NCBI GenBank assembly: GCA_025363755.1
Contig: JANYLQ010000064.1
Span: 1-64,000 of the forward strand
Source of the DNA: Hyphomicrobiales bacterium
GTDB lineage: Bacteria; Pseudomonadota; Alphaproteobacteria; Rhizobiales; Aestuariivirgaceae
Length of the DNA: 64,000 bases
Direction: 5' to 3'
Shown: positions 1 through 64,000 of the stretch, one piece after another
How positions within the stretch are numbered: the stretch's first letter is position 1
How the letters are laid out: every line of letters begins with the position of its first letter
Position numbers and translations under genes: made by a program
The notes under the pieces: model-generated
Databases searched by the model: none
What the model saw: the letters and a program-made list of their open reading frames with translations, nothing else
Told to the model about the DNA's origin: nothing

Positions 1-53
1 CGAATCGAGGGCAGCCCGTGGTTGACCGGGATGCCCCTGATTCTAGCTTTGGC

Positions 54-73
54 TTCCCGCTTGTGAGCGGAAA
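54..73 (-). other. Hairpin downstream of tuf copy 1
   Basis: Just after the tuf stop the minus strand forms an 8-bp stem (TTTCCGCT / AGCGGGAA, one G-T pair) with a CACA loop. No T-run follows, so it is more likely an mRNA-processing or stabilising hairpin in a str-S10 read-through transcript than an intrinsic terminator. The other bases of 1-91 show nothing I recognise; the next gene lies outside the window. Confidence 0.3.
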
Positions 74-91
74 TCAAAGCCCTTAATTTTC

Positions 92-1276
92 TTACTTGAT
101 GATCTCTCCCACGCGGCCAGCACCGACGGTGCGACCACCCTCGCGGATGGCGAAGCGCATGGTTTGCTCCATGGCGATGGGGGTGATGAGCTCGACTTCG
201 AGATTAATGTTGTCGCCCGGCATCACCATTTCAACGCCTTCCGGGAGCTTGATACTGCCGGTCACGTCGGTGGTGCGGAAGTAGAACTGAGGACGATAGT
301 TCGAGAAGAACGGCGTGTGACGGCCACCTTCTTCTTTCGAAAGCACATAGATCTCAGACTTGAAGATCGTGTGACCTTTGACAGTGCCGGGCTTGGCGAT
401 GACTTGGCCACGCTCAACTTGGTCCTTTTTGAGACCACGAATGAGGAGTCCGACGTTATCACCTGCACGACCTTCGTCGAGCAGCTTGCGAAACATTTCA
501 ATGTCCGTGACGGTGGTTTTCTGCGTGTCGCGGATACCGACGATCTCGACCTCCTCCATCTTCTTCACGATTCCGCGCTCAACCCGACCGGTGCAAACCG
601 TGCCCCGGCCTTCAATCGAGAACACGTCTTCAATCGGCATGAGGAAGGTTTTGTCAATCGGACGCTCAGGCTCAGGGATGTAAGAATCCACTGCGTCCAT
701 GAGTTTCATGACGTTTTCCATCTGGGCTGGGTCGCCGTCAAGGGCAAGCTTGGCCGAGCCCATGACGATCGGGATGTCGTCACCTGGGAATTCATCCATG
801 GAAAGGAGGTCACGGACTTCCATTTCGACGAGTTCGAGGAGTTCGGCATCGTCCACAAGGTCAACCTTGTTCATGAATACCACGAGGGCAGGCACGCCAA
901 CCTGACGGGCCAGTAGGATGTGCTCGCGGGTTTGTGGCATTGGGCCGTCAGAAGCTGACACAACCAGAATACCGCCGTCCATTTGGGCCGCACCAGTGAT
1001 CATGTTCTTGACATAGTCAGCATGGCCTGGGCAATCAACGTGGGCATAATGGCGGGCCTTGGTTTGATATTCAACGTGAGCAGTATTGATCGTAATACCA
1101 CGCGCGCGCTCCTCAGGGGCCTTATCAATCATGTCATAAGCTGTATAAGTCGCACCACCGGTTTCTGCCAAAATCTTGGTAATCGCTGCCGTCAGCGATG
1201 TCTTGCCATGGTCAACGTGACCAATCGTGCCAATGTTGCAATGTGGCTTGTCGCGGTTGAATTTCTCTTTTGCCAT
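92..1276 (-). CDS. tuf: Elongation factor Tu, copy 1
   Basis: GTPase that delivers aminoacyl-tRNA to the ribosome. The 394-residue product has the family's usual length. The nucleotide-binding motifs GHVDHGKT (19-26), DCPGH (81-85) and NKVD (136-139) are intact, and domains 2 and 3 are complete ([16 protein letters not shown] near the end). The ATG is 27 bp after fusA, making it the last gene of the str operon. A second copy lies at 18574-19764. The two proteins are identical over residues 1-139 and then differ at roughly a third of positions, with a net two-residue length difference near residue 185. Bacterial tuf pairs are normally almost identical, so this copy's 3' two-thirds is unusual; see findings. 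Function is certain, origin of the divergent part is not. Confidence 0.98.
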
Positions 1277-1303
1277 GGGTCTACTCCATCAATCTCAAAA
1301 ATC

Positions 1304-3376
1304 TTAAGCGTATTTCTTTTTAACTTCGTCGGCTTCGTTCCGTGGAACTTGCTCGTAGTGATCAAACTGCATCGTGTAAGAAGCACGACCCTGGCTCATG
1401 GAGCGCAGATTGTTAATATAACCAAACATGTTGGCCAGTGGCACCATCGCATTCACGATCTGTGCGTTGCCGCGTGTTGTTGTTCCGAGGATCTGACCAC
1501 GACGTGAGTTCAAGTCGCCGATCACACCACCGAGATATTCTTCAGGTGAAGTGCACTCTACCTTCATAATAGGCTCAAGAAGAACGGCACCCGCTTGTTC
1601 AAAAGCTTCGCGCATTGCTGCACGTGTGGCTATTTCGAACGCAATGGCAGAAGAGTCAACATCATGGTAAGCGCCGTCGATCAAAGCAACCTTCATGTCA
1701 ACGACGGGGAAGCCGATGACCGGGCCTGAGGACAGTACTGAGTTCAGGCCTTTTTCAACGCCTGGGATATATTCCTTCGGAACCGAACCACCAACGACCC
1801 GCGATTCAAACGAATTGCCTGCACCCTTTTCTGCTGGTTCGATTTCCAAAATCACGCGAGCATATTGACCAGTACCGCCAGTTTGCTTCTTGTGTGTATA
1901 ATCTTTGGTGATCTTGCGGGTGATGGCTTCACGGTAAGCAACCTGAGGCGCACCAACAACAACTTCAACCTTATGTGTGCGCTTCAAGATATCAACTTTA
2001 ATATCAAGATGAAGTTCGCCCATGCCCTTGATGATGGTTTCGCCTGATTCAGAGTCAGTCGAAACGCGGAAGGATGGATCTTCAGCAGCAAGCTTATACA
2101 AAGCCACAGCCATCTTTTCTTGGTCAACCTTTGTCTTCGGTTCAACCTTCATTTCAATAACCGGCTCAGGGAATTCCATCTTTTCGAGGATCACTGGTTT
2201 GGAAGGATCGCACAGCGTGTCGCCAGTGCGTGTATCTTTCAGACCAACGAGAGCAACAATGTCACCAGCGTGGGCTTCAGCAATTTCTTCGCGGTTGTTA
2301 GCGTGCATCAAAACCATGCGGCCAACGCGCTCTGTTTTGTCGCGAGTTGAGTTCAAAAGCGATGTACCCTTGCTCAACACGCCAGAATAGATGCGGCAGA
2401 ATGTGAGAATACCATATTGGTCATCCATCAACTTGAATGCGAGCAAAGCAAGCGGTTCAGAGTCTGATGAAGGGCGTGTTGTATCGCCACCTGTCTTCAC
2501 ATCAATGCCCTTAATAGCAGGACGATCCAAAGGTGAAGGTAAATAATCGCAAACTGCATCAAGCAAAGGTTGAACACCCTTGTTCTTGAAAGCCGAACCA
2601 CACAGAACTGGGAAGAACGAAGCGTTCAGCACGGCCTTGCGGAGAAGCTTCTTAATCGTGACGTTGTCCATCTCAATACCATTGAGATAATCATCCATCG
2701 CCTTTTCGTCGAGCTCAGCACAGGCTTCAATCATATCAGCGCGAGCTTGCTTGGCAGCATCAACCATATCAGATGGAATTTCTTCGTCATGGAAAGAAGC
2801 GCCGAGTTCTTCATTGTCCCAGACAACGGCCTTCATACGAACCAGATCAACGATGCCTTTAAAATTGGCTTCAGCACCAATCGGCAACTGAATAGGAACA
2901 GCACGTGCACCCAGACGTTCCTTAATATCCTTCAAGCACTGTTCAAACGATGCACCAGTCTTGTCCATTTTATTGCAGAACACAATGCGCGGAACGTGAT
3001 ACTTGTCGCCTTGACGCCAAACTGTTTCAGTCTGTGGCTCAACGCCTTGGTTTGAATCGAGCACGCAAACTGCACCATCAAGCACACGGAGCGAACGCTC
3101 AACTTCAATTGTAAAGTCCACGTGGCCTGGTGTGTCGATAATGTTCAGACGCATACCGTTCCAAACAGTGGTGGTAGCAGCTGAGGTAATTGTAATACCG
3201 CGCTCTTGTTCTTGCTCCATGAAATCCATGGTGGCAGCGCCGTCATGCACTTCGCCAATCTTGTGCGTCTTGCCAGAATAATAAAGAATCCGCTCAGTGG
3301 CAGTCGTTTTACCAGCATCGATGTGAGCCATGATGCCGAAGTTACGATAGTTCTGAAGTTCGTGAGTGCGTGCCAT
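1304..3376 (-). CDS. fusA: Elongation factor G
   Basis: Ribosomal translocase GTPase, 690 residues, full length. The P-loop AHIDAGKTT is at 17-25, DTPGH at 81-85 and NKMD at 135-138. Domain IV carries the conserved [15 protein letters not shown] stretch and the domain V end is present. It sits 15 bp after rpsG and 27 bp before tuf, so it is read as part of rpsL-rpsG-fusA-tuf from the promoter at 4460-4488. Nothing is missing or odd in the protein. Identification is certain. Confidence 0.98.
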
Positions 3377-3391
3377 AATTTTCTAAATCTC

Positions 3392-3862
3392 TTACCAACG
3401 ATAGTGGCTGAATGCGCGGTTCGCTTCGGCCATCTTGTGGGTGTCTTCGCGTTTCTTAACTGCGGTGCCGCGATTGTTGCCAGCATCCATCAATTCCGCA
3501 GAGAGACGTTCAACCATCGTCTTTTCATTGCGTCCGCGAGCGGCAGTAATGATCCAGCGAATAGCAAGCGCTTGACGGCGCTCAGCACGAACTTCAACGG
3601 GAACTTGGTACGTTGCACCACCGACGCGGCGCGAACGAACTTCAATGGCCGGAGCCACATTGTCGAGAGCCTGATGGAACAACTGAATTGGATCAGCCTT
3701 AGACTTGGCGATCACGAGATCAAAAGCACCATAAACAATGCCTTCAGCAACTGATTTTTTGCCTTGTGTCATGAGGTTGTTCATGAACTTGGACAGAATG
3801 AGATCACCAAACTTTGGGTCTGGATTGATAACGCGTTTTTCGGCGCGATGGCGACGTGACAT
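3392..3862 (-). CDS. rpsG: 30S ribosomal protein S7
   Basis: Primary 16S rRNA-binding protein of the small-subunit head, 156 residues, the usual length. It begins [10 protein letters not shown], the standard S7 start, and contains the conserved [11 protein letters not shown] segment and a [15 protein letters not shown] tail. The gene lies 12 bp behind rpsL and 15 bp before fusA, so the three are translationally close. In many bacteria S7 represses its own str operon by binding the rpsL-rpsG junction; here that junction is too short to hold a large structure. Certain. Confidence 0.98.
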
Positions 3863-3874
3863 ATCTTGATCCCC

Positions 3875-4246
3875 TTACTTCGGACGCTTCGCGCCATAGA
3901 GCGAACGACGCTGACGACGCTTTGGCAGGCCTTGAGTATCCAAGACACCGCGGATGATGTGATAGCGAACGCCAGGCAAATCCTTCACACGGCCGCCACG
4001 GATCATGACGACGCTGTGTTCTTGAAGATTGTGGCCTTCACCTGGAATATAGCTCACCACTTCAAAGCCATTGGTCAAACGAACCTTGGCAACCTTACGA
4101 AGCGCAGAGTTTGGCTTCTTCGGTGTCGTGGTATAAACACGTGTGCAAACGCCGCGCTTTTGCGGACAAGCTTGCATAGCCGGAACTTTGTTCCGGTAGG
4201 TTGGCGCAAGACGTGGCTTGCGGATCAACTGGTTGATAGTAGGCAT
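3875..4246 (-). CDS. rpsL: 30S ribosomal protein S12
   Basis: Decoding-centre ribosomal protein, 123 residues from the canonical start [11 protein letters not shown]. Upstream in-frame GTG and ATG codons at 4252-4258 would add four residues unlike any S12, so the ATG at 4246 is chosen. The streptomycin-site segments TPKKPNSA and LPGVRYH have wild-type residues. It is the first gene of the str operon, behind a leader of about 200 nt. The segment [21 protein letters not shown] is slightly unusual in sequence but keeps the family's spacing. Certain. Confidence 0.97.
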
Positions 4247-4433
4247 TCGGCCCATCACCCTTTAAAATCTGTTGGACTGGTTCAAACGAAAACAAGCACT
4301 ACAATGATCCAGTCCGGACCCACCGTAGCGCCAAAACCAGAGGCCCAACGAAACCGGCCAGGTTTCAGGGGGCATGACCTTGAATTTACTTCTTTTTTAC
4401 TTCCCAGTCAGCGTTTTGAAATGCGAAATCTCA

Positions 4434-4485
4434 ACGGCCTGCCTCTCGGAAGTGCCCGTCTCTTAGGGGGAGAGTCGCAGGCCGT
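4434..4485. repeat. Inverted repeat around the str promoter -10 box
   Basis: ACGGCCTGCCTCTC at 4434-4447 is matched by the inverted arm at 4470-4485, GAGAGTCGCAGGCCGT, which differs by a 2-base insertion. The outer arm overlaps the -35 hexamer and the inner arm lies just past the expected start site, so the arms bracket the -10 box. Only one arm would be transcribed, so it is not an RNA hairpin; a DNA operator is the obvious reading. Confidence 0.6.
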
Positions 4486-4488
4486 CAA
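4460..4488 (-). promoter_or_regulatory. Predicted sigma-70 promoter of the str operon
   Basis: On the minus strand TTGACG is followed after 17 bases by TAAGAG. The -35 fits the alphaproteobacterial consensus well, the -10 moderately. It points toward rpsL about 210 bp downstream, and no other comparable site is visible in the gap. Confidence 0.6.
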
Positions 4489-4779
4489 CAGGAAAGTTAT
4501 AACGAAATGCCGTGTTTTTCTTGATTTGATCTACACGAGCTTGAAAACGACAGGTTGCGGTGCAAAAAGCCCTTCGCGGACGCACCTTTTACCTCATCTC
4601 ACCTTAAAGGCCATGTGAATTTTGCATTGATAAAGACCCGATTCTCTCCAAGTCATTGAAAATAGGCCTTCCCCTTTCTTGCCTCATTTGGGCCACCCTA
4701 CGGCCACAACCCTCACCCAAATTCTGAGTCGGACGGCGACATGATGATCGACAAACCCAAACGAGAGGGGAACTCAACG

Positions 4780-5181
4780 ATGACCATGCCGCAACGACAC
4801 TGGTGGCACGAACTGAACACCTGGGAGCCGGAGGCAGCACTTGCCTTTTACGGTCGAACCTTGGGGTGGGAGTTTGAGCCTTCACCATTACCAGATGGTG
4901 CAGCCTACTGGATTGCAAAGAAAGACGGTAAACCTGTGGGTGGTGTATTTGAACTCACTGCACCCGAATATGACGGCATCCCGTCACATTGGATGACTTA
5001 TCTCTCAGTGGCCGACATGATGAAAGCTGAACAAAGCACATCTAGTGCGGGTGGCGAAGTGATGCGTTCACCAGTGCGCATTCCAGGTGTCGGCAAATTG
5101 GCCGTAGTCACCGATGCCACCGGGGCAATGATTGGACTCATCGAACCTGATCATGCCCATGCACTGGCTGTTACCCACTAG
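4780..5181 (+). CDS. VOC family (glyoxalase/bleomycin-resistance fold) protein
   Basis: A 133-residue protein with one or two beta-alpha-beta-beta-beta modules of the vicinal oxygen chelate fold: WWHELNTWEPEAALAFYGRTLGWEF opens it and GKLAVVTDATGAMIGLIEP closes it. Such proteins bind a metal or a small hydrophobic substrate; the substrate here cannot be predicted. An ATG at 4741 is in frame, but GAGAGGGG nine bases before the ATG at 4780 favours the later start. It stands alone, ends before a strong terminator, and with the following permease gene interrupts the rpoC-rpsL neighbourhood that is normally continuous. Confidence 0.85.
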   Translation: MTMPQRHWWHELNTWEPEAALAFYGRTLGWEFEPSPLPDGAAYWIAKKDGKPVGGVFELTAPEYDGIPSHWMTYLSVADMMKAEQSTSSAGGEVMRSPVRIPGVGKLAVVTDATGAMIGLIEPDHAHALAVTH

Positions 5182-5217
5182 GCCATAATACGGGCGCCTA
5201 ACGCTCTCCCAAGGAGC

Positions 5218-5250
5218 AACCTCCTTCAGCAATGCTGGGGGAGGTTTTTC
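5218..5250 (+). terminator. Intrinsic terminator after the VOC gene
   Basis: AACCTCC...CAGC AAT GCTG...GGAGGTT forms a two-part stem, followed by TTTTTC. The T-run direction ends the VOC transcript before the permease gene. Confidence 0.8.
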
Positions 5251-5298
5251 TATTTTGTGGCTCTAGCAACCAACTTGACTGCCATCTAGTCTCGTCAG

Positions 5299-6030
5299 AT
5301 GCTCCTCGCCCTCTCCTGCATCATCATTTTCCTCGCTGCCATTGTGCGCGGCTTTTCCGGCTTTGGGTTTTCGTTGCTCACGATCACAGCACTGTCGCTG
5401 TTTTATCCGCCAGCGGAAATCATCCCCTCGATCTTCATGCTGGAATTGGCCGCGAGTGCAAATCTGTTGCCCAGCATATGGAAAGATATTCACTGGAAAT
5501 CTTTGGGCCCCCTCACATTTGGGTGCTTGATCGCCACACCTATCGGCGTGTGGGCGTTGGCCAACTTCCCTGCTGCCCCCATGCAAATTGCACTCAGTAT
5601 CTTTGTACTGGTGGCAACGTTTTTGATGTGGCGGGGCTATGCGCTCAAAACTATGCCGGGGACTTTTGCTTCAACATTGGCGGGGGCCGCTTCTGGATTG
5701 TCTAATGGTGCATTCGGCATCGGTGGGCCGCCCGTGATCCTGTTTTATTTTGCGTCGCCTGCCGGAAATTTAGCGGGGCGCGCTTCGCTGGTGGCGTTTT
5801 TTCTGGCAACGGATGTGATTGGATTGGCCAATCAGTCTGTACACGAATTAATTACATGGGCCACGGTGGTTCAAGCTGCGGTCTATCTCCCTGCCCTGCT
5901 CGCTGGGGTGTGGATTGGGGCACGTAGTTTTAAAGGAACTGATCCGGAGACGTTTCGAAAATATGTGTTGGGGATATTGGCTGTGTTGGCGGTGATAATT
6001 TTTGTGAAGGCCGCGATGCAGATCATATAG
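5299..6030 (+). CDS. TauE/SafE family membrane permease (first of two)
   Basis: A 243-residue integral membrane protein of the sulfite exporter TauE/SafE (TSUP) family. About eight hydrophobic segments are visible. The N-terminal repeat has VRGFSGFGFSLL near residues 15-26 and the second repeat has GLSNGAFGIGGPPVILFYF near 130, the two family signatures. Members export sulfite, sulfoacetate or other organic anions, and the substrate here is open. The ATG at 5299 follows the previous gene's terminator. A distinct paralogue is at 42818-43570. The gene ends at a bidirectional terminator shared with rpoC. Confidence 0.88.
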   Translation: MLLALSCIIIFLAAIVRGFSGFGFSLLTITALSLFYPPAEIIPSIFMLELAASANLLPSIWKDIHWKSLGPLTFGCLIATPIGVWALANFPAAPMQIALSIFVLVATFLMWRGYALKTMPGTFASTLAGAASGLSNGAFGIGGPPVILFYFASPAGNLAGRASLVAFFLATDVIGLANQSVHELITWATVVQAAVYLPALLAGVWIGARSFKGTDPETFRKYVLGILAVLAVIIFVKAAMQII

Positions 6031-6060
6031 AAAAAGGCCCAGATCACTCTGGGCCTTTTC
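6031..6060. terminator. Bidirectional terminator between the permease gene and rpoC
   Basis: AAAAAGGCCCAGA / TCTGGGCCTTTTC is a near-perfect stem with A-rich 5' and T-rich 3' sides, so it can end transcription from both convergent genes. Confidence 0.85.
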
Positions 6061-6078
6061 TTTAACTTATTGTTTCAG

Positions 6079-9000
6079 TCACTCAGCCGCTGCGGCTGGC
6101 AATTGCGACTTTGTTTGCTCATCAATAATTAGCTTATCACGCTTATCCGCAATGGCGCGGAATCTTGCGAGCATGCCGCCGGTGCCGGCTGGGATCAGGC
6201 GGCCCACGATGACGTTTTCTTTAAGACCATCGAGTGTGTCGATCTTGCCTTGAACGGCAGCATCGGTGAGCACGCGTGTGGTTTCTTGGAACGAAGCCGC
6301 GGAGATGAACGAACGTGTCTGGAGCGACGCCTTGGTGATGCCCAACAGAACAGGCTGACCAGAAGCGGGCTTCAAACCTTCGGCGATGAGCTTGGCGTTT
6401 TCACGGTCAAGTTCTTCGCGGTCCAGCTGTTCGCCAACCAGCAATGTTGATTCACCATTGTCAGTGATCTCAACTTTTTGCAGCATTTGACGCACAATCA
6501 CTTCAATGTGCTTGTCGTTAATGCCCACACCTTGCAGACGGTAAACTTCTTGGATTTCGTTCACAAGGAACGCCGCCAGTTCTTCAACGCCCTTAATGGC
6601 CAAGATATCATGCGGCGCTGGATTGCCGTCCATGATGTACTCGCCCTTTTCGATCATATCGCCTTCCTGAACCGGCAAATGCTTGCCCTTCGGGATCAGA
6701 TATTCAACGGCTTCCAAAGTGTCATCCAATGGCACGATGCGAATGCGGCGCTTGTTCTTATAGTCGCGGCCAAATTCAATCTTACCAGAGATTTCAGCAA
6801 TAACCGCTGCATCCTTAGGCCTGCGTGCTTCAAACAATTCGGCAACACGTGGCAGACCGCCCGTGATGTCGCGTGTCTTAGCGCTTTCAAGTGGGTTACG
6901 CGCCAACACGTCACCAGCACCAACTTTGGAGCCAGGTTCAACCGACAAAATCGCATCAACTGAAAGAAGGTAACGCGCTTCACCGCCGCGTGGCAGCTTC
7001 TTCACTTCGCCGTCTGCACCCTTGATCACAATCGCTGGCTTCAACGTGGAACCACGTTGATTGTTGCGCCAATCGATAATCACGCGGTTGGTGATGCCGG
7101 TTGCTTCGTCTTGCACTTCGTTCACGGACACGCCGTCAACAACGTCTTCAAACGCTACAATACCGTCAACTTCTGTGAGAGCTGGACGTGTGTAAGGATC
7201 CCATTCCGCAATACGAATGCCACGTTTTACCGTGTCGCCCGTGTTCACGAACAGCTTTGAACCATAGCCAACCTTGTGGGTGGCGCGGTCATTGCCCTTG
7301 GCATCCTTGATCACGATGGAAACGTTACGTCCCATAACAACCAATTTACCCGAGGTATCAGTGGCCAAGTTAGCGTTGCGGATTTCGACAAGGCCTTCGT
7401 GGTTTGATTCAACGAAGGAGTTATCGAGCACTTGAGCAGCGCCGCCGATGTGGAAGGTCCGCATGGTGAGCTGAGTTCCAGGTTCACCGATTGATTGCGC
7501 AGCGATAACGCCCACAGCTTCACCCATGTTCACAGGTGTGCCGCGTGCAAGATCGCGTCCATAGCAAGTTGCGCACACGCCAAACTTGGTTTCACATGTG
7601 AGAACTGAACGGATGCGCACTTCGGTAATGCCAGCCTTCTCAATCTTATCGACATCAAGTTCCAGCATTTCCTTGCCAGCTTGCGCAAGCACGGCGCCTG
7701 AAACAGGATCAATCACATCCTCAGCCGCAGTTCGGCCTAGGATACGCACACCCAGTGGAACAATCACTTCGCCTGAGTCAATGATCGGACGCGTGGTGAT
7801 GTAAGACTTCGAACCGCAATCCACTTCAGAGATGATGGCGTCCTGAGCAACGTCAACCAGACGGCGTGTGAGATAGCCAGAGTTGGCAGTCTTGAGCGCC
7901 GTATCGGCAAGACCCTTACGGGCACCGTGGGTGGAGTTGAAGTATTCAAGAACCGACAAACCTTCTTTGAAGTTTGAAATGATCGGCGTTTCAATAATTT
8001 CGCCTGATGGCTTGGCCATCAAACCGCGCATCGCAGCAAGCTGACGCATCTGAGTTGGCGAACCACGCGCACCCGAATGGCTCATCATATACACTGAGTT
8101 GATCGGCTTCGTACGGCCCGTCACTTCATCCTTTTTAACGGATGAAATTTCGCGCATCATTTCTTCAGCAACTTTGTCGGTGCACTTTGACCAAGCATCA
8201 ACAACCTTATTATATTTTTCGCCCTGAGTGATCAGACCGTCAATATATTGCTGTTCAAATTCCTTGGCGAGTTCACGGGTGTTGGCCACAAGCTTTACCT
8301 TGGAAGCAGGAATAACCATGTCATCTTTACCGAATGAAATGCCAGCTTTGTAAGCATTAAGGAAGCCTAGCGCCATGATACGGTCGCAGAATACCACAGC
8401 CTCTTTCTGGCCACAGTAACGATAGACCGAGTCGATCATCTTCGAGATGTCGCGCTTGGTCATCAGCTTGTTGCAAACGTCAAAGGACATTTTTTCAGCA
8501 ATTGGCAAAAGCTCACCAATCTTCATGCGGCCTGGTGTCGTGTCAACAATGCGGTTACGTGCAACGCCATCCGGCCCCATGTCACGAACCCGGCCCTTGA
8601 TTTTGGCGTGCAACGTCACAGCGCCGTTGGCGAGAGCATGTTCAACTTCAGCCATGTTACCAAACAACATTCCTTCGCCCTTCTCACCATCATTGATGAT
8701 CGAAAGGTAATAAAGGCCCAGCACGATATCTTGTGATGGAACGATGATCGGTTGACCGTTGGCAGGATGCAGAACGTTGTTCGTCGACATCATCAACACA
8801 CGAGTTTCAAGCTGCGCTTCCAAGGACAATGGAACGTGTACCGCCATTTGGTCGCCGTCGAAGTCAGCATTAAACGCGGTGCAAACCAGCGGGTGAAGCT
8901 GAATAGCTTTACCTTCAATCAGCACGGGCTCAAACGCTTGGATGCCCAAACGGTGGAGTGTCGGCGCGCGGTTGAGCATGATCGGATGTTCGCGGATTAC

Positions 9001-10248
9001 CTCGTCGAGGATATCCCAAACTTCCGGTTTTTCTTTTTCAACCAGTTTCTTGGCTTGCTTCACTGTGGAAGACAGACCCTTGGCTTCAAGACGCGAATAA
9101 ATGAATGGCTTGAACAATTCGAGCGCCATTTTCTTCGGCAAACCGCATTGATGAAGCTTGAGCTCTGGGCCCACCACGATAACCGAGCGGCCTGAATAAT
9201 CCACGCGCTTACCCAACAGGTTTTGACGGAAGCGACCCTGCTTGCCTTTCAGCATATCAGAGAGCGACTTCAACGGTCGCTTGTTCGCACCAGTAATCAC
9301 ACGGCCACGACGACCATTATCGAACAGCGCGTCTACAGATTCTTGCAACATGCGCTTTTCGTTGCGCACGATGATATCTGGAGCCTTGAGTTCGATGAGA
9401 CGCTTCAAACGGTTGTTGCGGTTGATCACGCGGCGATAAAGATCATTCAGATCTGACGTCGCAAAACGACCACCATCCAATGGAACGAGTGGGCGAAGCT
9501 CTGGTGGGATCACCGGAACAACAGTCAAGATCATCCAATCCGGGCGGTTGCCAGATTCCAAGAAGTTCTCAACCAGCTTCAAGCGCTTGGCCAATTTCTT
9601 TGGCTTCAGCTCACCGGTAGCCACTTTGAGTTCTTCACGCAAAGTGATCTTCAATTGGTCAAGATTGATCGCAGCAAGCATATCACGAATGGCTTCAGCA
9701 CCAATGCTGGCTGTGAAGCTGTCTTCGCCATATTCTTCTTGGGCTTTCAGATATTCAGTTTCGCCCAAAAGCTGATGCATCTTCATTGGCGTGAGGCCCG
9801 GCTCAAGCACAATGTAGTTTTCAAAATAGAGAACGCGTTCAACATCCTTCAGCGTCATATCCAGCAAATTCGAAATGCGTGATGGCACTGATTTCAGGAA
9901 CCAGATGTGAGCAACTGGCGCGGCCAATTCAATATGGCCCATGCGTTCGCGACGCACCTTAGACAAGGTAACTTCAACGCCGCATTTTTCGCAGATGATG
10001 CCCTTATATTTCATGCGCTTATATTTACCGCACAAGCATTCATAGTCCTTCACAGGTCCGAAAATGCGCGCGCAGAACAAACCATCGCGTTCAGGCTTGA
10101 ACGTGCGATAGTTGATGGTTTCCGGCTTTTTGATTTCGCCAAATGACCACGAAAGGATTTTCTCTGGGCTGGCGACCGAGATACGAATCTGATCGAAAGC
10201 TTGAACCGGGGCTACCGGATTGAAGACGTTCATGACCTCTTGGTTCAT
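6079..10248 (-). CDS. rpoC: DNA-directed RNA polymerase subunit beta'
   Basis: Largest subunit of RNA polymerase, 1389 residues, normal for alphaproteobacteria. The N-terminal zinc site has Cys at 71, 73, 86 and 89. The catalytic NADFDGDQ triad of aspartates is near residue 460 and the second zinc cluster, with [11 protein letters not shown], is near 890. The trigger-loop and C-terminal clamp regions are complete ([15 protein letters not shown]). An AGGAGAAGGG ribosome-binding site stands seven bases before ATG. It is the last gene of the secE-to-rpoC operon and ends at the terminator at 6031-6060. Certain. Confidence 0.99.
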
Positions 10249-10343
10249 GGTGTGCCCTTCTCCTTATGTGCAGGGGGAATGCCCTGCGAAATTAAACTAC
10301 GAATAGGTGACGGCGGAAGCTTTCGCTCCCGCCAATTTCAACT

Positions 10344-13300
10344 TTATACAGCTGTCGGTGTTTGGCCGTTCTGCAGCTCAACATTGAGGCCGAGCGAACG
10401 CATTTCTTTTACCAGCACGTTGAAGCTTTCTGGAATGCCGGTTTCAAATCCGTCATCACCACGAACAATGGCTTCATAAACCTTGGTACGGCCTGCAACG
10501 TCGTCTGACTTCACAGTCAGCATTTCTTGCAATGTATAAGCAGCACCATAAGCTTCCAGCGCCCACACTTCCATTTCACCGAAGCGTTGACCACCAAACT
10601 GCGCCTTACCACCCAGCGGCTGCTGTGTGACGAGCGAGTATGGACCAATCGAACGGGCATGGATCTTGTCGTCCACCAAATGGTGAAGCTTCAAGATATA
10701 AATGTAACCAACAGTAACTGGACGATCGAATACTTCGCCTGTTTTGCCATCATAAAGCTGGATCTGGCCTGAAGTGTTGAGACCTGCGTCCTTCAGCATC
10801 GCAGCAATATCTTCCTCGCGCGCACCATCAAACACCGGCGTTGCAATCGAAATACCTTTGCGTACTGATTGTGCAAACTCAATCACGTCCTGATCTTCAA
10901 GCGCATCAATCGCGGCATTTTTACCGTAGATGCGTTGCAGTTCGTCCTTCACCGGCTTCACTTTTTGGCCTGCTACATAAGCATCCAATACGTCGCCAAT
11001 CTTCTTGCCCATGCCAGCACAGGCCCAACCCAAATGGGTCTCGAGGATCTGACCGACGTTCATGCGTGAAGGAACACCCAGTGGATTGAGCACAACATCA
11101 ACTGGTGTGCCGTCTTCCAGATATGGCATATCTTCTTGCGGAACGATGCGCGAAACCACGCCCTTATTACCATGGCGACCGGCCATCTTGTCGCCTGGCT
11201 GAATCTTGCGCTTCACAGCAACGAAGACTTTAACCATCTTCATTACGCCAGGAGGCAATTCATCACCACGTTGCAGCTTTTCAACTTTATCCATGAAGCG
11301 GTTTTCAAGGCCCTTCTTAGACTCGTCATATTGAAGCTTCATGGCTTCAAGTTCGCTCATTGGCTTTTCAGCGCCCAGAGCAATGTTCCACCATTGCGAA
11401 CGTGGAATATCTTCCATGTTCTTTTCAGTGATCTTGCCATCAAGTTTATGACCACGCGGGCCGCCTGTAGCTGTTTTGCCGAGCAAGAAGTCATGCAAAC
11501 GACCATAAGAGTTACGGTCAAGGATCGCTAACTCGTCGTCTCTGTCTTTTGCCAAACGCTCGATTTCTTCGCGTTCAATCGCAAGAGCGCGCTCATCCTT
11601 ATCCACACCATGGCGGTTGAATACGCGAACTTCCACAACCGTACCCGAAACGCCGGGTGGCAGACGGAGCGAAGTATCGCGAACATCAGAAGCTTTTTCA
11701 CCGAAAATGGCGCGCAGAAGTTTTTCTTCTGGTGTCATTGGTGACTCGCCCTTTGGCGTAATCTTGCCGCAGAGAATGTCGCCCGGTTTTACTTCAGCAC
11801 CAATATAAACAATGCCTGCTTCGTCGAGGTTCTTGAGAGACTCTTCACCCACGTTCGGAATATCGCGCGTGATTTCCTCAGGCCCAAGCTTTGTATCACG
11901 TGCCATCACATCAAATTCTTCAATGTGGATAGAGGTGAACACGTCATCTTTTACGATGCGCTCAGAAAGAAGAATGGAATCTTCGAAATTGTAACCATTC
12001 CAAGGCATGAACGCCACGAGGCAGTTTTGCCCCAACGCCAAATCACCAAGTTCAGTTGATGGGCCGTCGGCAATAATGTCGCCAGCCTTAATGATATCGC
12101 CAGTGCGAACCAGCGGACGCTGATTGATGCAGGTTGATTGGTTCGAACGTTGGAACTTCGCCAATGTGTAAATGTCTACACCAGGCTTGGATGGATCAGT
12201 TTCTTCGGTAGCGCGAATAACGATACGCTTTGCATCAACCTGGTCCACAATGCCGGAACGGCGTGCGGTGAAAGCCGCACCAGAGTCACGGGCAACAATA
12301 GCTTCCATGCCTGTGCCAACGAATGGTGCAGCAGAGCGCACCAACGGCACAGCTTGTCGCTGCATGTTTGAACCCATCAGAGCACGGTTGGCGTCGTCGT
12401 TTTCCAAGAACGGAATAAGAGCAGCAGCAACCGAAACCATTTGCTTTGGTGACACGTCAACATAATCAATCTTGTCTGGCGTAACTTGTAAAACATCGCC
12501 TGAAAGACGCGCGATCACCAAATCATCGGTGAACTTCATGTTCTTATCAAGTGCCACGTTAGCCTGAGCAATATGGTGCTTGGCTTCTTCGATGGCCGAG
12601 AGATATTTCACCTCATTGGTCACCTTACCATCAATCACCTTCCGGTAAGGCGTTTCGATAAAGCCATACTTGTTCACACGCGCATATGTGGCGAGCGAGT
12701 TGATCAGACCAATATTTGGACCTTCCGGTGTTTCAATTGGGCAGATACGACCATAATGAGTTGGATGAACGTCGCGCACTTCAAAGCCCGCGCGTTCACG
12801 TGTCAAACCGCCAGGTCCTAAAGCTGAAAGACGACGCTTATGCGTGATTTCAGACAGTGGATTGGTTTGATCCATAAACTGCGAAAGCTGCGACGAACCA
12901 AAGAATTCGCGAACTGCTGCAGCAGCAGGCTTCGCATTGATCAAATCATGCGGCATCACGGTGTCGACATCAACCGATGACAAGCGTTCTTTAATCGCAC
13001 GTTCCATACGAACAAGACCCAAGCGATATTGATTTTCCATCAACTCACCAACCGAACGAACACGGCGGTTACCGAGGTTATCGATGTCGTCAACTTCGCC
13101 CTTTGAATCGCGCAGATCATGCAAAGTCTTGATAACTTGCAAAATATCTTCCTTGCGCAAAACGCGCATGGAGTCTTCAACAGTTTGCTCAAGACGCATG
13201 TTCATCTTGACGCGGCCGACAGCCGAGAGGTCATAACGTTCTTGATCAAAGAACAAGCCTTTGAACAACAATTCAGCGCCTTCACGCGTCGGTGGTTCAC

Positions 13301-14447
13301 CGGGGCGCATTACACGGTAAATTTCGACAAGCGCTTGCTCATAGCTTTCAACCTTATCGGCTTTGAGCGTGTTGCGGATGTAACCGCCAGTGTTGATATG
13401 ATCGATGTCGAGCAGGTTCAAAGATTTAAAACCAGCTTCCTTCAATTGGCCAAGCAATTTCTCGGTGATCTCTTCGCCAGCTTCAGCAAAGATCATACCG
13501 TTTTCTTCGTTGACCAATTCATCAGCAATGTAATGACCAAACAAGTCTTCATCACGGACCAGCAATTCCTTGGTGCCATCTTCAGAAATCTTGCGAGCCA
13601 AACGCGGCGTAATCTTCTTGCCAGCTTCAACCACAACTTGGCCAGTCTTCGCGTCGACCAAATCAACCGTTGGCTTGATGCCCTTGAAGCGATCAGCCGT
13701 GAAAGGCATTTTCCAGCCGTCTTTGGTTTGCGAGTAAGCAACCGACTTATAGAACTCATGCAATATTTCTTCTGACTGCATGCCGAGCGCATAGAGCAGC
13801 GTTGTCACTGGCAACTTACGACGACGATCGATACGTGCAAAAATCAAATCCTTGGCATCAAATTCAAAGTCGAGCCATGAGCCGCGGTAAGGGATAACAC
13901 GGGCAGCAAAAAGGATCTTGCCAGAAGAATGGCTCTTACCCTTGTCGTGATCAAAGAATACGCCAGGCGAACGATGCATTTGTGAAACAATAACGCGCTC
14001 GGTGCCGTTAACAACGAACGTGCCGTTCTTGGTCATGAGCGGAATGTCGCCCATATAAACGTCTTGTTCCTTGATGTCCTTAACGGACTTTGCTTGAGTA
14101 TCTGGATCAATTTCAAACACGATCAGACGCAGCGTCACCTTCAAAGGCGCAGCAAATGTCATGCCGCGTTGTTGGCATTCTTCAACATCAAACTTTGGTT
14201 GTTCAAATTCATAGCGCACGAATTCGAGCACAGCTTGGCCCGAGAAATCCGAGATCGGAAACACCGATTTAAATACCGATTGCAAACCCTCAGTGGCGCG
14301 GCCGCCAGCGGGCTCCTTCATTTGAAGGAATTGGTCGTAAGACTCGCGCTGAACCTCAATGAGGTTCGGCATCTCAGCAACTTCGATTCCCTTACCGAAA
14401 AGTTTGCGAATGCGTTTTGCGCCTGCAACGGTACGTGTGTCAGCCAT
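10344..14447 (-). CDS. rpoB: DNA-directed RNA polymerase subunit beta
   Basis: Catalytic beta subunit of RNA polymerase, 1367 residues from the chosen start. The open frame extends 23 codons upstream to 14516, but that stretch is unlike any RpoB and overlaps a hairpin. CAGGAAA before the ATG at 14447 and the product start MADTRTV...KRIRKLFGK fit the family. The rifampicin-binding segment [22 protein letters not shown] keeps the Asp, His and Ser contacts of sensitive enzymes. The zone [13 protein letters not shown] near the C-terminus is intact. It is followed after 95 bp by rpoC, with a short GC-rich hairpin at 10312-10333 between them. Certain. Confidence 0.98.
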
Positions 14448-14474
14448 GTGTTTTCCTGTCACTTTCGTTTTTGT

Positions 14475-14551
14475 GGGGTGAATACCCCAATAAAAAGCCT
14501 CTAAAACGGCTTGCATCAGACCCCATATTCTGGAATCTCATACAAGCCGTT
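14475..14551 (-). other. rplL-rpoB intergenic hairpins (attenuator or processing site)
   Basis: Between rplL and rpoB the minus strand has a perfect 9-bp stem (AACGGCTTG at one end, CAAGCCGTT at the other, 14505-14551) followed by TTTAGAGG, and then a small GGGGT/ACCCC hairpin at 14475-14488. In Escherichia coli this junction holds a partial attenuator and an RNase III site that set the ribosomal-protein to polymerase ratio; the position here suggests the same job. The remaining bases of the 172-bp gap are plain. Confidence 0.5.
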
Positions 14552-14619
14552 CACTCATACTCATCACAATTCACCACGAGGAACAGGACGCAATGCCCTG
14601 CCCTCATGGCAAAATTGTG

Positions 14620-14988
14620 TTACTTCAACTCGACCTTTGCGCCAGCTGCTTGCAGCTTCTTCATCATGTCTTCAGCGTCTTTCTTGTTTACGCCTTCTTT
14701 AACGGCCTTTGGAGCAGCTTCAACCAGATCCTTGGCTTCTTTCAAGCCGAGGCCAGTGATCGCACGCACTTCCTTGATCACTTCGATCTTCTTATCGCCA
14801 GCGGCGGTCAGCATCACAGTGAATTCAGTCTTTTCTTCAACAGCAGCGGCAGCTGGGCCAGCAGCTGCAGCAGCAGCTGGAGCAGCAGCAGAAACGCCCC
14901 ACTTTTCTTCAAGCATCTTTGAAAGTTCTGCGGCTTGCATAACGGTCAACGACGAAAGGTCTTCAACAATCTTGGCTAAATCGGCCAT
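14620..14988 (-). CDS. rplL: 50S ribosomal protein L7/L12
   Basis: Ribosomal stalk protein that recruits the translation GTPases, 122 residues. The N-terminal dimerisation helix pair ([21 protein letters not shown]), the Ala/Pro-rich hinge at about 35-50 and the C-terminal domain with [12 protein letters not shown] are all present. Its promoter and leader are shared with rplJ, 57 bp upstream, and the rplJL pair is normally autoregulated by the L10-L12 complex. Certain. Confidence 0.98.
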
Positions 14989-15045
14989 TTTAAATTCTCT
15001 CTTTTTTAGTCGGTTAAATTACAACAATTAAACGGGGTAGCTTTC

Positions 15046-15561
15046 TTAAGCTTGCTCTTTGGTGGCGTAGGCATTGATCACGCGTGCAAGTTGGCCAGCC
15101 GGAGCCGCAACCACGGCCGCAATGCGGGTGGCTGGGGTTACGATCATACCAACTAGTTTTGCCCTCAATTGATCGAGTGAAGGCAATGCAGCGAGAGCCT
15201 TGACGGCATTAGCATCAAGAACCGTGTTGCCGAGTGCGCCTCCGAGAAGAACGAATTTTTCGTTTCCCTTGGCGAAATCAGCAGCGATCTTTGGTGCCGT
15301 AACTGGGTCTGCGCCGTAAGCCAACATTGTTGGACCTTCGAACAGATCTGTGATCCCAGCAGCATCAGTGCCAACGAGAGCGAGCTTTGTCAGGCTATTT
15401 TTTGCTACCTTTATGGAAGCACCCGCAGCGGCCATCTTGTTACGCAAGTCAATGACTTGGTTCGCAGTCAGGCCTTTGTTGTGGGCCACAACAACCACAC
15501 CAGCTGTTTTGAACAACTGGTTGAGTGTCGCGACGAGCTCTGTTTTTTCAGCTCTTTCCAC
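15046..15561 (-). CDS. rplJ: 50S ribosomal protein L10
   Basis: Base of the ribosomal stalk, binding 23S rRNA and L7/L12 dimers; 171 residues, usual length. The start is GTG, not ATG: AGGAGAGAG stands three bases before GTG, and the product begins [13 protein letters not shown] as in the family. The RNA-binding N-domain has the [14 protein letters not shown] segment. The 327-bp space upstream is rich in hairpins and is a plausible L10-binding leader. Certain as to identity; the GTG start may help keep translation low. Confidence 0.97.
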
Positions 15562-15888
15562 TTGCTCTCTCCTTGATAGCGCGCCGCTTAATTGCGGACA
15601 CGCTGTTGGACCAACCGCTCAAACGCTAACCACCTTAGAAGGCAGTGCGCGCTTTTGCGGCGCTCTACTGCCTGTCCCCTGCCTCAATTGAGGCAGGTTG
15701 TTGAGGTCTCAACCGACCAATGATCTTGCGATCAAAAATCTGTTTTGACACCCATCTCATGCTGGCTCTTTCGATTAAGCTTTGTGGTTTCCCACGCAGC
15801 ACCCGCAATCTTGGACAGGTACCCGCAAAACGTCTCCGTTTTGGCGGGATTCGGTCAGGATGGCTCAACGCCATCCTGACCGAAATCT
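15562..15888 (-). promoter_or_regulatory. rplJL leader / rplA-rplJ intergenic region, candidate L10-binding RNA
   Basis: This 327-bp gap holds a run of minus-strand stems: a perfect 13-bp hairpin just after the rplA stop (15852-15882, loop GTTGA), a second imperfect stem (CCGCC...AAAACG / CGTTTTGCGG) directly behind it, a TGATC-GCAA-GATCA GNRA-type hairpin near 15730, and the palindrome CCTGCCTCAATTGAGGCAGG at 15678-15697. In other bacteria the rplJ leader binds the L10-L12 complex to repress translation. The position and structure content agree, but I cannot fold it reliably by eye. Confidence 0.45.
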
Positions 15889-16584
15889 CTATTGTGCCGA
15901 CATCACACCAAGGTCTATCTTCAACCCTGGGCCCATCGACGACGAAATTGAAATCTTCTTAATGTAAGTGCCTTTGGCACCTGCCGGCTTTGCCTTGTTC
16001 ACAGCATCCAAGAATGCGCGGAGGTTTCCAGCAATCTGATCAACTGAGAATGAAGCCTTACCAACGCCAGCCTGTACGATTCCGGCCTTTTCAACGCGGA
16101 ATTCAACAGCGCCACCCTTGGCAGCCTTAACAGCAGCAGTCACGTCCATGGTAACTGTGCCAACCTTTGGGTTAGGCATCATGTTACGTGGTCCGAGCAC
16201 TTTGCCAAGACGACCAACAAGCCCCATCATGTCTGGCGTTGCAATGCAACGGTCAAAGTCCAATGTGCCTTTGTTGACGATTTCAAACAGGTCTTCAGCG
16301 CCAACAATGTCCGCACCGGCTTTCTTGGCTTCTTCAGCCTTGGCACCTTTTGCGAACACCGCAACACGAACCTTACGGCCAGAACCGTTTGGCAAGTTGC
16401 ACACACCGCGAACCATCTGGTCAGCATGACGTGGGTCAACACCCAGGTTCATGGCCACTTCGATGGTTTCATCAAACTTGGCGTTGGCGCGTGCCTTGAT
16501 CAAGTTTACGGCTTCTTCAACACTGTAGAACTTTGAACGATCAAGACCGGTCATGTTCTTTTCAATACGTTTTGCTTTTGCCAT
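15889..16584 (-). CDS. rplA: 50S ribosomal protein L1
   Basis: Ribosomal L1-stalk protein and translational repressor of its own operon, 231 residues from the ATG at 16584. The open frame runs 25 codons further up inside rplK, but the family start MAKAKRIEK and the GAGGG Shine-Dalgarno inside the rplK end fix the start. The signature [10 protein letters not shown] is present near residue 130. rplK ends only four bases before it, so the two are translationally coupled. Certain. Confidence 0.97.
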
Positions 16585-16588
16585 GATC

Positions 16589-17017
16589 TTAGCCCTCAAC
16601 AACCAAGCCCATGGAACGGGCTGAGCCTGCAATTTCTCTTGCTGCTGCATCAAGGTCACGCGAATTCATGCCCTTAAGCTTTTGCTCAGCGATTTCACGG
16701 CACTGCGCCATGGTCACTTTGCCTGCAACAACTTTGCCTGGTTCCTTGGAACCTGCATTGATCTTGGCAGCCTTCTTCAAGAAATAAGAAGCTGGAGGAG
16801 CCTTCATTTCAAAAGTGAAAGACTTGTCTTGATAAGCAGTGATCACCACTGGAACAGGCGAACCCTGCTCCATCTTCTGCGTAGCAGCGTTAAACGCCTT
16901 GCAGAATTCCATGATGTTCAAACCACGTTGGCCCAATGCTGGGCCGATTGGCGGTGATGGGTTTGCTTGGCCAGCTGGCACTTGCAACTTCACATAACCG
17001 ACGATTTTCTTCGCCAT
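16589..17017 (-). CDS. rplK: 50S ribosomal protein L11
   Basis: GTPase-centre ribosomal protein, 142 residues, usual length. It has the N-terminal [21 protein letters not shown] segment (thiostrepton-binding domain) and the RNA-binding C-domain ending [13 protein letters not shown]. It is the first gene of the rplKA pair. Two tandem hairpins lie just upstream, where many bacteria have the L1-binding regulatory site. Certain. Confidence 0.98.
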
Positions 17018-17077
17018 ATGTATCCCTCTTTCAAGGTTAGTGGTCGGGCTTTAAGGCCTCCCACGGGGTTAAACTAA

Positions 17078-17128
17078 CCTCTTCTTCCGCAAAGCGGGAG
17101 AAGAAGGGGCCCATTGCACCGCAATGGG
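17078..17128 (-). promoter_or_regulatory. Tandem hairpins upstream of rplK, candidate L1-binding leader
   Basis: On the minus strand, CCCATTGC-GGT-GCAATGGG (17110-17128) is followed at once by a longer stem, CTTCTTCTCCCGC / GCGGAAGAAGAGG with a TTT loop (17078-17109). They sit between the nusG stop and rplK. No T-run follows, so they are not terminators. L1 controls the rplKA message through a stem in this place in other bacteria; that role is inferred here. Confidence 0.45.
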
Positions 17129-17140
17129 AAGATGAGGGAC

Positions 17141-17674
17141 TTACTTCACCTTCTCGACTTGCCCATATTCGAGTTCAACAGGCGTTGGCCTGCCGAAAAT
17201 GCTCACAGCCACTTTAAGCCGTGCACGTTCTTCATCGACTTCTTCAACCTGGCCGCTGAAGGACATAAACGGCCCATCAGCAACGCGAACTTGCTCGCCA
17301 ACTTCAAAGCGAATCGAAGCTTTTGGCCGTTCAACACCTTCAGCCACTTGGTTGAGAATGCGGTTAGCTTCAATATCCGAAATCGGAACCGGCTTGGAGC
17401 CAGATCCCAAAAACCCTGTAACTTTCGGCGTGTTCTTGATCAGATGGAACACTTCGTCAGTTAAATCTACCTTTGCAAGCACATAGCCCGGAAAGAATCG
17501 GCGTTCGCTCTTAATCTTGCGGCCGCGCCTTACTTCCACAACTTCTTCAGTCGGCACAATCACCTGCTCAAAGAAATCTTCGAGATGCTTTTGTATCGCC
17601 TGCTCTTTTAATGATTCCATCACCTTCTTTTCGAAGTTCGAATAGGTGTGGATGATATACCAACGTTTTGCCAT
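17141..17674 (-). CDS. nusG: Transcription termination/antitermination factor NusG
   Basis: Elongation factor linking RNA polymerase with Rho or the ribosome, 177 residues. The NGN domain (RWYIIHTYSNFEKKV at the start, FFPGYVLAKV near 65-74) and the C-terminal KOW domain (VGEQVRVADGPFMSFSG) are complete. It lies 29 bp after secE and 123 bp before rplK, the standard order. Certain. Confidence 0.98.
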   Translation of the reverse strand: MAKRWYIIHTYSNFEKKVMESLKEQAIQKHLEDFFEQVIVPTEEVVEVRRGRKIKSERRFFPGYVLAKVDLTDEVFHLIKNTPKVTGFLGSGSKPVPISDIEANRILNQVAEGVERPKASIRFEVGEQVRVADGPFMSFSGQVEEVDEERARLKVAVSIFGRPTPVELEYGQVEKVK

Positions 17675-17703
17675 AAATTTCCCGCAGTGCCTTGATTTAA
17701 CGA

Positions 17704-17898
17704 CTAAATACCAAACAGCACTTTTTCAACGCCCCATTTCAGAATGGCGTCTACGCCCAAGAAAAACATGCTGGCAACCACCACCATGATCACTACCATG
17801 ATCGTAGAAATGACAAGTTCGCGCCGTGTCGGCCAAGTTACCTTGGACGCCTCAGAGCGTACTTCCTGCACAAATCCAACAATATTATTCTCGGCCAT
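17704..17898 (-). CDS. secE: Preprotein translocase subunit SecE
   Basis: Small essential part of the SecYEG channel in the inner membrane, 64 residues. It has the conserved EVRSEASKVTWPTRRE amphipathic segment followed by one transmembrane helix (ISTIMVVIMVVVASMFFLG). The ATG at 17898 has AGGA nine bases before it; an in-frame TTG one codon upstream is less likely. It lies between tRNA-Trp and nusG, the usual alphaproteobacterial order, probably on the tRNA-Trp transcript. Confidence 0.96.
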   Translation of the reverse strand: MAENNIVGFVQEVRSEASKVTWPTRRELVISTIMVVIMVVVASMFFLGVDAILKWGVEKVLFGI

Positions 17899-17962
17899 CA
17901 ATCATTCCTGTTTACGAAGCTTTCAGTCAAACCATTGATATAACTCAACAATAAAACCAAAA

Positions 17963-18038
17963 TGGCAGGGGCAGTAGGATTTGAACCCACGACCTGTGGT
18001 TTTGGAGACCACCGCTCTACCAACTGAGCTATACCCCT
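17963..18038 (-). tRNA. tRNA-Trp (CCA anticodon)
   Basis: A 76-nt cloverleaf can be folded: acceptor AGGGGTA pairs with TGCCCCT (one T-G), the D arm has GCTCAGTTGGTAGAGC, the anticodon loop CTCCAAA carries CCA, and the T arm has GTGGGTTCAAATCCTAC. Discriminator G and an encoded CCA end follow. It precedes secE, as in most alphaproteobacteria. Confidence 0.97.
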
Positions 18039-18057
18039 TCAAGCTCCGTGAATGGAG

Positions 18058-18086
18058 CATCTATCGGGAGAGCCAGTATATGTCAA
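18058..18086 (-). promoter_or_regulatory. Predicted promoter of tRNA-Trp-secE-nusG
   Basis: Minus-strand TTGACA, 17 bases, TAGATG, about 20 bp before the tRNA-Trp 5' end. The -35 is perfect. It is the only strong candidate upstream of the whole tRNA-Trp-to-rpoC run. Confidence 0.65.
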
Positions 18087-18140
18087 CGGCTTGGCGGATT
18101 TTAAAGGGGGCGGGAATTGGTCTCGTGGAAATTCGTAGGT

Positions 18141-18446
18141 TTAAATCCTCTCCACCACCACCGCCGTCCCGTAAGCCAGCACTTCTGTTATCCCGTCCAT
18201 AATCTCATTAGCGTCATAACGCATCGCAATGATGGCATTTCCCCCCATCTTTTCCGCGTCAGCCGTGAGAAGGCTCAATGCCTCTTGCCGCGCCTGCTCT
18301 GCGAGATTTGTATAAACTGACAAGTTTCCACCAAAAATCGATTGGATTGCACCGCCAAGATTGCCAATCACGCTGCGCGACCGAACTGTTATACCCCGCG
18401 ACAATCCGATTACACGGGTCACGCGGTAGCCAGGCAATTCATTCAT
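18141..18446 (-). CDS. YbjQ / DUF74 family protein
   Basis: A 101-residue cytoplasmic protein of the YbjQ (PF01906) family, which forms pentamers and has been linked to heavy-metal binding on structural grounds only. The family pattern is clear: VTRVIGLSRGITVRSRS near the start, then AEKMGGNAIIAMRYDANE and a closing YGTAVVV strand. No Shine-Dalgarno is obvious before the ATG. It lies alone between tuf copy 2 and tRNA-Trp; the context gives no hint of function. Confidence 0.88.
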   Translation of the reverse strand: MNELPGYRVTRVIGLSRGITVRSRSVIGNLGGAIQSIFGGNLSVYTNLAEQARQEALSLLTADAEKMGGNAIIAMRYDANEIMDGITEVLAYGTAVVVERI

Positions 18447-18521
18447 GGTAACAATGATCGTTTGGTTCGCTCCAATTATTACAATTCCAACTTAGTCTGT
18501 TTTAAGCAAACTCCAAAAATA

Positions 18522-18555
18522 AAAAGGGCCACCAGATCTCTCCGGCGGCCCTTTT
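18522..18555 (-). terminator. Intrinsic terminator of tuf copy 2
   Basis: On the minus strand AAAAGGGCCGCC ... GGTGGCCCTTTTT forms a strong stem with a ten-base loop and a T-run, about 20 bp after the tuf stop. Confidence 0.9.
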
Positions 18556-18573
18556 CAAAGTCTACTGAACTTC

Positions 18574-19764
18574 TTATTCCGAAATCTTAGCGACAACGCC
18601 GGCACCGACGGTGCGTCCGCCTTCGCGGATGGCAAAGCGCAGTTTCTCTTCCATGGCAATTGGCGTGATCAGCTCAACATCAAACGAGATGTTGTCGCCA
18701 GGCATTACCATTTCAGTACCTTCTGGAAGGGTTACTACGCCCGTCACGTCAGTCGTGCGGAAGTAGAATTGTGGGCGGTAGTTGTTGAAGAATGGCGTGT
18801 GACGACCACCCTCTTCCTTGGTGAGGATATAAACCTCAGCCTTGAACTTCTTGTGGGGCTTCACAGAACCTGTCTTGCACAGAATTTGACCGCGCTCAAC
18901 GCCTTCACGTTCAATACCACGCAGAAGAGCGCCGATGTTGTCGCCAGCTTGACCTTGATCAAGCAGCTTGCGGAACATTTCAACGCCCGTGCAAGTGGTC
19001 TTGACAGTATCGCGAATGCCGACGATTTCAATTTCTTCGCCAACCTTCACAATGCCGCGCTCAACACGACCCGTCACAACCGTACCACGGCCTGAGATCG
19101 AGAACACATCTTCAATTGGCATCAGGAATGGCAGATCAATCGGACGGTTTGGCTGTGGAATGTAAGTATCAACAGCTTCCATCAACTTCAGAATAGCTTC
19201 ACGGCCAATCTCAGGATTGGTGCCATTCAAAGCACACAAAGCCGAGCCACGGATGATTGGAATATCATCGCCTGGGAATTGGTAAGAGCTCAAAAGCTCG
19301 CGCACTTCCATTTCAACGAGATCCAACAATTCAGGATCGTCAACCATGTCAACCTTGTTCATAAACACAACGAGTGCTGGCACACCAACTTGACGAGCCA
19401 GCAAAATGTGTTCACGTGTCTGAGGCATTGGGCCGTCAGAGGCTGACACAACCAGAATGCCGCCGTCCATTTGCGCCGCACCAGTGATCATGTTCTTGAC
19501 ATAGTCAGCATGGCCTGGGCAATCAACGTGGGCATAATGGCGGGCCTTTGTTTGATATTCAACGTGAGCAGTATTGATCGTAATACCACGCGCGCGCTCT
19601 TCAGGAGCCTTATCAATCATGTCATAGGCCGTGTAAGTTGCCCCACCGGTTTCTGCCAAAATCTTGGTGATCGCAGCCGTCAGCGACGTCTTGCCATGGT
19701 CAACGTGACCAATCGTACCAATGTTACAATGTGGCTTATCGCGGTTGAATTTCTCTTTTGCCAT
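18574..19764 (-). CDS. tuf: Elongation factor Tu, copy 2
   Basis: Second EF-Tu gene, 396 residues, with the same intact GTP-binding motifs as copy 1. It follows tRNA-Tyr and tRNA-Gly on the same strand, a common alphaproteobacterial arrangement, and ends at its own terminator. Protein identity with copy 1 is complete for residues 1-139. At DNA level the first third shows only scattered synonymous changes, densest toward codon 139. After that the genes diverge. Residues such as [13 protein letters not shown] are typical EF-Tu; copy 1 has Cys in place of the second Val. This copy looks the more ordinary of the two. Confidence 0.98.
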
Positions 19765-19881
19765 GGTGTACTTCCATCCTGTTAAAACAAATCACGCGCC
19801 AGTTGGCGTGATACCAATTCGGGCGCGTCTTTAGAAAAACTATGTGGGGTTGGCAAGAGGCGATTGCAAGGTGAGAGAGGT

Positions 19882-19955
19882 TGGAGCGGGTGAAGGGAAT
19901 CGAACCCTCGTATTGAGCTTGGAAGGCTCCTGCTCTACCATTGAGCTACACCCGC
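19882..19955 (-). tRNA. tRNA-Gly (TCC anticodon)
   Basis: A 74-nt cloverleaf: acceptor GCGGGTG with matching CACCCGC, D arm GCTCAATGGTAGAGC, anticodon loop CTTCCAA (TCC), T arm with GGTTCGATTCC, and an encoded CCA end. It lies between tRNA-Tyr and tuf copy 2. Confidence 0.96.
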
Positions 19956-19987
19956 ATAACCAAATCACTATAGCACATAAAATGCGA

Positions 19988-20073
19988 TGGTGGGAGAGGT
20001 AGGACTCGAACCTACGAAGCCGTAAAGCAGGGGATTTACAGTCCCCCCCCTTTGCCACTCGGGACACTCTCCC
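19988..20073 (-). tRNA. tRNA-Tyr (GTA anticodon)
   Basis: An 86-nt class II tRNA with acceptor GGGAGAG/CTCTCCC, a long variable arm (CTGCTTTACGGCT...), anticodon loop CTGTAAA (GTA) and an encoded CCA. The D-stem end, base 26 and the anticodon stem together make a run of eight G, consistent with paired GGGGA/TCCCC rather than an error. It is the first gene of the tRNA-Tyr-tRNA-Gly-tuf unit. Confidence 0.95.
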
Positions 20074-20132
20074 CCGATATCACAAAACAAAGCTTTCAGT
20101 TTGATTTCCCAACCAAACCAAAAGCGTGGCGC

Positions 20133-20161
20133 TGTATGCCGCCGAGGTTAGATTAAGTCAA
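20133..20161 (-). promoter_or_regulatory. Predicted promoter of tRNA-Tyr-tRNA-Gly-tuf
   Basis: Minus-strand TTGACT, 17 bases, CATACA, starting just past the coaD stop and about 60 bp before tRNA-Tyr. Orientation and spacing fit a stable-RNA promoter; the -10 is imperfect. Confidence 0.5.
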
Positions 20162-20168
20162 GCGCAAG

Positions 20169-20669
20169 TCACGCGTTCTTTGTTAATGCCGATTTAAGAG
20201 CCGCTTGGGCTTCAGTTGGTAAGAAGAGCGACGTATCCCCCCCCATCTTCCCGATCTGCTTTACAAGCGATGAAGATATCATCCGCGTGGCAGGCGATGC
20301 CGCTAAAAATACCGTCTCAATTTCAGGCGAAAGCGCACCGTTCATTTGCGCCATCTGTACTTCGTAATCAAAATCAGAAGCATCACGAAGGCCGCGAATG
20401 ATAACACCCGCATGGGCTTTGTGGGCCGCTTGCACCGTCAAATCTGAAAACGTCACAACACTCACTTTAAGCCCAGCATGTTCGGCAATCGGTTTCGTCA
20501 CTTGCTCAATTAGTTTGACCCGTGTTTCGGCATCCAGCAGAGCCTGCTTGGAGCCATGAAGACCCACACCGATGACCAGCTTATCCACAATACGCGCCGC
20601 TCGCGCAATCACATCAAGGTGGCCATATGTGATGGGATCAAAGGACCCCGGGTAAAATCCAATACGCAT
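20169..20669 (-). CDS. coaD: Phosphopantetheine adenylyltransferase
   Basis: Adds AMP to 4'-phosphopantetheine, the fourth step of coenzyme A synthesis. The product is 166 residues. The nucleotidyltransferase motif GSFDPITYGHLD lies near the N-terminus, IIRGLRD is in the middle, and an ISSS-type motif (TRMISSSLVKQI) is near the end. Two adjacent ATG codons overlap the stop of the LysE gene (ATGATG over TGA). AAAGGG is better spaced for the second, which gives the standard start MRIGFYPG. The two genes are coupled by this overlap though their functions are unrelated. Confidence 0.95.
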   Translation of the reverse strand: MRIGFYPGSFDPITYGHLDVIARAARIVDKLVIGVGLHGSKQALLDAETRVKLIEQVTKPIAEHAGLKVSVVTFSDLTVQAAHKAHAGVIIRGLRDASDFDYEVQMAQMNGALSPEIETVFLAASPATRMISSSLVKQIGKMGGDTSLFLPTEAQAALKSALTKNA

Positions 20670-21280
20670 CATCGCCCTTTCAAAACCATCCAAGCCGCAC
20701 CACCCACAAGAAAGCTACCGCTGATGATCTCTATTGCTCTAATTCTTTTTCGTGAAAGCCAAGCCCCCGCCCTGCCCGCTGCCAAGGCATAGGCCGTGTC
20801 ACCTATCGCCGCAATCGCCATAAACGTTACGCCTAGGATCAACGTCGTGCGCATGACATCAGCCCCAGCTGGAATGAAAGGCGGAATGAGAGCACCAAAT
20901 AAAACCAGCATTTTAGGGTTCGACATAATCACCACGAAACCCTGCAAGAAGAAACTGCCCCGTGGTCTTGCCCGGTCGGTTGCCACAGCCAGATCACCAT
21001 TCGACATGAAAAGCTTATAAGCCAACCAAATTAAATAGGCCGCACCTGCGTAACGCAGCAAAACAAACCAAACACCCATCAGCTGAATAGCAGCGCCCAA
21101 ACCGAGTGCGGCAATTCCAAGCCAAATGACCACACCCACTTGCGTACCCAGAACATTCATCAACCCTGCACGCGTGCCGTGCTTTAAGCTGTTTGCGATG
21201 ATCACGGTAACAGTGGGGCCGGGCACCAAGGCCAATGCCAATGCTGCCAATACAAATGCAAAATAAGAGTCTGTTGTCAT
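20669..21280 (-). CDS. LysE/RhtB family amino-acid exporter
   Basis: A 203-residue, six-helix inner-membrane protein of the LysE/RhtB family, which exports amino acids or related compounds. The family motif LALVPGPTVTVIIANSLKHG is at about 15-34 and is followed by regular hydrophobic segments. An ATG two codons earlier exists, but AAGG spacing favours the one at 21280. The stop overlaps the coaD start. The substrate cannot be told from sequence. Confidence 0.88.
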   Translation of the reverse strand: MTTDSYFAFVLAALALALVPGPTVTVIIANSLKHGTRAGLMNVLGTQVGVVIWLGIAALGLGAAIQLMGVWFVLLRYAGAAYLIWLAYKLFMSNGDLAVATDRARPRGSFFLQGFVVIMSNPKMLVLFGALIPPFIPAGADVMRTTLILGVTFMAIAAIGDTAYALAAGRAGAWLSRKRIRAIEIISGSFLVGGAAWMVLKGR

Positions 21281-21318
21281 GTACATTACCTTACGCCAGA
21301 TTGAACAAAACTAGCAAA

Positions 21319-23481
21319 TCAGCTCTTTGCTTTGGAGCGTGGCTCAAACACCCAAGGCCTGTCACCCTGCTCGCCCTTTGCGGTTTTCACACGCGCCACA
21401 TTGCCATCAATGTAAATCGCATGCGCACCAAACCTCCACACATCAAACCGATCAATCTTTAATTTCGCCTCAGCGCATTTTTCCCGCAATGGAAAATCGG
21501 CAATGATGATATCAGTCGGCGGACATTCCCATTCGCCATCCGCAGGCTCGTGCACATAGGCAACGCTCATCGGCGCCAGATCAGAAAAACACATGCCTTC
21601 GGCACACGTCCAACCCCGCCTTGCGGTTGAAGCCTCCATGGTTTCAACTTGTCCATTGGACTGCAACCATTTTTCAGCCGCAAACTTGCCTTTGCTGGCA
21701 TCAGCTAAAACATAATTCCCGACTTCATCTCGAACAGCAACATTGCCCGCGCGGTCTTCGATCAAAATATTTGCCGGTTGAGTTGCCATCCCCAAATAAA
21801 TTCCGACGACAAGCAGCCCAACACCCAGCCAGCGAAATGCACCCAGCACCAAACATATGATAAGAGTCCCCGCCACCATGATTGAAACACCCAACAGCGA
21901 AGGCTGTGGCACCATGCCATTGGCATAGGGCCACGCCGCGATACTATCCGAAATCCACATTGTTGCTTGCAAACCAATTTCGACCAATTTGAACGGCCAA
22001 TATTCCAATCCAAACGGCATCAATAAAACACCGAGCATGGCCGCTGGCATCACGATCAAATCAGCAATCGGTAGAGCCAGAGCGTTGGAAACCGAGCCGT
22101 ACGGTGACAAACGCCCGAAATGATAAACCGCTGCAATACTGGAAAGACCACCAGCCACGATGGTCGTCAACATCGAACCTGCAAACAGCTTTAACCCGTA
22201 AGACGCAAACCGCGAAGATCGCGAAGCCTCATGCACTTTCATATCCACAGGCCTGTTGTTCCAATATTCGAAAAACGCAACAATCCCCATCACCGCCAAA
22301 AATGACATCTGGAAACTGGCACGCACAGTTTCTTCAGGATTAAATGCGAGAATGATCAATGCTGCCAAAGCAATATTGCGCATCGAAACAGCCGGCCGAT
22401 CAACCAAAATGGCAAAGAACATCACCGCAATCATGATGTAAGACCGTTCAGTGGCCGATCCTGAATCCGCCAGCAGCATATAGATAAATCCAACGATTAA
22501 GGCCGCCACAGCAGACCATTTTTTGATTGGATAATTCAAGGCCAGTGCTGGAAACAGTGCAAGGAATGCCCGCATTACCCAAAAAACACCACCCGCCACC
22601 AGTGACATATGCAAGCCCGAAATCGAAATAATATGCGCCAAACCAGAAATCTGCAGGCTGGTATTCATCTCCGCCGGAATGGCCGCACGCTCGCCCGTCA
22701 CAATCGAATTGGCAAATGCCCCAATTGGCCCTGGAATGGCAGCCGTAATGCGAGCCCCCATCACACTGCGCAATTTATGAAAAAACCTCCGTTCCACAAA
22801 TTTCCACGGCACGGGCCGATCCTCAAATATCGGTGGCGATATGTTGCTTCCCATTGCGCCTATGGATTGAAAATAGAGATCGCGTCCATAGTCAAATCCG
22901 CCAGGCATTACGGGTGTTGGCAGTGGTGTTAGACGTGCGGTGAAGTGCACATAATCGCCGATGAGAGCAGTGGGTGCATCAAAGGTCGATATGCGAACCC
23001 GGCTTGGCATTTCATCAACAGGCACATTTGTTGCCCCCTCGAGTTCAATTACCAACACGCGTTTCTTGCCGCCGCGATTATCAGCATCAGCAATGAACCC
23101 TGAAATCTCCGATGAACTCACAGTGGCACGCAGCAGTGGCGTGGCGACAATTTCTTGCCGCGCTTTGCTCAAACCAAAGCCAAGCAAGACTAGGCCAATC
23201 AAAAGCGCAATTGAATATTGCCTGCCAAGCCAAAACAAAACCGCAATCGGAACAGCTAATACAGCAATAGCAATAACGCTGGGTTCATTCGGCAAATTAA
23301 AATATATCCAAATGCCGACGCTCAAAAACACAGGTGCCCAGACCACAAACCGACCAAATTGCAAAGCATAAGCCGCGCGCAAATAATTGATTGCCCGCTC
23401 AAGAAACGTGACTGCATCAAAAGGAAACACTGCCCCTTTGAAGCCTCGCCCGCCTATGCTATCTGGCTGCAAAGTGGCCAT
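21319..23481 (-). CDS. comEC: ComEC/Rec2-type competence protein
   Basis: Predicted inner-membrane channel for DNA uptake, 720 residues. The N-terminal third matches DUF4131 (hydrophobic pair followed by a small OB-like domain), the middle third is the multi-helix competence domain with the motif HIISISGLHMSLVAGG near residue 280, and the C-terminal region is a short beta-lactamase-like domain. That last domain lacks the metal-binding HxHxDH signature of active enzymes, as is common in alphaproteobacteria. AGGGGAGGG stands before the ATG. It diverges from gltX with a 42-bp gap. No other competence gene is in view, so actual transformation is not shown. Confidence 0.88.
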   Translation of the reverse strand: MATLQPDSIGGRGFKGAVFPFDAVTFLERAINYLRAAYALQFGRFVVWAPVFLSVGIWIYFNLPNEPSVIAIAVLAVPIAVLFWLGRQYSIALLIGLVLLGFGLSKARQEIVATPLLRATVSSSEISGFIADADNRGGKKRVLVIELEGATNVPVDEMPSRVRISTFDAPTALIGDYVHFTARLTPLPTPVMPGGFDYGRDLYFQSIGAMGSNISPPIFEDRPVPWKFVERRFFHKLRSVMGARITAAIPGPIGAFANSIVTGERAAIPAEMNTSLQISGLAHIISISGLHMSLVAGGVFWVMRAFLALFPALALNYPIKKWSAVAALIVGFIYMLLADSGSATERSYIMIAVMFFAILVDRPAVSMRNIALAALIILAFNPEETVRASFQMSFLAVMGIVAFFEYWNNRPVDMKVHEASRSSRFASYGLKLFAGSMLTTIVAGGLSSIAAVYHFGRLSPYGSVSNALALPIADLIVMPAAMLGVLLMPFGLEYWPFKLVEIGLQATMWISDSIAAWPYANGMVPQPSLLGVSIMVAGTLIICLVLGAFRWLGVGLLVVGIYLGMATQPANILIEDRAGNVAVRDEVGNYVLADASKGKFAAEKWLQSNGQVETMEASTARRGWTCAEGMCFSDLAPMSVAYVHEPADGEWECPPTDIIIADFPLREKCAEAKLKIDRFDVWRFGAHAIYIDGNVARVKTAKGEQGDRPWVFEPRSKAKS

Positions 23482-23523
23482 GCCGCCCTCCCCTAAAATC
23501 AGCTAATCACATAAAAGGCCTTC

Positions 23524-24942
23524 ATGTCATCTCTCGTCACGCGCTTTGCCCCCTCGCCCACTGGCTATCTTCACATTGGTGGTGCTCGCACCGCACTGTT
23601 CAACTGGGCATATGCCAAGGGCAATGGCGGCAAAATGTTGCTGCGCATCGAAGATACTGATCGTGAGCGTTACACTGAAGGCGCAGTGGCCGCCATTCTC
23701 GACGGCCTCACATGGTTGGGCCTGAACTGGGATGGCGAAGCCGTTTCGCAATATGGCCGCATGCAACGCCATGCCGTAGTGGCCCATGAAATGCTGGCCA
23801 AAGGCAATGCCTATTACTGCTATTGCAGCCCCGAAGAATTAACTGCCATGCGCGAAAAAGCCGAAGCCGAAAAACGCCCGATCCGTTATGATGGCACGTG
23901 GCGCAACAGGCCAGCGTCTGATGCTCCAATAGGCGTAAAACCCGTGATCCGTTTCAAATCTCCACAAGAAGGCGAAACCGTGATCAACGATCAGGCCCAA
24001 GGCCGCGTGATGATCCCCAACAAGGATTTGGATGATCTTATTATTTTGAGATCAGACGGCAACCCAACTTATAATCTCTCCGTTGTGGTCGATGACCACG
24101 ACATGGGTGTTACCCATATCATTCGCGGTGTTGACCATCTCACCAACGCCGCCCGCCAAACCCAGATTTATATGGCCATGGGCTGGACTGTGCCAAGCAT
24201 GACGCATGTGCCGTTGATCCATGGGCCGGACGGCGCAAAACTATCGAAGCGCCACGGCGCATTGGGTGTCGAAGCCTACCGCGCCATGGGCTATCTACCT
24301 GCCGCCTTGCGCAATTATCTCGCGCGCCTGGGCTGGAGCCATGGCGATGATGAAATTTTTTCGACTGAAGAATTGGTGCGATGGTTTGATCTGGACGGTA
24401 TTGGCAAATCAGCTTCGCGCTTCGACTTCGCCAAACTGGAAAATCTGAACGGCCATTACATCCGTCATACACCTGATGCAAAATTGCTGGAACTATTCCT
24501 GTCATTTCTGCCCCATGTCGAAAACGGCCCAGCTATGTTTGCAAAAATCGACGAGGCCATGAATGCGAAACTATTGCGCGCTATGCCCGGCCTCAAAGAT
24601 CGCGCCAAGACATTGGTGGAGCTGATGAACTCTTGTGGTTATCTTTTTGCTGTACGGCCACTAGCGATGGACGACAAAGCCAAAGCCCTGCTCAACGACG
24701 AGGGCAAAGCCGCCGCTAAAACTTTGCTTGAGCTTTTAACCCCTATCCATGACTGGACGGCGCACGCACTCGAAACGGTCGTTAAAGCACACGCCGAAAC
24801 GACCGGAATAAAGTTGGGCAAGTTGGCGCAACCTTTACGCGCCAGCCTCACAGGAACAAGTACATCGCCACCGATCTTTGATGTTCTCGAAGTTTTGGGC
24901 CGCGAAGAGAGTTTGGCGCGTATAGGTGATCAGGCAATTTAG
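23524..24942 (+). CDS. gltX: Glutamyl-tRNA synthetase
   Basis: Charges tRNA-Glu (and perhaps tRNA-Gln) with glutamate; 472 residues. The class I HIGH-type motif is HIGG at 17-20 and the KMSKS-type motif is KLSKR near 240. The catalytic half is typical ([30 protein letters not shown]), followed by an alpha-helical anticodon-binding domain. It diverges from comEC and is 68 bp upstream of gltA, the arrangement seen in Rhizobiales. Certain. Confidence 0.97.
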
Positions 24943-24952
24943 TGCAGCATCA

Positions 24953-24981
24953 TTGACCTTTTTGCTGCGCTGCAATAGAGT
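24953..24981 (+). promoter_or_regulatory. Predicted gltA promoter
   Basis: TTGACC, 17 bases, TAGAGT, immediately after the gltX stop and about 30 bp before the gltA ATG. Hexamers and spacing fit sigma-70. Confidence 0.6.
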
Positions 24982-25010
24982 TGTTGCATGATAATGGGAG
25001 AAGCTAGGTT

Positions 25011-26306
25011 ATGACCGACGCTACGAAGACAGCAACGATATCCATCGGCGGAAAAACCCAAGAATTGCCAATTATGCAAGGCACCATCGGGCCAGATGTC
25101 GTCGACATAGCCAAACTATATGGCGAGTCTAAAGTCTTCACATTTGACCCCGGCTTCACTTCAACGGCAGCATGCAAATCCGCAATAACATATATAGATG
25201 GCGATGAAGGCATCTTGCTCTATCGCGGTTACCCGATTGAACAACTGGCAATGGAGGGTGATTTTCTCGAAAGCAGTTACCTGCTCTATTATGGTGAGTT
25301 GCCGACTCCTGCCCAACGCAAAAAATTTGTGCACGACATTACCCATCACACCATGATCCATGAACAGATGGTACTGTTTTTTCGTGGCTTTAGACGGGAT
25401 GCGCACCCGATGGCTGTGATGGTGGCAATGGTCGGCGCGCTTTCTGCTTTCTATCATGACTCAACCGACATCAATGATCCGCGCCAGCGTGAAATCGCCT
25501 CACACCGCATGATTGCCAAGCTGCCAACAATTGCAGCGATGACGTACAAATACCACGTGGGCCAGCCCTTTGTTTATCCTCAGAACCATCTGTCTTATGC
25601 CGAAAATTTTTTGCATATGTGCTTTGCTGTTCCTTGCGAAGAATACAAAGTGAACCCCGTTTTAGCCAAAGCCATGGACAGAATTTTTACACTTCACGCT
25701 GATCATGAACAAAACGCTTCCACCTCAACTGTCCGTCTCGCAGGGTCTTCTGGTGCCAATCCATTTGCCTGTATTGCCGCTGGCATTGCTTGCTTGTGGG
25801 GCCCTGCTCATGGCGGTGCCAACGAAGCTGCTCTGAAGATGCTCGAAGAAATCGGTACCGTCGACAAAATTCCAGTCTTTATAGAAAAAGTGAAAGACAA
25901 ATCTTCAAACGTGCGTCTCATGGGCTTCGGCCACCGCGTTTATAAAAATTATGATCCCCGTGCAAAAATCCTTCAAGCATCAGCCCATGAGGTTTTTGAA
26001 GCACTGGGCAAGCAAGATGACCCATTGCTTGATGTAGCCCGCGAATTGGAGCGCATTGCACTCAGCGATCCATACTTCATTGACCGCAAGCTGTACCCAA
26101 ATGTTGATTTCTATTCCGGCATTATTCTACGTGCCTTGGGCTTCCCAACTAGCATGTTCACCGTGTTGTTCGCATTGGCGCGTACCGTAGGTTGGATTTC
26201 GCAGTGGAAAGAAATGATCGAAGATCCATCTCAGCGCATAGGCAGGCCGCGCCAACTCTATGTTGGCCCAACAAAACGCGATTACGTGCCAATGGGGAAA
26301 CGTTGA
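25011..26306 (+). CDS. gltA: Citrate synthase
   Basis: First enzyme of the TCA cycle, condensing acetyl-CoA with oxaloacetate. The product is 431 residues, the length of the hexameric NADH-sensitive Gram-negative type. Catalytic His lies in [15 protein letters not shown] and catalytic Asp in [31 protein letters not shown] precedes them. GGGAGAAG is 9 bases before the ATG. It is convergent with fabZ; a palindromic repeat (26349-26423) fills the gap where lipid A genes are usual. Certain. Confidence 0.98.
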
Positions 26307-26348
26307 GCTTTAAGCACAGTTCTTTTTGATTGATCCATTGTTTTAAAT

Positions 26349-26423
26349 CGTCATGCCCACGAAAGTGGGCATCTACGTTTTGCAGCCAAGAAAATAGAAA
26401 TTCCCACCTTCGCGGAAATGACG
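26349..26423. repeat. REP-like palindromic repeat between gltA and fabZ
   Basis: The element starts CGTCATGCCCACGAAAGTGG and ends in the inverted partner TTCCCACCTTCGCGGAAATGACG-type sequence, so CGTCAT and ATGACG close it. The 5' half alone forms a GCCCAC-GAAA-GTGGGC hairpin. Elements beginning GTCATTCCCGCGAAAGCGGG are widespread in proteobacterial genomes; this is a diverged member. Confidence 0.7.
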
Positions 26424-26463
26424 TGCTTTTAGATAATGGATTTATAGCCAACCGATCAGATCG

Positions 26464-26937
26464 CTAAACTTTGTTCTCGTCGATCAACATCGCCCCGATC
26501 TCTGCCTCGGCCACCTTCTTGCCGTCAACATGAGCTTCAGCCCAATACTTCCAAACGGGTGCTCGCTTTTGTAAAAGCTTCACGTGAAAGTAAACTGTAT
26601 CGCCGGGCACAACAGGCTTGCGAAAACGTGCCTTATCAATTGACATAAAGAACACCAGTTTACCTGCGTCTTCGCTGTGATGTTCGAGAACAATGGCTCC
26701 TGCTGTTTGCGCCATGGCTTCAATCAACAAAACACCTGGCATCACCGGACGGCCCGGGAAGTGTCCTTGAAAAAACGGCTCATTCATCGTCACATTTTTG
26801 AGCGCAATGCCCGACTCTTCGCCATTCAGTTCAACAATCTTATCGATCAACAAAAATGGATAGCGGTGCGGAAGCAGCTTCATAATCCGCACAATGTCGA
26901 TGGATTTTTTTGGTGCGGCTTGGGTTACTTCAGTCAT
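26464..26937 (-). CDS. fabZ: 3-hydroxyacyl-ACP dehydratase FabZ
   Basis: Hot-dog fold dehydratase of fatty-acid elongation, 157 residues from the ATG at 26937 (GAGGATC before it; the frame opens 16 codons earlier without family similarity). The catalytic His is in [11 protein letters not shown] and the catalytic Glu in [11 protein letters not shown]. In relatives fabZ lies inside bamA-lpxD-fabZ-lpxA-lpxI-lpxB; here it follows bamA directly and is followed by convergent gltA. It therefore survives alone of that cluster. Certain. Confidence 0.97.
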
Positions 26938-27008
26938 GATGATCCTCAAAAAAGTGGCGGCTGAAACATCAACCGCCACTGTCATAATAGCTTGTGATTT
27001 GAAAACGT

Positions 27009-29363
27009 CTAGAAGCGCGTTCCGATAGAGAAGTTAAAGTATTTAAGATCGTCTGTATCTTGCTTGAGGATCGGATATGAATACTCAAACTTCAATGGAC
27101 CAAACGGCGAATTCCAAACAATGCCTGCACCGATTGATGCGCGGAAAGCGGAGGAGTCAGATACGGAGCAAGCCGCTAAAGACGTACCGACGTTACAAGG
27201 GGCAGTGCCTCGTGGAATGGACGAATCCGAGGTATTAAAGGCCGTACCAAAGTCCGAATAGATTTCGCCTGAAATACCAAACGCTTCAGGCAAACCCAGT
27301 GGGAACTGCGCTTCAATCGTGCCGATTGCGTAATCTTGAGCACCGATTGAATCATAAAGTCCGTCGTTGCCAAGTTGTTTTGGCCCAACACCCGAATTGG
27401 AGAACCCTCGGAATGAATCACCACCCTTAAAGAAGCGATCTTGCAACGGCACATTATTGCCACCGATACCTTGAATATGACCGGCATTGCCTTCCAATTT
27501 CACGACAACCTGATCATCAAATAAAGGGATAAAGTAAAACGCATGAAGTTCGGTCTTGGCGTAATAGGCGTCGCCACCTAAACCAGCAAGCTCTTCGACA
27601 ATTTGTCCGCGAAAGCCTGACGTTGGATTATTGGGATTGTCCAAATCATCATAAGTGTATGATGCTGATACAGCTGATTTCCAGCTTTCGCCAACCTGCG
27701 CAAATACAGCTGGCGAGGATGTCAACTGATCAATTCCATAGACACTGCGATAGGCCAAATAATACTTGAAGTTCACACTCGAGAATTCATCAAGTTCAAA
27801 GCCAGTGCGCAATGCACCACCGACCACCCGGCTTGAATATGAAGACGCAGTTTGATTATCAGTCTGAGTAGCAAACACATCAAATCCAGCCGAAATCGGC
27901 GAACCCAAGAAATATGGATCCGTGTAGCTGAAATCAACTTGCTGCTTTACAAAACTCAATGTTGTGTTCAACTTCGCTTGTAAGCCACGGCCAAACAAAT
28001 TGCGCTCTGCCACCGAAACCGAACCAACCACTGCTTCAACCGAAGAATAACCAATCGAGAATGTTAAAGAGCCGGTCGACTTTTCTTCAACTTCAACAAT
28101 CAAGTCGATTTTATCAGGCGCACTGCCCGGCTGTTCTTTGAATTCAATTTTGCTAAAGAAATCCAGTGCGGTCAGGCGGCGACGCGCACGTTCGACCAAT
28201 GTGCGATTAAAGGCATCACCCTCATAAAGTCGAAGCTCGCGGCGGATGACCTCATCACGCGTGCGCGTGTTGCCGACGATATCAATGCGTTCGACATATG
28301 CACGGTTACCTTCGCTCAGCTGATAGGTAATGTTGACTGTATTGCCTGTCGAGTTGCGATCAACCTTCGGCTCAACCTTGGCAAATACAAAGCCTTGATT
28401 GCCAGCTTCGATTGTCAAGTTCTCTACCGTCTTATCAACCTTGGAGGCATTATACGTATCGCCAACCCCAGTCTTTACAACTCTGGTCAAGCCGTTTGGA
28501 TCGAGGTTAGCCTTGCCCACATCAACCGCAACATCAGCCACGGTATAGCGCGGACCTTCTTCTACGGCAAAATTGATTTCAAATGCGCTGCCATCAGGCA
28601 CCAGATGGGCGTCAGCAGCTAAAACTTGAATGTCTGCAAAACCATTCTTCAAATAATAACGACGCAACAATTCCTTGTCATACTCAAGGCGGTCGGCATC
28701 ATAGGTGTTGTTCTTCAAAAACGGGTTCCACCAGCTACTTTGCTTAGTCACCAACACGCCTTGCAACGTATCGGCGCTAAATGATTTATTGCCCGTAAAA
28801 GTTATATTCTTGACTTCTGTCTTGCCGTTTTCTGAGATCACAAAGGCAATGTTCACACGGTTTTCAGGCTGGCGGATCAACTGTGGATCAACCTTCACAT
28901 TATAAAAACCCTTGGCTTGATAAAGCGCCAACACCCGGCGCGTATCGCTTTGAATGCGTGCCTTGGTAAAAATCATGCTCTCTTTGACTTCGACTTCTTT
29001 CTGCAGAGTCTCATCATCAATTTCGCTATTGCCTTCGAAATTCACAACATTGATCAAAGGGTTTTCTGAAATACGAATAACAATTGTCGCGCCACGACGC
29101 ACAATGTTCACATCGGCAAACAATCCCGTTTGAAACAGCGCTTTTATCGACTCATCAATCTTGGCGGCAGTGGCAGTCTGCGGCGAACTGAACTGCAAAT
29201 ACGAAAGCACAGTCTCACGGTCTACGCGTTGACCGCCTTCAATCACAATTCCGGAATCTGCAGCATAGCCAGCTGTCGCAACAAAGCCCGGCAGGCCGAC
29301 AGGCGCAACCAAAGTAAAAACAAACACAAGGAGACCAATCAGGCCATAATTCTTACGCATCAA
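27009..29363 (-). CDS. bamA: Outer-membrane protein assembly factor BamA
   Basis: Central subunit of the BAM complex that folds beta-barrels into the outer membrane; 784 residues. A signal peptide is visible at 1-34 ([23 protein letters not shown]). Five POTRA domains fill about 35-430, with [13 protein letters not shown] opening the first, and a 16-strand barrel follows. The barrel has [15 protein letters not shown] (the VRGF/Y loop motif) and ends in the aromatic residue expected of an outer-membrane protein (GTRF). Its presence shows an outer membrane exists, which matters because the usual lpx neighbours are absent. Certain. Confidence 0.97.
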
Positions 29364-29462
29364 ATCGCCAATTCCAAACTTAACTCGCCGTCCTCAAAGT
29401 GCTTCGCCGCGTGTCGTTTTAACCATTTTCATCTGCAATGCAAATGAAACCTACAATCAAAT

Positions 29463-30587
29463 TTACCAGCCAAAAACCTTGTTAACATAAGGCGATAGAT
29501 CATTGTTTGTTGCAAACAACATCAACAAGACCATGGCAGATAAACCGATCCTAAAACTCCACTCCTGCGCCACCGGTCCCACCGGTTTTCCAAACACAGC
29601 CTCAATTAGATAGAAAACCAAGTGCCCACCATCCAACATTGGGATGGGGAAAAGGTTAACAAGTCCAATGCTCACGCTAATTAATGCAATAAAAGTGATA
29701 AAAGACCATGGTCCCTGGGAAGCCTGCTCGCCTGCCATTTGTGCCACGCCAATTGGCCCGTGCAGTTGGTCTGATTTTTCTCTGCCTGCGAACAACTTCC
29801 CCACATAACGCAAAGTCGTTTTCACGATAAATACTGTTTCTTGAACGCCTTTGCCCACCGCAGCAATCGGAGAAAGTCGCTCGAAACCAACCGGGTCTTT
29901 GCTAAAATCATGCTTCAACCCTATCAAGCTAACCCGGTTTTTGTGACCAAGATTATCCACAGTTTCAATGACTTTCGGCACAATATTAACGTCAAGCATT
30001 TGCTTGTTTCTTTCAACGCTCATTCGTATCGGAGTATCACCCTGCATTATCATCGCACGTTGGATATCGACAAAACTGTGTATTGGGGTGCCGTCAATCG
30101 CGCGAACGTAATCGCCAGGCACAATACCAGCCGCATAGGCAGCACCATCAACTGGCACCTCGTCGGCGCGAGGCTCATTTATGGGCGTGCCAACGATTGA
30201 ATAAGCGGCCGCAAAAATGACAACTGCGAGCAAGAAATTCGCAATCGGTCCTGCCGCAACTATTGCGGCTCGTCTGCCAACGGAAGCGGCTTGCAAACTT
30301 CCCGGTGTAGGGTCAGACGTAACGGAAGGCATGCTCGCGGCATTTGCATCGCCTAAAAACTTGACGTAGCCACCCAATGGCAACCAGCTGAATTTCCAGC
30401 GCGTACCATATTTATCGTTAAAGCCAAAAATTTCACGGCCAAATCCAACCGAAAAAGTTTCAATTTTAACACCACACCACCTGCCAACGATAAAATGTCC
30501 AAATTCGTGCACAAATACAATCACGATAGTGGCAGCGAAAAATGCCACCAAATTGAACACAAGGCCCGCCAAACTAAATTGCATCAT
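29463..30587 (-). CDS. rseP: RIP metalloprotease RseP
   Basis: Site-2-protease type intramembrane zinc protease that clips anti-sigma factors or remnant signal peptides; 374 residues. HEFGH near residue 30 supplies the zinc site and MLDGGHLVF near the end the third ligand. A PDZ domain (GIVPGDYVRAIDGTPI) is in between. The frame opens at 30605, but GGAGG points to the ATG pair at 30587/30584. It is 99 bp upstream of bamA. dxr, which usually precedes it, is not here. Confidence 0.95.
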   Translation of the reverse strand: MMQFSLAGLVFNLVAFFAATIVIVFVHEFGHFIVGRWCGVKIETFSVGFGREIFGFNDKYGTRWKFSWLPLGGYVKFLGDANAASMPSVTSDPTPGSLQAASVGRRAAIVAAGPIANFLLAVVIFAAAYSIVGTPINEPRADEVPVDGAAYAAGIVPGDYVRAIDGTPIHSFVDIQRAMIMQGDTPIRMSVERNKQMLDVNIVPKVIETVDNLGHKNRVSLIGLKHDFSKDPVGFERLSPIAAVGKGVQETVFIVKTTLRYVGKLFAGREKSDQLHGPIGVAQMAGEQASQGPWSFITFIALISVSIGLVNLFPIPMLDGGHLVFYLIEAVFGKPVGPVAQEWSFRIGLSAMVLLMLFATNNDLSPYVNKVFGW

Positions 30588-30702
30588 TACCCGAAACGCC
30601 TCCATCGCGTCTGCCCGCCGAATTCAATAGCAATGGACAGTTCTTATTCACCAAATGTTAACCACAAGACAGGAGCTTTGCGTCAACATTTCGGCAACAT
30701 GG

Positions 30703-31518
30703 TTACCAGTGGAGAAGTCCGGCCGCCGGACTGTGTGGATTGTGCATAATTCCAACAACCGCCGCGACGAGAACCACAGCAATTAACCCGTCAATCCGAT
30801 CCAAAACGCCGCCGTGACCCGGGATAAGTTGACCCGAATCTTTTACGCCGTAGTGGCGCTTGAAGGCGCTTTCAAAAACATCCCCGCCCTGCTCTAAAAC
30901 TGCAAAAACGGCTGCCAGCCCCGCTAGAGGCCAGAATTCTAGATGCGAAAACTGTGAAAACAGACCCGAAGCTAAAACAGCACCGACCACCGCGCCAAGC
31001 ATTCCGGCCCATGTCTTCTTCGGAGAAATCAGCGGTGCCATTTTTGGCCCGCCGATAATACGGCCAAAGAAATAAGCCATCACGTCAGCTGTCCAAACAA
31101 TCACCATGCACCAAATAACAGCCTTCCAGCCAAATTGAGCATCATCGCGCAACAAGGACAAAGCCAAAACAGGCAGGCCAATATAAAATACGCCAATGCT
31201 TTTCCAAAACGACAGAACGTCTTTGCGTTGCAAAAATATCGAAAGTGCTGTCAGAATGACTAATGCCAAAAGCGAAAGCTTGATTGAACCCATAATGACC
31301 GAAGCCGCTGCAACTTCGTGAATTAACAATTGCGCTTTATTGCCACCAAAGCTGATTTTCACCCACTCAATGGCCATCAAAATTCCAAGTGCAACAGCAA
31401 AACCAGTAAACGAAAAGCCGCCCTGCCAAACAATCGCCAACACAATAGGCACCAATATTACAGCCGACAATGCTCTGATACCTAAATCAGACCATTTCGA
31501 AGTTGGCTTTTCGTTCAT
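30703..31518 (-). CDS. cdsA: Phosphatidate cytidylyltransferase
   Basis: Makes CDP-diacylglycerol for phospholipid synthesis in the inner membrane; 271 residues with about seven hydrophobic segments. The C-terminal signature is present (KRHYGVKDSGQLIPGHGG followed by LDRIDG). Its ATG overlaps the uppS stop by four bases, and a 97- to 115-bp gap separates it from rseP, where dxr would normally be. Certain. Confidence 0.96.
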   Translation of the reverse strand: MNEKPTSKWSDLGIRALSAVILVPIVLAIVWQGGFSFTGFAVALGILMAIEWVKISFGGNKAQLLIHEVAAASVIMGSIKLSLLALVILTALSIFLQRKDVLSFWKSIGVFYIGLPVLALSLLRDDAQFGWKAVIWCMVIVWTADVMAYFFGRIIGGPKMAPLISPKKTWAGMLGAVVGAVLASGLFSQFSHLEFWPLAGLAAVFAVLEQGGDVFESAFKRHYGVKDSGQLIPGHGGVLDRIDGLIAVVLVAAVVGIMHNPHSPAAGLLHW

Positions 31519-32246
31519 GCGGTTTGGGCCTTCACCCCACCAAAACGGCGCTCGCGAGCATTGTATTCTGCAACTGCCCGGGCAAATATCTCGGCATTAA
31601 ATTCTGGCCAAAATTCCGGCACAAAAACAAACTCAGCATAGGCACATTGCCAAAGCAAAAAATTGGAAATGCGTTCTTCGCCACCTGTGCGGATCATCAA
31701 GTCAGGGTCAGGCATACCGGCTGTGTCGAGTGATTGAGAAAGTGTATCGGCGGTGATTGAATCAGAATTAAGCGTTCCGCTTTGCACTTGCGCCGCGATT
31801 TTTTGTGCCGCCCGCACCAGTTCCTGCCGACTACCATAATTAAATGCAACAGTAAGTTTCAGTTTCGTATTTTCAGCAGTCAGCCGTTCAGCATCTTCAA
31901 TCATCCGAACCAATTTCGCATCAAGATTGGCACGGTCACCGATGATCTGGATCTTCACCCCTGACGCATGAAGCTCAGCCACATCCTGACTTATGAACCT
32001 ACGCAACAGTTCAAGAAGGAACATTACTTCAGTTTTTGGCCTTGTCCAGTTTTCAGTACTGAAGGAATAGATGGTGAGGAATTCTATGCCAAAGTCAGAG
32101 GCCGCGCGAACGGCACGCCTTACAGCATCAACTCCAACTTTATGCCCTGCTGATCGTGGGAGCCCGCGCGCCGAGGCCCAGCGCCCATTGCCATCCATGA
32201 TGATGGCAACATGACGTGGATTCGAAGATTGCAGCACCCTAGTCAT
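31515..32246 (-). CDS. uppS: Undecaprenyl diphosphate synthase
   Basis: Cis-prenyltransferase that makes the C55 carrier for peptidoglycan and other wall polymers; 243 residues. The substrate-binding IIMDGNGRWA is at about 15-24 and the C-terminal RTGGEERISNFLLWQ motif is intact. It lies ten bases after frr and overlaps cdsA. Certain. Confidence 0.97.
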   Translation of the reverse strand: MTRVLQSSNPRHVAIIMDGNGRWASARGLPRSAGHKVGVDAVRRAVRAASDFGIEFLTIYSFSTENWTRPKTEVMFLLELLRRFISQDVAELHASGVKIQIIGDRANLDAKLVRMIEDAERLTAENTKLKLTVAFNYGSRQELVRAAQKIAAQVQSGTLNSDSITADTLSQSLDTAGMPDPDLMIRTGGEERISNFLLWQCAYAEFVFVPEFWPEFNAEIFARAVAEYNARERRFGGVKAQTA

Positions 32247-32256
32247 TGTTTGGTTC

Positions 32257-32823
32257 TCAAACCTGCATAATTTCCGCTTCTTTGTGCTTCAACGCAGCGT
32301 CCATATCCTTGATCATATCATCGGTCATTTTCTGAACATCGGCTGATTTGTCTTTTAACTCGTCTTCACTGATCTGCTTATTCTTTTCCAATGCCTTCAA
32401 TTGATCCATGCCATCACGGCGTACATTGCGCACCGCAACCCGGCCTTTTTCAGCGTAGGTATGAGCAACCTTAACAAGTTCCTTGCGGCGATCTTGCGTC
32501 AAGTCGGGCATGCGCAAACGAATAACCTGGCCTTCAGTTTGCGGGTTCAAGCCCAAATTCGATTGTTGAATAGCTTTCTCCACAGCAATCACCAATCCAC
32601 GGTCCCAAACCGAAATTTGCAGCATGCGCGGCTCCGGAACTGAAACTGATGCGCATTGTGAAATCGGCATCTTTGCACCATAGGCATCAACCATCACAGG
32701 ATCGAGCAAACTTGTGGAGGCGCGCCCTGTGCGTAAGCCACCAAAATCATGCTTCAATGAATCAATTGCACCGTTCATGCGGCGTTTAATATCTGCCGCG
32801 TCAAAATCAGGAAGCTGCGCCAT
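32257..32823 (-). CDS. frr: Ribosome recycling factor
   Basis: Splits post-termination ribosomes with EF-G; 188 residues, usual length. The family features are clear: [21 protein letters not shown] in the head region and [13 protein letters not shown] in the long helical arm. It lies three bases after pyrH. Certain. Confidence 0.97.
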
Positions 32824-32826
32824 CGT

Positions 32827-33546
32827 CTAATCCTTTGTCACTAATGTAAACTGGCCAGAGCCTTTGAGCACATGCTCAACATTTCCGGCCTCACGAATGG
32901 AAAATACCACTACCGGAATCCCATTATCTCGCGCAAGTGCGATTGCCGCAGGGTCCATAATCCTCAAATCCTTGGCTAAAATATCACTAAATGTGATTTT
33001 ATCAAACCGCTTGGCTTTCGGGTCTTTCTTGGGGTCGGCAGAATAAACCCCGTCAACGCTCGTGCCTTTCAACAAGGCATCACACTTTAACTCTGCCGCG
33101 CGTAAAGCGGCACCTGTATCAGTCGTAAAAAATGGTAAGCCCGTTCCCGCCGCACAGATTACCACCCTGCCCTTTTCAAGATGATGAATGCCTTTGGCAG
33201 CCGAGTAAGTTTCGCAAACCGAAGGCATTGCAATTGCCGAAAGCATCCGAGCGTCGACACCTTTAGAGTTCAATACGCCTTGCATGGCTAGCCCATTCAT
33301 CACGGTCGCCATAATGCCCATATGATCCGCAGAAACCCGGTCCATGCCTTTTGCTGCACCGGCAAGACCACGGAAAATATTTCCGCCGCCAATCACCAAT
33401 GCCACTTCCGCACCTGCATCCGTGCAGGCAATCACCTCATCGGCCATTCGACCAACAGTTTTGAGGTCAATGCCATAGGGTTCCGACCCCATCAAAACTT
33501 CGCCGGAAATTTTCAGGAGAATGCGTTTGTATTTTGGTTTTGCCAT
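32827..33546 (-). CDS. pyrH: Uridylate kinase
   Basis: Phosphorylates UMP to UDP, a hexameric amino-acid-kinase fold enzyme; 239 residues from the ATG at 33546. A TTG seven codons upstream is in frame but less likely. KISGEVLMG (phosphate-binding Lys), GGGNIFRG and the DKITFSDIL segment identify it. It heads the pyrH-frr-uppS-cdsA run. Normally tsf comes directly before it; here two unrelated genes intervene. Certain. Confidence 0.96.
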
Positions 33547-33694
33547 GATTGAAAATCTCTTTGTCAAAAGCTCTTTAGCGTATCTCTGACGATTCGCTTT
33601 TAATCATCAGTTAACAATAAGTCTTCGATAACGAGGCGCTTAAAAGAAAAATAAGTATCCTCAGCTTAAGATAGGTCGCAAGGGAGAACTGAAC

Positions 33695-34186
33695 ATGCTT
33701 TCACTATTTTTCGATTTTTCAGGCCGTATTAATAGAACCAAATTCTTGTTGGGAATGTTCGGAGTCATCGTTTATTTTGTTTGCTTTGGGTTTGCTATCC
33801 AAATCATTCAAGACATTTTTGGGAAAGGCATTTCAGGCTTTCAGTCCATATTTTTCGTTGCGCTGATAATACCTCCATTCTGGTCACTCATCGTCCTTTC
33901 AATCAAAAGGCTTCACGATACCAACCGCTCCGGCTGGTGGAGTCTTTTGTTGATCGTTGGAACGCCAATTCTTTGGTATTTCTGTGGTCTACCTGGTGAC
34001 CTTAACGATAACGACTATGGCGACGGATCGGGATTTGATATTTCAGACGAAATTGAAGCATTGGCAAACAAAGGTCAACCCAAGCCAGCTTTCATTCCAA
34101 AGAGCAGCTTCACGCCACCAACTGGCAGCGCGCAACCTTCTCAAAGTTTTGGTCACGGGCCCAAACCAATGTTTGGTGGTCGCTGA
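33695..34186 (+). CDS. DUF805 family membrane protein
   Basis: A 163-residue inner-membrane protein of the DUF805 (YhaH-like) family of unknown function. It has the family start FDFSGRINRTKFLLGMF, about three hydrophobic segments, and the conserved IKRLHDTNRSGWW motif near 70-82. The C-terminal 50 residues are a hydrophilic Pro/Ser-rich tail ending in GPKPMFGGR. It is on the plus strand, opposite its neighbours, between pyrH and tsf, and so interrupts a normally continuous cluster. Confidence 0.88.
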   Translation: MLSLFFDFSGRINRTKFLLGMFGVIVYFVCFGFAIQIIQDIFGKGISGFQSIFFVALIIPPFWSLIVLSIKRLHDTNRSGWWSLLLIVGTPILWYFCGLPGDLNDNDYGDGSGFDISDEIEALANKGQPKPAFIPKSSFTPPTGSAQPSQSFGHGPKPMFGGR

Positions 34187-34192
34187 ATCATA

Positions 34193-34474
34193 CTAGCCTG
34201 TGATGCTTTTAGCGGGTGAAACCACGGCGTTGTCATTCGTATCGATGTTTTCACCGAGCACGTGATCAATCATCGCGCGCCAATCGGCCGGTAAATCTCC
34301 CCAGTCGGGTAAGCCTGGTGTTGCAGCTTCGAACATTGCATCTGAGGGCTCCCGCAATACTTCGAGCGAAGCTCTGGCCGCCGGAAGATGTGCTTGCCAA
34401 TTATTGGAGCCTTCGCTCGCTGCAATAGCTTTCGCAATGCGGACCAGCATCGGATCAATATTTTCAGAGGTCAT
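34193..34474 (-). CDS. Small hypothetical protein
   Basis: A 93-residue acidic, soluble-looking protein that I do not recognise. It starts MTSENIDPMLVRIAKAIA and has a central PDWGDLPADWRAMIDHVL segment, rich in Trp. It is convergent with the DUF805 gene (six bases between stops) and could share a promoter region behind tsf's terminator. No signal peptide or membrane segment is seen. It may be a genus-level orphan; coding potential is judged from ordinary codon use and length only. Confidence 0.6.
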   Translation of the reverse strand: MTSENIDPMLVRIAKAIAASEGSNNWQAHLPAARASLEVLREPSDAMFEAATPGLPDWGDLPADWRAMIDHVLGENIDTNDNAVVSPAKSITG

Positions 34475-34561
34475 TTCTTCACCTTCGTTGCCCCCGAAGA
34501 TGGAAAGCGCGTTAACGCAACAGCCGCACTTGACGCAACGTCATATGATTGCACAAAAGTA

Positions 34562-34592
34562 AACAGCGAGCAAATTGTCTTTGCCCGCTGTT
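34562..34592 (-). terminator. Intrinsic terminator after tsf
   Basis: Minus-strand stem AACAGCGGGCAAA / TTTGCTCGCTGTT (13 bp, one G-T) with a five-base loop, followed by TACTTTTG. It ends the rpsB-tsf transcript about 20 bp after the tsf stop. Confidence 0.75.
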
Positions 34593-34613
34593 GAAATCTA
34601 GAATAGCAGAGTT

Positions 34614-35537
34614 TTATTTGCCTGACATCTTCGCCACTTCTGTGGCAAAATCATCTTCAGAGCCTTTGTCGATGCCTTCGCCCAACTGCATGCGCACAAA
34701 GCCTGTGAGCTTAACGGCAGCGCCAGCCTTCTTGGCAATTTCCTCCAAAACTTGAGCGACAGTTTTTGAGCCATCATGCACGTATGACTGCTCGAGCAAG
34801 CACGTTTCTTTGGCATAAGACTTGAGGCCTGAAGCGATGATTTTTTCCATCACATTAGCGGGTTTGCCAGCGTTCTTTTCTTCGAGAACAGCGACTTCAC
34901 GCGCCAAAACATCCTTTGGCACAGCGTCGAGGCTGAGTGCCACAGGGTTAGTCGCTGCAATATGCATCGACAACATACGACCAAAACCAGCCAGCTCTGT
35001 CTTATCGCCAGTTGATTCAAGTGCAACGATTACGCCGATCTTGCCCATACCGGGGGCGATTTGATTGTGTATGTATGAACCAATAGCGCCATCAGTCACT
35101 TTAAGTTCGGCAGTACGGCGCACTGTCATGTTTTCGCCGATTGTTGCAACCATCTCGGCCACATATTCAGCAACAGCATGTTTGCTGCCGGGGAAATGCA
35201 TGGTCTTTAGCGACTCGGTTGAACCATTGGCCAACAATGCCAACTTTGAAATTTCAGCAACCATGGCTTGAAACTTTTCATTGCGGGCTACGAAATCAGT
35301 CTCCGAATTCACTTCGACTAAAGCGCCCGTCATTCCTTTAACGCTCAGGCCCACAAGGCCTTCAGCGGCAACGCGGGTTGATTTCTTGGCAGCCTTGGCC
35401 AATCCCTTGGCGCGCAGCCAATCAACGGCTTCTTCCATATTGCCATTCGTGGCCGATAATGCGGCCTTGCAATCCATCATGCCTACGCCGGTCTTTTCGC
35501 GCAGCTCTTTTACCATGCCAGCAGAAATGTCAGCCAT
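34614..35537 (-). CDS. tsf: Elongation factor Ts
   Basis: Nucleotide-exchange factor for EF-Tu, 307 residues from MADISAGMVKELREKTGVG. The in-frame ATG five codons earlier is skipped because AGAGGTT fits the later one. The family motif TGVGMMDCKAAL is near residue 15-26. It follows rpsB after 68 bp and ends at the terminator at 34562-34592. Certain. Confidence 0.97.
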   Translation of the reverse strand: MADISAGMVKELREKTGVGMMDCKAALSATNGNMEEAVDWLRAKGLAKAAKKSTRVAAEGLVGLSVKGMTGALVEVNSETDFVARNEKFQAMVAEISKLALLANGSTESLKTMHFPGSKHAVAEYVAEMVATIGENMTVRRTAELKVTDGAIGSYIHNQIAPGMGKIGVIVALESTGDKTELAGFGRMLSMHIAATNPVALSLDAVPKDVLAREVAVLEEKNAGKPANVMEKIIASGLKSYAKETCLLEQSYVHDGSKTVAQVLEEIAKKAGAAVKLTGFVRMQLGEGIDKGSEDDFATEVAKMSGK

Positions 35538-35565
35538 GTCAAACCTCTTCATTAAATATCAAAAT

Positions 35566-35587
35566 GGGCCCGCAACATCGCGGGCCC
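35566..35587 (-). other. rpsB-tsf intergenic hairpin
   Basis: A perfect GGGCCCGC / GCGGGCCC stem with a six-base loop, followed by ATTTTG on the minus strand. It resembles a weak or partial terminator and would lower tsf output relative to rpsB. Confidence 0.55.
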
Positions 35588-35605
35588 GTTATGTGTCGTC
35601 AAAAT

Positions 35606-36361
35606 TTAAGCTGGCAGTGCTTCAGCAATTGGCTGTTCAGCTGCACCTGCATCAACACCCGAATGATGTTGAGATGCTTCAATGCCGGCCAGAACCGCAC
35701 GGGACACTAGGTCGCAATACAACGCAACAGCGCGCGCTGCGTCGTCATTACCAGGAATTGGGAAGTTCACGCCATGTGGATCAGAGTTTGTATCAATGAT
35801 CGCTACAACTGGAATGCCCAAACGATTGGCTTCCTTGATGGCGTTGGCTTCCTTGTTCGTATCAATAACGAACAACAGATCAGGCACACCGCCCTTATCC
35901 TTGATGCCGCCCAAAGCCTTATCCAGCTTGGACTTGTGACGCGCCATATCCAAAAGCTCGCGCTTCTTGAGGCCCTGCTCTTGACGAGCCACCTTATCGT
36001 CGATCACGCGCAGCGTCTTGATTGATGCCGAAATAGTCTTCCAGTTGGTCAGCATGCCGCCGAGCCAACGCGCGTTCACATAATACTGAGCGCAACGTTT
36101 GGCCGATGCTGCAATTTCTTCAGCAGCCGAACGCTTGGTGCCCACAAACAACACACGACCACCCTTGGCCACAGTGTCGGTTACCAGTTGCAAAGCGTTA
36201 TGCAGCAATGGAACAGTTTGCGACAAATCCAAAATGTGAATGCCATTGCGCGAACCATAGATGTATGAAGCCATCTTAGGGTTCCAGCGATGTGTTTGAT
36301 GTCCGAAATGAACGCCTGCCTCTAAAAGCTGACGCATAGTAAACGTGACTGTAGCAGCCAT
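35606..36361 (-). CDS. rpsB: 30S ribosomal protein S2
   Basis: Small-subunit ribosomal protein, 251 residues. It starts [22 protein letters not shown], contains [12 protein letters not shown] and [16 protein letters not shown], and ends in a short Ala-rich tail. GGAGAAGG stands about seven bases before the ATG. The promoter is about 140 bp upstream, leaving a leader of about 130 nt that contains a CCGCA/TGCGG hairpin and could be the S2 autoregulation site. Certain. Confidence 0.98.
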
Positions 36362-36498
36362 GATATTTTCCTTCTCCGGTTGATCCTCCGCAGATGGTTG
36401 AGCCGCATGGTGCGGACCGGAAGGAACTTCAGCTATGTGGGGATTTTTGACGTCCCATGTGAAGCTCCAACACCTGCGTGTGACGTTGAACGAGGCGG

Positions 36499-36527
36499 GC
36501 TATAGACGGGGCGTGGAGAACTGTCAA
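36499..36527 (-). promoter_or_regulatory. Predicted rpsB promoter
   Basis: Minus-strand TTGACA, 17 bases, TATAGC: a near-consensus sigma-70 promoter. The region 36362-36498 is the rpsB leader and holds no ORF. Confidence 0.75.
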
Positions 36528-36562
36528 ACAGCACTATTTTTGCTAGATAGAGGAAATAATGC

Positions 36563-36591
36563 TTGACACCGTACGGTGGAGGTGCTATATC
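36563..36591 (+). promoter_or_regulatory. Strong plus-strand promoter with palindromic operator, no obvious cognate gene
   Basis: TTGACA, 17 bases, TATATC, with the 12-bp perfect palindrome CACCGTACGGTG (36567-36578) overlapping the -35 end and early spacer. That layout is typical of a TetR-family operator. The next plus-strand gene, vapB, starts 135 bp downstream; the sequence between (36592-36725) has no ORF. It may drive vapB from a distance or be left from a lost gene. Confidence 0.6.
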
Positions 36592-36725
36592 TGCCTAGTC
36601 TCCAGAATTGGGTTAGCGTTTTGGGACACCTTCCCCCATTTTCAACAACAGTCTTGAGCCCATCAGGAAGACGACGTTGGGGCTGGGTGGATTGATAAAA
36701 TGCTATCATTGATATCATCATCTTT

Positions 36726-37016
36726 ATGGTCAGCATCTTAATCAGAAACCTGAGCGACGAAACTAAGAAAGCGCTCCGCATCAAGGCGGCCGAAAACGGT
36801 CGCTCGATGAACGAAGAGGCACGGTCATTAATTGTAGCGTGTACAATGCAAAAACCGTTTCAAAAAAACCAACCCACAGCAAGTAACTGGGTCGATAAAT
36901 TGTTGTTGAACCTGCGCTCCATTGGCAAAGCTGAATTAGAGTTACCGCCGCGTGATGAAGCCCCGCCTCCTCCTGATTTCAGTGGGCCGGAGTTCGGGCC
37001 GAGTGAAAGTGAATGA
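36726..37016 (+). CDS. FitA/VapB-type ribbon-helix-helix antitoxin
   Basis: A 96-residue protein whose first 50 residues form a ribbon-helix-helix DNA-binding domain of the FitA type: ILIRNLSDETKKALRIKAAENGRSMNEEARSLI. The C-terminal half is acidic and Pro-rich and would bind the toxin (PPRDEAPPPPDF). Its stop overlaps the start of the PIN-domain gene by four bases (ATGA). A TGATATCA palindrome lies 16-30 bases before the ATG and could be its operator. The partner toxin is frameshifted, so this may now be a solitary antitoxin. Confidence 0.85.
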   Translation: MVSILIRNLSDETKKALRIKAAENGRSMNEEARSLIVACTMQKPFQKNQPTASNWVDKLLLNLRSIGKAELELPPRDEAPPPPDFSGPEFGPSESE

Positions 37017-37452
37017 TCGTTCTGGATACGAATGTGATCTCAGAACTATTCGCCAATACTCCAAACCCAAAAGTAATGACTTGGCTTTCAAGTCAAAACT
37101 TAAACAACTTGTATATTACAACGCCAACAATCATGGAACTCTGGTCATGTGCTTTACGTCCTCCAATTGGCAAAAGGCGCCTTCAACTCGAAGAAAAAAT
37201 TACTTTGATAACTGAAAAATATATTTTAACCGCACCCCCATTTTGGATGAAGAATCTGCAAAGCTGAGCGGAAAATATGTAGGCGATCAATTCCTGAAGC
37301 GCCTGAAACCCTCAATAGAAAATTGTCAAATTACCGCTATCGCATCCGCTAATAAGTTCATAGTTGCCACGCGAGATACGAAAGATTTTGAACACGAAGG
37401 GACTAGTTATCTTAAACCCATGGGAAGACAATTAAGTGGGGTGTCACCGTAA
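37013..37452 (+). pseudogene. VapC/FitB-type PIN-domain toxin, frameshifted
   Basis: Two overlapping frames together spell one PIN-domain RNase. The first (37013-37267) starts MIVLDTNVISELF with the catalytic Asp at 5 and has IMELWSCALRPPIGKRR, including the second acidic residue. The second (from about 37246 to 37452) resumes with LDEESAKLSGKYVG and ends TRDTKDFEHEGTSYLKP. A one-base deletion in the CCCCC or TTTT run near 37235-37245 explains the shift. The third acidic position, usually Asp in a DAQIAAIA-type motif, is Asn here (ENCQITAIA). Both point to an inactive toxin. The stop lies inside the CGTAATTCC repeats, so the native C-terminus may also be gone. Confidence 0.75.
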
Positions 37453-37475
37453 TTCCGTAATTCCACCGTAATTCC
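37448..37475 (+). repeat. Short tandem CGTAATTCC repeats
   Basis: Three copies of CGTAATTCC lie at 37448-37456, 37456-37464 and 37467-37475, bridging the end of the broken vapC and the start of a truncated HTH gene. The repeat sits exactly at the junction, as expected at a deletion or recombination joint. Confidence 0.6.
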
Positions 37476-37623
37476 AACCAGATATATCAAACTACCTACG
37501 CGGTCGTACCCAAGGCTTCTCGGTGGAACGGTTGATGTTGATGCTCACCAAATTGGGCTGCGATGTGAAAGTGGTGGTGCGGCCAGCAGCGGGGGCGAAA
37601 AAACAGGGCGGGATTAGTTTTAA
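37472..37623 (+). pseudogene. Truncated HTH_37-type (XRE) antitoxin remnant
   Basis: One frame, opening directly after an in-frame TAA, reads FQPDISNYLRGRTQGFSVER and goes on through LMLMLTKLGCDVKVVVRPA. This matches the C-terminal half of XRE-like antitoxins of the HTH_37 type, where QPDVS-x-LLRG is the recognition helix and ALG-x-DVEIVV follows. There is no start codon and the N-terminal half is absent. The frame runs on into the palindromic repeat at 37652. It is a remnant of a second toxin-antitoxin locus. Confidence 0.6.
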
Positions 37624-37651
37624 GAGGATGGTGCTTGATATAGGTTACTTT

Positions 37652-37729
37652 CCCTCTCGCCCGTGCAGCGGGGAGAGGGTTGGGGCCCGTCCGGCGTAGC
37701 GCAGCGAAGACGGACGGGAGGGTGAGGGG
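37652..37729 (+). repeat. Two-hairpin palindromic repeat, copy 1
   Basis: CCCTCTC ... GGAGAGGG makes one stem and CCCGTCCG ... CGGACGGG the next, joined by TTGGGG and closed by AGGGTGAGGGG. A related copy lies inverted at 39159-39222. The two bracket the DUF5343/HEPN gene pair. The stretch from 37730 to 37804 beyond this copy holds nothing recognisable. Confidence 0.75.
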
Positions 37730-37804
37730 TGGTGCGGCGAGGTGAAATGCTCGTGATAAATTTTTAACTCATCGCAACTCTACAATCAACTCAGAGACTT
37801 TAAA

Positions 37805-38386
37805 TTATACGGCGACTTGAGCCGACCAGTCTCGAATCGCGGAGCCTACGCGGGCCACATCTCGCTCATGGAGAAAACCACTATGCATTATGACATTCCT
37901 CGATCTCTCAATTGTGTCGAATATACTGCCTGCCCAGTTTATGTCATTAACGAACGGTAGGAACAATTGTTCGTTATTCCGCATTATGTTCAGTAAGTTC
38001 GGCAACATCGTAAATTGAATTGGATCGGAGCCTCTCTGAGCGTGCCACCTAACTCTTTCTTCTTCGTCCATTCTGACTTTGGCGGCATCTCGAATTTTTT
38101 GTGAAACATATTTTTCCCACCAATCCGCTTCACCTGTGTCTGAGAGTACCTTTGATATCAATTTGCGAACCGAGTTTTCAAAGGCAGCAACCGCTGTATA
38201 AACAGTAGCCATAATACGCGCACGAGCAACCAACTCTTCATCTAAATTGTTGATGCCCACCAACTCGGCAATTTTTAAGTTATCTGAAGCGGAATGGTTG
38301 CTGTGAATTCGACCAGCCTTGTCCAATGCTTCCTCAGCGAGCGATCCACGAAAAACAAAATTGTAGGCTTTATCTATTTCCTTCAT
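37805..38386 (-). CDS. Swt1-type HEPN domain protein
   Basis: A 193-residue all-helical protein. The C-terminal half matches the Swt1-type HEPN domain: a FENSVRKLISKVL helix near residue 70, MLPNLLNIMRNNEQLFLPF near 130, and RNVIMHSGFL near 165, the R-x4-H motif that is catalytic in HEPN ribonucleases. Its ATG overlaps the stop of the upstream DUF5343 gene (TAATG), so the two are made together. HEPN proteins are often RNases of toxin-antitoxin and phage-defence systems. Whether this one cuts RNA is not shown; the motif is present. The pair is AT-rich against its surroundings and is bracketed by inverted repeats. Confidence 0.75.
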   Translation of the reverse strand: MKEIDKAYNFVFRGSLAEEALDKAGRIHSNHSASDNLKIAELVGINNLDEELVARARIMATVYTAVAAFENSVRKLISKVLSDTGEADWWEKYVSQKIRDAAKVRMDEEERVRWHAQRGSDPIQFTMLPNLLNIMRNNEQLFLPFVNDINWAGSIFDTIERSRNVIMHSGFLHERDVARVGSAIRDWSAQVAV

Positions 38387-39003
38387 TAAAACAGATGCTC
38401 TTTCAGACTTCTGAATAATACGTCATAGACTTTTGGGTCTCTTGATTCAGGTAAAATCAATTGTATATTATAGTGAAGACCTCCAAGGGCAATTCGGTCT
38501 GCTTTTGGCACTCTCGGGACTTCATTTTCAGCCTCGGTTGGCGGCATCGCTTGTTGGGAGATGTTTTGTTGGCGACTACCCTCGAAATCGGCCAAAGCGC
38601 AAAGTTGAACAAAAGTACGCGCCAAATTTTCGTTTACAACGTCAGTTAGCTGTCCCTGAGATAGAGTTTTAAATTTACTCATGACGTCTTGTTTTGACAT
38701 TTTATTGGCATTGGTATTTGTCTTAAACAAATCCTCATATGCCTCTTGAATGCCTTCCGCGAGAACTGAAGCTGACTGCGTCTTGTCCAAGAATCGGAAA
38801 TACCTGTCTGTTGGTTTGCCTACGTCATCTAAAAGTCCAAGCGACTTCAAAACTCCAATTATCAGACGGTCGGTTGCCGATTTGAAATCTAGGGACTCTA
38901 AAAACCTAGTTGTAAATTTGTCAGGAGCCTGTGCCTCTTTGATAGCGTCCAATATGGCAGAGAGATTTTTTCCACTTGTAAGATATGAAGTAGGTAACGC
39001 CAT
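38386..39003 (-). CDS. DUF5343 domain protein
   Basis: A 205-residue protein of the DUF5343 family, function unknown. The N-terminal 130 residues carry the family pattern (YLTSGKNLSAILDAIKEAQAP, FKSATDRLIIGVLKSLGLLD, LAEGIQEAYEDLF), which looks like a winged-helix or other DNA-binding type fold. After an acidic linker at about 150-165 a short beta segment ends it (HYNIQLILPESRDPKVYDVLF). GAGGAA precedes the ATG and a weak TTGCAC-N18-TATCAG promoter is possible. It is the first gene of a two-gene operon with the HEPN protein, so it is a candidate antitoxin or sensor; that role is inferred from context only. Confidence 0.75.
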   Translation of the reverse strand: MALPTSYLTSGKNLSAILDAIKEAQAPDKFTTRFLESLDFKSATDRLIIGVLKSLGLLDDVGKPTDRYFRFLDKTQSASVLAEGIQEAYEDLFKTNTNANKMSKQDVMSKFKTLSQGQLTDVVNENLARTFVQLCALADFEGSRQQNISQQAMPPTEAENEVPRVPKADRIALGGLHYNIQLILPESRDPKVYDVLFRSLKEHLF

Positions 39004-39158
39004 TCAGTGGATTCCTCACTTTAAAATACTGATAGTAGAGCGTTCATGTTTTGTGCAAAAGCGTCAAATGTAGTTGTTCACATATTTGTTGCTGCAAGCG
39101 AGTGACCCCTTTACTTTCACCGGTATGAATTGTGGTTGATATTGAGCTTGCTGTAAGG

Positions 39159-39222
39159 CCCCTCACCCTCCCATGTCGCTGACGCGCCATGGGCCCCAAC
39201 CCTCTCCTCAACGAGGAGAGGG
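39159..39222 (-). repeat. Two-hairpin palindromic repeat, copy 2 (inverted)
   Basis: Read on the minus strand: CCCTCTCCTC-GTTG-AGGAGAGGG, then TTGGGG, then CCCATGG ... CATGGG, then AGGGTGAGGGG. The joining TTGGGG and closing AGGGTGAGGGG match copy 1, whereas the second stem is CCCAT/ATGGG here against CCCGTCCG/CGGACGGG there. The stem changes are compensatory. The rest of the 39004-39241 gap holds no gene. Confidence 0.75.
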
Positions 39223-39241
39223 AAAGAAGAGGACAAAGCGG

Positions 39242-40909
39242 TTAGCGTTTTAGGGCGCGGTTTACGCCGCTTACTACTGCTCGAAGAGACGCCACCACGA
39301 TGTTTTTGTCGATGCCGACGCCAAAAAGCGAAGTCCCATCAACCAGCCTCAGTTCCACATAGGCAATGGCGGCTGCGTTGGCGCCGGTGCCCATGGCGTG
39401 TTCGCGGTAATCGGCGATGTCAAAGCCCACGCCGCTGTCTTTGCGGATCGCGTCGACGAAGCCGTCGACGGGGCCGTTGCCGTGGCCGGATAAGGTTTTC
39501 AGTTTTCCGTCCACCATCAGTTTGGCGCTGATGGGTTGGTCGCCGTGGTCAGACGGGCTTGAATGTTCCACGAATTTATAGCGGCCATTGCCTTCGAGAT
39601 ATTCGGCTTCGAAGGCGCTCCACAGACGGTCTGCTGCAACTTCAACGCCCTCACCGTCGGCGATGTGTTGCACCACTTTAGAGAATTCGATTTGCAAGCG
39701 CCGCGGCAAATCGATGCCGTGTTCAGTTTCCATCACATAGGCGATGCCGCCCTTGCCGCTTTGGCTGTTAATGCGCACCACGGCCTCATAGGAACGGCCC
39801 AAATCCATGGGGTCAATCGGCAGGTATGGCACTTCCCAGAGCGGCTGATTGCTGGCCTTCATCGCTTTGAAGCCTTTGTTGATGGCATCTTGATGCGAGC
39901 CTGAAAACGCCGTGAACACCAGTTCGCCCGCATAGGGGTGGCGCGGGTGGATGGGCAGCTGGTTGCAATATTCGGCCATGCGCACTAGGTCATTCACATT
40001 CGAAATATCCAGTTTCGGATCAATGCCTTGGCTGAACATGTTCATAGCTAACGTTATGATATCAACATTGCCTGTGCGCTCGCCATTGCCGAATAATGTG
40101 CCTTCCACACGGTCAGCGCCCGCCATCAAGCCAAGCTCGGTTGCGGCAACAGCGCAGCCGCGATCATTATGGGCGTGGAGGCTATAGATTATGCTGTTGC
40201 GGTTTTTGATGTTGCGCACCGACCATTCAATTTGGTCAGCATGGACGTTTGGCGTGGCGGCTTCTACTGTGAATGGCAGATTGAGGATCAGGCGCTGCTG
40301 CGGCGTGGGCTCAATGACATCCATCACCGCCTCGCAAATTTCTTTGGAGAAATCGAGCTCGGTGCCCATGAAACTTTCGGGAGAATATTGAAAGCGAATG
40401 GCTTGTTTCATGCCGCTTTCGTCCGTCATTTTGCGGATAAGTTTTGCGGCACCCACGGCGATATCCCTAATACCAGCGCGATCTTTTTGAAACACCACGC
40501 GGCGTTGCAGTTCGGAAGTGGAATTATAAAAATGCACGATGGCGTGTTTAGAGCCTTGTATGCCTTCAAAGGTGCGGCGGATCAATTCTTCACGACATTG
40601 CACGAGGACTTGGATAGTCACGTCATCGGGGATCAAATTATTGTCGATCAAGTGGCGGCAGAAATCAAAATCAGTCTGGCTGGCAGAGGGAAAGCCAATT
40701 TCGATTTCTTTGAAACCCATTTTAACCAGCGCATTCCACATGCGAATTTTGCGGTCGGGGCCCATGGGTTCTATGAGCGATTGGTTACCGTCGCGCAAAT
40801 CGACGCTGCACCAGATTGGTGGGGCGGTGATTTGGGCCGTGGGCCATTTGCGGCCCGGCAAATCGATGGGCGCAAAGGCGCGGTATTTCTGGGTGGGATT
40901 TATCATCAT
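39242..40909 (-). CDS. leuA: 2-isopropylmalate synthase (LeuA2 type)
   Basis: First committed step of leucine synthesis, condensing acetyl-CoA with 2-ketoisovalerate; 555 residues, the long LeuA2 form. The catalytic segment VDLRDGNQSL is near residue 35 and the metal-binding HAHNDRG near 245. The C-terminal 130 residues are the leucine-sensing regulatory domain (LRLVDGTSLFGVGIDKNIVVASL). Upstream lies a 15-codon leader ORF with five Leu codons and a GC-rich hairpin, so attenuation by leucine supply is likely. It starts MMINP, with two possible ATGs. Certain as to enzyme. Confidence 0.97.
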   Translation of the reverse strand: MMINPTQKYRAFAPIDLPGRKWPTAQITAPPIWCSVDLRDGNQSLIEPMGPDRKIRMWNALVKMGFKEIEIGFPSASQTDFDFCRHLIDNNLIPDDVTIQVLVQCREELIRRTFEGIQGSKHAIVHFYNSTSELQRRVVFQKDRAGIRDIAVGAAKLIRKMTDESGMKQAIRFQYSPESFMGTELDFSKEICEAVMDVIEPTPQQRLILNLPFTVEAATPNVHADQIEWSVRNIKNRNSIIYSLHAHNDRGCAVAATELGLMAGADRVEGTLFGNGERTGNVDIITLAMNMFSQGIDPKLDISNVNDLVRMAEYCNQLPIHPRHPYAGELVFTAFSGSHQDAINKGFKAMKASNQPLWEVPYLPIDPMDLGRSYEAVVRINSQSGKGGIAYVMETEHGIDLPRRLQIEFSKVVQHIADGEGVEVAADRLWSAFEAEYLEGNGRYKFVEHSSPSDHGDQPISAKLMVDGKLKTLSGHGNGPVDGFVDAIRKDSGVGFDIADYREHAMGTGANAAAIAYVELRLVDGTSLFGVGIDKNIVVASLRAVVSGVNRALKR

Positions 40910-40954
40910 GATATTTATGTCTCGTTCTGCTTATTTCGGGTGATTGGATTTGTT

Positions 40955-40996
40955 CCCCTGCAGCGCCTGGGCAAACGCCCGGAAGGCCCTCAGGGG
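40955..40996 (-). promoter_or_regulatory. Hairpin behind the leuA leader ORF (candidate attenuator)
   Basis: CCCCTG and CAGGGG close a stem whose inner part is GGGC-GTTT-GCCC (minus strand). The 5' arm contains the leader-peptide stop. No T-run follows, so termination would have to be Rho-dependent or the structure may act on leuA translation, whose start is about 45 nt further on. Confidence 0.45.
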
Positions 40997-41037
40997 CTGA
41001 TAAGCAGAAGCTTCAATAATGTGGCATTCGATGACAT
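40990..41037 (-). CDS. leuA leader peptide
   Basis: A 15-codon ORF, MSSNATLLKLLLISP, with Leu codons TTA TTG and CTT CTG CTT around one Lys. It ends at the start of the hairpin before leuA. Leucine-rich leader peptides upstream of leuA are the known basis of ribosome-mediated attenuation. No Shine-Dalgarno is present, and the predicted start of transcription is within a few bases of the ATG, so it is probably translated from a leaderless mRNA. Confidence 0.7.
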   Translation of the reverse strand: MSSNATLLKLLLISP

Positions 41038-41043
41038 GAGCGT

Positions 41044-41072
41044 TGTGTATCGCAATTTGGCGCTTAAGGCAA
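41044..41072 (-). promoter_or_regulatory. Predicted leuA promoter
   Basis: Minus-strand TTGCCT, 17 bases, TACACA, with the -10 box only six bases before the leader-peptide ATG. The hexamers are moderate; the support comes from the exact match in layout with the ilvB leader. Confidence 0.45.
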
Positions 41073-41165
41073 ATTTTAACCACGGGGTTGTGGTGGCCAC
41101 AGACAGGGCTTAGTTTTGTCACAGTTTACAGGCAAACGACGACCATCAATTTCCGGGAATCAATT

Positions 41166-41411
41166 ATGATCAAAACTCTTTCTTATGCCGCAGCATTCAG
41201 CATGGTTTTTGGCGCGGGCGCTATCGCTGGCACCTGCCAAGATGATGTTGCCAAAATCGATGCGGCTTTGAAAACGGCTTCGCTTGATGCCGATGTTAAG
41301 ACCGAAGTGACTGATCTGCGCGAGCAAGCTGTACAGCTTTGCGGCGCTGGCAATGAAAAGGAAGGCGTGGATGTGACCGCCCAAGCCAAAGCCCTTCTCG
41401 GCGTCGAATAA
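41166..41411 (+). CDS. Small exported protein, unknown function
   Basis: An 81-residue protein with a signal peptide (MIKTLSYAAAFSMVFGAGAIAG, cleavage near 22) and a mature part of about 60 residues with two Cys (24 and 60) that could form a disulfide. It is helical, with IDAALKTASLDADVKTEVTDL. I do not recognise the family. The open frame extends upstream to 41043, but that part overlaps the leuA leader and is not convincing. It is divergent from leuA. Confidence 0.7.
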   Translation: MIKTLSYAAAFSMVFGAGAIAGTCQDDVAKIDAALKTASLDADVKTEVTDLREQAVQLCGAGNEKEGVDVTAQAKALLGVE

Positions 41412-41840
41412 TTAGGCTGCGAAGGCCAATACCGCACTGATCAAGGCTAAAACTGCACCGGTAATCGCGATATGCGAGAACATTTTGGCGCGTGGCATAA
41501 GCGCTGTGTTTCCAGTTGCGAGCATTTGCTTAACAGTTGCGCGGGCTGCGAAGTGGCAGACCACGAAAATCAGCACGAATGCCAGCTTGACGTGAAACCA
41601 TTTGCTCACGCCTGCCATGCTGACCAAATTGGCGAGTAACAAGCCGCCCGTAATCAGAATGATGATCACGGCCGCATCATGATATTTGCGGTTGGCAAGG
41701 CGGCCCATCGCAAGGCCCTTGGAAATGTCACCCGTTTGGGACTTGGCCGTAGCGAGATTGACGATGTTTGAAAAGCCGATGCCAATGCCGATTGCAATGG
41801 CCAAAAGGTGAAGCGACAATATCAGTTGATGATAGCTCAC
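41412..41840 (-). CDS. Small four-helix integral membrane protein
   Basis: A 142-residue protein with four hydrophobic segments at about 5-27, 55-75, 83-103 and 120-141. There is one early His (LHLLAIAIG) and a WFHVKLAFVLIF segment at the start of helix three, which recalls CopD/DUF2269- or HemJ-like proteins, in which His residues bind haem or copper. The match is too weak to name it. Its ATG overlaps the phzF stop (ATGA), so it is the second gene of a two-gene unit. Confidence 0.7.
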   Translation of the reverse strand: MSYHQLILSLHLLAIAIGIGIGFSNIVNLATAKSQTGDISKGLAMGRLANRKYHDAAVIIILITGGLLLANLVSMAGVSKWFHVKLAFVLIFVVCHFAARATVKQMLATGNTALMPRAKMFSHIAITGAVLALISAVLAFAA

Positions 41841-42751
41841 AGATCAATTTCCCCACTCATCATGCGCACAGCAGAACCGCCGACGCGAACGCTTACGAGT
41901 TTGCCAGATTTCACATCGGCTTCAAGTTTTAAATCGGACGGGCGGCCCATTTCATAGCCCTGCTCTAATTGCCAGACGTACTTTCCATCTTGTAGGTTTT
42001 CGGCTTTGAGCAATTGCGCAGCGAGCAAGGCTGTGGCGGAACCCGTTGCTGGATCTTCTGGAATGCCGCCTGTGGGGGAATACATGCGGGCGCGGAACGA
42101 TGCTTGAAGGCTATCGCCACCGCGGGTGTAGATATAGGCGGCATCGGCAGTTCCGCCTAACGGCTTTAACAACGCGGACCAATAAGGTTCGCGGACTTGT
42201 GATTTTTCTAAAGCAGCGCGAGTTTTTACGGGCACATAGAAAAAGCGTGGGCCGCCCTCCAAGCTTGTTATACTATGGCCATCAAAGCCAATATCTTCTG
42301 GTTCGAGATTGAGAGCTTTTGCCGTGGCGCTGATAGAGGGTAAACCAACATCGACAATAAATGGCACAATAGGTGCTGTGAAAATGCCTGAGCATTGATC
42401 TGCAATACGCGTGACTTTGACCGGCGTTAAGCCCGCTTTAAGTTCCAAGCGAATTTCAGTCGAGATGGTGCAGCCGGGTTTGTTGTTTAATTCCGCCAAC
42501 AAAATCGCCGTGCCTAATGTGGGGTGGCCCGCAAACGGCATTTCCCCGCCCGGAAAGAAGATGCGCACTTTGGCAGTGTTGTTAGGATTTTCTGGTTTCA
42601 TTACGAAAGTGGTTTCCGAAAGATTGAACTCTTTCGTGATCGTTTGCATTTGTTCCGTGGACAGATGATCTGCGCCGAGAACAACAGCCAGTGGATTGCC
42701 GGCGAATTTGCGGGTGGTGAAAACATCGAGAGTGTGGAATTTCAATTTCAT
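41837..42751 (-). CDS. PhzF family isomerase/epimerase
   Basis: A 304-residue protein of the PhzF family, made of two diaminopimelate-epimerase-like halves. The start HTLDVFTTRKFAGNPLAVVLGA and the FPGGEMPFAGHPTLGTAILLA motif near 70-88 are diagnostic; DPATGSATALLAAQLL is near 235. The general-acid Glu (SETTFV) is present. Outside phenazine producers the substrate is usually unknown, and no phenazine genes are here. It is coupled to the small membrane protein downstream. Confidence 0.92.
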   Translation of the reverse strand: MKLKFHTLDVFTTRKFAGNPLAVVLGADHLSTEQMQTITKEFNLSETTFVMKPENPNNTAKVRIFFPGGEMPFAGHPTLGTAILLAELNNKPGCTISTEIRLELKAGLTPVKVTRIADQCSGIFTAPIVPFIVDVGLPSISATAKALNLEPEDIGFDGHSITSLEGGPRFFYVPVKTRAALEKSQVREPYWSALLKPLGGTADAAYIYTRGGDSLQASFRARMYSPTGGIPEDPATGSATALLAAQLLKAENLQDGKYVWQLEQGYEMGRPSDLKLEADVKSGKLVSVRVGGSAVRMMSGEIDL

Positions 42752-42817
42752 GGTGATGAGAAACTGACGTGAATTTTGGTGTGCGGCAAGTAAAACATTG
42801 TGCCGATTGTTATGATC

Positions 42818-43570
42818 TTAAAGCATGTGCACCAGCGCATCATAAATCAGTTTTAATGAAACCAGCAGCAAAGCGATTTCCACCGCTTTGAAGAACGGCC
42901 CTTCTGGCAATATTTTGGTGAGTTTGAAACCTGCCCATGCGCCAAACAAAGCCATTGGCACGAGATAGAGGCATTTTTCCAAACTGATCAAGTTGATTTG
43001 GCCGAGGAACCAATAGGGCGGAAGTTTCAGAGCGTTGATGATCGCAAACGCAATTGTCGAGGTGCCCGCATATTTCATTTTGGTCAAACGTTGGGGCAGC
43101 ACATACATTTGAAAAGGAATGCCGCCCGCATGGGCCACAAAGCTGGTGAAGCCCGCAATTGTGCCCCAGAAGAGACCACGCGGCACATCAGCAGGTTTTG
43201 CTTCAACTTCTTTTTTCTTGCTCTTGAGATAGAGGTCTACCGAATACCAAACGCCAATTGCGCCGACAATTAGTTTGACTAAATCATCACTGTTAAATTG
43301 TGCCGTGGCCCAGCCAATGCCGATGCCAATGGTGGCAGCAAAAACCATGATCTTAATATTCCAAAGGTCAAAGTCTTTTCGGTAAAGCCATAGGCCATAA
43401 AGATCGCTGATAACATAAAGCGGAAGCAAAAGTCCGGCTGCGACAACGGGCGAGATCACTTGGGCGAGTATTGGAACTGCTAAAATTCCGATCCCAGGCA
43501 CGCCGCCTTTTGACGCGCCTACCACAAAAGTGGCAATGGATGCGAAGATCCAGAAGAGTGTTGTATCCAT
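42818..43570 (-). CDS. TauE/SafE family membrane permease (second of two)
   Basis: A 250-residue permease of the TSUP family with about eight hydrophobic segments. VVGASKGGVPGIGILAVPIL near 17-36 and GFTSFVAHAGGIPFQMYVLP near 135 are the two repeat signatures. It is not close in sequence to the permease at 5299-6030. The ATG directly follows the stop of the UPF0303 gene (TAAATG), so the two are one transcript. The likely substrate is a small organic or sulfur-containing anion. Confidence 0.88.
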   Translation of the reverse strand: MDTTLFWIFASIATFVVGASKGGVPGIGILAVPILAQVISPVVAAGLLLPLYVISDLYGLWLYRKDFDLWNIKIMVFAATIGIGIGWATAQFNSDDLVKLIVGAIGVWYSVDLYLKSKKKEVEAKPADVPRGLFWGTIAGFTSFVAHAGGIPFQMYVLPQRLTKMKYAGTSTIAFAIINALKLPPYWFLGQINLISLEKCLYLVPMALFGAWAGFKLTKILPEGPFFKAVEIALLLVSLKLIYDALVHML

Positions 43571-44083
43571 TTACTCTGCTGCCAACTTCAAAGCAGTGTG
43601 ATCAAGTTTTAAAAATGAGCAGAGTTGCTCGACGACAAAGTTATGGTCTTCGCGTTGGGGAATTCCCGACACAGTGATGGTGCCGACGATGCCTACATTT
43701 TTGATGATGATTGGGAAGCAGCCACCATGAGGTGCGATGTCGATGGGGTTGAAGCCTTGAGCTTCGTTGAGCACTTTGCCATTCTGAGCTATCTCGCGCC
43801 CAATGTGATAAGAGCTTTTATGCTTGAGCATCACGATATTGATTTTGCGTTGAACCCAATTTTCGTTTTCGGGCACACTACCGGGCAAGGCTGTGAAAAA
43901 CAATTTTCGGCCGGAAACACGAATATCAATCACAAAGGGATGTTTCTTAGAGGTAGCAGCGGCGCGCATGGCTTGACCGAGATTCCAAGCATCTTCTTCT
44001 GAAAACGACGAGAATTGCAGTTTTTGTTCTTGGATTTTGAGTTGGGCGATATCGTCTTCGAGACTCACGAGTGTTGGCTCCAT
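43571..44083 (-). CDS. UPF0303 / haem-degrading-domain (HbpS-like) protein
   Basis: A 170-residue soluble protein of the UPF0303 family, related to the GlcG/HbpS fold. FSEEDAWNLGQAMRAAATSKKHPFVIDIRVSG, the RKINIVMLKHKSSYHIG stretch and GIVGTITVSGIPQREDHNFVVEQL match the family. Some members bind haem or cobalamin; biochemical roles are poorly known. The frame opens at a GTG at 44116, but no Shine-Dalgarno favours it and the family usually starts near the ATG at 44083. It is coupled to a TauE/SafE permease. Confidence 0.85.
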   Translation of the reverse strand: MEPTLVSLEDDIAQLKIQEQKLQFSSFSEEDAWNLGQAMRAAATSKKHPFVIDIRVSGRKLFFTALPGSVPENENWVQRKINIVMLKHKSSYHIGREIAQNGKVLNEAQGFNPIDIAPHGGCFPIIIKNVGIVGTITVSGIPQREDHNFVVEQLCSFLKLDHTALKLAAE

Positions 44084-44319
44084 TCTTTGATCATCAGCTT
44101 GTCTCATTCGAGCCACAAAGGCTATATCCCAAATAGATTGTGGAAGATTTCAGGACGTGGGAACAAGCGGCTTACCAAACAGTAACCTGTTTGCCGCCTT
44201 TTAAACAAAATTAAAAGCGATTACACAGATCCAACGGGGTGAATCAGGACTTCACCACGGAACGAGCACCGGGCCTTAAGGCGGCGGGCGGGCCATACTC
44301 ATTTATAAGGAATTCCTAA

Positions 44320-45039
44320 ATGTCCAAAACTTTACGTAACATGTCACTGGCTGTGGCTTTGATGGTACTCTCTGCGCCGATGCTCGGCACAGAAGTGCAA
44401 GCCAAAGATAGCTTTATGAAGGCTTGCTCGACCAAGTTTAAGGCTGCCAAGGCAGCCAATACGCCAGAAGGCAACATGAAGTGGACTGACTTTATGAAAA
44501 GCCAGTGCGCCGCGGATGCCGCTGCTGCTGAACCAGCACCAGCTGCTCCAATGGTAAAGCCAGCTAAGGCTACAAAGGTTGTAAAGCCTGCCGCGCCTGC
44601 TGCAGCTGCAACAACGGTTGCCACACCATCAGGCAGCTTCATGCAGAATTGCTCTGCTGCTTGGAAGGATTTGAAAGCCAAGAACGCTGTGCCAGCTGGA
44701 ATGGCTTGGAAAGACTTTATAGCAGCAAAGTGTGTTGTCACGGGTGCTGCGCCAGCTCCAGCTGTCACGCCTGTTTCCGTGAAGAAAAAGCCAGCCGCTG
44801 TTGACACCACTATGGACCCAACACCTGCTGAACCAGATGCAACAAACGTAAACCAAGAGCCGCTGAAGACGGTGGACAAGAATGGCAAGGCCTTTACGCC
44901 AGGGCAAATGGCTGCCCACCAACGCGCCCGCGATTGCGGTGCCAAGTGGCGCGCCAATAAGCCAGCTTTCACAGCTCAATACGGCACATGGCCAAAATAT
45001 TGGTCAGCTTGCAATACTGAGATGAAAGCCGCTCAGTAA
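44320..45039 (+). CDS. Exported protein with three Cys-Trp repeats
   Basis: A 239-residue protein with a signal peptide (cleavage near residue 28, VQAKD). The mature part has three related units: ACSTKFKAAKAANT with MKWTDFMKSQC, NCSAAWKDLKAKNAVPAG with MAWKDFIAAKC, and DCGAKWRANKPAF with TWPKYWSAC. Each has a Cys at both ends and a Trp-x3-[FW] core, separated by Ala/Pro/Lys-rich linkers. Six paired Cys suggest one disulfide per unit. AAGGA is eight bases before the ATG. Single-unit relatives are common in Rhizobiales as proteins of unknown function (PsiF-like size and spacing); a function cannot be given. Confidence 0.8.
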   Translation: MSKTLRNMSLAVALMVLSAPMLGTEVQAKDSFMKACSTKFKAAKAANTPEGNMKWTDFMKSQCAADAAAAEPAPAAPMVKPAKATKVVKPAAPAAAATTVATPSGSFMQNCSAAWKDLKAKNAVPAGMAWKDFIAAKCVVTGAAPAPAVTPVSVKKKPAAVDTTMDPTPAEPDATNVNQEPLKTVDKNGKAFTPGQMAAHQRARDCGAKWRANKPAFTAQYGTWPKYWSACNTEMKAAQ

Positions 45040-45060
45040 TTTGGCGATTGATTTATGAGT

Positions 45061-45089
45061 AAGGGCTCTCGGTTCGAGGGCCCTTTTTT
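45061..45089 (+). terminator. Intrinsic terminator after the three-repeat protein
   Basis: AAGGGCTCTCG-GTT-CGAGGGCCCTT is an 11-bp stem (one T-G pair) followed by TTTTTT. Confidence 0.9.
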
Positions 45090-45163
45090 ATTTGACCAAG
45101 GACTTGAATTGGTTTAATTAGTAATCATGTATGTTACAGTTAAAATCACGAAAGGATAGAACA

Positions 45164-46054
45164 ATGTATCTCGTCACTGGCGCGTCGGGCCATCTGGGCC
45201 AAGCAACCATCAACCACTTGCTCACAACCTATAAAATTCCCGCCAACAAAATCATCGCCGTTAGCCGCGATGCTTCCAAGCTCGCAGATTTAAAAGCCAA
45301 GGGCGTTCATGTTCGCGATGGCAATTTTGATGATGAAGCTCACCTCACCAAGGCTTTTGCCGGGGCCACCCGCCTGCTGCTCATCAGCACCAGCGCCATG
45401 GAACCGGGACAACGCATAAAGCAGCATGTGAATGCGGTTCGCGCGGCTGAGAAGGCAGGTGTTGGCCATGTGGTTTATACGTCGATGCCAAACCCGGTTG
45501 GCAATGCAGTTTTGTTTGCGCCCGACCATGAAGGCACAGAAAAAGCTCTGGCCGATTCCAAGCTTGGTGGCTGGACGGTTCTGCGCAACAATTGGTATTT
45601 CGAAAACCTGTTCTTCTCTATGCCGCAAGCTTTGGCTTCAGGCACGCAATATTCCGCGGCTGCTCAAGGCAAAACAGCTTTTATCGCGCGTGATGATTTG
45701 GCCCGCGCTGCTGCTGCAACTTTGGCATCGGACAAAGGTGGCAAAGCTACGCATACATTGTCTGGTGCTAAAGAATATACCATCGATGAGATCGCTAAGC
45801 TGGTGAGCGCTGCCACGGGAAAGCCGCTGAACGTGGTTCATGTGCCGGTTGAAGGCTTAGTGCAAGGCATGATCGGTGCTGGTCTGCCCGAAGGAATGGC
45901 CCGCATGTTTGCATCGTTTGATGATGCGACAGCGCGTGGCAGTTTATCTGGCACAAGCGCCGACTATAAGGCGATTACCGGAGCCGAACCTCAAGCGCTT
46001 GAACCGTGGTTGAAAGCCAATGCTACGGCGCTGAGTGCTCCAGCGGCTCACTAA
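45164..46054 (+). CDS. NmrA-like NAD(P)-binding oxidoreductase (QorB-like)
   Basis: A 296-residue atypical short-chain dehydrogenase. The nucleotide-binding GASGHLGQATINHLL is at 6-20, and VYTSMPNP and the WTVLRNNWYFENL segment (near 145) match NmrA/QorB-type NAD(P)H:quinone oxidoreductases. AAAGGA is seven bases before the ATG at 45164; 11 codons further upstream are open but unlikely. The active site lacks the YxxxK pair of classical SDRs, as usual for this group. The gene stands alone between two terminators. Confidence 0.88.
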   Translation: MYLVTGASGHLGQATINHLLTTYKIPANKIIAVSRDASKLADLKAKGVHVRDGNFDDEAHLTKAFAGATRLLLISTSAMEPGQRIKQHVNAVRAAEKAGVGHVVYTSMPNPVGNAVLFAPDHEGTEKALADSKLGGWTVLRNNWYFENLFFSMPQALASGTQYSAAAQGKTAFIARDDLARAAAATLASDKGGKATHTLSGAKEYTIDEIAKLVSAATGKPLNVVHVPVEGLVQGMIGAGLPEGMARMFASFDDATARGSLSGTSADYKAITGAEPQALEPWLKANATALSAPAAH

Positions 46055-46066
46055 GTGTAGTAAAAG

Positions 46067-46093
46067 AAGGGCCCCAGAGATGGGGCCTTTCTT
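46067..46093 (+). terminator. Intrinsic terminator after the NmrA-like gene
   Basis: AAGGGCCCCA-GAGA-TGGGGCCTTTCTT is a stable stem with a T-rich end. Confidence 0.8.
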
Positions 46094-46131
46094 ATTTGAC
46101 GCTGTGTATTATTTATGGTACATCACTATTA

Positions 46132-46488
46132 ATGATTGAACCACCCAAACCATTGCCGCTTCAGTTCTGGCGTTCCAATTCTGGGCGCGAACCGACACGG
46201 GACTGGTTTAAGGAGTTACCATTAAAGGACAGAGCAGTCCTTGGACATGACTTAAAGAGGATTCAGTATGGCTGGCCGATTGGTATGCCACTGGTAAAAT
46301 CTTTGGGAGGTGGATTGTGGGAAGTCAGATCTTCGTTGCCAAGCAATCGTGAAGCCCGCGCCCTATTTATTGTTGACCAAGGCGGTATTGTTGTTCTGCA
46401 TGGTTTCATAAAGAAAACTCAAAAGACTCCGCTTGGCGATTTGAATTTAGCACGAAAAAGAATGAAGGAATTTGATGATGAAAATTGA
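46132..46488 (+). CDS. HigB/Gp49-type toxin (RelE superfamily)
   Basis: A 118-residue basic protein of the phage-derived Gp49/HigB-like family (PF05973), ribosome-dependent mRNA interferases. PLQFWRSNSGREPTRDWFKELP opens it, PLVKSLGGGLWEVRSSLPSNREARALFIVD is the core sheet, and VVLHGFIKKTQKTPLGDLNLARKRM the conserved end. The frame opens further upstream at 46006, inside the NmrA gene; the ATG at 46132 fits the family. It overlaps the antitoxin gene by 14 bases, in toxin-first HigBA order. Confidence 0.9.
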   Translation: MIEPPKPLPLQFWRSNSGREPTRDWFKELPLKDRAVLGHDLKRIQYGWPIGMPLVKSLGGGLWEVRSSLPSNREARALFIVDQGGIVVLHGFIKKTQKTPLGDLNLARKRMKEFDDEN

Positions 46489-46765
46489 AGCAAAAAATCG
46501 TGGAACTCATTTGGATGACTTGTTGCGCGAGGATGGGATTCTTGAGGAGACGACTGCGAAAGCAATTAAGAGTGTTCTTGCTTGGCAAATCTCCGAACAG
46601 ATGAAAAAGAAACGCATGAGTAAAATGAAAATGGCCGAGGCCATGAAAACCAGTCGTGCGCAGTTGGATCGTTTACTTGACCCTAAAAGCGGCAATGTAA
46701 CTTTGGCCACGATGCAGAAGGCTGCGAATGCCGTGGGGAAGAGTTTAAGGGTGGAGTTGGTGTGA
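46475..46765 (+). CDS. HigA-type XRE antitoxin
   Basis: A 96-residue helix-turn-helix protein: ISEQMKKKRMSKMKMAEAMK then TSRAQLDRLLDPKSGNVTLATMQKAANAVGKSL, with TSRAQLDRLLD as recognition helix. The N-terminal 40 residues would hold the toxin. Two adjacent ATGs are possible. It overlaps the toxin gene, so both come from one message, and it likely represses that message. Confidence 0.9.
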   Translation: MMKIEAKNRGTHLDDLLREDGILEETTAKAIKSVLAWQISEQMKKKRMSKMKMAEAMKTSRAQLDRLLDPKSGNVTLATMQKAANAVGKSLRVELV

Positions 46766-46774
46766 GTATTTTTT

Positions 46775-47260
46775 ATGGTCAATTTTGGCAAATGGTCAGA
46801 CCCAAGTGTTCCACATAAAGGTTGGGCCTGCACTTATATTGAAGATTTAGGCTCGCCCGACCAAACATGTGAAATGTGCGAGAAAGAGCATATAAGGTAT
46901 GTCCATTACATGTCTCATCCGGACTATCCAGGTGAGCTTCAGTGCGGATGTATTTGCGCGGGAAATATGGAGGCCAATCTCGTTGCCGCCCAAAACAGAG
47001 AGGCAAAGCTTAGAAACCGCTCCTCCAGAAAACGGAACTGGCCGAAACTCAGAGGTTGGCATACGAGCGTTAAAGGCAATCTCACGATGACAAAAGATGG
47101 CTACAGAATAACTCTTTTCAAATCTGGCCAAGGCTTCAAAGCATCAGTCGTTGAGTTGACCAAGAATGTGCCATTCTACTCAAAAAGAATTTTCAAACTT
47201 GAACTGGAAGCACAGAGTGCTTCTTTCGACCAAGTCGAGCATATGAAAGAAAACAATTAA
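46775..47260 (+). CDS. Cys-rich, putative zinc-binding protein of unknown function
   Basis: A 161-residue soluble protein. CEMCEKEHIRYVHYMSHPDY and CGCICAGNME contain a CxxC pair, two His and a CxC, suitable for one zinc ion. A basic segment (AKLRNRSSRKRNWPKLRGW) follows, then a beta-rich C-terminal part (GYRITLFKSGQGFKASV). I recognise this as a recurrent family of hypothetical proteins in proteobacteria, but no function is known to me. It is nine bases after the HigA gene and shares its strand, so it may belong to the same operon, which is then closed by a terminator. Confidence 0.8.
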   Translation: MVNFGKWSDPSVPHKGWACTYIEDLGSPDQTCEMCEKEHIRYVHYMSHPDYPGELQCGCICAGNMEANLVAAQNREAKLRNRSSRKRNWPKLRGWHTSVKGNLTMTKDGYRITLFKSGQGFKASVVELTKNVPFYSKRIFKLELEAQSASFDQVEHMKENN

Positions 47261-47282
47261 GGGCCGCATATCTGCGGCCCTT
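47259..47282 (+). terminator. Stem-loop after the Cys-rich protein gene
   Basis: AAGGGCCGCA-TATC-TGCGGCCCTT, a perfect 10-bp stem. The T-tract is short (TTCACTGTTTC), so it could serve both this gene and convergent ilvC. Confidence 0.7.
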
Positions 47283-47331
47283 CACTGTTTCTGGATCACG
47301 AAAAAAGTCCGGTAACACGTACCTTTCGGTG

Positions 47332-48366
<1,035 letters not shown>

Positions 48367-48401
48367 TTAAATGATGGGGGGGAATTAGCGGGCTGGGGCA
48401 A

Positions 48402-49589
48402 TTAAGGCAAGGGCTGTTCGCGTAAGCCCAGTTTGCCAGAAACAAGGGTGGCCAGCAGGCGCTGTGCGGGTGGCAAACGGCTTATGCCCGCCACAAGATA
48501 ATCGCGGATCAGGGGCAACAGGATTGAGTCTGATTGATAGAACGGCGTAAACGTGGCCGACATCGCTTGGTACAGTTTGACGTGAAAGCGGCGCGCCTTT
48601 GCGTAAATTTTCAATGCTGTTTGAAGGTCGATGTTGGATTTCAGCGCATTGGTGAGCGCCAACATATCAAGCAGTGCCATATTCGCACCCTGCCCCAATT
48701 GCGGGCTGGTGGAATGGGCGCTGTCGCCGATGAATACGAGTTTGTTGCCATAGGGCAATGATAATGTGTGGTGATCATAATGTGCCATTGTCATTTGGTC
48801 TGGCGAAGTGATTGTGCCTAACAGTGATTCAGTTTCAGGCCACAGTTGTCGCAGCCGTTGCTTCCATGGCTCAAGACCACCAGCTTGCCACTCGGCATAG
48901 TTTTTGCCTTTAAGGCTCCAGAAGAAAGCAGCGTGCCGTAGATCGGTTGGGAAACGCTGGCCGATGGGCAGCACACCCATCATCACCGAAGCCAAATCAT
49001 AACGTTGTTCGAGCGCGTGTTCGTCAAAAGGCGCGCCCGGCCACGGCAAGCTGGCCCAGATGGCACCATAACTCAGGCTGCGTCGATAATCAGGGCCGGA
49101 GGCATAGGGGATTAGTGGCGAGCGGCTGTCGAGTGCATCGATCATCAGATCAAACGGGCCTTCGAATTTTCCTTTATCTAGCATCAGAGCGGATCCATCC
49201 AAGCCTATAATCTTGGACGACATTTTTATTTCGATCTGAGCTTCAGCCACGGCATTGTGCAACATATGAAATAATCCGGCTCTGTGAACCGCCAGCCCTC
49301 GGGCATCTCCCAAACTGTCATAGCGCACATCCAAAACCACGCGGCCTGATTTGACAGCTTTGCCATAAAGGCGGTGGATGGGTGCGCCAAGTTTGCGCAT
49401 CTCATCACCAAGCCCAAGCCAATCCAGCACGGCGAGGCCTGTGGGTTGCAGGATGAGGCCAGAGCCCAAAGGTTTTGGCGTATCAAACTGATCGAAGATG
49501 ATTGGGTGGTGGCCTTCGCGTTGCAATGCGATTGCTGCGGCAAGGCCTGCGGGGCCAGCGCCGCAGATGGCGATATTAAGTTTTTTCAA
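48402..49589 (-). CDS. FAD-dependent monooxygenase
   Basis: A 395-residue flavoprotein hydroxylase of the PHBH/UbiH superfamily. The FAD dinucleotide-binding ICGAGPAGLAAAIALQREG is at about 8-26, and GDSAHSTSPQLGQGANMALLD near residue 285 is the second FAD motif. The DG-type motif near 150 is changed to DLMIDALDSRSPL, so the middle motif is atypical. The substrate is unknown; the position next to ilvC gives no clue. Confidence 0.88.
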   Translation of the reverse strand: MKKLNIAICGAGPAGLAAAIALQREGHHPIIFDQFDTPKPLGSGLILQPTGLAVLDWLGLGDEMRKLGAPIHRLYGKAVKSGRVVLDVRYDSLGDARGLAVHRAGLFHMLHNAVAEAQIEIKMSSKIIGLDGSALMLDKGKFEGPFDLMIDALDSRSPLIPYASGPDYRRSLSYGAIWASLPWPGAPFDEHALEQRYDLASVMMGVLPIGQRFPTDLRHAAFFWSLKGKNYAEWQAGGLEPWKQRLRQLWPETESLLGTITSPDQMTMAHYDHHTLSLPYGNKLVFIGDSAHSTSPQLGQGANMALLDMLALTNALKSNIDLQTALKIYAKARRFHVKLYQAMSATFTPFYQSDSILLPLIRDYLVAGISRLPPAQRLLATLVSGKLGLREQPLP

Positions 49590-49704
49590 ATGAGGACTGC
49601 CATCATCTAAACATTACTTTCTTATAATGTGCCTCATGCCAATTGGACTGTTAGTTTAACGGAAATCAGTTTGCTCCAAATTTCAATATCATAAGGATCG
49701 TCAT

Positions 49705-50100
49705 ATGAAACAGTTTCTTTTAGCGCTTATGTTAATTGCCGTTCCTGTCGCTGCCTTCACAGGATTTGAGATGAAGTTTGGGGCGAAGTCCGCAATAGCG
49801 GCAGGTGCGACTAGCCTTGGTGATCTATCTAAGTTGAAAGCCATCATTGCCGATGTGCAGGCTATTGCTGATAAGGGCGATTTAGTGGCTGCTGAAAAGC
49901 GCATTCGCGATTTTGAAAATGATTGGGATGTTGCAACGAAAACTTTGCGCGGGCTGAACAAAGAAGATTGGGGCCATATTGATGATGCCTCTGATGCGGC
50001 ATTGAGTGATTTACGTGAGGCCAAGCCCGATGCAGCAAAAGTGAAGGTTACGCTGGCTGCATTGATGGCCGCGCTCAATGATCCTTCCAAAGCACCATGA
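49705..50100 (+). CDS. Small exported helical protein, unknown function
   Basis: A 131-residue protein with a signal peptide (MKQFLLALMLIAVPVAAFTG, cleavage possibly near 34 at SAIAAGA). The mature part is helical, with KLKAIIADVQAIADKGDLVAAEKRIRDFENDWD followed by a Trp-containing segment (EDWGHIDDASDAAL). The family is not one I can name. Its stop overlaps the start of the DUF347 membrane protein gene (ATGA), so the two are probably functional partners. Confidence 0.75.
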   Translation: MKQFLLALMLIAVPVAAFTGFEMKFGAKSAIAAGATSLGDLSKLKAIIADVQAIADKGDLVAAEKRIRDFENDWDVATKTLRGLNKEDWGHIDDASDAALSDLREAKPDAAKVKVTLAALMAALNDPSKAP

Positions 50101-50888
50101 TTATTTCTGAAGATACCCCGATGTCAAACACCGCCGCCCTGCCCCAGTTTAACCGCGTTCCTAAAGTGACGTTTGATTTTTGGTTGATCAAATTGATGGC
50201 CGTCACCATGGGGGAAACGGCGGCGGATTATTTGGGAGTCAATCTGGGATTGGGACTAACAAAAACATCGCTATTAATGGCAGGTGTCTTGTTGGTGGCA
50301 CTTTGGTTTCAGTTTCGGCAGAAGCGTTATGTGCCTTGGGCATATTGGCTGGCCGTGGTTTTGATCAGCATTGTCGGCACACTGGTGACTGATAATCTGG
50401 TGGATAATTTTGGTGTGCCGCTGTGGACGACCACGATTATTTTTACTGTGGCGTTGGCGGCGACTTTCGCAGTTTGGTATAATTCAGAGAAAACACTTTC
50501 GATCCATTCGATTTTTACGAACAGTCGCGAAGCATTTTACTGGTTGGCGATTCTGTTTACCTTCGCACTTGGTACAGCGGCGGGTGATTTGGTGGCTGAG
50601 TATTTCGGTCTTGGCTATATGGGCACTGGTGTTCTGTTTGGCATGGTTATCGCTTCGTTGTCGTTTGGCTATTTTGTCTTGGGACTTGATGCGATTTTGG
50701 CGTTCTGGCTGGTCTATATTTTGACGAGGCCACTGGGTGCATCATTTGGTGATTTTCTGTCGCAACCAAAAGAATATGGCGGCTTGGCCTTGGGCACGAT
50801 TATCACCAGCGTGATTTTCTTAAGCGCGATTGCGGCGATTGTTGCTTATATGAGTTTCACCCATGAAGGCGAAGAATTGGCGGCTTAG
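50097..50888 (+). CDS. DUF347 (COG4705) membrane protein
   Basis: A 263-residue inner-membrane protein with about eight helices built from four related units. Each unit has a small-residue motif ending in Asp near the membrane centre: MGETAADYLG, GTLVTDNLVD, GTAAGDLVAE and LGASFGDFLS. This four-fold repeat defines the DUF347 family; transport of a cation or other small solute is plausible from the buried acids but not shown. The start at 50097 overlaps the previous stop; an in-frame ATG at 50121 is an alternative. Confidence 0.85.
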   Translation: MIISEDTPMSNTAALPQFNRVPKVTFDFWLIKLMAVTMGETAADYLGVNLGLGLTKTSLLMAGVLLVALWFQFRQKRYVPWAYWLAVVLISIVGTLVTDNLVDNFGVPLWTTTIIFTVALAATFAVWYNSEKTLSIHSIFTNSREAFYWLAILFTFALGTAAGDLVAEYFGLGYMGTGVLFGMVIASLSFGYFVLGLDAILAFWLVYILTRPLGASFGDFLSQPKEYGGLALGTIITSVIFLSAIAAIVAYMSFTHEGEELAA

Positions 50889-51629
50889 TTAGACGTCACC
50901 AATTGCTTCGCGGAACAGCCTTACGGTTTCAGCCATTCCAAATGTCATTGCATCTGCGGTGATGGCGTGGCCGATGGAGACTTCCTTAAGATTGGGCAAG
51001 GCTTCGACGAGGCGCGGCAGATTTTCGCGCGTTAGATCGTGGCCAGCGTTGAGGTCGATGCCAATTTTTGCAGCGGCTTTTCCTGTAGCGATCACTTTGG
51101 CCAATTCGATTTTCATTGTCGCTTCGTTCAAAGCGCCGCCGTAAGGGCCTGTGAAGATTTCGATCCGGTCGGCACCCGTGACCTTGGCGAGAGCGGGCTG
51201 TGACGGATCAGGATCAACAAACAAAGCCACGCGCATGCCTTGCAATTTTAAGCGTTGGACAATGGGGGGAAGAAGATTTCCGCTCTGAACAAAATTCCAG
51301 CCATGGTCAGACGTGCCCTGCCCCGGCAAATCAGGAACCAATGTCACTTGATCGGGCTTGTTTTCTTCGCAAAGTTCAAGGAACCGTTCATCCGGATAGC
51401 CTTCGATATTATACTCACGACCCGAAAATTCGTTGCGGATAAGATTGCGCAACACTGGCACATCGGCATAACGGATATGGCGTTCATCGGGGCGCGGATG
51501 AATGGTAAGGCCGACAGCACCCGATTGCAACGCAATGCGACCCAGTCCTTCGAGCGATGGCCAAGGCACATCGCGGCGGTTGCGGAGATATGCGATGGCG
51601 TTGACGTTGACAGAAAGTTTGCAGTTCAT
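50889..51629 (-). CDS. pdxJ: Pyridoxine 5'-phosphate synthase
   Basis: Joins 3-amino-1-hydroxyacetone phosphate with deoxyxylulose 5-phosphate to form pyridoxine phosphate, in the DXP-dependent vitamin B6 route. 246 residues, TIM barrel. It has LSVNVNAIAYLRNRR at the start, LTIHPRPDERHIRY near 40-53, and GIDLNAGHDL and EVSIGHAITADAM in the C-terminal half. Its presence implies deoxyxylulose phosphate is made somewhere in the cell, relevant because dxr is missing from its usual site. Certain. Confidence 0.96.
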   Translation of the reverse strand: MNCKLSVNVNAIAYLRNRRDVPWPSLEGLGRIALQSGAVGLTIHPRPDERHIRYADVPVLRNLIRNEFSGREYNIEGYPDERFLELCEENKPDQVTLVPDLPGQGTSDHGWNFVQSGNLLPPIVQRLKLQGMRVALFVDPDPSQPALAKVTGADRIEIFTGPYGGALNEATMKIELAKVIATGKAAAKIGIDLNAGHDLTRENLPRLVEALPNLKEVSIGHAITADAMTFGMAETVRLFREAIGDV

Positions 51630-51704
51630 AGCTGTTCATTAGCAGGGCTAAGTTTAGGTTTCTATGATCCAATTGTCTCGATTGTCATCAGTCCACTAAA
51701 AGCT

Positions 51705-52265
51705 TTAAACCTTCATCGCCTCGAGCCCTCGACTGATCGCAGCCACGCCGGTACGCGAGACTTCGACCAAACCTAACGGCACCATCAGCGATATGAACTG
51801 GTCGATCTTGTCGGGCTTGCCTGTGAGTTCGAACACGAAGCTATCGGTTGAAGCATCTACCACTCGCGCGCGGAAGGCGTCAGCCAAGCGCAAGGCTTCG
51901 ACACGCTTGTCGCCTTCGCCTGAAACTTTAACCATGGCCAATTCCCGCGCGAGGAAGTTTCCTTGCAGGGTTAAATCGGCAACGGAATGGACGAGAACCA
52001 TACGTTCGAGCTGAGCTTTGATTTGCGCAACCACGGGCGCCGTTCCGCTGGTCACGATCGTAAAGCGCGAAACATGTTTTTCATGTTCGGTTTCCGAGAC
52101 TGTGAGCGAGTCAATATTATAGCCTCGCCCGGCAAACAGGCCGATGATGCGGGCCAGAACGCCCGGTTGGTTTTCGGCGACCACGGCAAGTGTGTGAGTG
52201 TTCACTTCTAGCTTTTTCGTGTCGATGAAATAGGCCGAACCCGATGCTTCTTTATGTGCGTTCAT
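51705..52265 (-). CDS. ilvN: Acetolactate synthase small subunit
   Basis: Regulatory subunit of acetohydroxyacid synthase, 186 residues. An ACT domain (HTLAVVAENQPGVLARIIGLFAGRGYNIDSLTV) senses valine, and the C-terminal ALS_ss_C domain ends it. A 25-residue N-terminal extension precedes the ACT domain. It follows ilvB after 11 bases in the same transcript. Certain. Confidence 0.96.
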   Translation of the reverse strand: MNAHKEASGSAYFIDTKKLEVNTHTLAVVAENQPGVLARIIGLFAGRGYNIDSLTVSETEHEKHVSRFTIVTSGTAPVVAQIKAQLERMVLVHSVADLTLQGNFLARELAMVKVSGEGDKRVEALRLADAFRARVVDASTDSFVFELTGKPDKIDQFISLMVPLGLVEVSRTGVAAISRGLEAMKV

Positions 52266-52276
52266 TTTTGTGATCC

Positions 52277-54049
52277 TTAAACCAGAGCCTTGCCCTTGGC
52301 ATCAATCGCGCTACCTACTTCTTCATCCGAAACATCTGCACCCAGCAGCATCTCGTTATGCGCCTTGCCAGACGGAATCATTGGGAAGCAATTGGCCAGA
52401 TTGGCGACGCGGCAATCGAAGATCACCGGATGGGGCGAGGCAATCATGGCCTTGATTGCATCATCAAGCTCGCCCGGTTTTTCGCAGCGCATGCCAACAC
52501 CGCCATAAGCTTCGGCAAGCTTCACAAAATCTGGCAGAGCTTCCGAATATGATTCACTCAAGCGATTGCCGTGCAGCAATTGCTGCCACTGGCGCACCAT
52601 GCCCATATATTGATTGTTCAAAATGAAAATCTTGATCGGCAATTTATATTGAATGGCAGTGGAGAATTCCTGGATGGTCATCTGCACCGAGGCATCGCCA
52701 GCAATGTCGATCACCAATGATTTGGGGTGCGCCGCCTGCACACCAACTGCGGCGGGAAGGCCGTAACCCATGGTGCCAAGGCCGCCAGATGTCATCCAGC
52801 GGTTTGGCTCTTCAAAGCGATAAAACTGCGCCGCCCACATTTGGTGCTGGCCCACTTCGGTGGTGATATACGTGTCCATGTCTCTGGTCAGCGCAAACAG
52901 CCGCTCAATGGCATATTGTGGCATGATCACATCTTTGTTGCTGCGATATTTCAGCGAGTCGACTGACTTCCATTTGCCAATCTCGGTTTTCCACGAGGAC
53001 AGAGCCTTGTGATCAAGCGCATGCTTGTGCTTCTTCCACGATGCAATCATTGCTTCCAAAGCAGCTGCCACATCGGCAATCACCGGCACAGCCACGCGCA
53101 CTACTTTATTGATTGATGAGGGATCAATATCGATATGGATTTTTTTGGAGTTGGGTGCAAAGGCGTCCAAGCGCCCGGTGATGCGGTCATCAAACCTTGC
53201 GCCCACATTGATCATCACATCGCAATCATGCATGGCCATGTTGGCTTCATAAGTGCCGTGCATGCCCAACATGCCAAGCCATTCTTTGCCCGATGCGGGA
53301 TAAGCGCCGAGGCCCATCAAGGTGGAGGTGATGGGAATGCCTGTCAGCTCGACAAATTCGCGCAGCAATTTGGATGCGCGTGGGCCGGAATTGATCACGC
53401 CGCCGCCTGTATAAAAAAGCGGTTTCTTGGCAGTGGCCATCAAAGCCACAGCGGCTTCAATAGAAGCCATATCCGGCTGGGTTTTGGGCTGATATGATTT
53501 TACGATCACGCCAGTTTTGGGTGTGTATGTGCCTTTGGCGAATTGAACGTCCTTGGGAATATCAACAACCACTGGGCCAGGCCTGCCCGTCATGGCCACA
53601 TAAAAAGCCTCATGCATAATACGTGCGAGATCATTCACGTCCTTCACCAGCCAATTTTGCTTGGTGCAAGGGCGCGTAATGCCAACCGTGTCGCATTCCT
53701 GAAACGCGTCAGAGCCGATCAGGTGGGTCGGCACCTGCCCCGTGATCAGCACCATGGGGATTGAATCGGCCAGCGCATCCATGAGGCCCGTCACGCAATT
53801 GGTGGCACCCGGGCCAGAAGTGGCCAGCGCTACGCCGCAAAGACCCGTGGAGCGCGCATAGCCTTCGGCCATGTGGGTGGCCCCCTGCTCGTGGCGCACC
53901 AGAATGTGCTTTACTTTGTCTTGCTGGAAGAATTCATCATATATGGGAAGCACTGCGCCGCCTGGATATCCAAACACATGCTTCACGCCATGTTCAGCCA
54001 AGGCCCGCAAAACCATTTCAGCGCCGGTCATTATCATATCTTCAGCCAT
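52277..54049 (-). CDS. ilvB: Acetolactate synthase large subunit
   Basis: Thiamine-diphosphate enzyme that opens valine, leucine and isoleucine synthesis; 590 residues from the ATG at 54049. The catalytic Glu is in HEQGATHMAEGYAR near 50, the FAD region is central, and the ThDP/Mg motif is GDASVQMTIQEFSTA with the NNQYMGMVRQWQ segment near residue 470. The frame opens 15 codons upstream inside the attenuator; GAGGA places the start at 54049. Expression is under the leader-peptide attenuator at 54096-54200. Certain. Confidence 0.97.
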   Translation of the reverse strand: MAEDMIMTGAEMVLRALAEHGVKHVFGYPGGAVLPIYDEFFQQDKVKHILVRHEQGATHMAEGYARSTGLCGVALATSGPGATNCVTGLMDALADSIPMVLITGQVPTHLIGSDAFQECDTVGITRPCTKQNWLVKDVNDLARIMHEAFYVAMTGRPGPVVVDIPKDVQFAKGTYTPKTGVIVKSYQPKTQPDMASIEAAVALMATAKKPLFYTGGGVINSGPRASKLLREFVELTGIPITSTLMGLGAYPASGKEWLGMLGMHGTYEANMAMHDCDVMINVGARFDDRITGRLDAFAPNSKKIHIDIDPSSINKVVRVAVPVIADVAAALEAMIASWKKHKHALDHKALSSWKTEIGKWKSVDSLKYRSNKDVIMPQYAIERLFALTRDMDTYITTEVGQHQMWAAQFYRFEEPNRWMTSGGLGTMGYGLPAAVGVQAAHPKSLVIDIAGDASVQMTIQEFSTAIQYKLPIKIFILNNQYMGMVRQWQQLLHGNRLSESYSEALPDFVKLAEAYGGVGMRCEKPGELDDAIKAMIASPHPVIFDCRVANLANCFPMIPSGKAHNEMLLGADVSDEEVGSAIDAKGKALV

Positions 54050-54095
54050 AGACTCGTCCTCTTCTGTATGTCTCTCTAACGTCAATTCGCCCAAT

Positions 54096-54119
54096 AAAAA
54101 AGGCCCCCGAGAGGAGCCT
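54096..54119 (-). terminator. ilvB attenuator terminator
   Basis: Minus-strand AGGCTCC-TCTC-GGGGGCCT (7 bp with one T-G) followed by TTTTTT. It stands between the leader peptide and ilvB, the position of a transcription attenuator. GGGGG-TTAA-CCTCC upstream offers an alternative pairing. Confidence 0.85.
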
Positions 54120-54149
54120 ATTTTCGCGCAACACCTAATCTGCCGGAGG

Positions 54150-54200
54150 TTAACCCCCAGAGGTGATGCGCGACCGGACGACGACGAGAATGTTTTTCAT
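54150..54200 (-). CDS. ilvB leader peptide
   Basis: A 16-codon ORF, MKNILVVVRSRITSGG, with Ile, Leu, three Val and a further Ile: the three end products of the pathway. It is followed by the terminator at 54096-54119. This is the standard layout of an ilv attenuator. There is no Shine-Dalgarno, and the -10 box ends seven bases before the ATG, so the message probably begins at or next to the start codon. Confidence 0.8.
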   Translation of the reverse strand: MKNILVVVRSRITSGG

Positions 54201-54207
54201 GGGCGCT

Positions 54208-54236
54208 TTGATATGGGGAGAGAGCGGAAACGTCAA
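54208..54236 (-). promoter_or_regulatory. Predicted ilvBN promoter
   Basis: Minus-strand TTGACG, 17 bases, TATCAA, located so that transcription would begin at about 54200-54202, the A of the leader ATG. Confidence 0.7.
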
Positions 54237-54334
54237 GCCCCTTAGGATATTTGATGGCGTTGGCCCTGCTCATTGCTATGCCGCAAGGGCAATGGCAAGG
54301 TAACGGCATTAACCCAGAAGCTTCGGGAAGCCCC

Positions 54335-55537
54335 ATGTCAACAAACCATCTCGCGCAACGCATGGAAACAGTGCAGCCAAACGCAATCGGCGAACTGCTC
54401 AAATTCGGTGCTGATCCGGGGCTCATATCATTCGCAGGTGGCTATCCTGATGGCAGCCTGTTTCCGCTTGCTCAATTGAATGACGTTTATCAAACAGCCA
54501 TTTTGCAAAATGGTGCGCAGAGCTTGCAATATACGGTTTCAGATGGTGACCCGAAACTGCGCGCCCAACTTGCCGCTCGGTCGACAGCCAAAGGCACGAC
54601 CTGTACCAGCGACAATATTTTGATCTTGCAAGGTAGCCAGCAAGGCCTCGACTTAGTGGCAAAAATGCTGGTCGATCCCGGCGATATTATCGTGACTGAA
54701 AGCCCTACGTTCCTCGGCGCGATAATTGCCTTCCACCCTTGCCAGCCGCGCTACGTGGGCATTCCGATGGACGAAAATGGAATGAAAACCGAAGTGCTTG
54801 AGCAAAGGTTGAAAGAAGGCCTGAAACCAAAGTTGCTCTACACTATTCCAGACTTCCAGAATCCAACAGGTGTGACCTTAAGCTTTGAGCGGCGCAAGCA
54901 TTTGATCGCACTTGCCAACCAATACGACTTCATGATTCTGGAAGACACAGCTTACCGAGAATTGCGCTACGTTGGCGTTGAGCCAGCCACATTGAAAAGC
55001 TTGGACACGCAAGACCGTGTGATCATGTTGGGTAGTTTATCAAAGGTGCTTGCACCAGGATTAAGGCTGGGCTGGGCCAATGGCTCGGTATCGATGATTC
55101 AAAAACTGGGATTATTAAAGTTGGCGGCAGACACGCAGTGCAGCACACTCAACATGGCGGCGGCCTCGCTTTACCTTGAGCGTTATAATCTCGATGCGCA
55201 TATTGAAACATTGCGCGACGCATATCAGCGCAAGAAAAATCTGATGCTGGAGACAATCCGCCTGCACTTCCCGCAAGAGGTATCGTTCACCGATCCCGAG
55301 GGTGGCCTCTTCACCTGGCTCACCTTCCCGAATGACTTTGATTCCACGCGCTTCATGCGTGATTATGCTTTGAGCAAGGCCAAGGTGGCCTATGTGCCCG
55401 GAAGTAGCTTTTTCCCAAATGCGAATGAGCTCAACCATGCCCGCTTTAACTTTTCCGGCCAAACCGACGCTAACATTGTCAAGGGCATTTCTGCCTTGGG
55501 CGCATTACTGAAACTTGAAATGGCTAAATTATCATGA
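54335..55537 (+). CDS. PLP-dependent aminotransferase (fold type I, 2-aminoadipate/MocR-like)
   Basis: A 400-residue aminotransferase resembling the aminotransferase part of MocR regulators and LysN-type 2-aminoadipate transaminases, without an N-terminal HTH. PLP-binding features are ILILQGSQQGLDLVAKML near 100, YTIPDFQNPTGVTLS near 180 (Asn contact), and SLSKVLAPGLRLGW near 235 with the Schiff-base Lys. GGAAG precedes the ATG at 54335; the frame is open from 54251. It overlaps the following RraA-like gene by four bases, so the two likely act on one catabolic or salvage route. The substrate is not predictable. Confidence 0.9.
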   Translation: MSTNHLAQRMETVQPNAIGELLKFGADPGLISFAGGYPDGSLFPLAQLNDVYQTAILQNGAQSLQYTVSDGDPKLRAQLAARSTAKGTTCTSDNILILQGSQQGLDLVAKMLVDPGDIIVTESPTFLGAIIAFHPCQPRYVGIPMDENGMKTEVLEQRLKEGLKPKLLYTIPDFQNPTGVTLSFERRKHLIALANQYDFMILEDTAYRELRYVGVEPATLKSLDTQDRVIMLGSLSKVLAPGLRLGWANGSVSMIQKLGLLKLAADTQCSTLNMAAASLYLERYNLDAHIETLRDAYQRKKNLMLETIRLHFPQEVSFTDPEGGLFTWLTFPNDFDSTRFMRDYALSKAKVAYVPGSSFFPNANELNHARFNFSGQTDANIVKGISALGALLKLEMAKLS

Positions 55538-56193
55538 CGACTATTCACGAAGCCTCCCTTGCTCCGATTGGAAAAAATTTGGCTGAACGTTGGCGCAGTG
55601 TGCCCGTCGCCATCATTGCTGATATCAGCAAGGGGGTCTGCCAAATTGATCCGCAGATCAGGCCGCTTTGTCCGGCGGGGCATCAGCCAAAACTGTTCGG
55701 TCGAGCGGTTACGGCTCTGTGCGCTCCACCGGATTTCGGGGCTGTGCTATCTGCACTTGATCTCGTGAGTCAGGGCGATGTTTTGGTCATTGCCGCTCAA
55801 GGCAACAGCCAACACGCTATGATAGGCGAAATTCTCGGCGGCCATTTGCGCCGTCTAGGGGCTGCAGGCCTTATTTGCGATGGTTCAATTCGCGACGTTG
55901 CGGAACTTGCGAGATGGAAAGACCTTAGTTGCTATAGCCGTTTCATCACACCGCGCGGCCCGACGGGTGCGGCACTCGGCGAAGTTAACGCCTCCGTATT
56001 ATTTGGCGATCTTAAAGTGAGCCCCGGTGATTTGATTATTGGCGATGACGATGGGCTTGCAGCTCTCTCACCAATGCTGGCAGAGAGTCTGATTGTCGAA
56101 GCCGAGGCCAAAATGGCGTTGGAAATCGAGTGGCAGAAAAAACTCGCCGGTGGCAAGAGTGTTGCAGAGATTTTTGGACTGGCGCTTCCATAA
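55534..56193 (+). CDS. RraA-like / 4-hydroxy-4-methyl-2-oxoglutarate aldolase family protein
   Basis: A 219-residue protein of the RraA/HMG-aldolase family. The pattern is clear: VAIIADISKGVCQID at the start, GEILGGHLRRLGAAGLICDGSIRDV near 95-119 (the G-x3-DGxxRD active-site region) and GDLIIGDDDGLAAL near 170. Members are either class II aldolases on 4-carboxy-4-hydroxy-2-oxo acids or RNase E inhibitors. Coupling to an aminotransferase (ATGA overlap) favours a metabolic enzyme that handles a 2-oxo acid produced next door; that is inference. Confidence 0.88.
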   Translation: MTTIHEASLAPIGKNLAERWRSVPVAIIADISKGVCQIDPQIRPLCPAGHQPKLFGRAVTALCAPPDFGAVLSALDLVSQGDVLVIAAQGNSQHAMIGEILGGHLRRLGAAGLICDGSIRDVAELARWKDLSCYSRFITPRGPTGAALGEVNASVLFGDLKVSPGDLIIGDDDGLAALSPMLAESLIVEAEAKMALEIEWQKKLAGGKSVAEIFGLALP

Positions 56194-56288
56194 ATTAATT
56201 CGTGAGCTGGATTTGAATTCTGGCCCAACCAACTATTTTAGCGCCTAGCCCTCAGCTTTAATTACAGCCAGTGCGACCAACAAGCGAA

Positions 56289-56675
56289 CTATTCATAAAG
56301 TTTCTTATGATCGCTTTCGTCACTGGTTTCCACTGTGCAAAGCGTTGGGGTGACAGCTTGCAGTACTTCGGCGTCTCTGGTGGGCATGGGAAAGGAATTC
56401 ATGAAGACCGTATCGCTATCAGCCTTGGCTAGTGTTTTGAACTTGAAAAATAAACGATGATATTCTCCCCATCTAATCTTGATCTGAGAGTCCTTGAAAT
56501 TTTGGGCAGTTGTGTTGTGAACCGTGAGTGTTAATTCTTTTCTTTCATTGTCAACTGTTTTCACATCCCATTTTATGAATTTAAAAATGTCTGCCGAACC
56601 GCCGTTACACGAAACCTCGGCATAAGCCAGATTTGGCAATGTTATGGCAAAGGCAAACGCAAGAAATGTTTTCAT
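56289..56675 (-). CDS. Small exported protein, unknown function
   Basis: A 128-residue protein with a signal peptide (MKTFLAFAFAITLPNLAYA, cleavage after YAEA-type site near 19). The mature part looks beta-rich and Ig-like (VKTVDNERKELTLTVHNTTAQNF) with Cys near both ends (VSCNGG and TLCTVE). GGAG is before the ATG at 56675. I do not recognise the family. It is the first of a run of small exported proteins between 56289 and 59970. Confidence 0.7.
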   Translation of the reverse strand: MKTFLAFAFAITLPNLAYAEVSCNGGSADIFKFIKWDVKTVDNERKELTLTVHNTTAQNFKDSQIKIRWGEYHRLFFKFKTLAKADSDTVFMNSFPMPTRDAEVLQAVTPTLCTVETSDESDHKKLYE

Positions 56676-56816
56676 CCGTTTCTCCATCCAAACACCGCAT
56701 GCACATTAGTATTGGCGCGACTGAAATTAAAGTACTAGATTTGGCAAGTATCTGAACTTGGCTTGTTCATTAACTCTGCGTCGTTCCATGGCTAAATATT
56801 GAAGTGGAGAAGTCTT

Positions 56817-57146
56817 ATGTCCAAAACCCCATTTGTCCATTCGGCCCTCATTTTGTTACTTCTCACAGCACCTGCGCATGCAGACGGGATTGATGTATTG
56901 CGAGGGAAATTTGCTTTTAATTGGCTTAATGATCCTGCCAAGGCAAAGTGCGTTAAAGTTGACGGGAAATTACTGGGTGAGTTCAAATCGGCACGGTATC
57001 ATTGCGATTTGAAAGCGAATTCAAATTCTTCCTCAGGTGCGAGCAGCCGCACTTGCACGCAGATACCGCGCAACAAGGAATATCTCATCTTTGATACAAA
57101 GCACGCTTGCGACGAAGAGCGAGATACACAAGCTTCAAACGAGTGA
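56817..57146 (+). CDS. Small exported Cys-containing protein, unknown function
   Basis: A 109-residue protein with a signal peptide (FVHSALILLLLTAPAHA, cleavage near 23). The mature part has four Cys (AKCVKV, YHCDLK, TCTQ, HACDEE), likely two disulfides, and a DGIDVLRGKFAFNW start. GGAGAA precedes the ATG. No known family comes to mind. It is convergent with the LprI-like gene at 57186. Confidence 0.7.
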   Translation: MSKTPFVHSALILLLLTAPAHADGIDVLRGKFAFNWLNDPAKAKCVKVDGKLLGEFKSARYHCDLKANSNSSSGASSRTCTQIPRNKEYLIFDTKHACDEERDTQASNE

Positions 57147-57185
57147 GCTCAATTCGACGTTCGCTTTTTGCAAGTGCGCCAAACG

Positions 57186-57857
57186 TCATTGGTCAAATGA
57201 AATAATCGTTTTGCCCTCCATCCAGAGCGCTTGGCGCGCTGTCAGCATCATTTGGCAATAGGCGCCTTCGATTTTGGACTGCGACCCGTAGAGCGGTATT
57301 CCGTTTGTGTAGAGAACTTCGCAAGTGGCATCACGCCACGGGATCCAAGCTGTTTGCACCTTTCGTAAATGTTTAGCCGTCGTTTCATCCTCCGGCTTTT
57401 TCGAGCTTATGTCGGTTTGTTCCCGGTAGCTTGTATTTAACCGGGCGTCCCAGACCTCGTATTCCCGACCAAAGCAATCCATCATTCCGTAAGTCGTTTG
57501 GGCATCATCAGTCTCTAAGCACGCATCGGAGACGATACCGATGCAGTTTTCGTAGGCAAAATGCGGTTTGCTCTGTGCAGCGGCTTCAAGATAGGCTTCA
57601 GGCCCGGTCTTCTGCTCGCCCTTAGCCGCATAAGGCACAAGAGTTCCAGGTGATTCATTCTCGGCTTCTTTTTGCTTCTGCGCAGTTTCATCTTCGGTCT
57701 TGGCGTCGACAAAATCAAGGCAGGCCTTTACCACGGCCGCATCTTTCGCCAAATTATCCTCAATTGATTGCTCGGCGGCCATACTTTCGTGAAGTGTCAT
57801 TTGGGTCAGGGCAATAATATTTATAAGAATGGCAAAGACCTTGAAGATGCAAGACAT
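57186..57857 (-). CDS. LprI-like (DUF1311) exported protein, long form
   Basis: A 223-residue exported protein with a DUF1311/LprI domain in its second half: AYENCIGIVSDAC, DCFGREYEVWDARLNTSYREQTD and LRKVQTAWIPWRDATCE are the family's Cys-framed helices. LprI of mycobacteria inhibits lysozyme; most members are uncharacterised. A signal peptide is at about 1-27 and an acidic Glu/Lys-rich linker at 50-80. A shorter paralogue lies at 59554-59970. Confidence 0.8.
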   Translation of the reverse strand: MSCIFKVFAILINIIALTQMTLHESMAAEQSIEDNLAKDAAVVKACLDFVDAKTEDETAQKQKEAENESPGTLVPYAAKGEQKTGPEAYLEAAAQSKPHFAYENCIGIVSDACLETDDAQTTYGMMDCFGREYEVWDARLNTSYREQTDISSKKPEDETTAKHLRKVQTAWIPWRDATCEVLYTNGIPLYGSQSKIEGAYCQMMLTARQALWMEGKTIISFDQ

Positions 57858-58011
57858 GAGTTGACTCCTCCGTTTCCACTGGCATTGGCCTAGCGTGTCC
57901 GACTTGAACCAGTTCTGAACACGAATTCGTGTGATGGCTGATCTTTATAGTTTAATCTGTTCCAATACCAACATTTGATCTCAGCTGGTTTCTGCTGCAA
58001 TCTGGTAATCG

Positions 58012-58794
58012 ATGGATTCCTCAAAACCAATTCCTATGAAACAAGGTCTAATACGCCCCCGTAAGCGGACTGCGTTTCGCCAGATTCGAATGCTCACTTC
58101 ACATCGCAGGACTGCGAGGTCAGACCGGACTCTCGCAATCCTGTTGGCGTTCGTGGCGGGTTCAGCAAATGCTGGCGGATTTATTCTGCTTGGCAGTTAC
58201 ACATCACATATGACAGGATATTTGTCTCAGGCGGCAGACCAGTTAGTGCTCAGCAATTATGCGATGGCGTTTACCGCGATTTTTGCAATTGGTCTGTTTA
58301 CTTTTGGCGCAGCACTATCGGCGATTTCTATTAATTGGGCACGAGGCTATCAGCCGCGATTACAATATATTTTGCCATTAGCGCTTCAAGGCATAAGTTT
58401 TTTGGCATTTTCGATCATTGGCCGCAGTGAAAATTACGGGGGCAACGGTCGTCTCGTTGGTTTGGGTCTATTGTGTTTTATCATGGGATTTCAAAACGCG
58501 ACGATTACCAAGATTTCTCAATCACGTATTCGCACTACTCATGCCACTGGGATGGTTACGGACGTTGGCATTGAACTAGGGCGCTTTGTTTTCAATTTCG
58601 TTTTTGAACGTCCTCGCATTTCCGCTGACACCCAAAAACTTTTTCTGCTGCTGCAACTTTTAGGGATGTTTTTCCTAGGTGGTGTGATCGGCGCATTCGG
58701 TTATGGACTTATAGGACCCAGTTTCTCATTTGGCGTTGGGTTACTCCTTTTGATCACTGCGATTATTCCGATGGTTTTCATTAAGCGGAAGTAA
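58012..58794 (+). CDS. DUF1275 (YoaK) family membrane protein
   Basis: A 260-residue membrane protein with six or seven helices. LLAFVAGSANAGGFILLGSYTSHMTGYLSQAADQL near 45-79 and LLCFIMGFQNATITKISQSRIRTTHATGMVTDVGIELG near 155-192 are the two family signatures. The first 35 residues are very basic (RPRKRTAFRQIRMLTSHRRTARSDR), so the true start may be a later ATG such as 58036 or 58090; no clear Shine-Dalgarno decides it. Function unknown. It converges on the gene at 58811 with a heptanucleotide repeat between them. Confidence 0.88.
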   Translation: MDSSKPIPMKQGLIRPRKRTAFRQIRMLTSHRRTARSDRTLAILLAFVAGSANAGGFILLGSYTSHMTGYLSQAADQLVLSNYAMAFTAIFAIGLFTFGAALSAISINWARGYQPRLQYILPLALQGISFLAFSIIGRSENYGGNGRLVGLGLLCFIMGFQNATITKISQSRIRTTHATGMVTDVGIELGRFVFNFVFERPRISADTQKLFLLLQLLGMFFLGGVIGAFGYGLIGPSFSFGVGLLLLITAIIPMVFIKRK

Positions 58795-58795
58795 A

Positions 58796-58823
58796 TTCAA
58801 CCTTCAACCTTCAACCTTCAACC
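58796..58823 (+). repeat. Heptanucleotide tandem repeat (TTCAACC)x4
   Basis: Four perfect copies of TTCAACC start two bases after the DUF1275 stop and run into the last codons of the convergent gene, whose stop codon lies in the repeat. As the unit is not a multiple of three, a change in copy number would alter that gene's C-terminus. Confidence 0.9.
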
Positions 58824-59431
58824 TCCATCCCCACCACAATCAGCACTTGGTAATCCTGCTTATTGCAGCCACCTACGGGTGGCATTGCGGCACCGGGGAA
58901 AACTGGGAAGTTTTCTTGGTCGGCGTGTTCGGGGGTGCATGAATTTGCCGTAGCTGGCGTGTAGCGCGCAGCGCGGCAACCGAGGTGGGTTACGTCATAG
59001 AGCGTGGCACCATGGTCCAGTTCCCAATGTTGGATGCCGTCTGCGCCTTTTGGATGAACCGTCAAAGTGGCCGTCGCATCACGGTTTCCCGTCACCACAT
59101 ATTTCCCGGGCAGAATCGGAAATGTAGGTTGCTCCATGATCAGGCCGTGTTCTTCCAACCACCAATCAGCATAGTTAAATTTCCAGCCGCGCGGAGCTAT
59201 TCCGCCGGCCTCTTTTAAACTGGTATAGCCTGTTAACCTGACACCGCGTGGGCCAGGATCAACTGGCCATAAGCCCCAAGTTTCGGCGCCGACCCCGGAT
59301 TTGGCTTTGGGATCGCCCAGAGCCGCAATGTATTGGGTGGGTATCCACTTTATGATGGTTTCAGCGGGAGATGAATGAGACATCAACAGCAGCGCTGCAA
59401 TCATATACGAAAACCGAAAAACTTTATGCAT
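58811..59431 (-). CDS. Exported protein, unknown function
   Basis: A 206-residue protein with a signal peptide (FSYMIAALLLMSHSSPAET, cleavage near 23). The mature part has many Trp, Pro and Gly (ETWGLWPVDPGPRGVRL, DWWLEEHGLIMEQPTFPILPGKYVVTG) and two Cys pairs near the end. GAGGTT is before the ATG at 59431. Similar proteins occur as unnamed hypotheticals; I cannot assign a family. Its last codons and stop are formed by the TTCAACC repeat. Confidence 0.75.
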   Translation of the reverse strand: MHKVFRFSYMIAALLLMSHSSPAETIIKWIPTQYIAALGDPKAKSGVGAETWGLWPVDPGPRGVRLTGYTSLKEAGGIAPRGWKFNYADWWLEEHGLIMEQPTFPILPGKYVVTGNRDATATLTVHPKGADGIQHWELDHGATLYDVTHLGCRAARYTPATANSCTPEHADQENFPVFPGAAMPPVGGCNKQDYQVLIVVGMEVEG

Positions 59432-59553
59432 GGCTGTCAACCTCTTTTACAATAAAAATTTTAACGAAATTTAGCACAGCTTGGTTCACCTGTCTGTGCT
59501 CTGGCTAATCCCGCACGGTTTGATAAAGTTTCAATTTTAAGGGATTCTCGAAA

Positions 59554-59970
59554 ATGAAGGCAATGTGGGTACTGGTCATTTGTTTTTTTGTGGTGTTTGC
59601 ACCAAACCTCGCTTTTGCTGAACTTTGCGATAACCCTATCACACAAGCTGACATGACTTATTGCGCGGGATGGCAGTTCAAAAAAGATGATGCAGCATTG
59701 AACGATGTCTATGGCCGACTCAAAACAAATTATGCCAAAATCCCAAATGCTAAAACCGCCCTCACAAAAGCTCAGCGGGCATGGGTGGCGTTTCGAGATG
59801 CGGAATGCAAATTGGAAGCTGCGGGCGAGGAAGGCGGATCAGCACAACCGATGATCTATAGTCAGTGTCTGTCACGGCTTACGACACTTCGTACTGAACA
59901 GTTGCAAAAACGATTGGATTGCCAGGAGGGAGATTTAACCTGCATTGCGGCGGGCGATGCCGCGAACTGA
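59554..59970 (+). CDS. LprI-like (DUF1311) exported protein, short form
   Basis: A 138-residue protein with a signal peptide (VLVICFFVVFAPNLAFA, cleavage near 22) and one complete DUF1311 domain: CDNPITQADMTYCAGWQFKKDDAALNDVYGRL, AQRAWVAFRDAECKLEAAGEEGGSA and YSQCLSRLTTLRTEQLQ. Members include the lysozyme inhibitor LprI, so binding of a wall hydrolase in the periplasm is possible. It is the second member in this window (see 57186). Confidence 0.85.
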   Translation: MKAMWVLVICFFVVFAPNLAFAELCDNPITQADMTYCAGWQFKKDDAALNDVYGRLKTNYAKIPNAKTALTKAQRAWVAFRDAECKLEAAGEEGGSAQPMIYSQCLSRLTTLRTEQLQKRLDCQEGDLTCIAAGDAAN

Positions 59971-60856
59971 TATGCCTACCTCCTTAACACGCATTCATTT
60001 TCTATTGGCACTCGCAATCGTTGCAATATGGGGCAGCAATTTTGTGGTGATCAAGTTGGCGCTTAATCATTTGCCGCCATTGTTGTTTGCAACATTGCGC
60101 TTTGCACTGGTGGTTTTTCCTTTGGTATTCTTCATCAAGCGCCCGCAGGTGAGTTGGATCAATCTTGCAACCTATGGCGTGCTGATTGGCGCTGGGCAAT
60201 TTGGGCTTATGTTCATTGCCATGAAAGGCCATATCAGCCCCGGCATCACATCGCTGGTCATTCAGTTGCAGGTGTTTGTAACAATCGGCATTTCAGTTTT
60301 GCGAGGCTCTGAACGATTACGTGGCTATCAATATGTTGCACTCGGATTGGCGGTCTTGGGGCTGGCCATCATCGCGATTTACGGCGGTGGCAGCGCAACG
60401 CCTCTAGGGCTATTTCTGGTGATTTGTGCGGCGATCAGTTGGGGCATAGCCAACATCTTCAACCGCGCGGCGGGCAAGATCGATATGCTGGCCTATGTGG
60501 TTTGGGCCGCATTATTTGCTGTTCCTCCTCTTTTGATTTTGTCATTGATCTTTGAGGGCTGGCAGGCAGATTTGCAAGGATTGCAACAAGCTGATCTTTT
60601 GTCGTGGGGCGCTGTTATTTGGCAATCGGTGGCCAACACCATGTTCGGCTATGGCGCTTGGGGCTGGTTGCTGTCGCGATATCCAGCAGCAACTGTCACG
60701 CCAACGGCACTTTTAGTGCCGGTATTTGGTATGAGCACCTCGGCATTTTTTCTCGACGAAGGTCTCGAAATTTGGAAGCTTGCAGCGGCGGGGTTGGTTC
60801 TCGGCGGGCTGGCGCTCAATCTATTTTGGCCACGGCTCTATTCGCAAATACGGTAA
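59957..60856 (+). CDS. EamA family (DMT superfamily) transporter
   Basis: A 299-residue inner-membrane protein with ten hydrophobic segments in two EamA halves. LALAIVAIWGSNFVVIKLALNHLPPLLFATLRFALV opens the first half, and LTPTALLVPVFGMSTSAFFLDE-like residues close the second. Resemblance is to the amino-acid metabolite exporters of the RhaT/YdcZ side. ATGs at 59957 and 59972 are both possible. It overlaps the end of the LprI-like gene and its 3' end overlaps the extensin gene by 19 bp. Confidence 0.88.
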   Translation: MPRTDMPTSLTRIHFLLALAIVAIWGSNFVVIKLALNHLPPLLFATLRFALVVFPLVFFIKRPQVSWINLATYGVLIGAGQFGLMFIAMKGHISPGITSLVIQLQVFVTIGISVLRGSERLRGYQYVALGLAVLGLAIIAIYGGGSATPLGLFLVICAAISWGIANIFNRAAGKIDMLAYVVWAALFAVPPLLILSLIFEGWQADLQGLQQADLLSWGAVIWQSVANTMFGYGAWGWLLSRYPAATVTPTALLVPVFGMSTSAFFLDEGLEIWKLAAAGLVLGGLALNLFWPRLYSQIR

Positions 60857-61839
60857 GTTCCACTTTTGCCATGTTGGCCCAAATCAAAGTGGAAGTGGCT
60901 GGCGTGAGCTTCATTTGCTCCCGGGCCTAGCACCGTTGTAAAATATGTGCAGGCTGAATGGCGGATTGCGGTGAGAACGAGATAGTCTTTGTTCAAGGAA
61001 GAAATTGCGTCTTTCACCAGAATGATCCTGCCATCGGCCAGCTGAATGCGCTCGATATCCACAGCATTACCGACGGCGTGCTCGCTCATTTTGGCAGATG
61101 AATCTCCGTTTCGCCCTCGGCACACAAAACCGGGACCTGTATAAAGTTTTGAAATTTGTGATCCCGTTTGCGAAGCAATGGTGGGGCCTGCACTGTCATG
61201 AATGAAATTGGCAAATTGCAAAGCAAAGGCGCAATTCAAATTGGGTTGATCGAGAAATTCTAACTTCTGGCCATTCAAGGTGTAGGACTTGAGCTGCACC
61301 GGGTTTACAATGATGCAACTGCCCTGCTGTTCGTAGGTGGGATTTGGTACGAAGTTCACATTGAGCTTTTTCAGCGCTGCCTGGCATTCCGCTGCGTCTG
61401 AAGGCAACACAGGTGGAGGCAGAAAAACCGGAGGCAGTGCTGCTGCCTTTGACGGGGGGTTGATCTTCTGGACGGGAACTGGTGGCGGCACCTGCGGTAT
61501 GACAGGCTCAGGCGGAATGGGCTCTGGCACAACATCTATCGTTGGTTCGGGTGAAACAACTTCAGCTGCTAGAGGCTTTTCGCGGGGGATCGGTGGTTTT
61601 GGTTTGATCTCTATTACAGGTGTGACGGTCGGTTCAGCTTTCTGTAGAGCTGGGGGCTTGATTATTGGTTTTTTCGATTTTTTCTGAACGCAGCTTTTGG
61701 ATTTAACGGCTTTACACAATGTTCTTTCGACGTTGCGCAATGCGGATTCAATTGGGTTCTTAGCCAGAACCTGTTGGCAGATTAAAATTACTGCCACAGA
61801 AAAAAATACGCAAAGACGAAACCAAACTTTCAAATTCAT
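60838..61839 (-). CDS. Extensin-like C-terminal domain protein
   Basis: A 333-residue exported protein. A signal peptide spans 1-26, a Pro/Lys-rich linker of about 100 residues follows, and the C-terminal 185 residues are the extensin-like domain (PF06904): CQAALKKLNVNF, GSCIIVNPVQL, CAFALQFANFIHD, SEHAVGNAVDIERIQL and EAHASHFHFDLG. The SEHAxGxAxDI and HFHFD motifs resemble the zinc site of M15 D,D-peptidases, so peptidoglycan trimming is likely, though untested in most members. These proteins are typical of Rhizobiales. Confidence 0.9.
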   Translation of the reverse strand: MNLKVWFRLCVFFSVAVILICQQVLAKNPIESALRNVERTLCKAVKSKSCVQKKSKKPIIKPPALQKAEPTVTPVIEIKPKPPIPREKPLAAEVVSPEPTIDVVPEPIPPEPVIPQVPPPVPVQKINPPSKAAALPPVFLPPPVLPSDAAECQAALKKLNVNFVPNPTYEQQGSCIIVNPVQLKSYTLNGQKLEFLDQPNLNCAFALQFANFIHDSAGPTIASQTGSQISKLYTGPGFVCRGRNGDSSAKMSEHAVGNAVDIERIQLADGRIILVKDAISSLNKDYLVLTAIRHSACTYFTTVLGPGANEAHASHFHFDLGQHGKSGTYRICE

Positions 61840-61883
61840 AGATTTACGCTAATCTGATTTGGTCTTGAAGCAAAATTAAAAAT

Positions 61884-62744
61884 CTATACCTGCCACGCCT
61901 TCATTTGACCCCTGAACCAAGTCATTTGGCGTTTGATATAATTTCGGGTGGCCGTTTTGGTTTTTATTCTGGCTTCGTCGAGGGTTATTTCGTCTTTGAG
62001 ATGGGCGAGAAGTTCCGGAACGCCAATGGCTTTCATCAGGGGCTGTGCCGGGTCAATGTCTGGCAGAGACCGGACTTCGGCGACCGCACCCTGCTCCAGC
62101 ATTTGATCGAATCTTGCTTCGGCTCTGGCATAAAGTTCTTCTCGTGGCACATTCATGAATACGCGTTCAATATTTGCACCCTGCAATATAGATTCGTTTT
62201 GTGCCTGTTTCTGCCACTCTATCAGTGGTTTACCTGTGCTTTCGAAGACTTCAAGTGAGCGTATCAAACGCTGACTATCGGCGACATTGACACGAGCGGC
62301 GCTTTGGGCGTGTCGCTTTTCTAGTTCCGCATGAAGGTTGCCTTCGAAGTTCCGCCATTTCTCGCGGATTGCGGGGTCAATGTTGGGCAGCTTGGCTAGG
62401 CCCTGCTCCAGAGCCGTGAAGTATAGACCGGTGCCACCGCAAATGATTGGTAGCTGCCCATTATCCCAACAGCTTTTGATTTCGTTTTCTGCTTGGGCAA
62501 GCCAAACGGCGGTGGAGAAATCGTCGGCACCGCTGATATTCCCAAACAGCCGGTGCGGAACTAAGGACTCTTCTTCAATTGAGGGCCGCGCGGTGATGAT
62601 GCGCAGCTCCTTATACACCTGCATGGAGTCAGCGTTAATAATCACCCCACCGCGCGCTTGGGCTTGCGCGATGGCCAAAGCAGACTTGCCGCTGGCGGTT
62701 GGGCCTGCAATAAGCAACACAGATTTTTTAATTGTGAGTGGCAT
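61884..62744 (-). CDS. miaA: tRNA dimethylallyltransferase
   Basis: Adds an isopentenyl group to A37 of tRNAs that read UNN codons; 286 residues from MPLTIKKSVLLIAGPTASGKS. The P-loop GPTASGKS is at 13-20; NADSMQVYKEL and PRIITARP-like residues and GGTGLYFTALEQGL follow. Its ATG at 62742-62744 touches the serB ATG at 62745-62747 on the other strand (CATATG), with no base between. Upstream in-frame codons lie inside serB and are not used. Certain. Confidence 0.95.
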   Translation of the reverse strand: MPLTIKKSVLLIAGPTASGKSALAIAQAQARGGVIINADSMQVYKELRIITARPSIEEESLVPHRLFGNISGADDFSTAVWLAQAENEIKSCWDNGQLPIICGGTGLYFTALEQGLAKLPNIDPAIREKWRNFEGNLHAELEKRHAQSAARVNVADSQRLIRSLEVFESTGKPLIEWQKQAQNESILQGANIERVFMNVPREELYARAEARFDQMLEQGAVAEVRSLPDIDPAQPLMKAIGVPELLAHLKDEITLDEARIKTKTATRNYIKRQMTWFRGQMKAWQV

Positions 62745-63611
62745 ATGGATTCCGTACTCGTTCTCATAGCAGCGCCGGGCAGCAGCGCAATCAATTCTAA
62801 TGTGATTGAAACCCTCCGCAGTTTTGGCGGCGCGCCGCATTGGTTGAGTATTGGCGAGGCTGCAGAGGTGAAGCCGTTTGAGGGCATGCAGGGGTTTCTG
62901 GAGTTTATAAAGACGCAGCCGATTGATGCCAACCTTATTCCGGTCGAAAACCGCCGTAAGACATTTTTGATTGCAGATATGGACTCAACCATGATTCATC
63001 AAGAATGCATTGATGAATTGGGGGTGATAGCGGGTGTTGGCGATCACATCAAAGACATAACTGCTCGGGCCATGCGCGGTGAATTGGATTTTGAAGGCGC
63101 GTTAAAAGAGCGCGTGGGTCTGCTCAAAGGCCTTGACGAAACAGTGATTGCCGAATTGCTCCGTACACGGATCACTTTCATGGAAGGCGGCAAAACTTTG
63201 CTGGCGACGATGAAGGCGCATGGCGCTTACGCGGCGTTGGTTTCAGGCGGCTTTACGGCATTCACATCTCATGTGGCGACAGCGCTAGGTTTTGACGAAA
63301 ATCGCGCCAACACATTGATCATTCAGAATGGTAAGCTCACAGGTGAAGTAGCCATGCCCATTCTTGGCAAAGAAGCCAAAGTAGAATCATTAAAACGCAT
63401 CTGCTCTGCACGCAACATTTCTCAGAATGATGTGATCGCGGTCGGTGACGGCGCCAATGATATTCCAATGTTGCTCGAAGCTGGAATGGGCGTGGCACTT
63501 CATGCCAAGCCAAAGGTGCAAGAGGCCGCAAAACTGAACATCAATCACGGTGACCTCACAGCGTTGCTCTATTTGCAGGGCTATATGAAGAGCGGGTTTG
63601 TGTTTGGATGA
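62745..63611 (+). CDS. serB: Phosphoserine phosphatase
   Basis: Last step of serine synthesis, HAD-superfamily phosphatase; 288 residues. An N-terminal ACT-like region of about 75 residues precedes the catalytic motif DMDSTMI (near residue 80). Motif II is in ALVSGGFTAFTSHVA and motif IV in GDGANDIPML. The start codon abuts the miaA start on the other strand. Divergent miaA/serB is usual in Rhizobiales. Certain. Confidence 0.96.
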   Translation: MDSVLVLIAAPGSSAINSNVIETLRSFGGAPHWLSIGEAAEVKPFEGMQGFLEFIKTQPIDANLIPVENRRKTFLIADMDSTMIHQECIDELGVIAGVGDHIKDITARAMRGELDFEGALKERVGLLKGLDETVIAELLRTRITFMEGGKTLLATMKAHGAYAALVSGGFTAFTSHVATALGFDENRANTLIIQNGKLTGEVAMPILGKEAKVESLKRICSARNISQNDVIAVGDGANDIPMLLEAGMGVALHAKPKVQEAAKLNINHGDLTALLYLQGYMKSGFVFG

Positions 63612-63625
63612 TTTCGAATTGCTGC

Positions 63626-64000
63626 TTACGAAGCTTGAATCTGCAGTTCTTCAGTTTTGCGCTTCCCAAACAGCCTACGGATGAATTGAGAAAACGCTTC
63701 CATCAGCACGAAAATCACCGGCGTAATAAACAGCGTTAAAACCTGGCTGACCAATAACCCGCCAACCACAGCGACCCCCAATGGTTGCCTGAGTTCAGAG
63801 CTCGCGCCAGTGCCAAGCGCCACAGGTAAAGCACCGAGTAGTGCGCAGAACGTTGTCATCATAATCGGTCGGAAGCGGCGGGTTGCTGCTTCCTGCATCG
63901 CAGAGACCGCATTATGAGTTCCGTCTCTGGTGAGTTGCAGTGCCACGTCAATCATCATGATGGCGTTCTTTTTCACAATGCCGATTAGCATGAGTAGACC
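63626..64000 (-). CDS. RND efflux pump inner-membrane protein, C-terminal part
   Basis: The 3' end of a large gene that continues past the window. The visible 125 residues are the last transmembrane helices of an AcrB/MdtB-type pump: GLLMLIGIVKKNAIMMIDVA, ATRRFRPIMMTTFCALLGALPVALGTGASSELRQPLG and VSQVLTLFITPVIFVLM are the diagnostic segments. The MdtB/MdtC-like 'GIVKKNAIMMID' is typical of the HAE-1 group. The substrate is unknown. It ends 14 bp from convergent serB. Confidence 0.93.
   Translation of the reverse strand, partial: GLLMLIGIVKKNAIMMIDVALQLTRDGTHNAVSAMQEAATRRFRPIMMTTFCALLGALPVALGTGASSELRQPLGVAVVGGLLVSQVLTLFITPVIFVLMEAFSQFIRRLFGKRKTEELQIQAS

Follow-up and report, generated by a model that had tools for sequence, protein, structure and literature searches.

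A DUF5343-HEPN gene pair on the 3' side of leuA: a catalogued anti-phage candidate and the recurrence of its C-terminal tail

The gene pair and its surroundings in the window

The window, by which we mean the whole stretch of 64,000 nucleotides that was analysed, carries on its reverse strand two short genes on the 3' side of a gene that is presumably leuA (Table 1). Gene A, the first of the pair, encodes a DUF5343 protein, and gene B encodes a Swt1-like HEPN protein. The initial annotation described them as stop/start-overlapping genes in an AT-rich cassette, and both points are borne out: the genes overlap by one base, and the G+C content is 43.3% in the pair against 49.9% in the window, among the lowest 0.3% of 1200-bp windows. 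Small, adjacent and closely coupled, with the putative regulator first, the genes are laid out as in type II toxin-antitoxin systems. DUF5343 occurs once in this genome. The scanned stretch upstream of A contains no sigma-70-like site, and the promoter/terminator scan gave six such sites within genes against 2.4 expected.

Table 1. Coordinates of the gene pair and neighbouring features in the window
Feature	Position	Strand	Description
Gene A	38386..39003	-	205 aa, DUF5343 protein, PDC-M34A; first of the pair
DUF5343 domain of A	38578..38991	-	Residues 5-142; Pfam match and AlphaFold2 model
C-terminal tail of A	38389..38496	-	Residues 170-205; ends in helix 190-204
A stop / B start overlap	38384..38388	-	TAATG; base 38386 common to both genes
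Gene B	37805..38386	-	193 aa, Swt1-like HEPN protein, PDC-M34B; predicted endoribonuclease
R-x4-H motif of B	37883..37900	-	RNVIMH (R163, H168); R and H invariant in relatives
leuA (name presumed)	39242..40909	-	555 aa; 3' side is the variable locus with the pair
Two-hairpin repeat, copy 1	about 37648-37737		Folds at -41 kcal/mol
Two-hairpin repeat, copy 2	about 39155-39225		Inverted; folds at -32 kcal/mol
Toxin-antitoxin debris	36726..37452	+	Outside the pair; FitA-like antitoxin and broken PIN gene

Gene A matches the Pfam family DUF5343 (PF17278) with 144 bits (4.3e-42) against a cut-off of 27, which confirms its original assignment. An AlphaFold2 model of the protein is helical up to about residue 151, with pLDDT of 83-98 in blocks of ten to residue 150. 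Tandem helix-turn-helix (HTH) DNA-binding domains of the BrxA and FokI/BpuJI type rank among the best structural matches to the modelled DUF5343 domain, and the available text of one study describes DNA-binding HTH modules common to BrxA, FokI and BpuJI (PMC12839542). From this modelled likeness we infer that the DUF5343 domain may bind nucleic acid via tandem HTH units, and A reads as a putative nucleic-acid-binding regulator that would hold or aim the HEPN RNase via its tail. Other fold classes did not stand out in the structural-neighbour search, an absence that proves nothing. Kinship with BrxA (PF08849) by sequence was rejected (hhalign probability 0.3% for A against nine BrxA sequences); a profile comparison of A with M34B gave nothing, and PDB sequence searches returned no weighty match.

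Gene B scores 23.9 bits against HEPN_Swt1 (PF18731), below the curated cut-off of 27.5, and three of its relatives reach 47.5, 59.2 and 35.4 bits. All 101 B sequences in the alignment, a few of which are incomplete, have the R and H of the R-x4-H motif. The identification of B as a HEPN protein with the motif RNVIMH stands, though its own score lies under the cut-off. Its superfamily suggests that B is a HEPN endoribonuclease. B resembles the Swt1-like/Abi2 HEPN RNases in that its relatives match PF18731 and all B proteins have the R-x4-H motif. According to the available text of PMC3710099, some bacterial members of the Swt1 family are regarded as active enzymes. It differs in context: the bacterial settings described in the accessible parts of the literature are fusions to AAA+ (DUF499), TM and wHTH/Vsr, and a DUF5343 partner gene is not among them.

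The initial annotation called the module undescribed, which was too strong. A and B each match a model of PADLOC-DB 2.0.0 at full length and in the expected adjacency, A with PDC-M34A (PDLC04589; 246 bits, 9.3e-74, residues 1-204 on 1-207 of 208) and B with PDC-M34B (PDLC04592; 226 bits, 5.3e-68, 1-192 on 1-191 of 192), so the pair is already catalogued as candidate PDC-M34. This is a catalogue entry only: no paper naming PDC-M34 was found in the literature searched, nor any naming DUF5343. In the available text of two later papers (PMC12988326, PMC13092281), a 2024 preprint by Payne and co-workers is cited as the source of the PDC set.

The gap that holds the pair also contains toxin-antitoxin debris, as originally noted: a FitA-like antitoxin (36726-37016) is directly followed by a PIN match over the cut-off (37013-37267, forward strand). 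The next frame (37243-37452, forward strand) has no Pfam match over the cut-off and, from its position, is presumably the remainder of the broken PIN gene. A 58-aa frame (37523-37699, forward strand) looks like the final part of a HigA/XRE-type antitoxin, which we take to be more debris. The two-hairpin repeats on either side of the pair are present and inverted, as the initial annotation had it, but its reading of them as the bracket of a mobile unit does not hold. The copies are 72% identical over their aligned part, and five of the seven matches to the repeat family in this genome lie away from the pair; with this dispersal, and no convincing attachment-site duplication, the repeats are no evidence of a mobile unit. 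We therefore reject them as cassette ends and regard them as incidental to the pair. Elsewhere in the window, positions 54086-54204 of the reverse strand match the Rhizobiales sRNA Atu_C8 of Rfam (57.3 bits; gathering score 50).

Recurrence of the pair and the leuA flank

A search with an alignment of eight B proteins, the window's own excluded, yielded 150 relatives in genome contigs, of which the best 80 were retained, and seven in viral contigs. Recurrent adjacency of DUF5343 and HEPN genes had been proposed as a check on the original reading, and in 83 of these 87 loci the gene immediately before B is A, far beyond chance. Three of the four other loci (L055, L099, L120) are contig ends, and in the fourth (L068) A and B lie within one 401-aa frame, whose N-terminal part looks frame-shifted and may be an error. 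Among the 83, the frame of A is split in two loci (L037, L041) and cut by a contig end in a third (L096). Taking the first start codon throughout, the A-B junction spans -17 to +10 nt in 81 of the 83 and -56 and -64 in the remaining two. Pairwise distances between A proteins track those between B proteins (r = 0.84, 0 of 999 permutations; 94 rows, 89 different), and DUF5343 is sporadic in the order, occurring in 22 of 397 genomes. The adjacency, the PADLOC match, the invariant motif and the correlated distances uphold the proposal that two genes form a conserved HEPN module, either for defence or as a toxin-antitoxin system, which is sporadic and mobile. The pair is a real, conserved, mobile module and already a listed candidate.

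Within the genus, LeuA matches were found in 37 of 37 genomes, those in G017, G021, G022 and G415 being weak and paralogue-like only and that in G006 mainly a contig-end fragment. A search with the M34A model covered 25 genus genomes (G413-G419, 7 of the 37, were left out) and placed the M34 pair in four: the window, G003, G007 and G024. In G024 the contig that carries the pair is 5.4 kb long and lacks leuA; the other three, which can be placed, all lie 3' of leuA, at 0.24 kb in the window, 5.8 kb in G003 and 1.2 kb in G007 (on the opposite strand). Five further genus genomes contained no DUF5343 in the search of the order. The window's A and B proteins are 32 and 23% identical to those of G003 and 29 and 24% identical to those of G007, while LeuA is 93 and 81% identical, respectively. 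Because the pairs diverge far more from their genus mates than LeuA does, the simplest reading of these sequences is that the genus pairs were acquired separately at one variable place; fast divergence of one old locus is a possible alternative. The pair closest to that of the window comes from outside its genus, in a different family of the order (G217; 61 and 48% identity for A and B), and the 18 kb around that pair contain neither leuA nor rpsB.

This placement of the nearest pair is a firmer sign of movement than a quick tree, with long branches flagged, in which pairs from Gillisia (Bacteroidota) and from an Ignavibacteriota record fall inside the proteobacterial clade. The tree is weaker evidence than it looks: the Gillisia contig is only 3.8 kb long, and the Ignavibacteriota record, like many others, is a metagenome bin. 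A HEPN-looking protein with the motif RNTLAH precedes the Gillisia pair (L061, 79-822, forward strand), bringing two HEPN-like genes together. The tree is also weakened by the record labelled 'Frankia sp. RB7' (L042/L020), which is apparently the same contig as G343:C118, within the window's order, and is probably a mislabelled Bradyrhizobium; the genus code of G343 is that of G305, whose contig matches Bradyrhizobium sp. 149.

The initial annotation set the pair in an accessory gap between rpsB and leuA. A variable region 3' of leuA is indeed found, whereas rpsB turned up in none of the flanks from 27 other genus genomes. These flanks extend between about 0.15 and 12.6 kb beyond leuA, the shorter ones being cut off by contig ends. 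PADLOC models of 61 families matched among 132 ORFs from 25 of the 27, and the matches listed include SduA, a CBASS cyclase, NucC, methyltransferases, a CARF regulator, PDC-S67, PDC-M72A and both further M34 pairs. NucC is present in one of 25 genus genomes and SduA in two, one of these a partial match on another contig of G016. The leuA 3' flank is possibly a defence hotspot of the genus. In G005 (L174, G005:C37 37000-49620), NucC and a full Shedu SduA lie 0.8 and 5.4 kb past leuA.

Site-specific insertion at the leuA 3' end is unsupported for the window, where no convincing attachment-site duplication was found; a 12-bp exact repeat lies 2.6 kb past the leuA stop, and the best of five shuffles gave 10. 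When the leuA 3' end was used as the query, G013 and G024 each showed a further match, of 137 and 43 bp, respectively. Among 28 genomes scanned, a long near-copy of this end occurs only in G413 (L156, G413:C95), where 67 bp recur about 0.75 kb past leuA and resemble the trace that an integrating element using the leuA site would leave.

On four of the seven viral contigs (L118, L121-L123; 69 ORFs), the neighbours of the pair include integrase, terminase, repressor, CII-like and excisionase families, with two ORFs each. Most searches for plasmid or phage carriage of close relatives, some of them by DNA and including E. coli, found none, and one weak plasmid match was seen. Among neighbouring genes, PADLOC was applied to 145 of 361 near ORFs, with 98 families matched, and to 145 of 237 far ORFs, with 25 families matched. 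In these counts many models can match one protein, and the output lists 25 families without naming the member that gave each match. Outside the genus, the neighbouring Pfam families are largely housekeeping among the matches listed. These housekeeping neighbours and the near absence of the pair from plasmids weaken the defence reading, and the leuA flank, the phage-like carriage and the PADLOC listing favour it.

The C-terminal tail of A and its partner genes

No other part of A is as conserved as the tail, with an entropy of 0.87 compared with 1.45 for the remainder of the protein. A tail profile matched 13 of 297 genomes of the order, 12 of them at DUF5343 loci (including G034, which is split by a contig break) and one (G223:C200) not. 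In overlapping sets of genomes, a broader profile matched 10 of 398 from the phylum and 11 of 385 from the class; two of the 11 class-level matches are near threshold and were judged to be chance. The 32 tail loci that were tabulated come from these profiles, from the M34A model and from the DUF5343 search of the order, and they leave out L013 (a contig break in A, with L222 as the other half), L034 (a fragment), L030/L036 (which coincide with L231), the chance matches L244 and L245, and duplicates.

A partner gene follows the tail-bearing gene in 31 of the 32 loci, and the partners are of four kinds. M34B follows in 21. In four loci the partner is a protein of 157-163 aa whose motif, RNPRGH or RNPKGH, suggests the Ymh type; three have a 172-176 aa protein with RNQCAH, presumably a further HEPN-like type, whose regulators have no detectable DUF5343 domain; and three have a 170-171 aa protein with GDKSSH or GDKSAH, which is presumably DUF4145-like. 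The one remaining locus (G677) has no close partner, and a transposase-like ORF begins 218 nt on. None of five tail-less DUF5343 genes has a same-strand ORF of at least 110 aa within -120 to +60 nt, so that tail and partner are associated (31/32 against 0/5; Fisher p 1.4e-5). The members of one partner type are partly close relatives, and the three labels other than M34B are circular because their profiles come from these loci; the presence of a partner ORF is not circular. The M34A model also matches the regulator of one Ymh-like pair (L014, 1.3e-21), and profiles of M34B and of the Ymh-like partners were not alignable (0.4%). Three of the tail-less genes (L022, L028 and L029, from G155, G241 and G409) appear to form one subfamily, whose C-terminus differs and which has no partner gene nearby.

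A tentative reading of this pattern, to which we give slightly less than even weight, is that the tail is a general HEPN-docking plug that connects N-terminal sensors of several kinds (DUF5343, a weak DUF5343 or an unrelated segment resembling a helix-turn-helix) to at least four distinct HEPN-type RNases, in one partner-swapping superfamily of which PDC-M34 is one branch. Such an arrangement would be similar to Panacea/PanA and NetFlax, in which a sensory domain is joined to an end piece and one type of regulator serves several effector families. It would differ in that theirs is a domain common to unrelated toxins, whereas the element here is a 36-residue tail, and every type of partner has a HEPN-like appearance, three of the four being labelled by their motif. 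Partner-swapping antitoxins with linear neutralising elements at their N or C termini are described in the available text of PMC10440598. The tail-partner rule was not found in the literature searched, as far as the available texts extend; the PDC-M34 pair is a catalogued anti-phage candidate with a predicted effect, and the recurrence of its tail beside other HEPN-like genes looks new. This rule is the part most worth testing.

Possible mechanism and alternative explanations

We consider it an evenly balanced proposition that the two genes make up a defence or conflict module that moves horizontally, in which A is an obligate partner that docks on the HEPN RNase B by its tail. The data show the near-obligate adjacency, the constant order of A then B, the coupling geometry, the invariant R-x4-H motif, the correlated divergence, the sporadic spread with the window's closest pair in another family, the phage-like carriage and the link between tail and partner. 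The parts of this explanation that we infer are the RNase activity, the docking of the tail, the direction of control (A as inhibitor or activator), the trigger and the anti-phage effect. A would consist of the helical DUF5343 domain, a flexible linker and the conserved C-terminal tail that docks on B. In a resting cell, A would keep B silent; on sensing a nucleic acid or protein related to infection, it would release or activate B, which would then cut RNA and stop the growth of the phage or of the cell. By analogy, A could act as an inhibitor (antitoxin) or as an activator of B, and both are precedented. DUF5343 is widespread, and a tail that ties a sensor to a HEPN RNase would provide a handle for finding and sorting HEPN two-gene systems. 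It would also explain the exchange of sensors and effectors and give PDC-M34, catalogued but mute, a mechanism with testable parts.

The pair could instead be a plain type II toxin-antitoxin system in which A is an autorepressing antitoxin and B an RNase toxin. It would then persist through addiction or stabilisation and play no particular part against phages. Two short coupled genes with the regulator first, an AT-rich locus adjoining older toxin-antitoxin debris and neighbours that are not clearly defence-rich are all consistent with this. The gene order fits the antitoxin-first rule discussed for MNT-HEPN pairs in the available text of PMC3710099. We nevertheless find this explanation rather unlikely: NucC and Shedu genes are found in the leuA flank of the genus too, and no strong operator was found upstream of A, where the best candidate is a weak inverted repeat with 6 of 7 pairs. 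Addiction modules are common on plasmids, from which the pair is nearly absent. A might also be a targeting or activating subunit, such that RNA cleavage needs both proteins and there is no free toxin to neutralise. The near-obligate pairing and the single frame of L068, with the possible error described above, point in this direction, as does DS-5, a PIN RNase with a DUF5830-containing partner that the available text of PMC13092281 presents as a two-part system, likely not a toxin-antitoxin system, which needs both parts and in which loss of the partner causes no toxicity. A two-subunit effector would not by itself predict that the tail swaps partners, and we judge this alternative improbable.

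The tail, which in the module proposed here would dock on B, might alternatively be a dimerisation element of A, with the HEPN-like genes beside it going back to a common ancestral operon. The tail does not stand out in the covariation of A with B, which counts against a special role for it, and since L022, L028 and L029 look like one subfamily, which makes up three of the five tail-less proteins, the contrast between tail-bearing and tail-less genes does not represent five independent events. We consider a dimerisation tail unlikely, given that the RNQCAH-type regulators, in which DUF5343 is undetectable, keep both the tail and the partner gene in three of three loci, which are close relatives.
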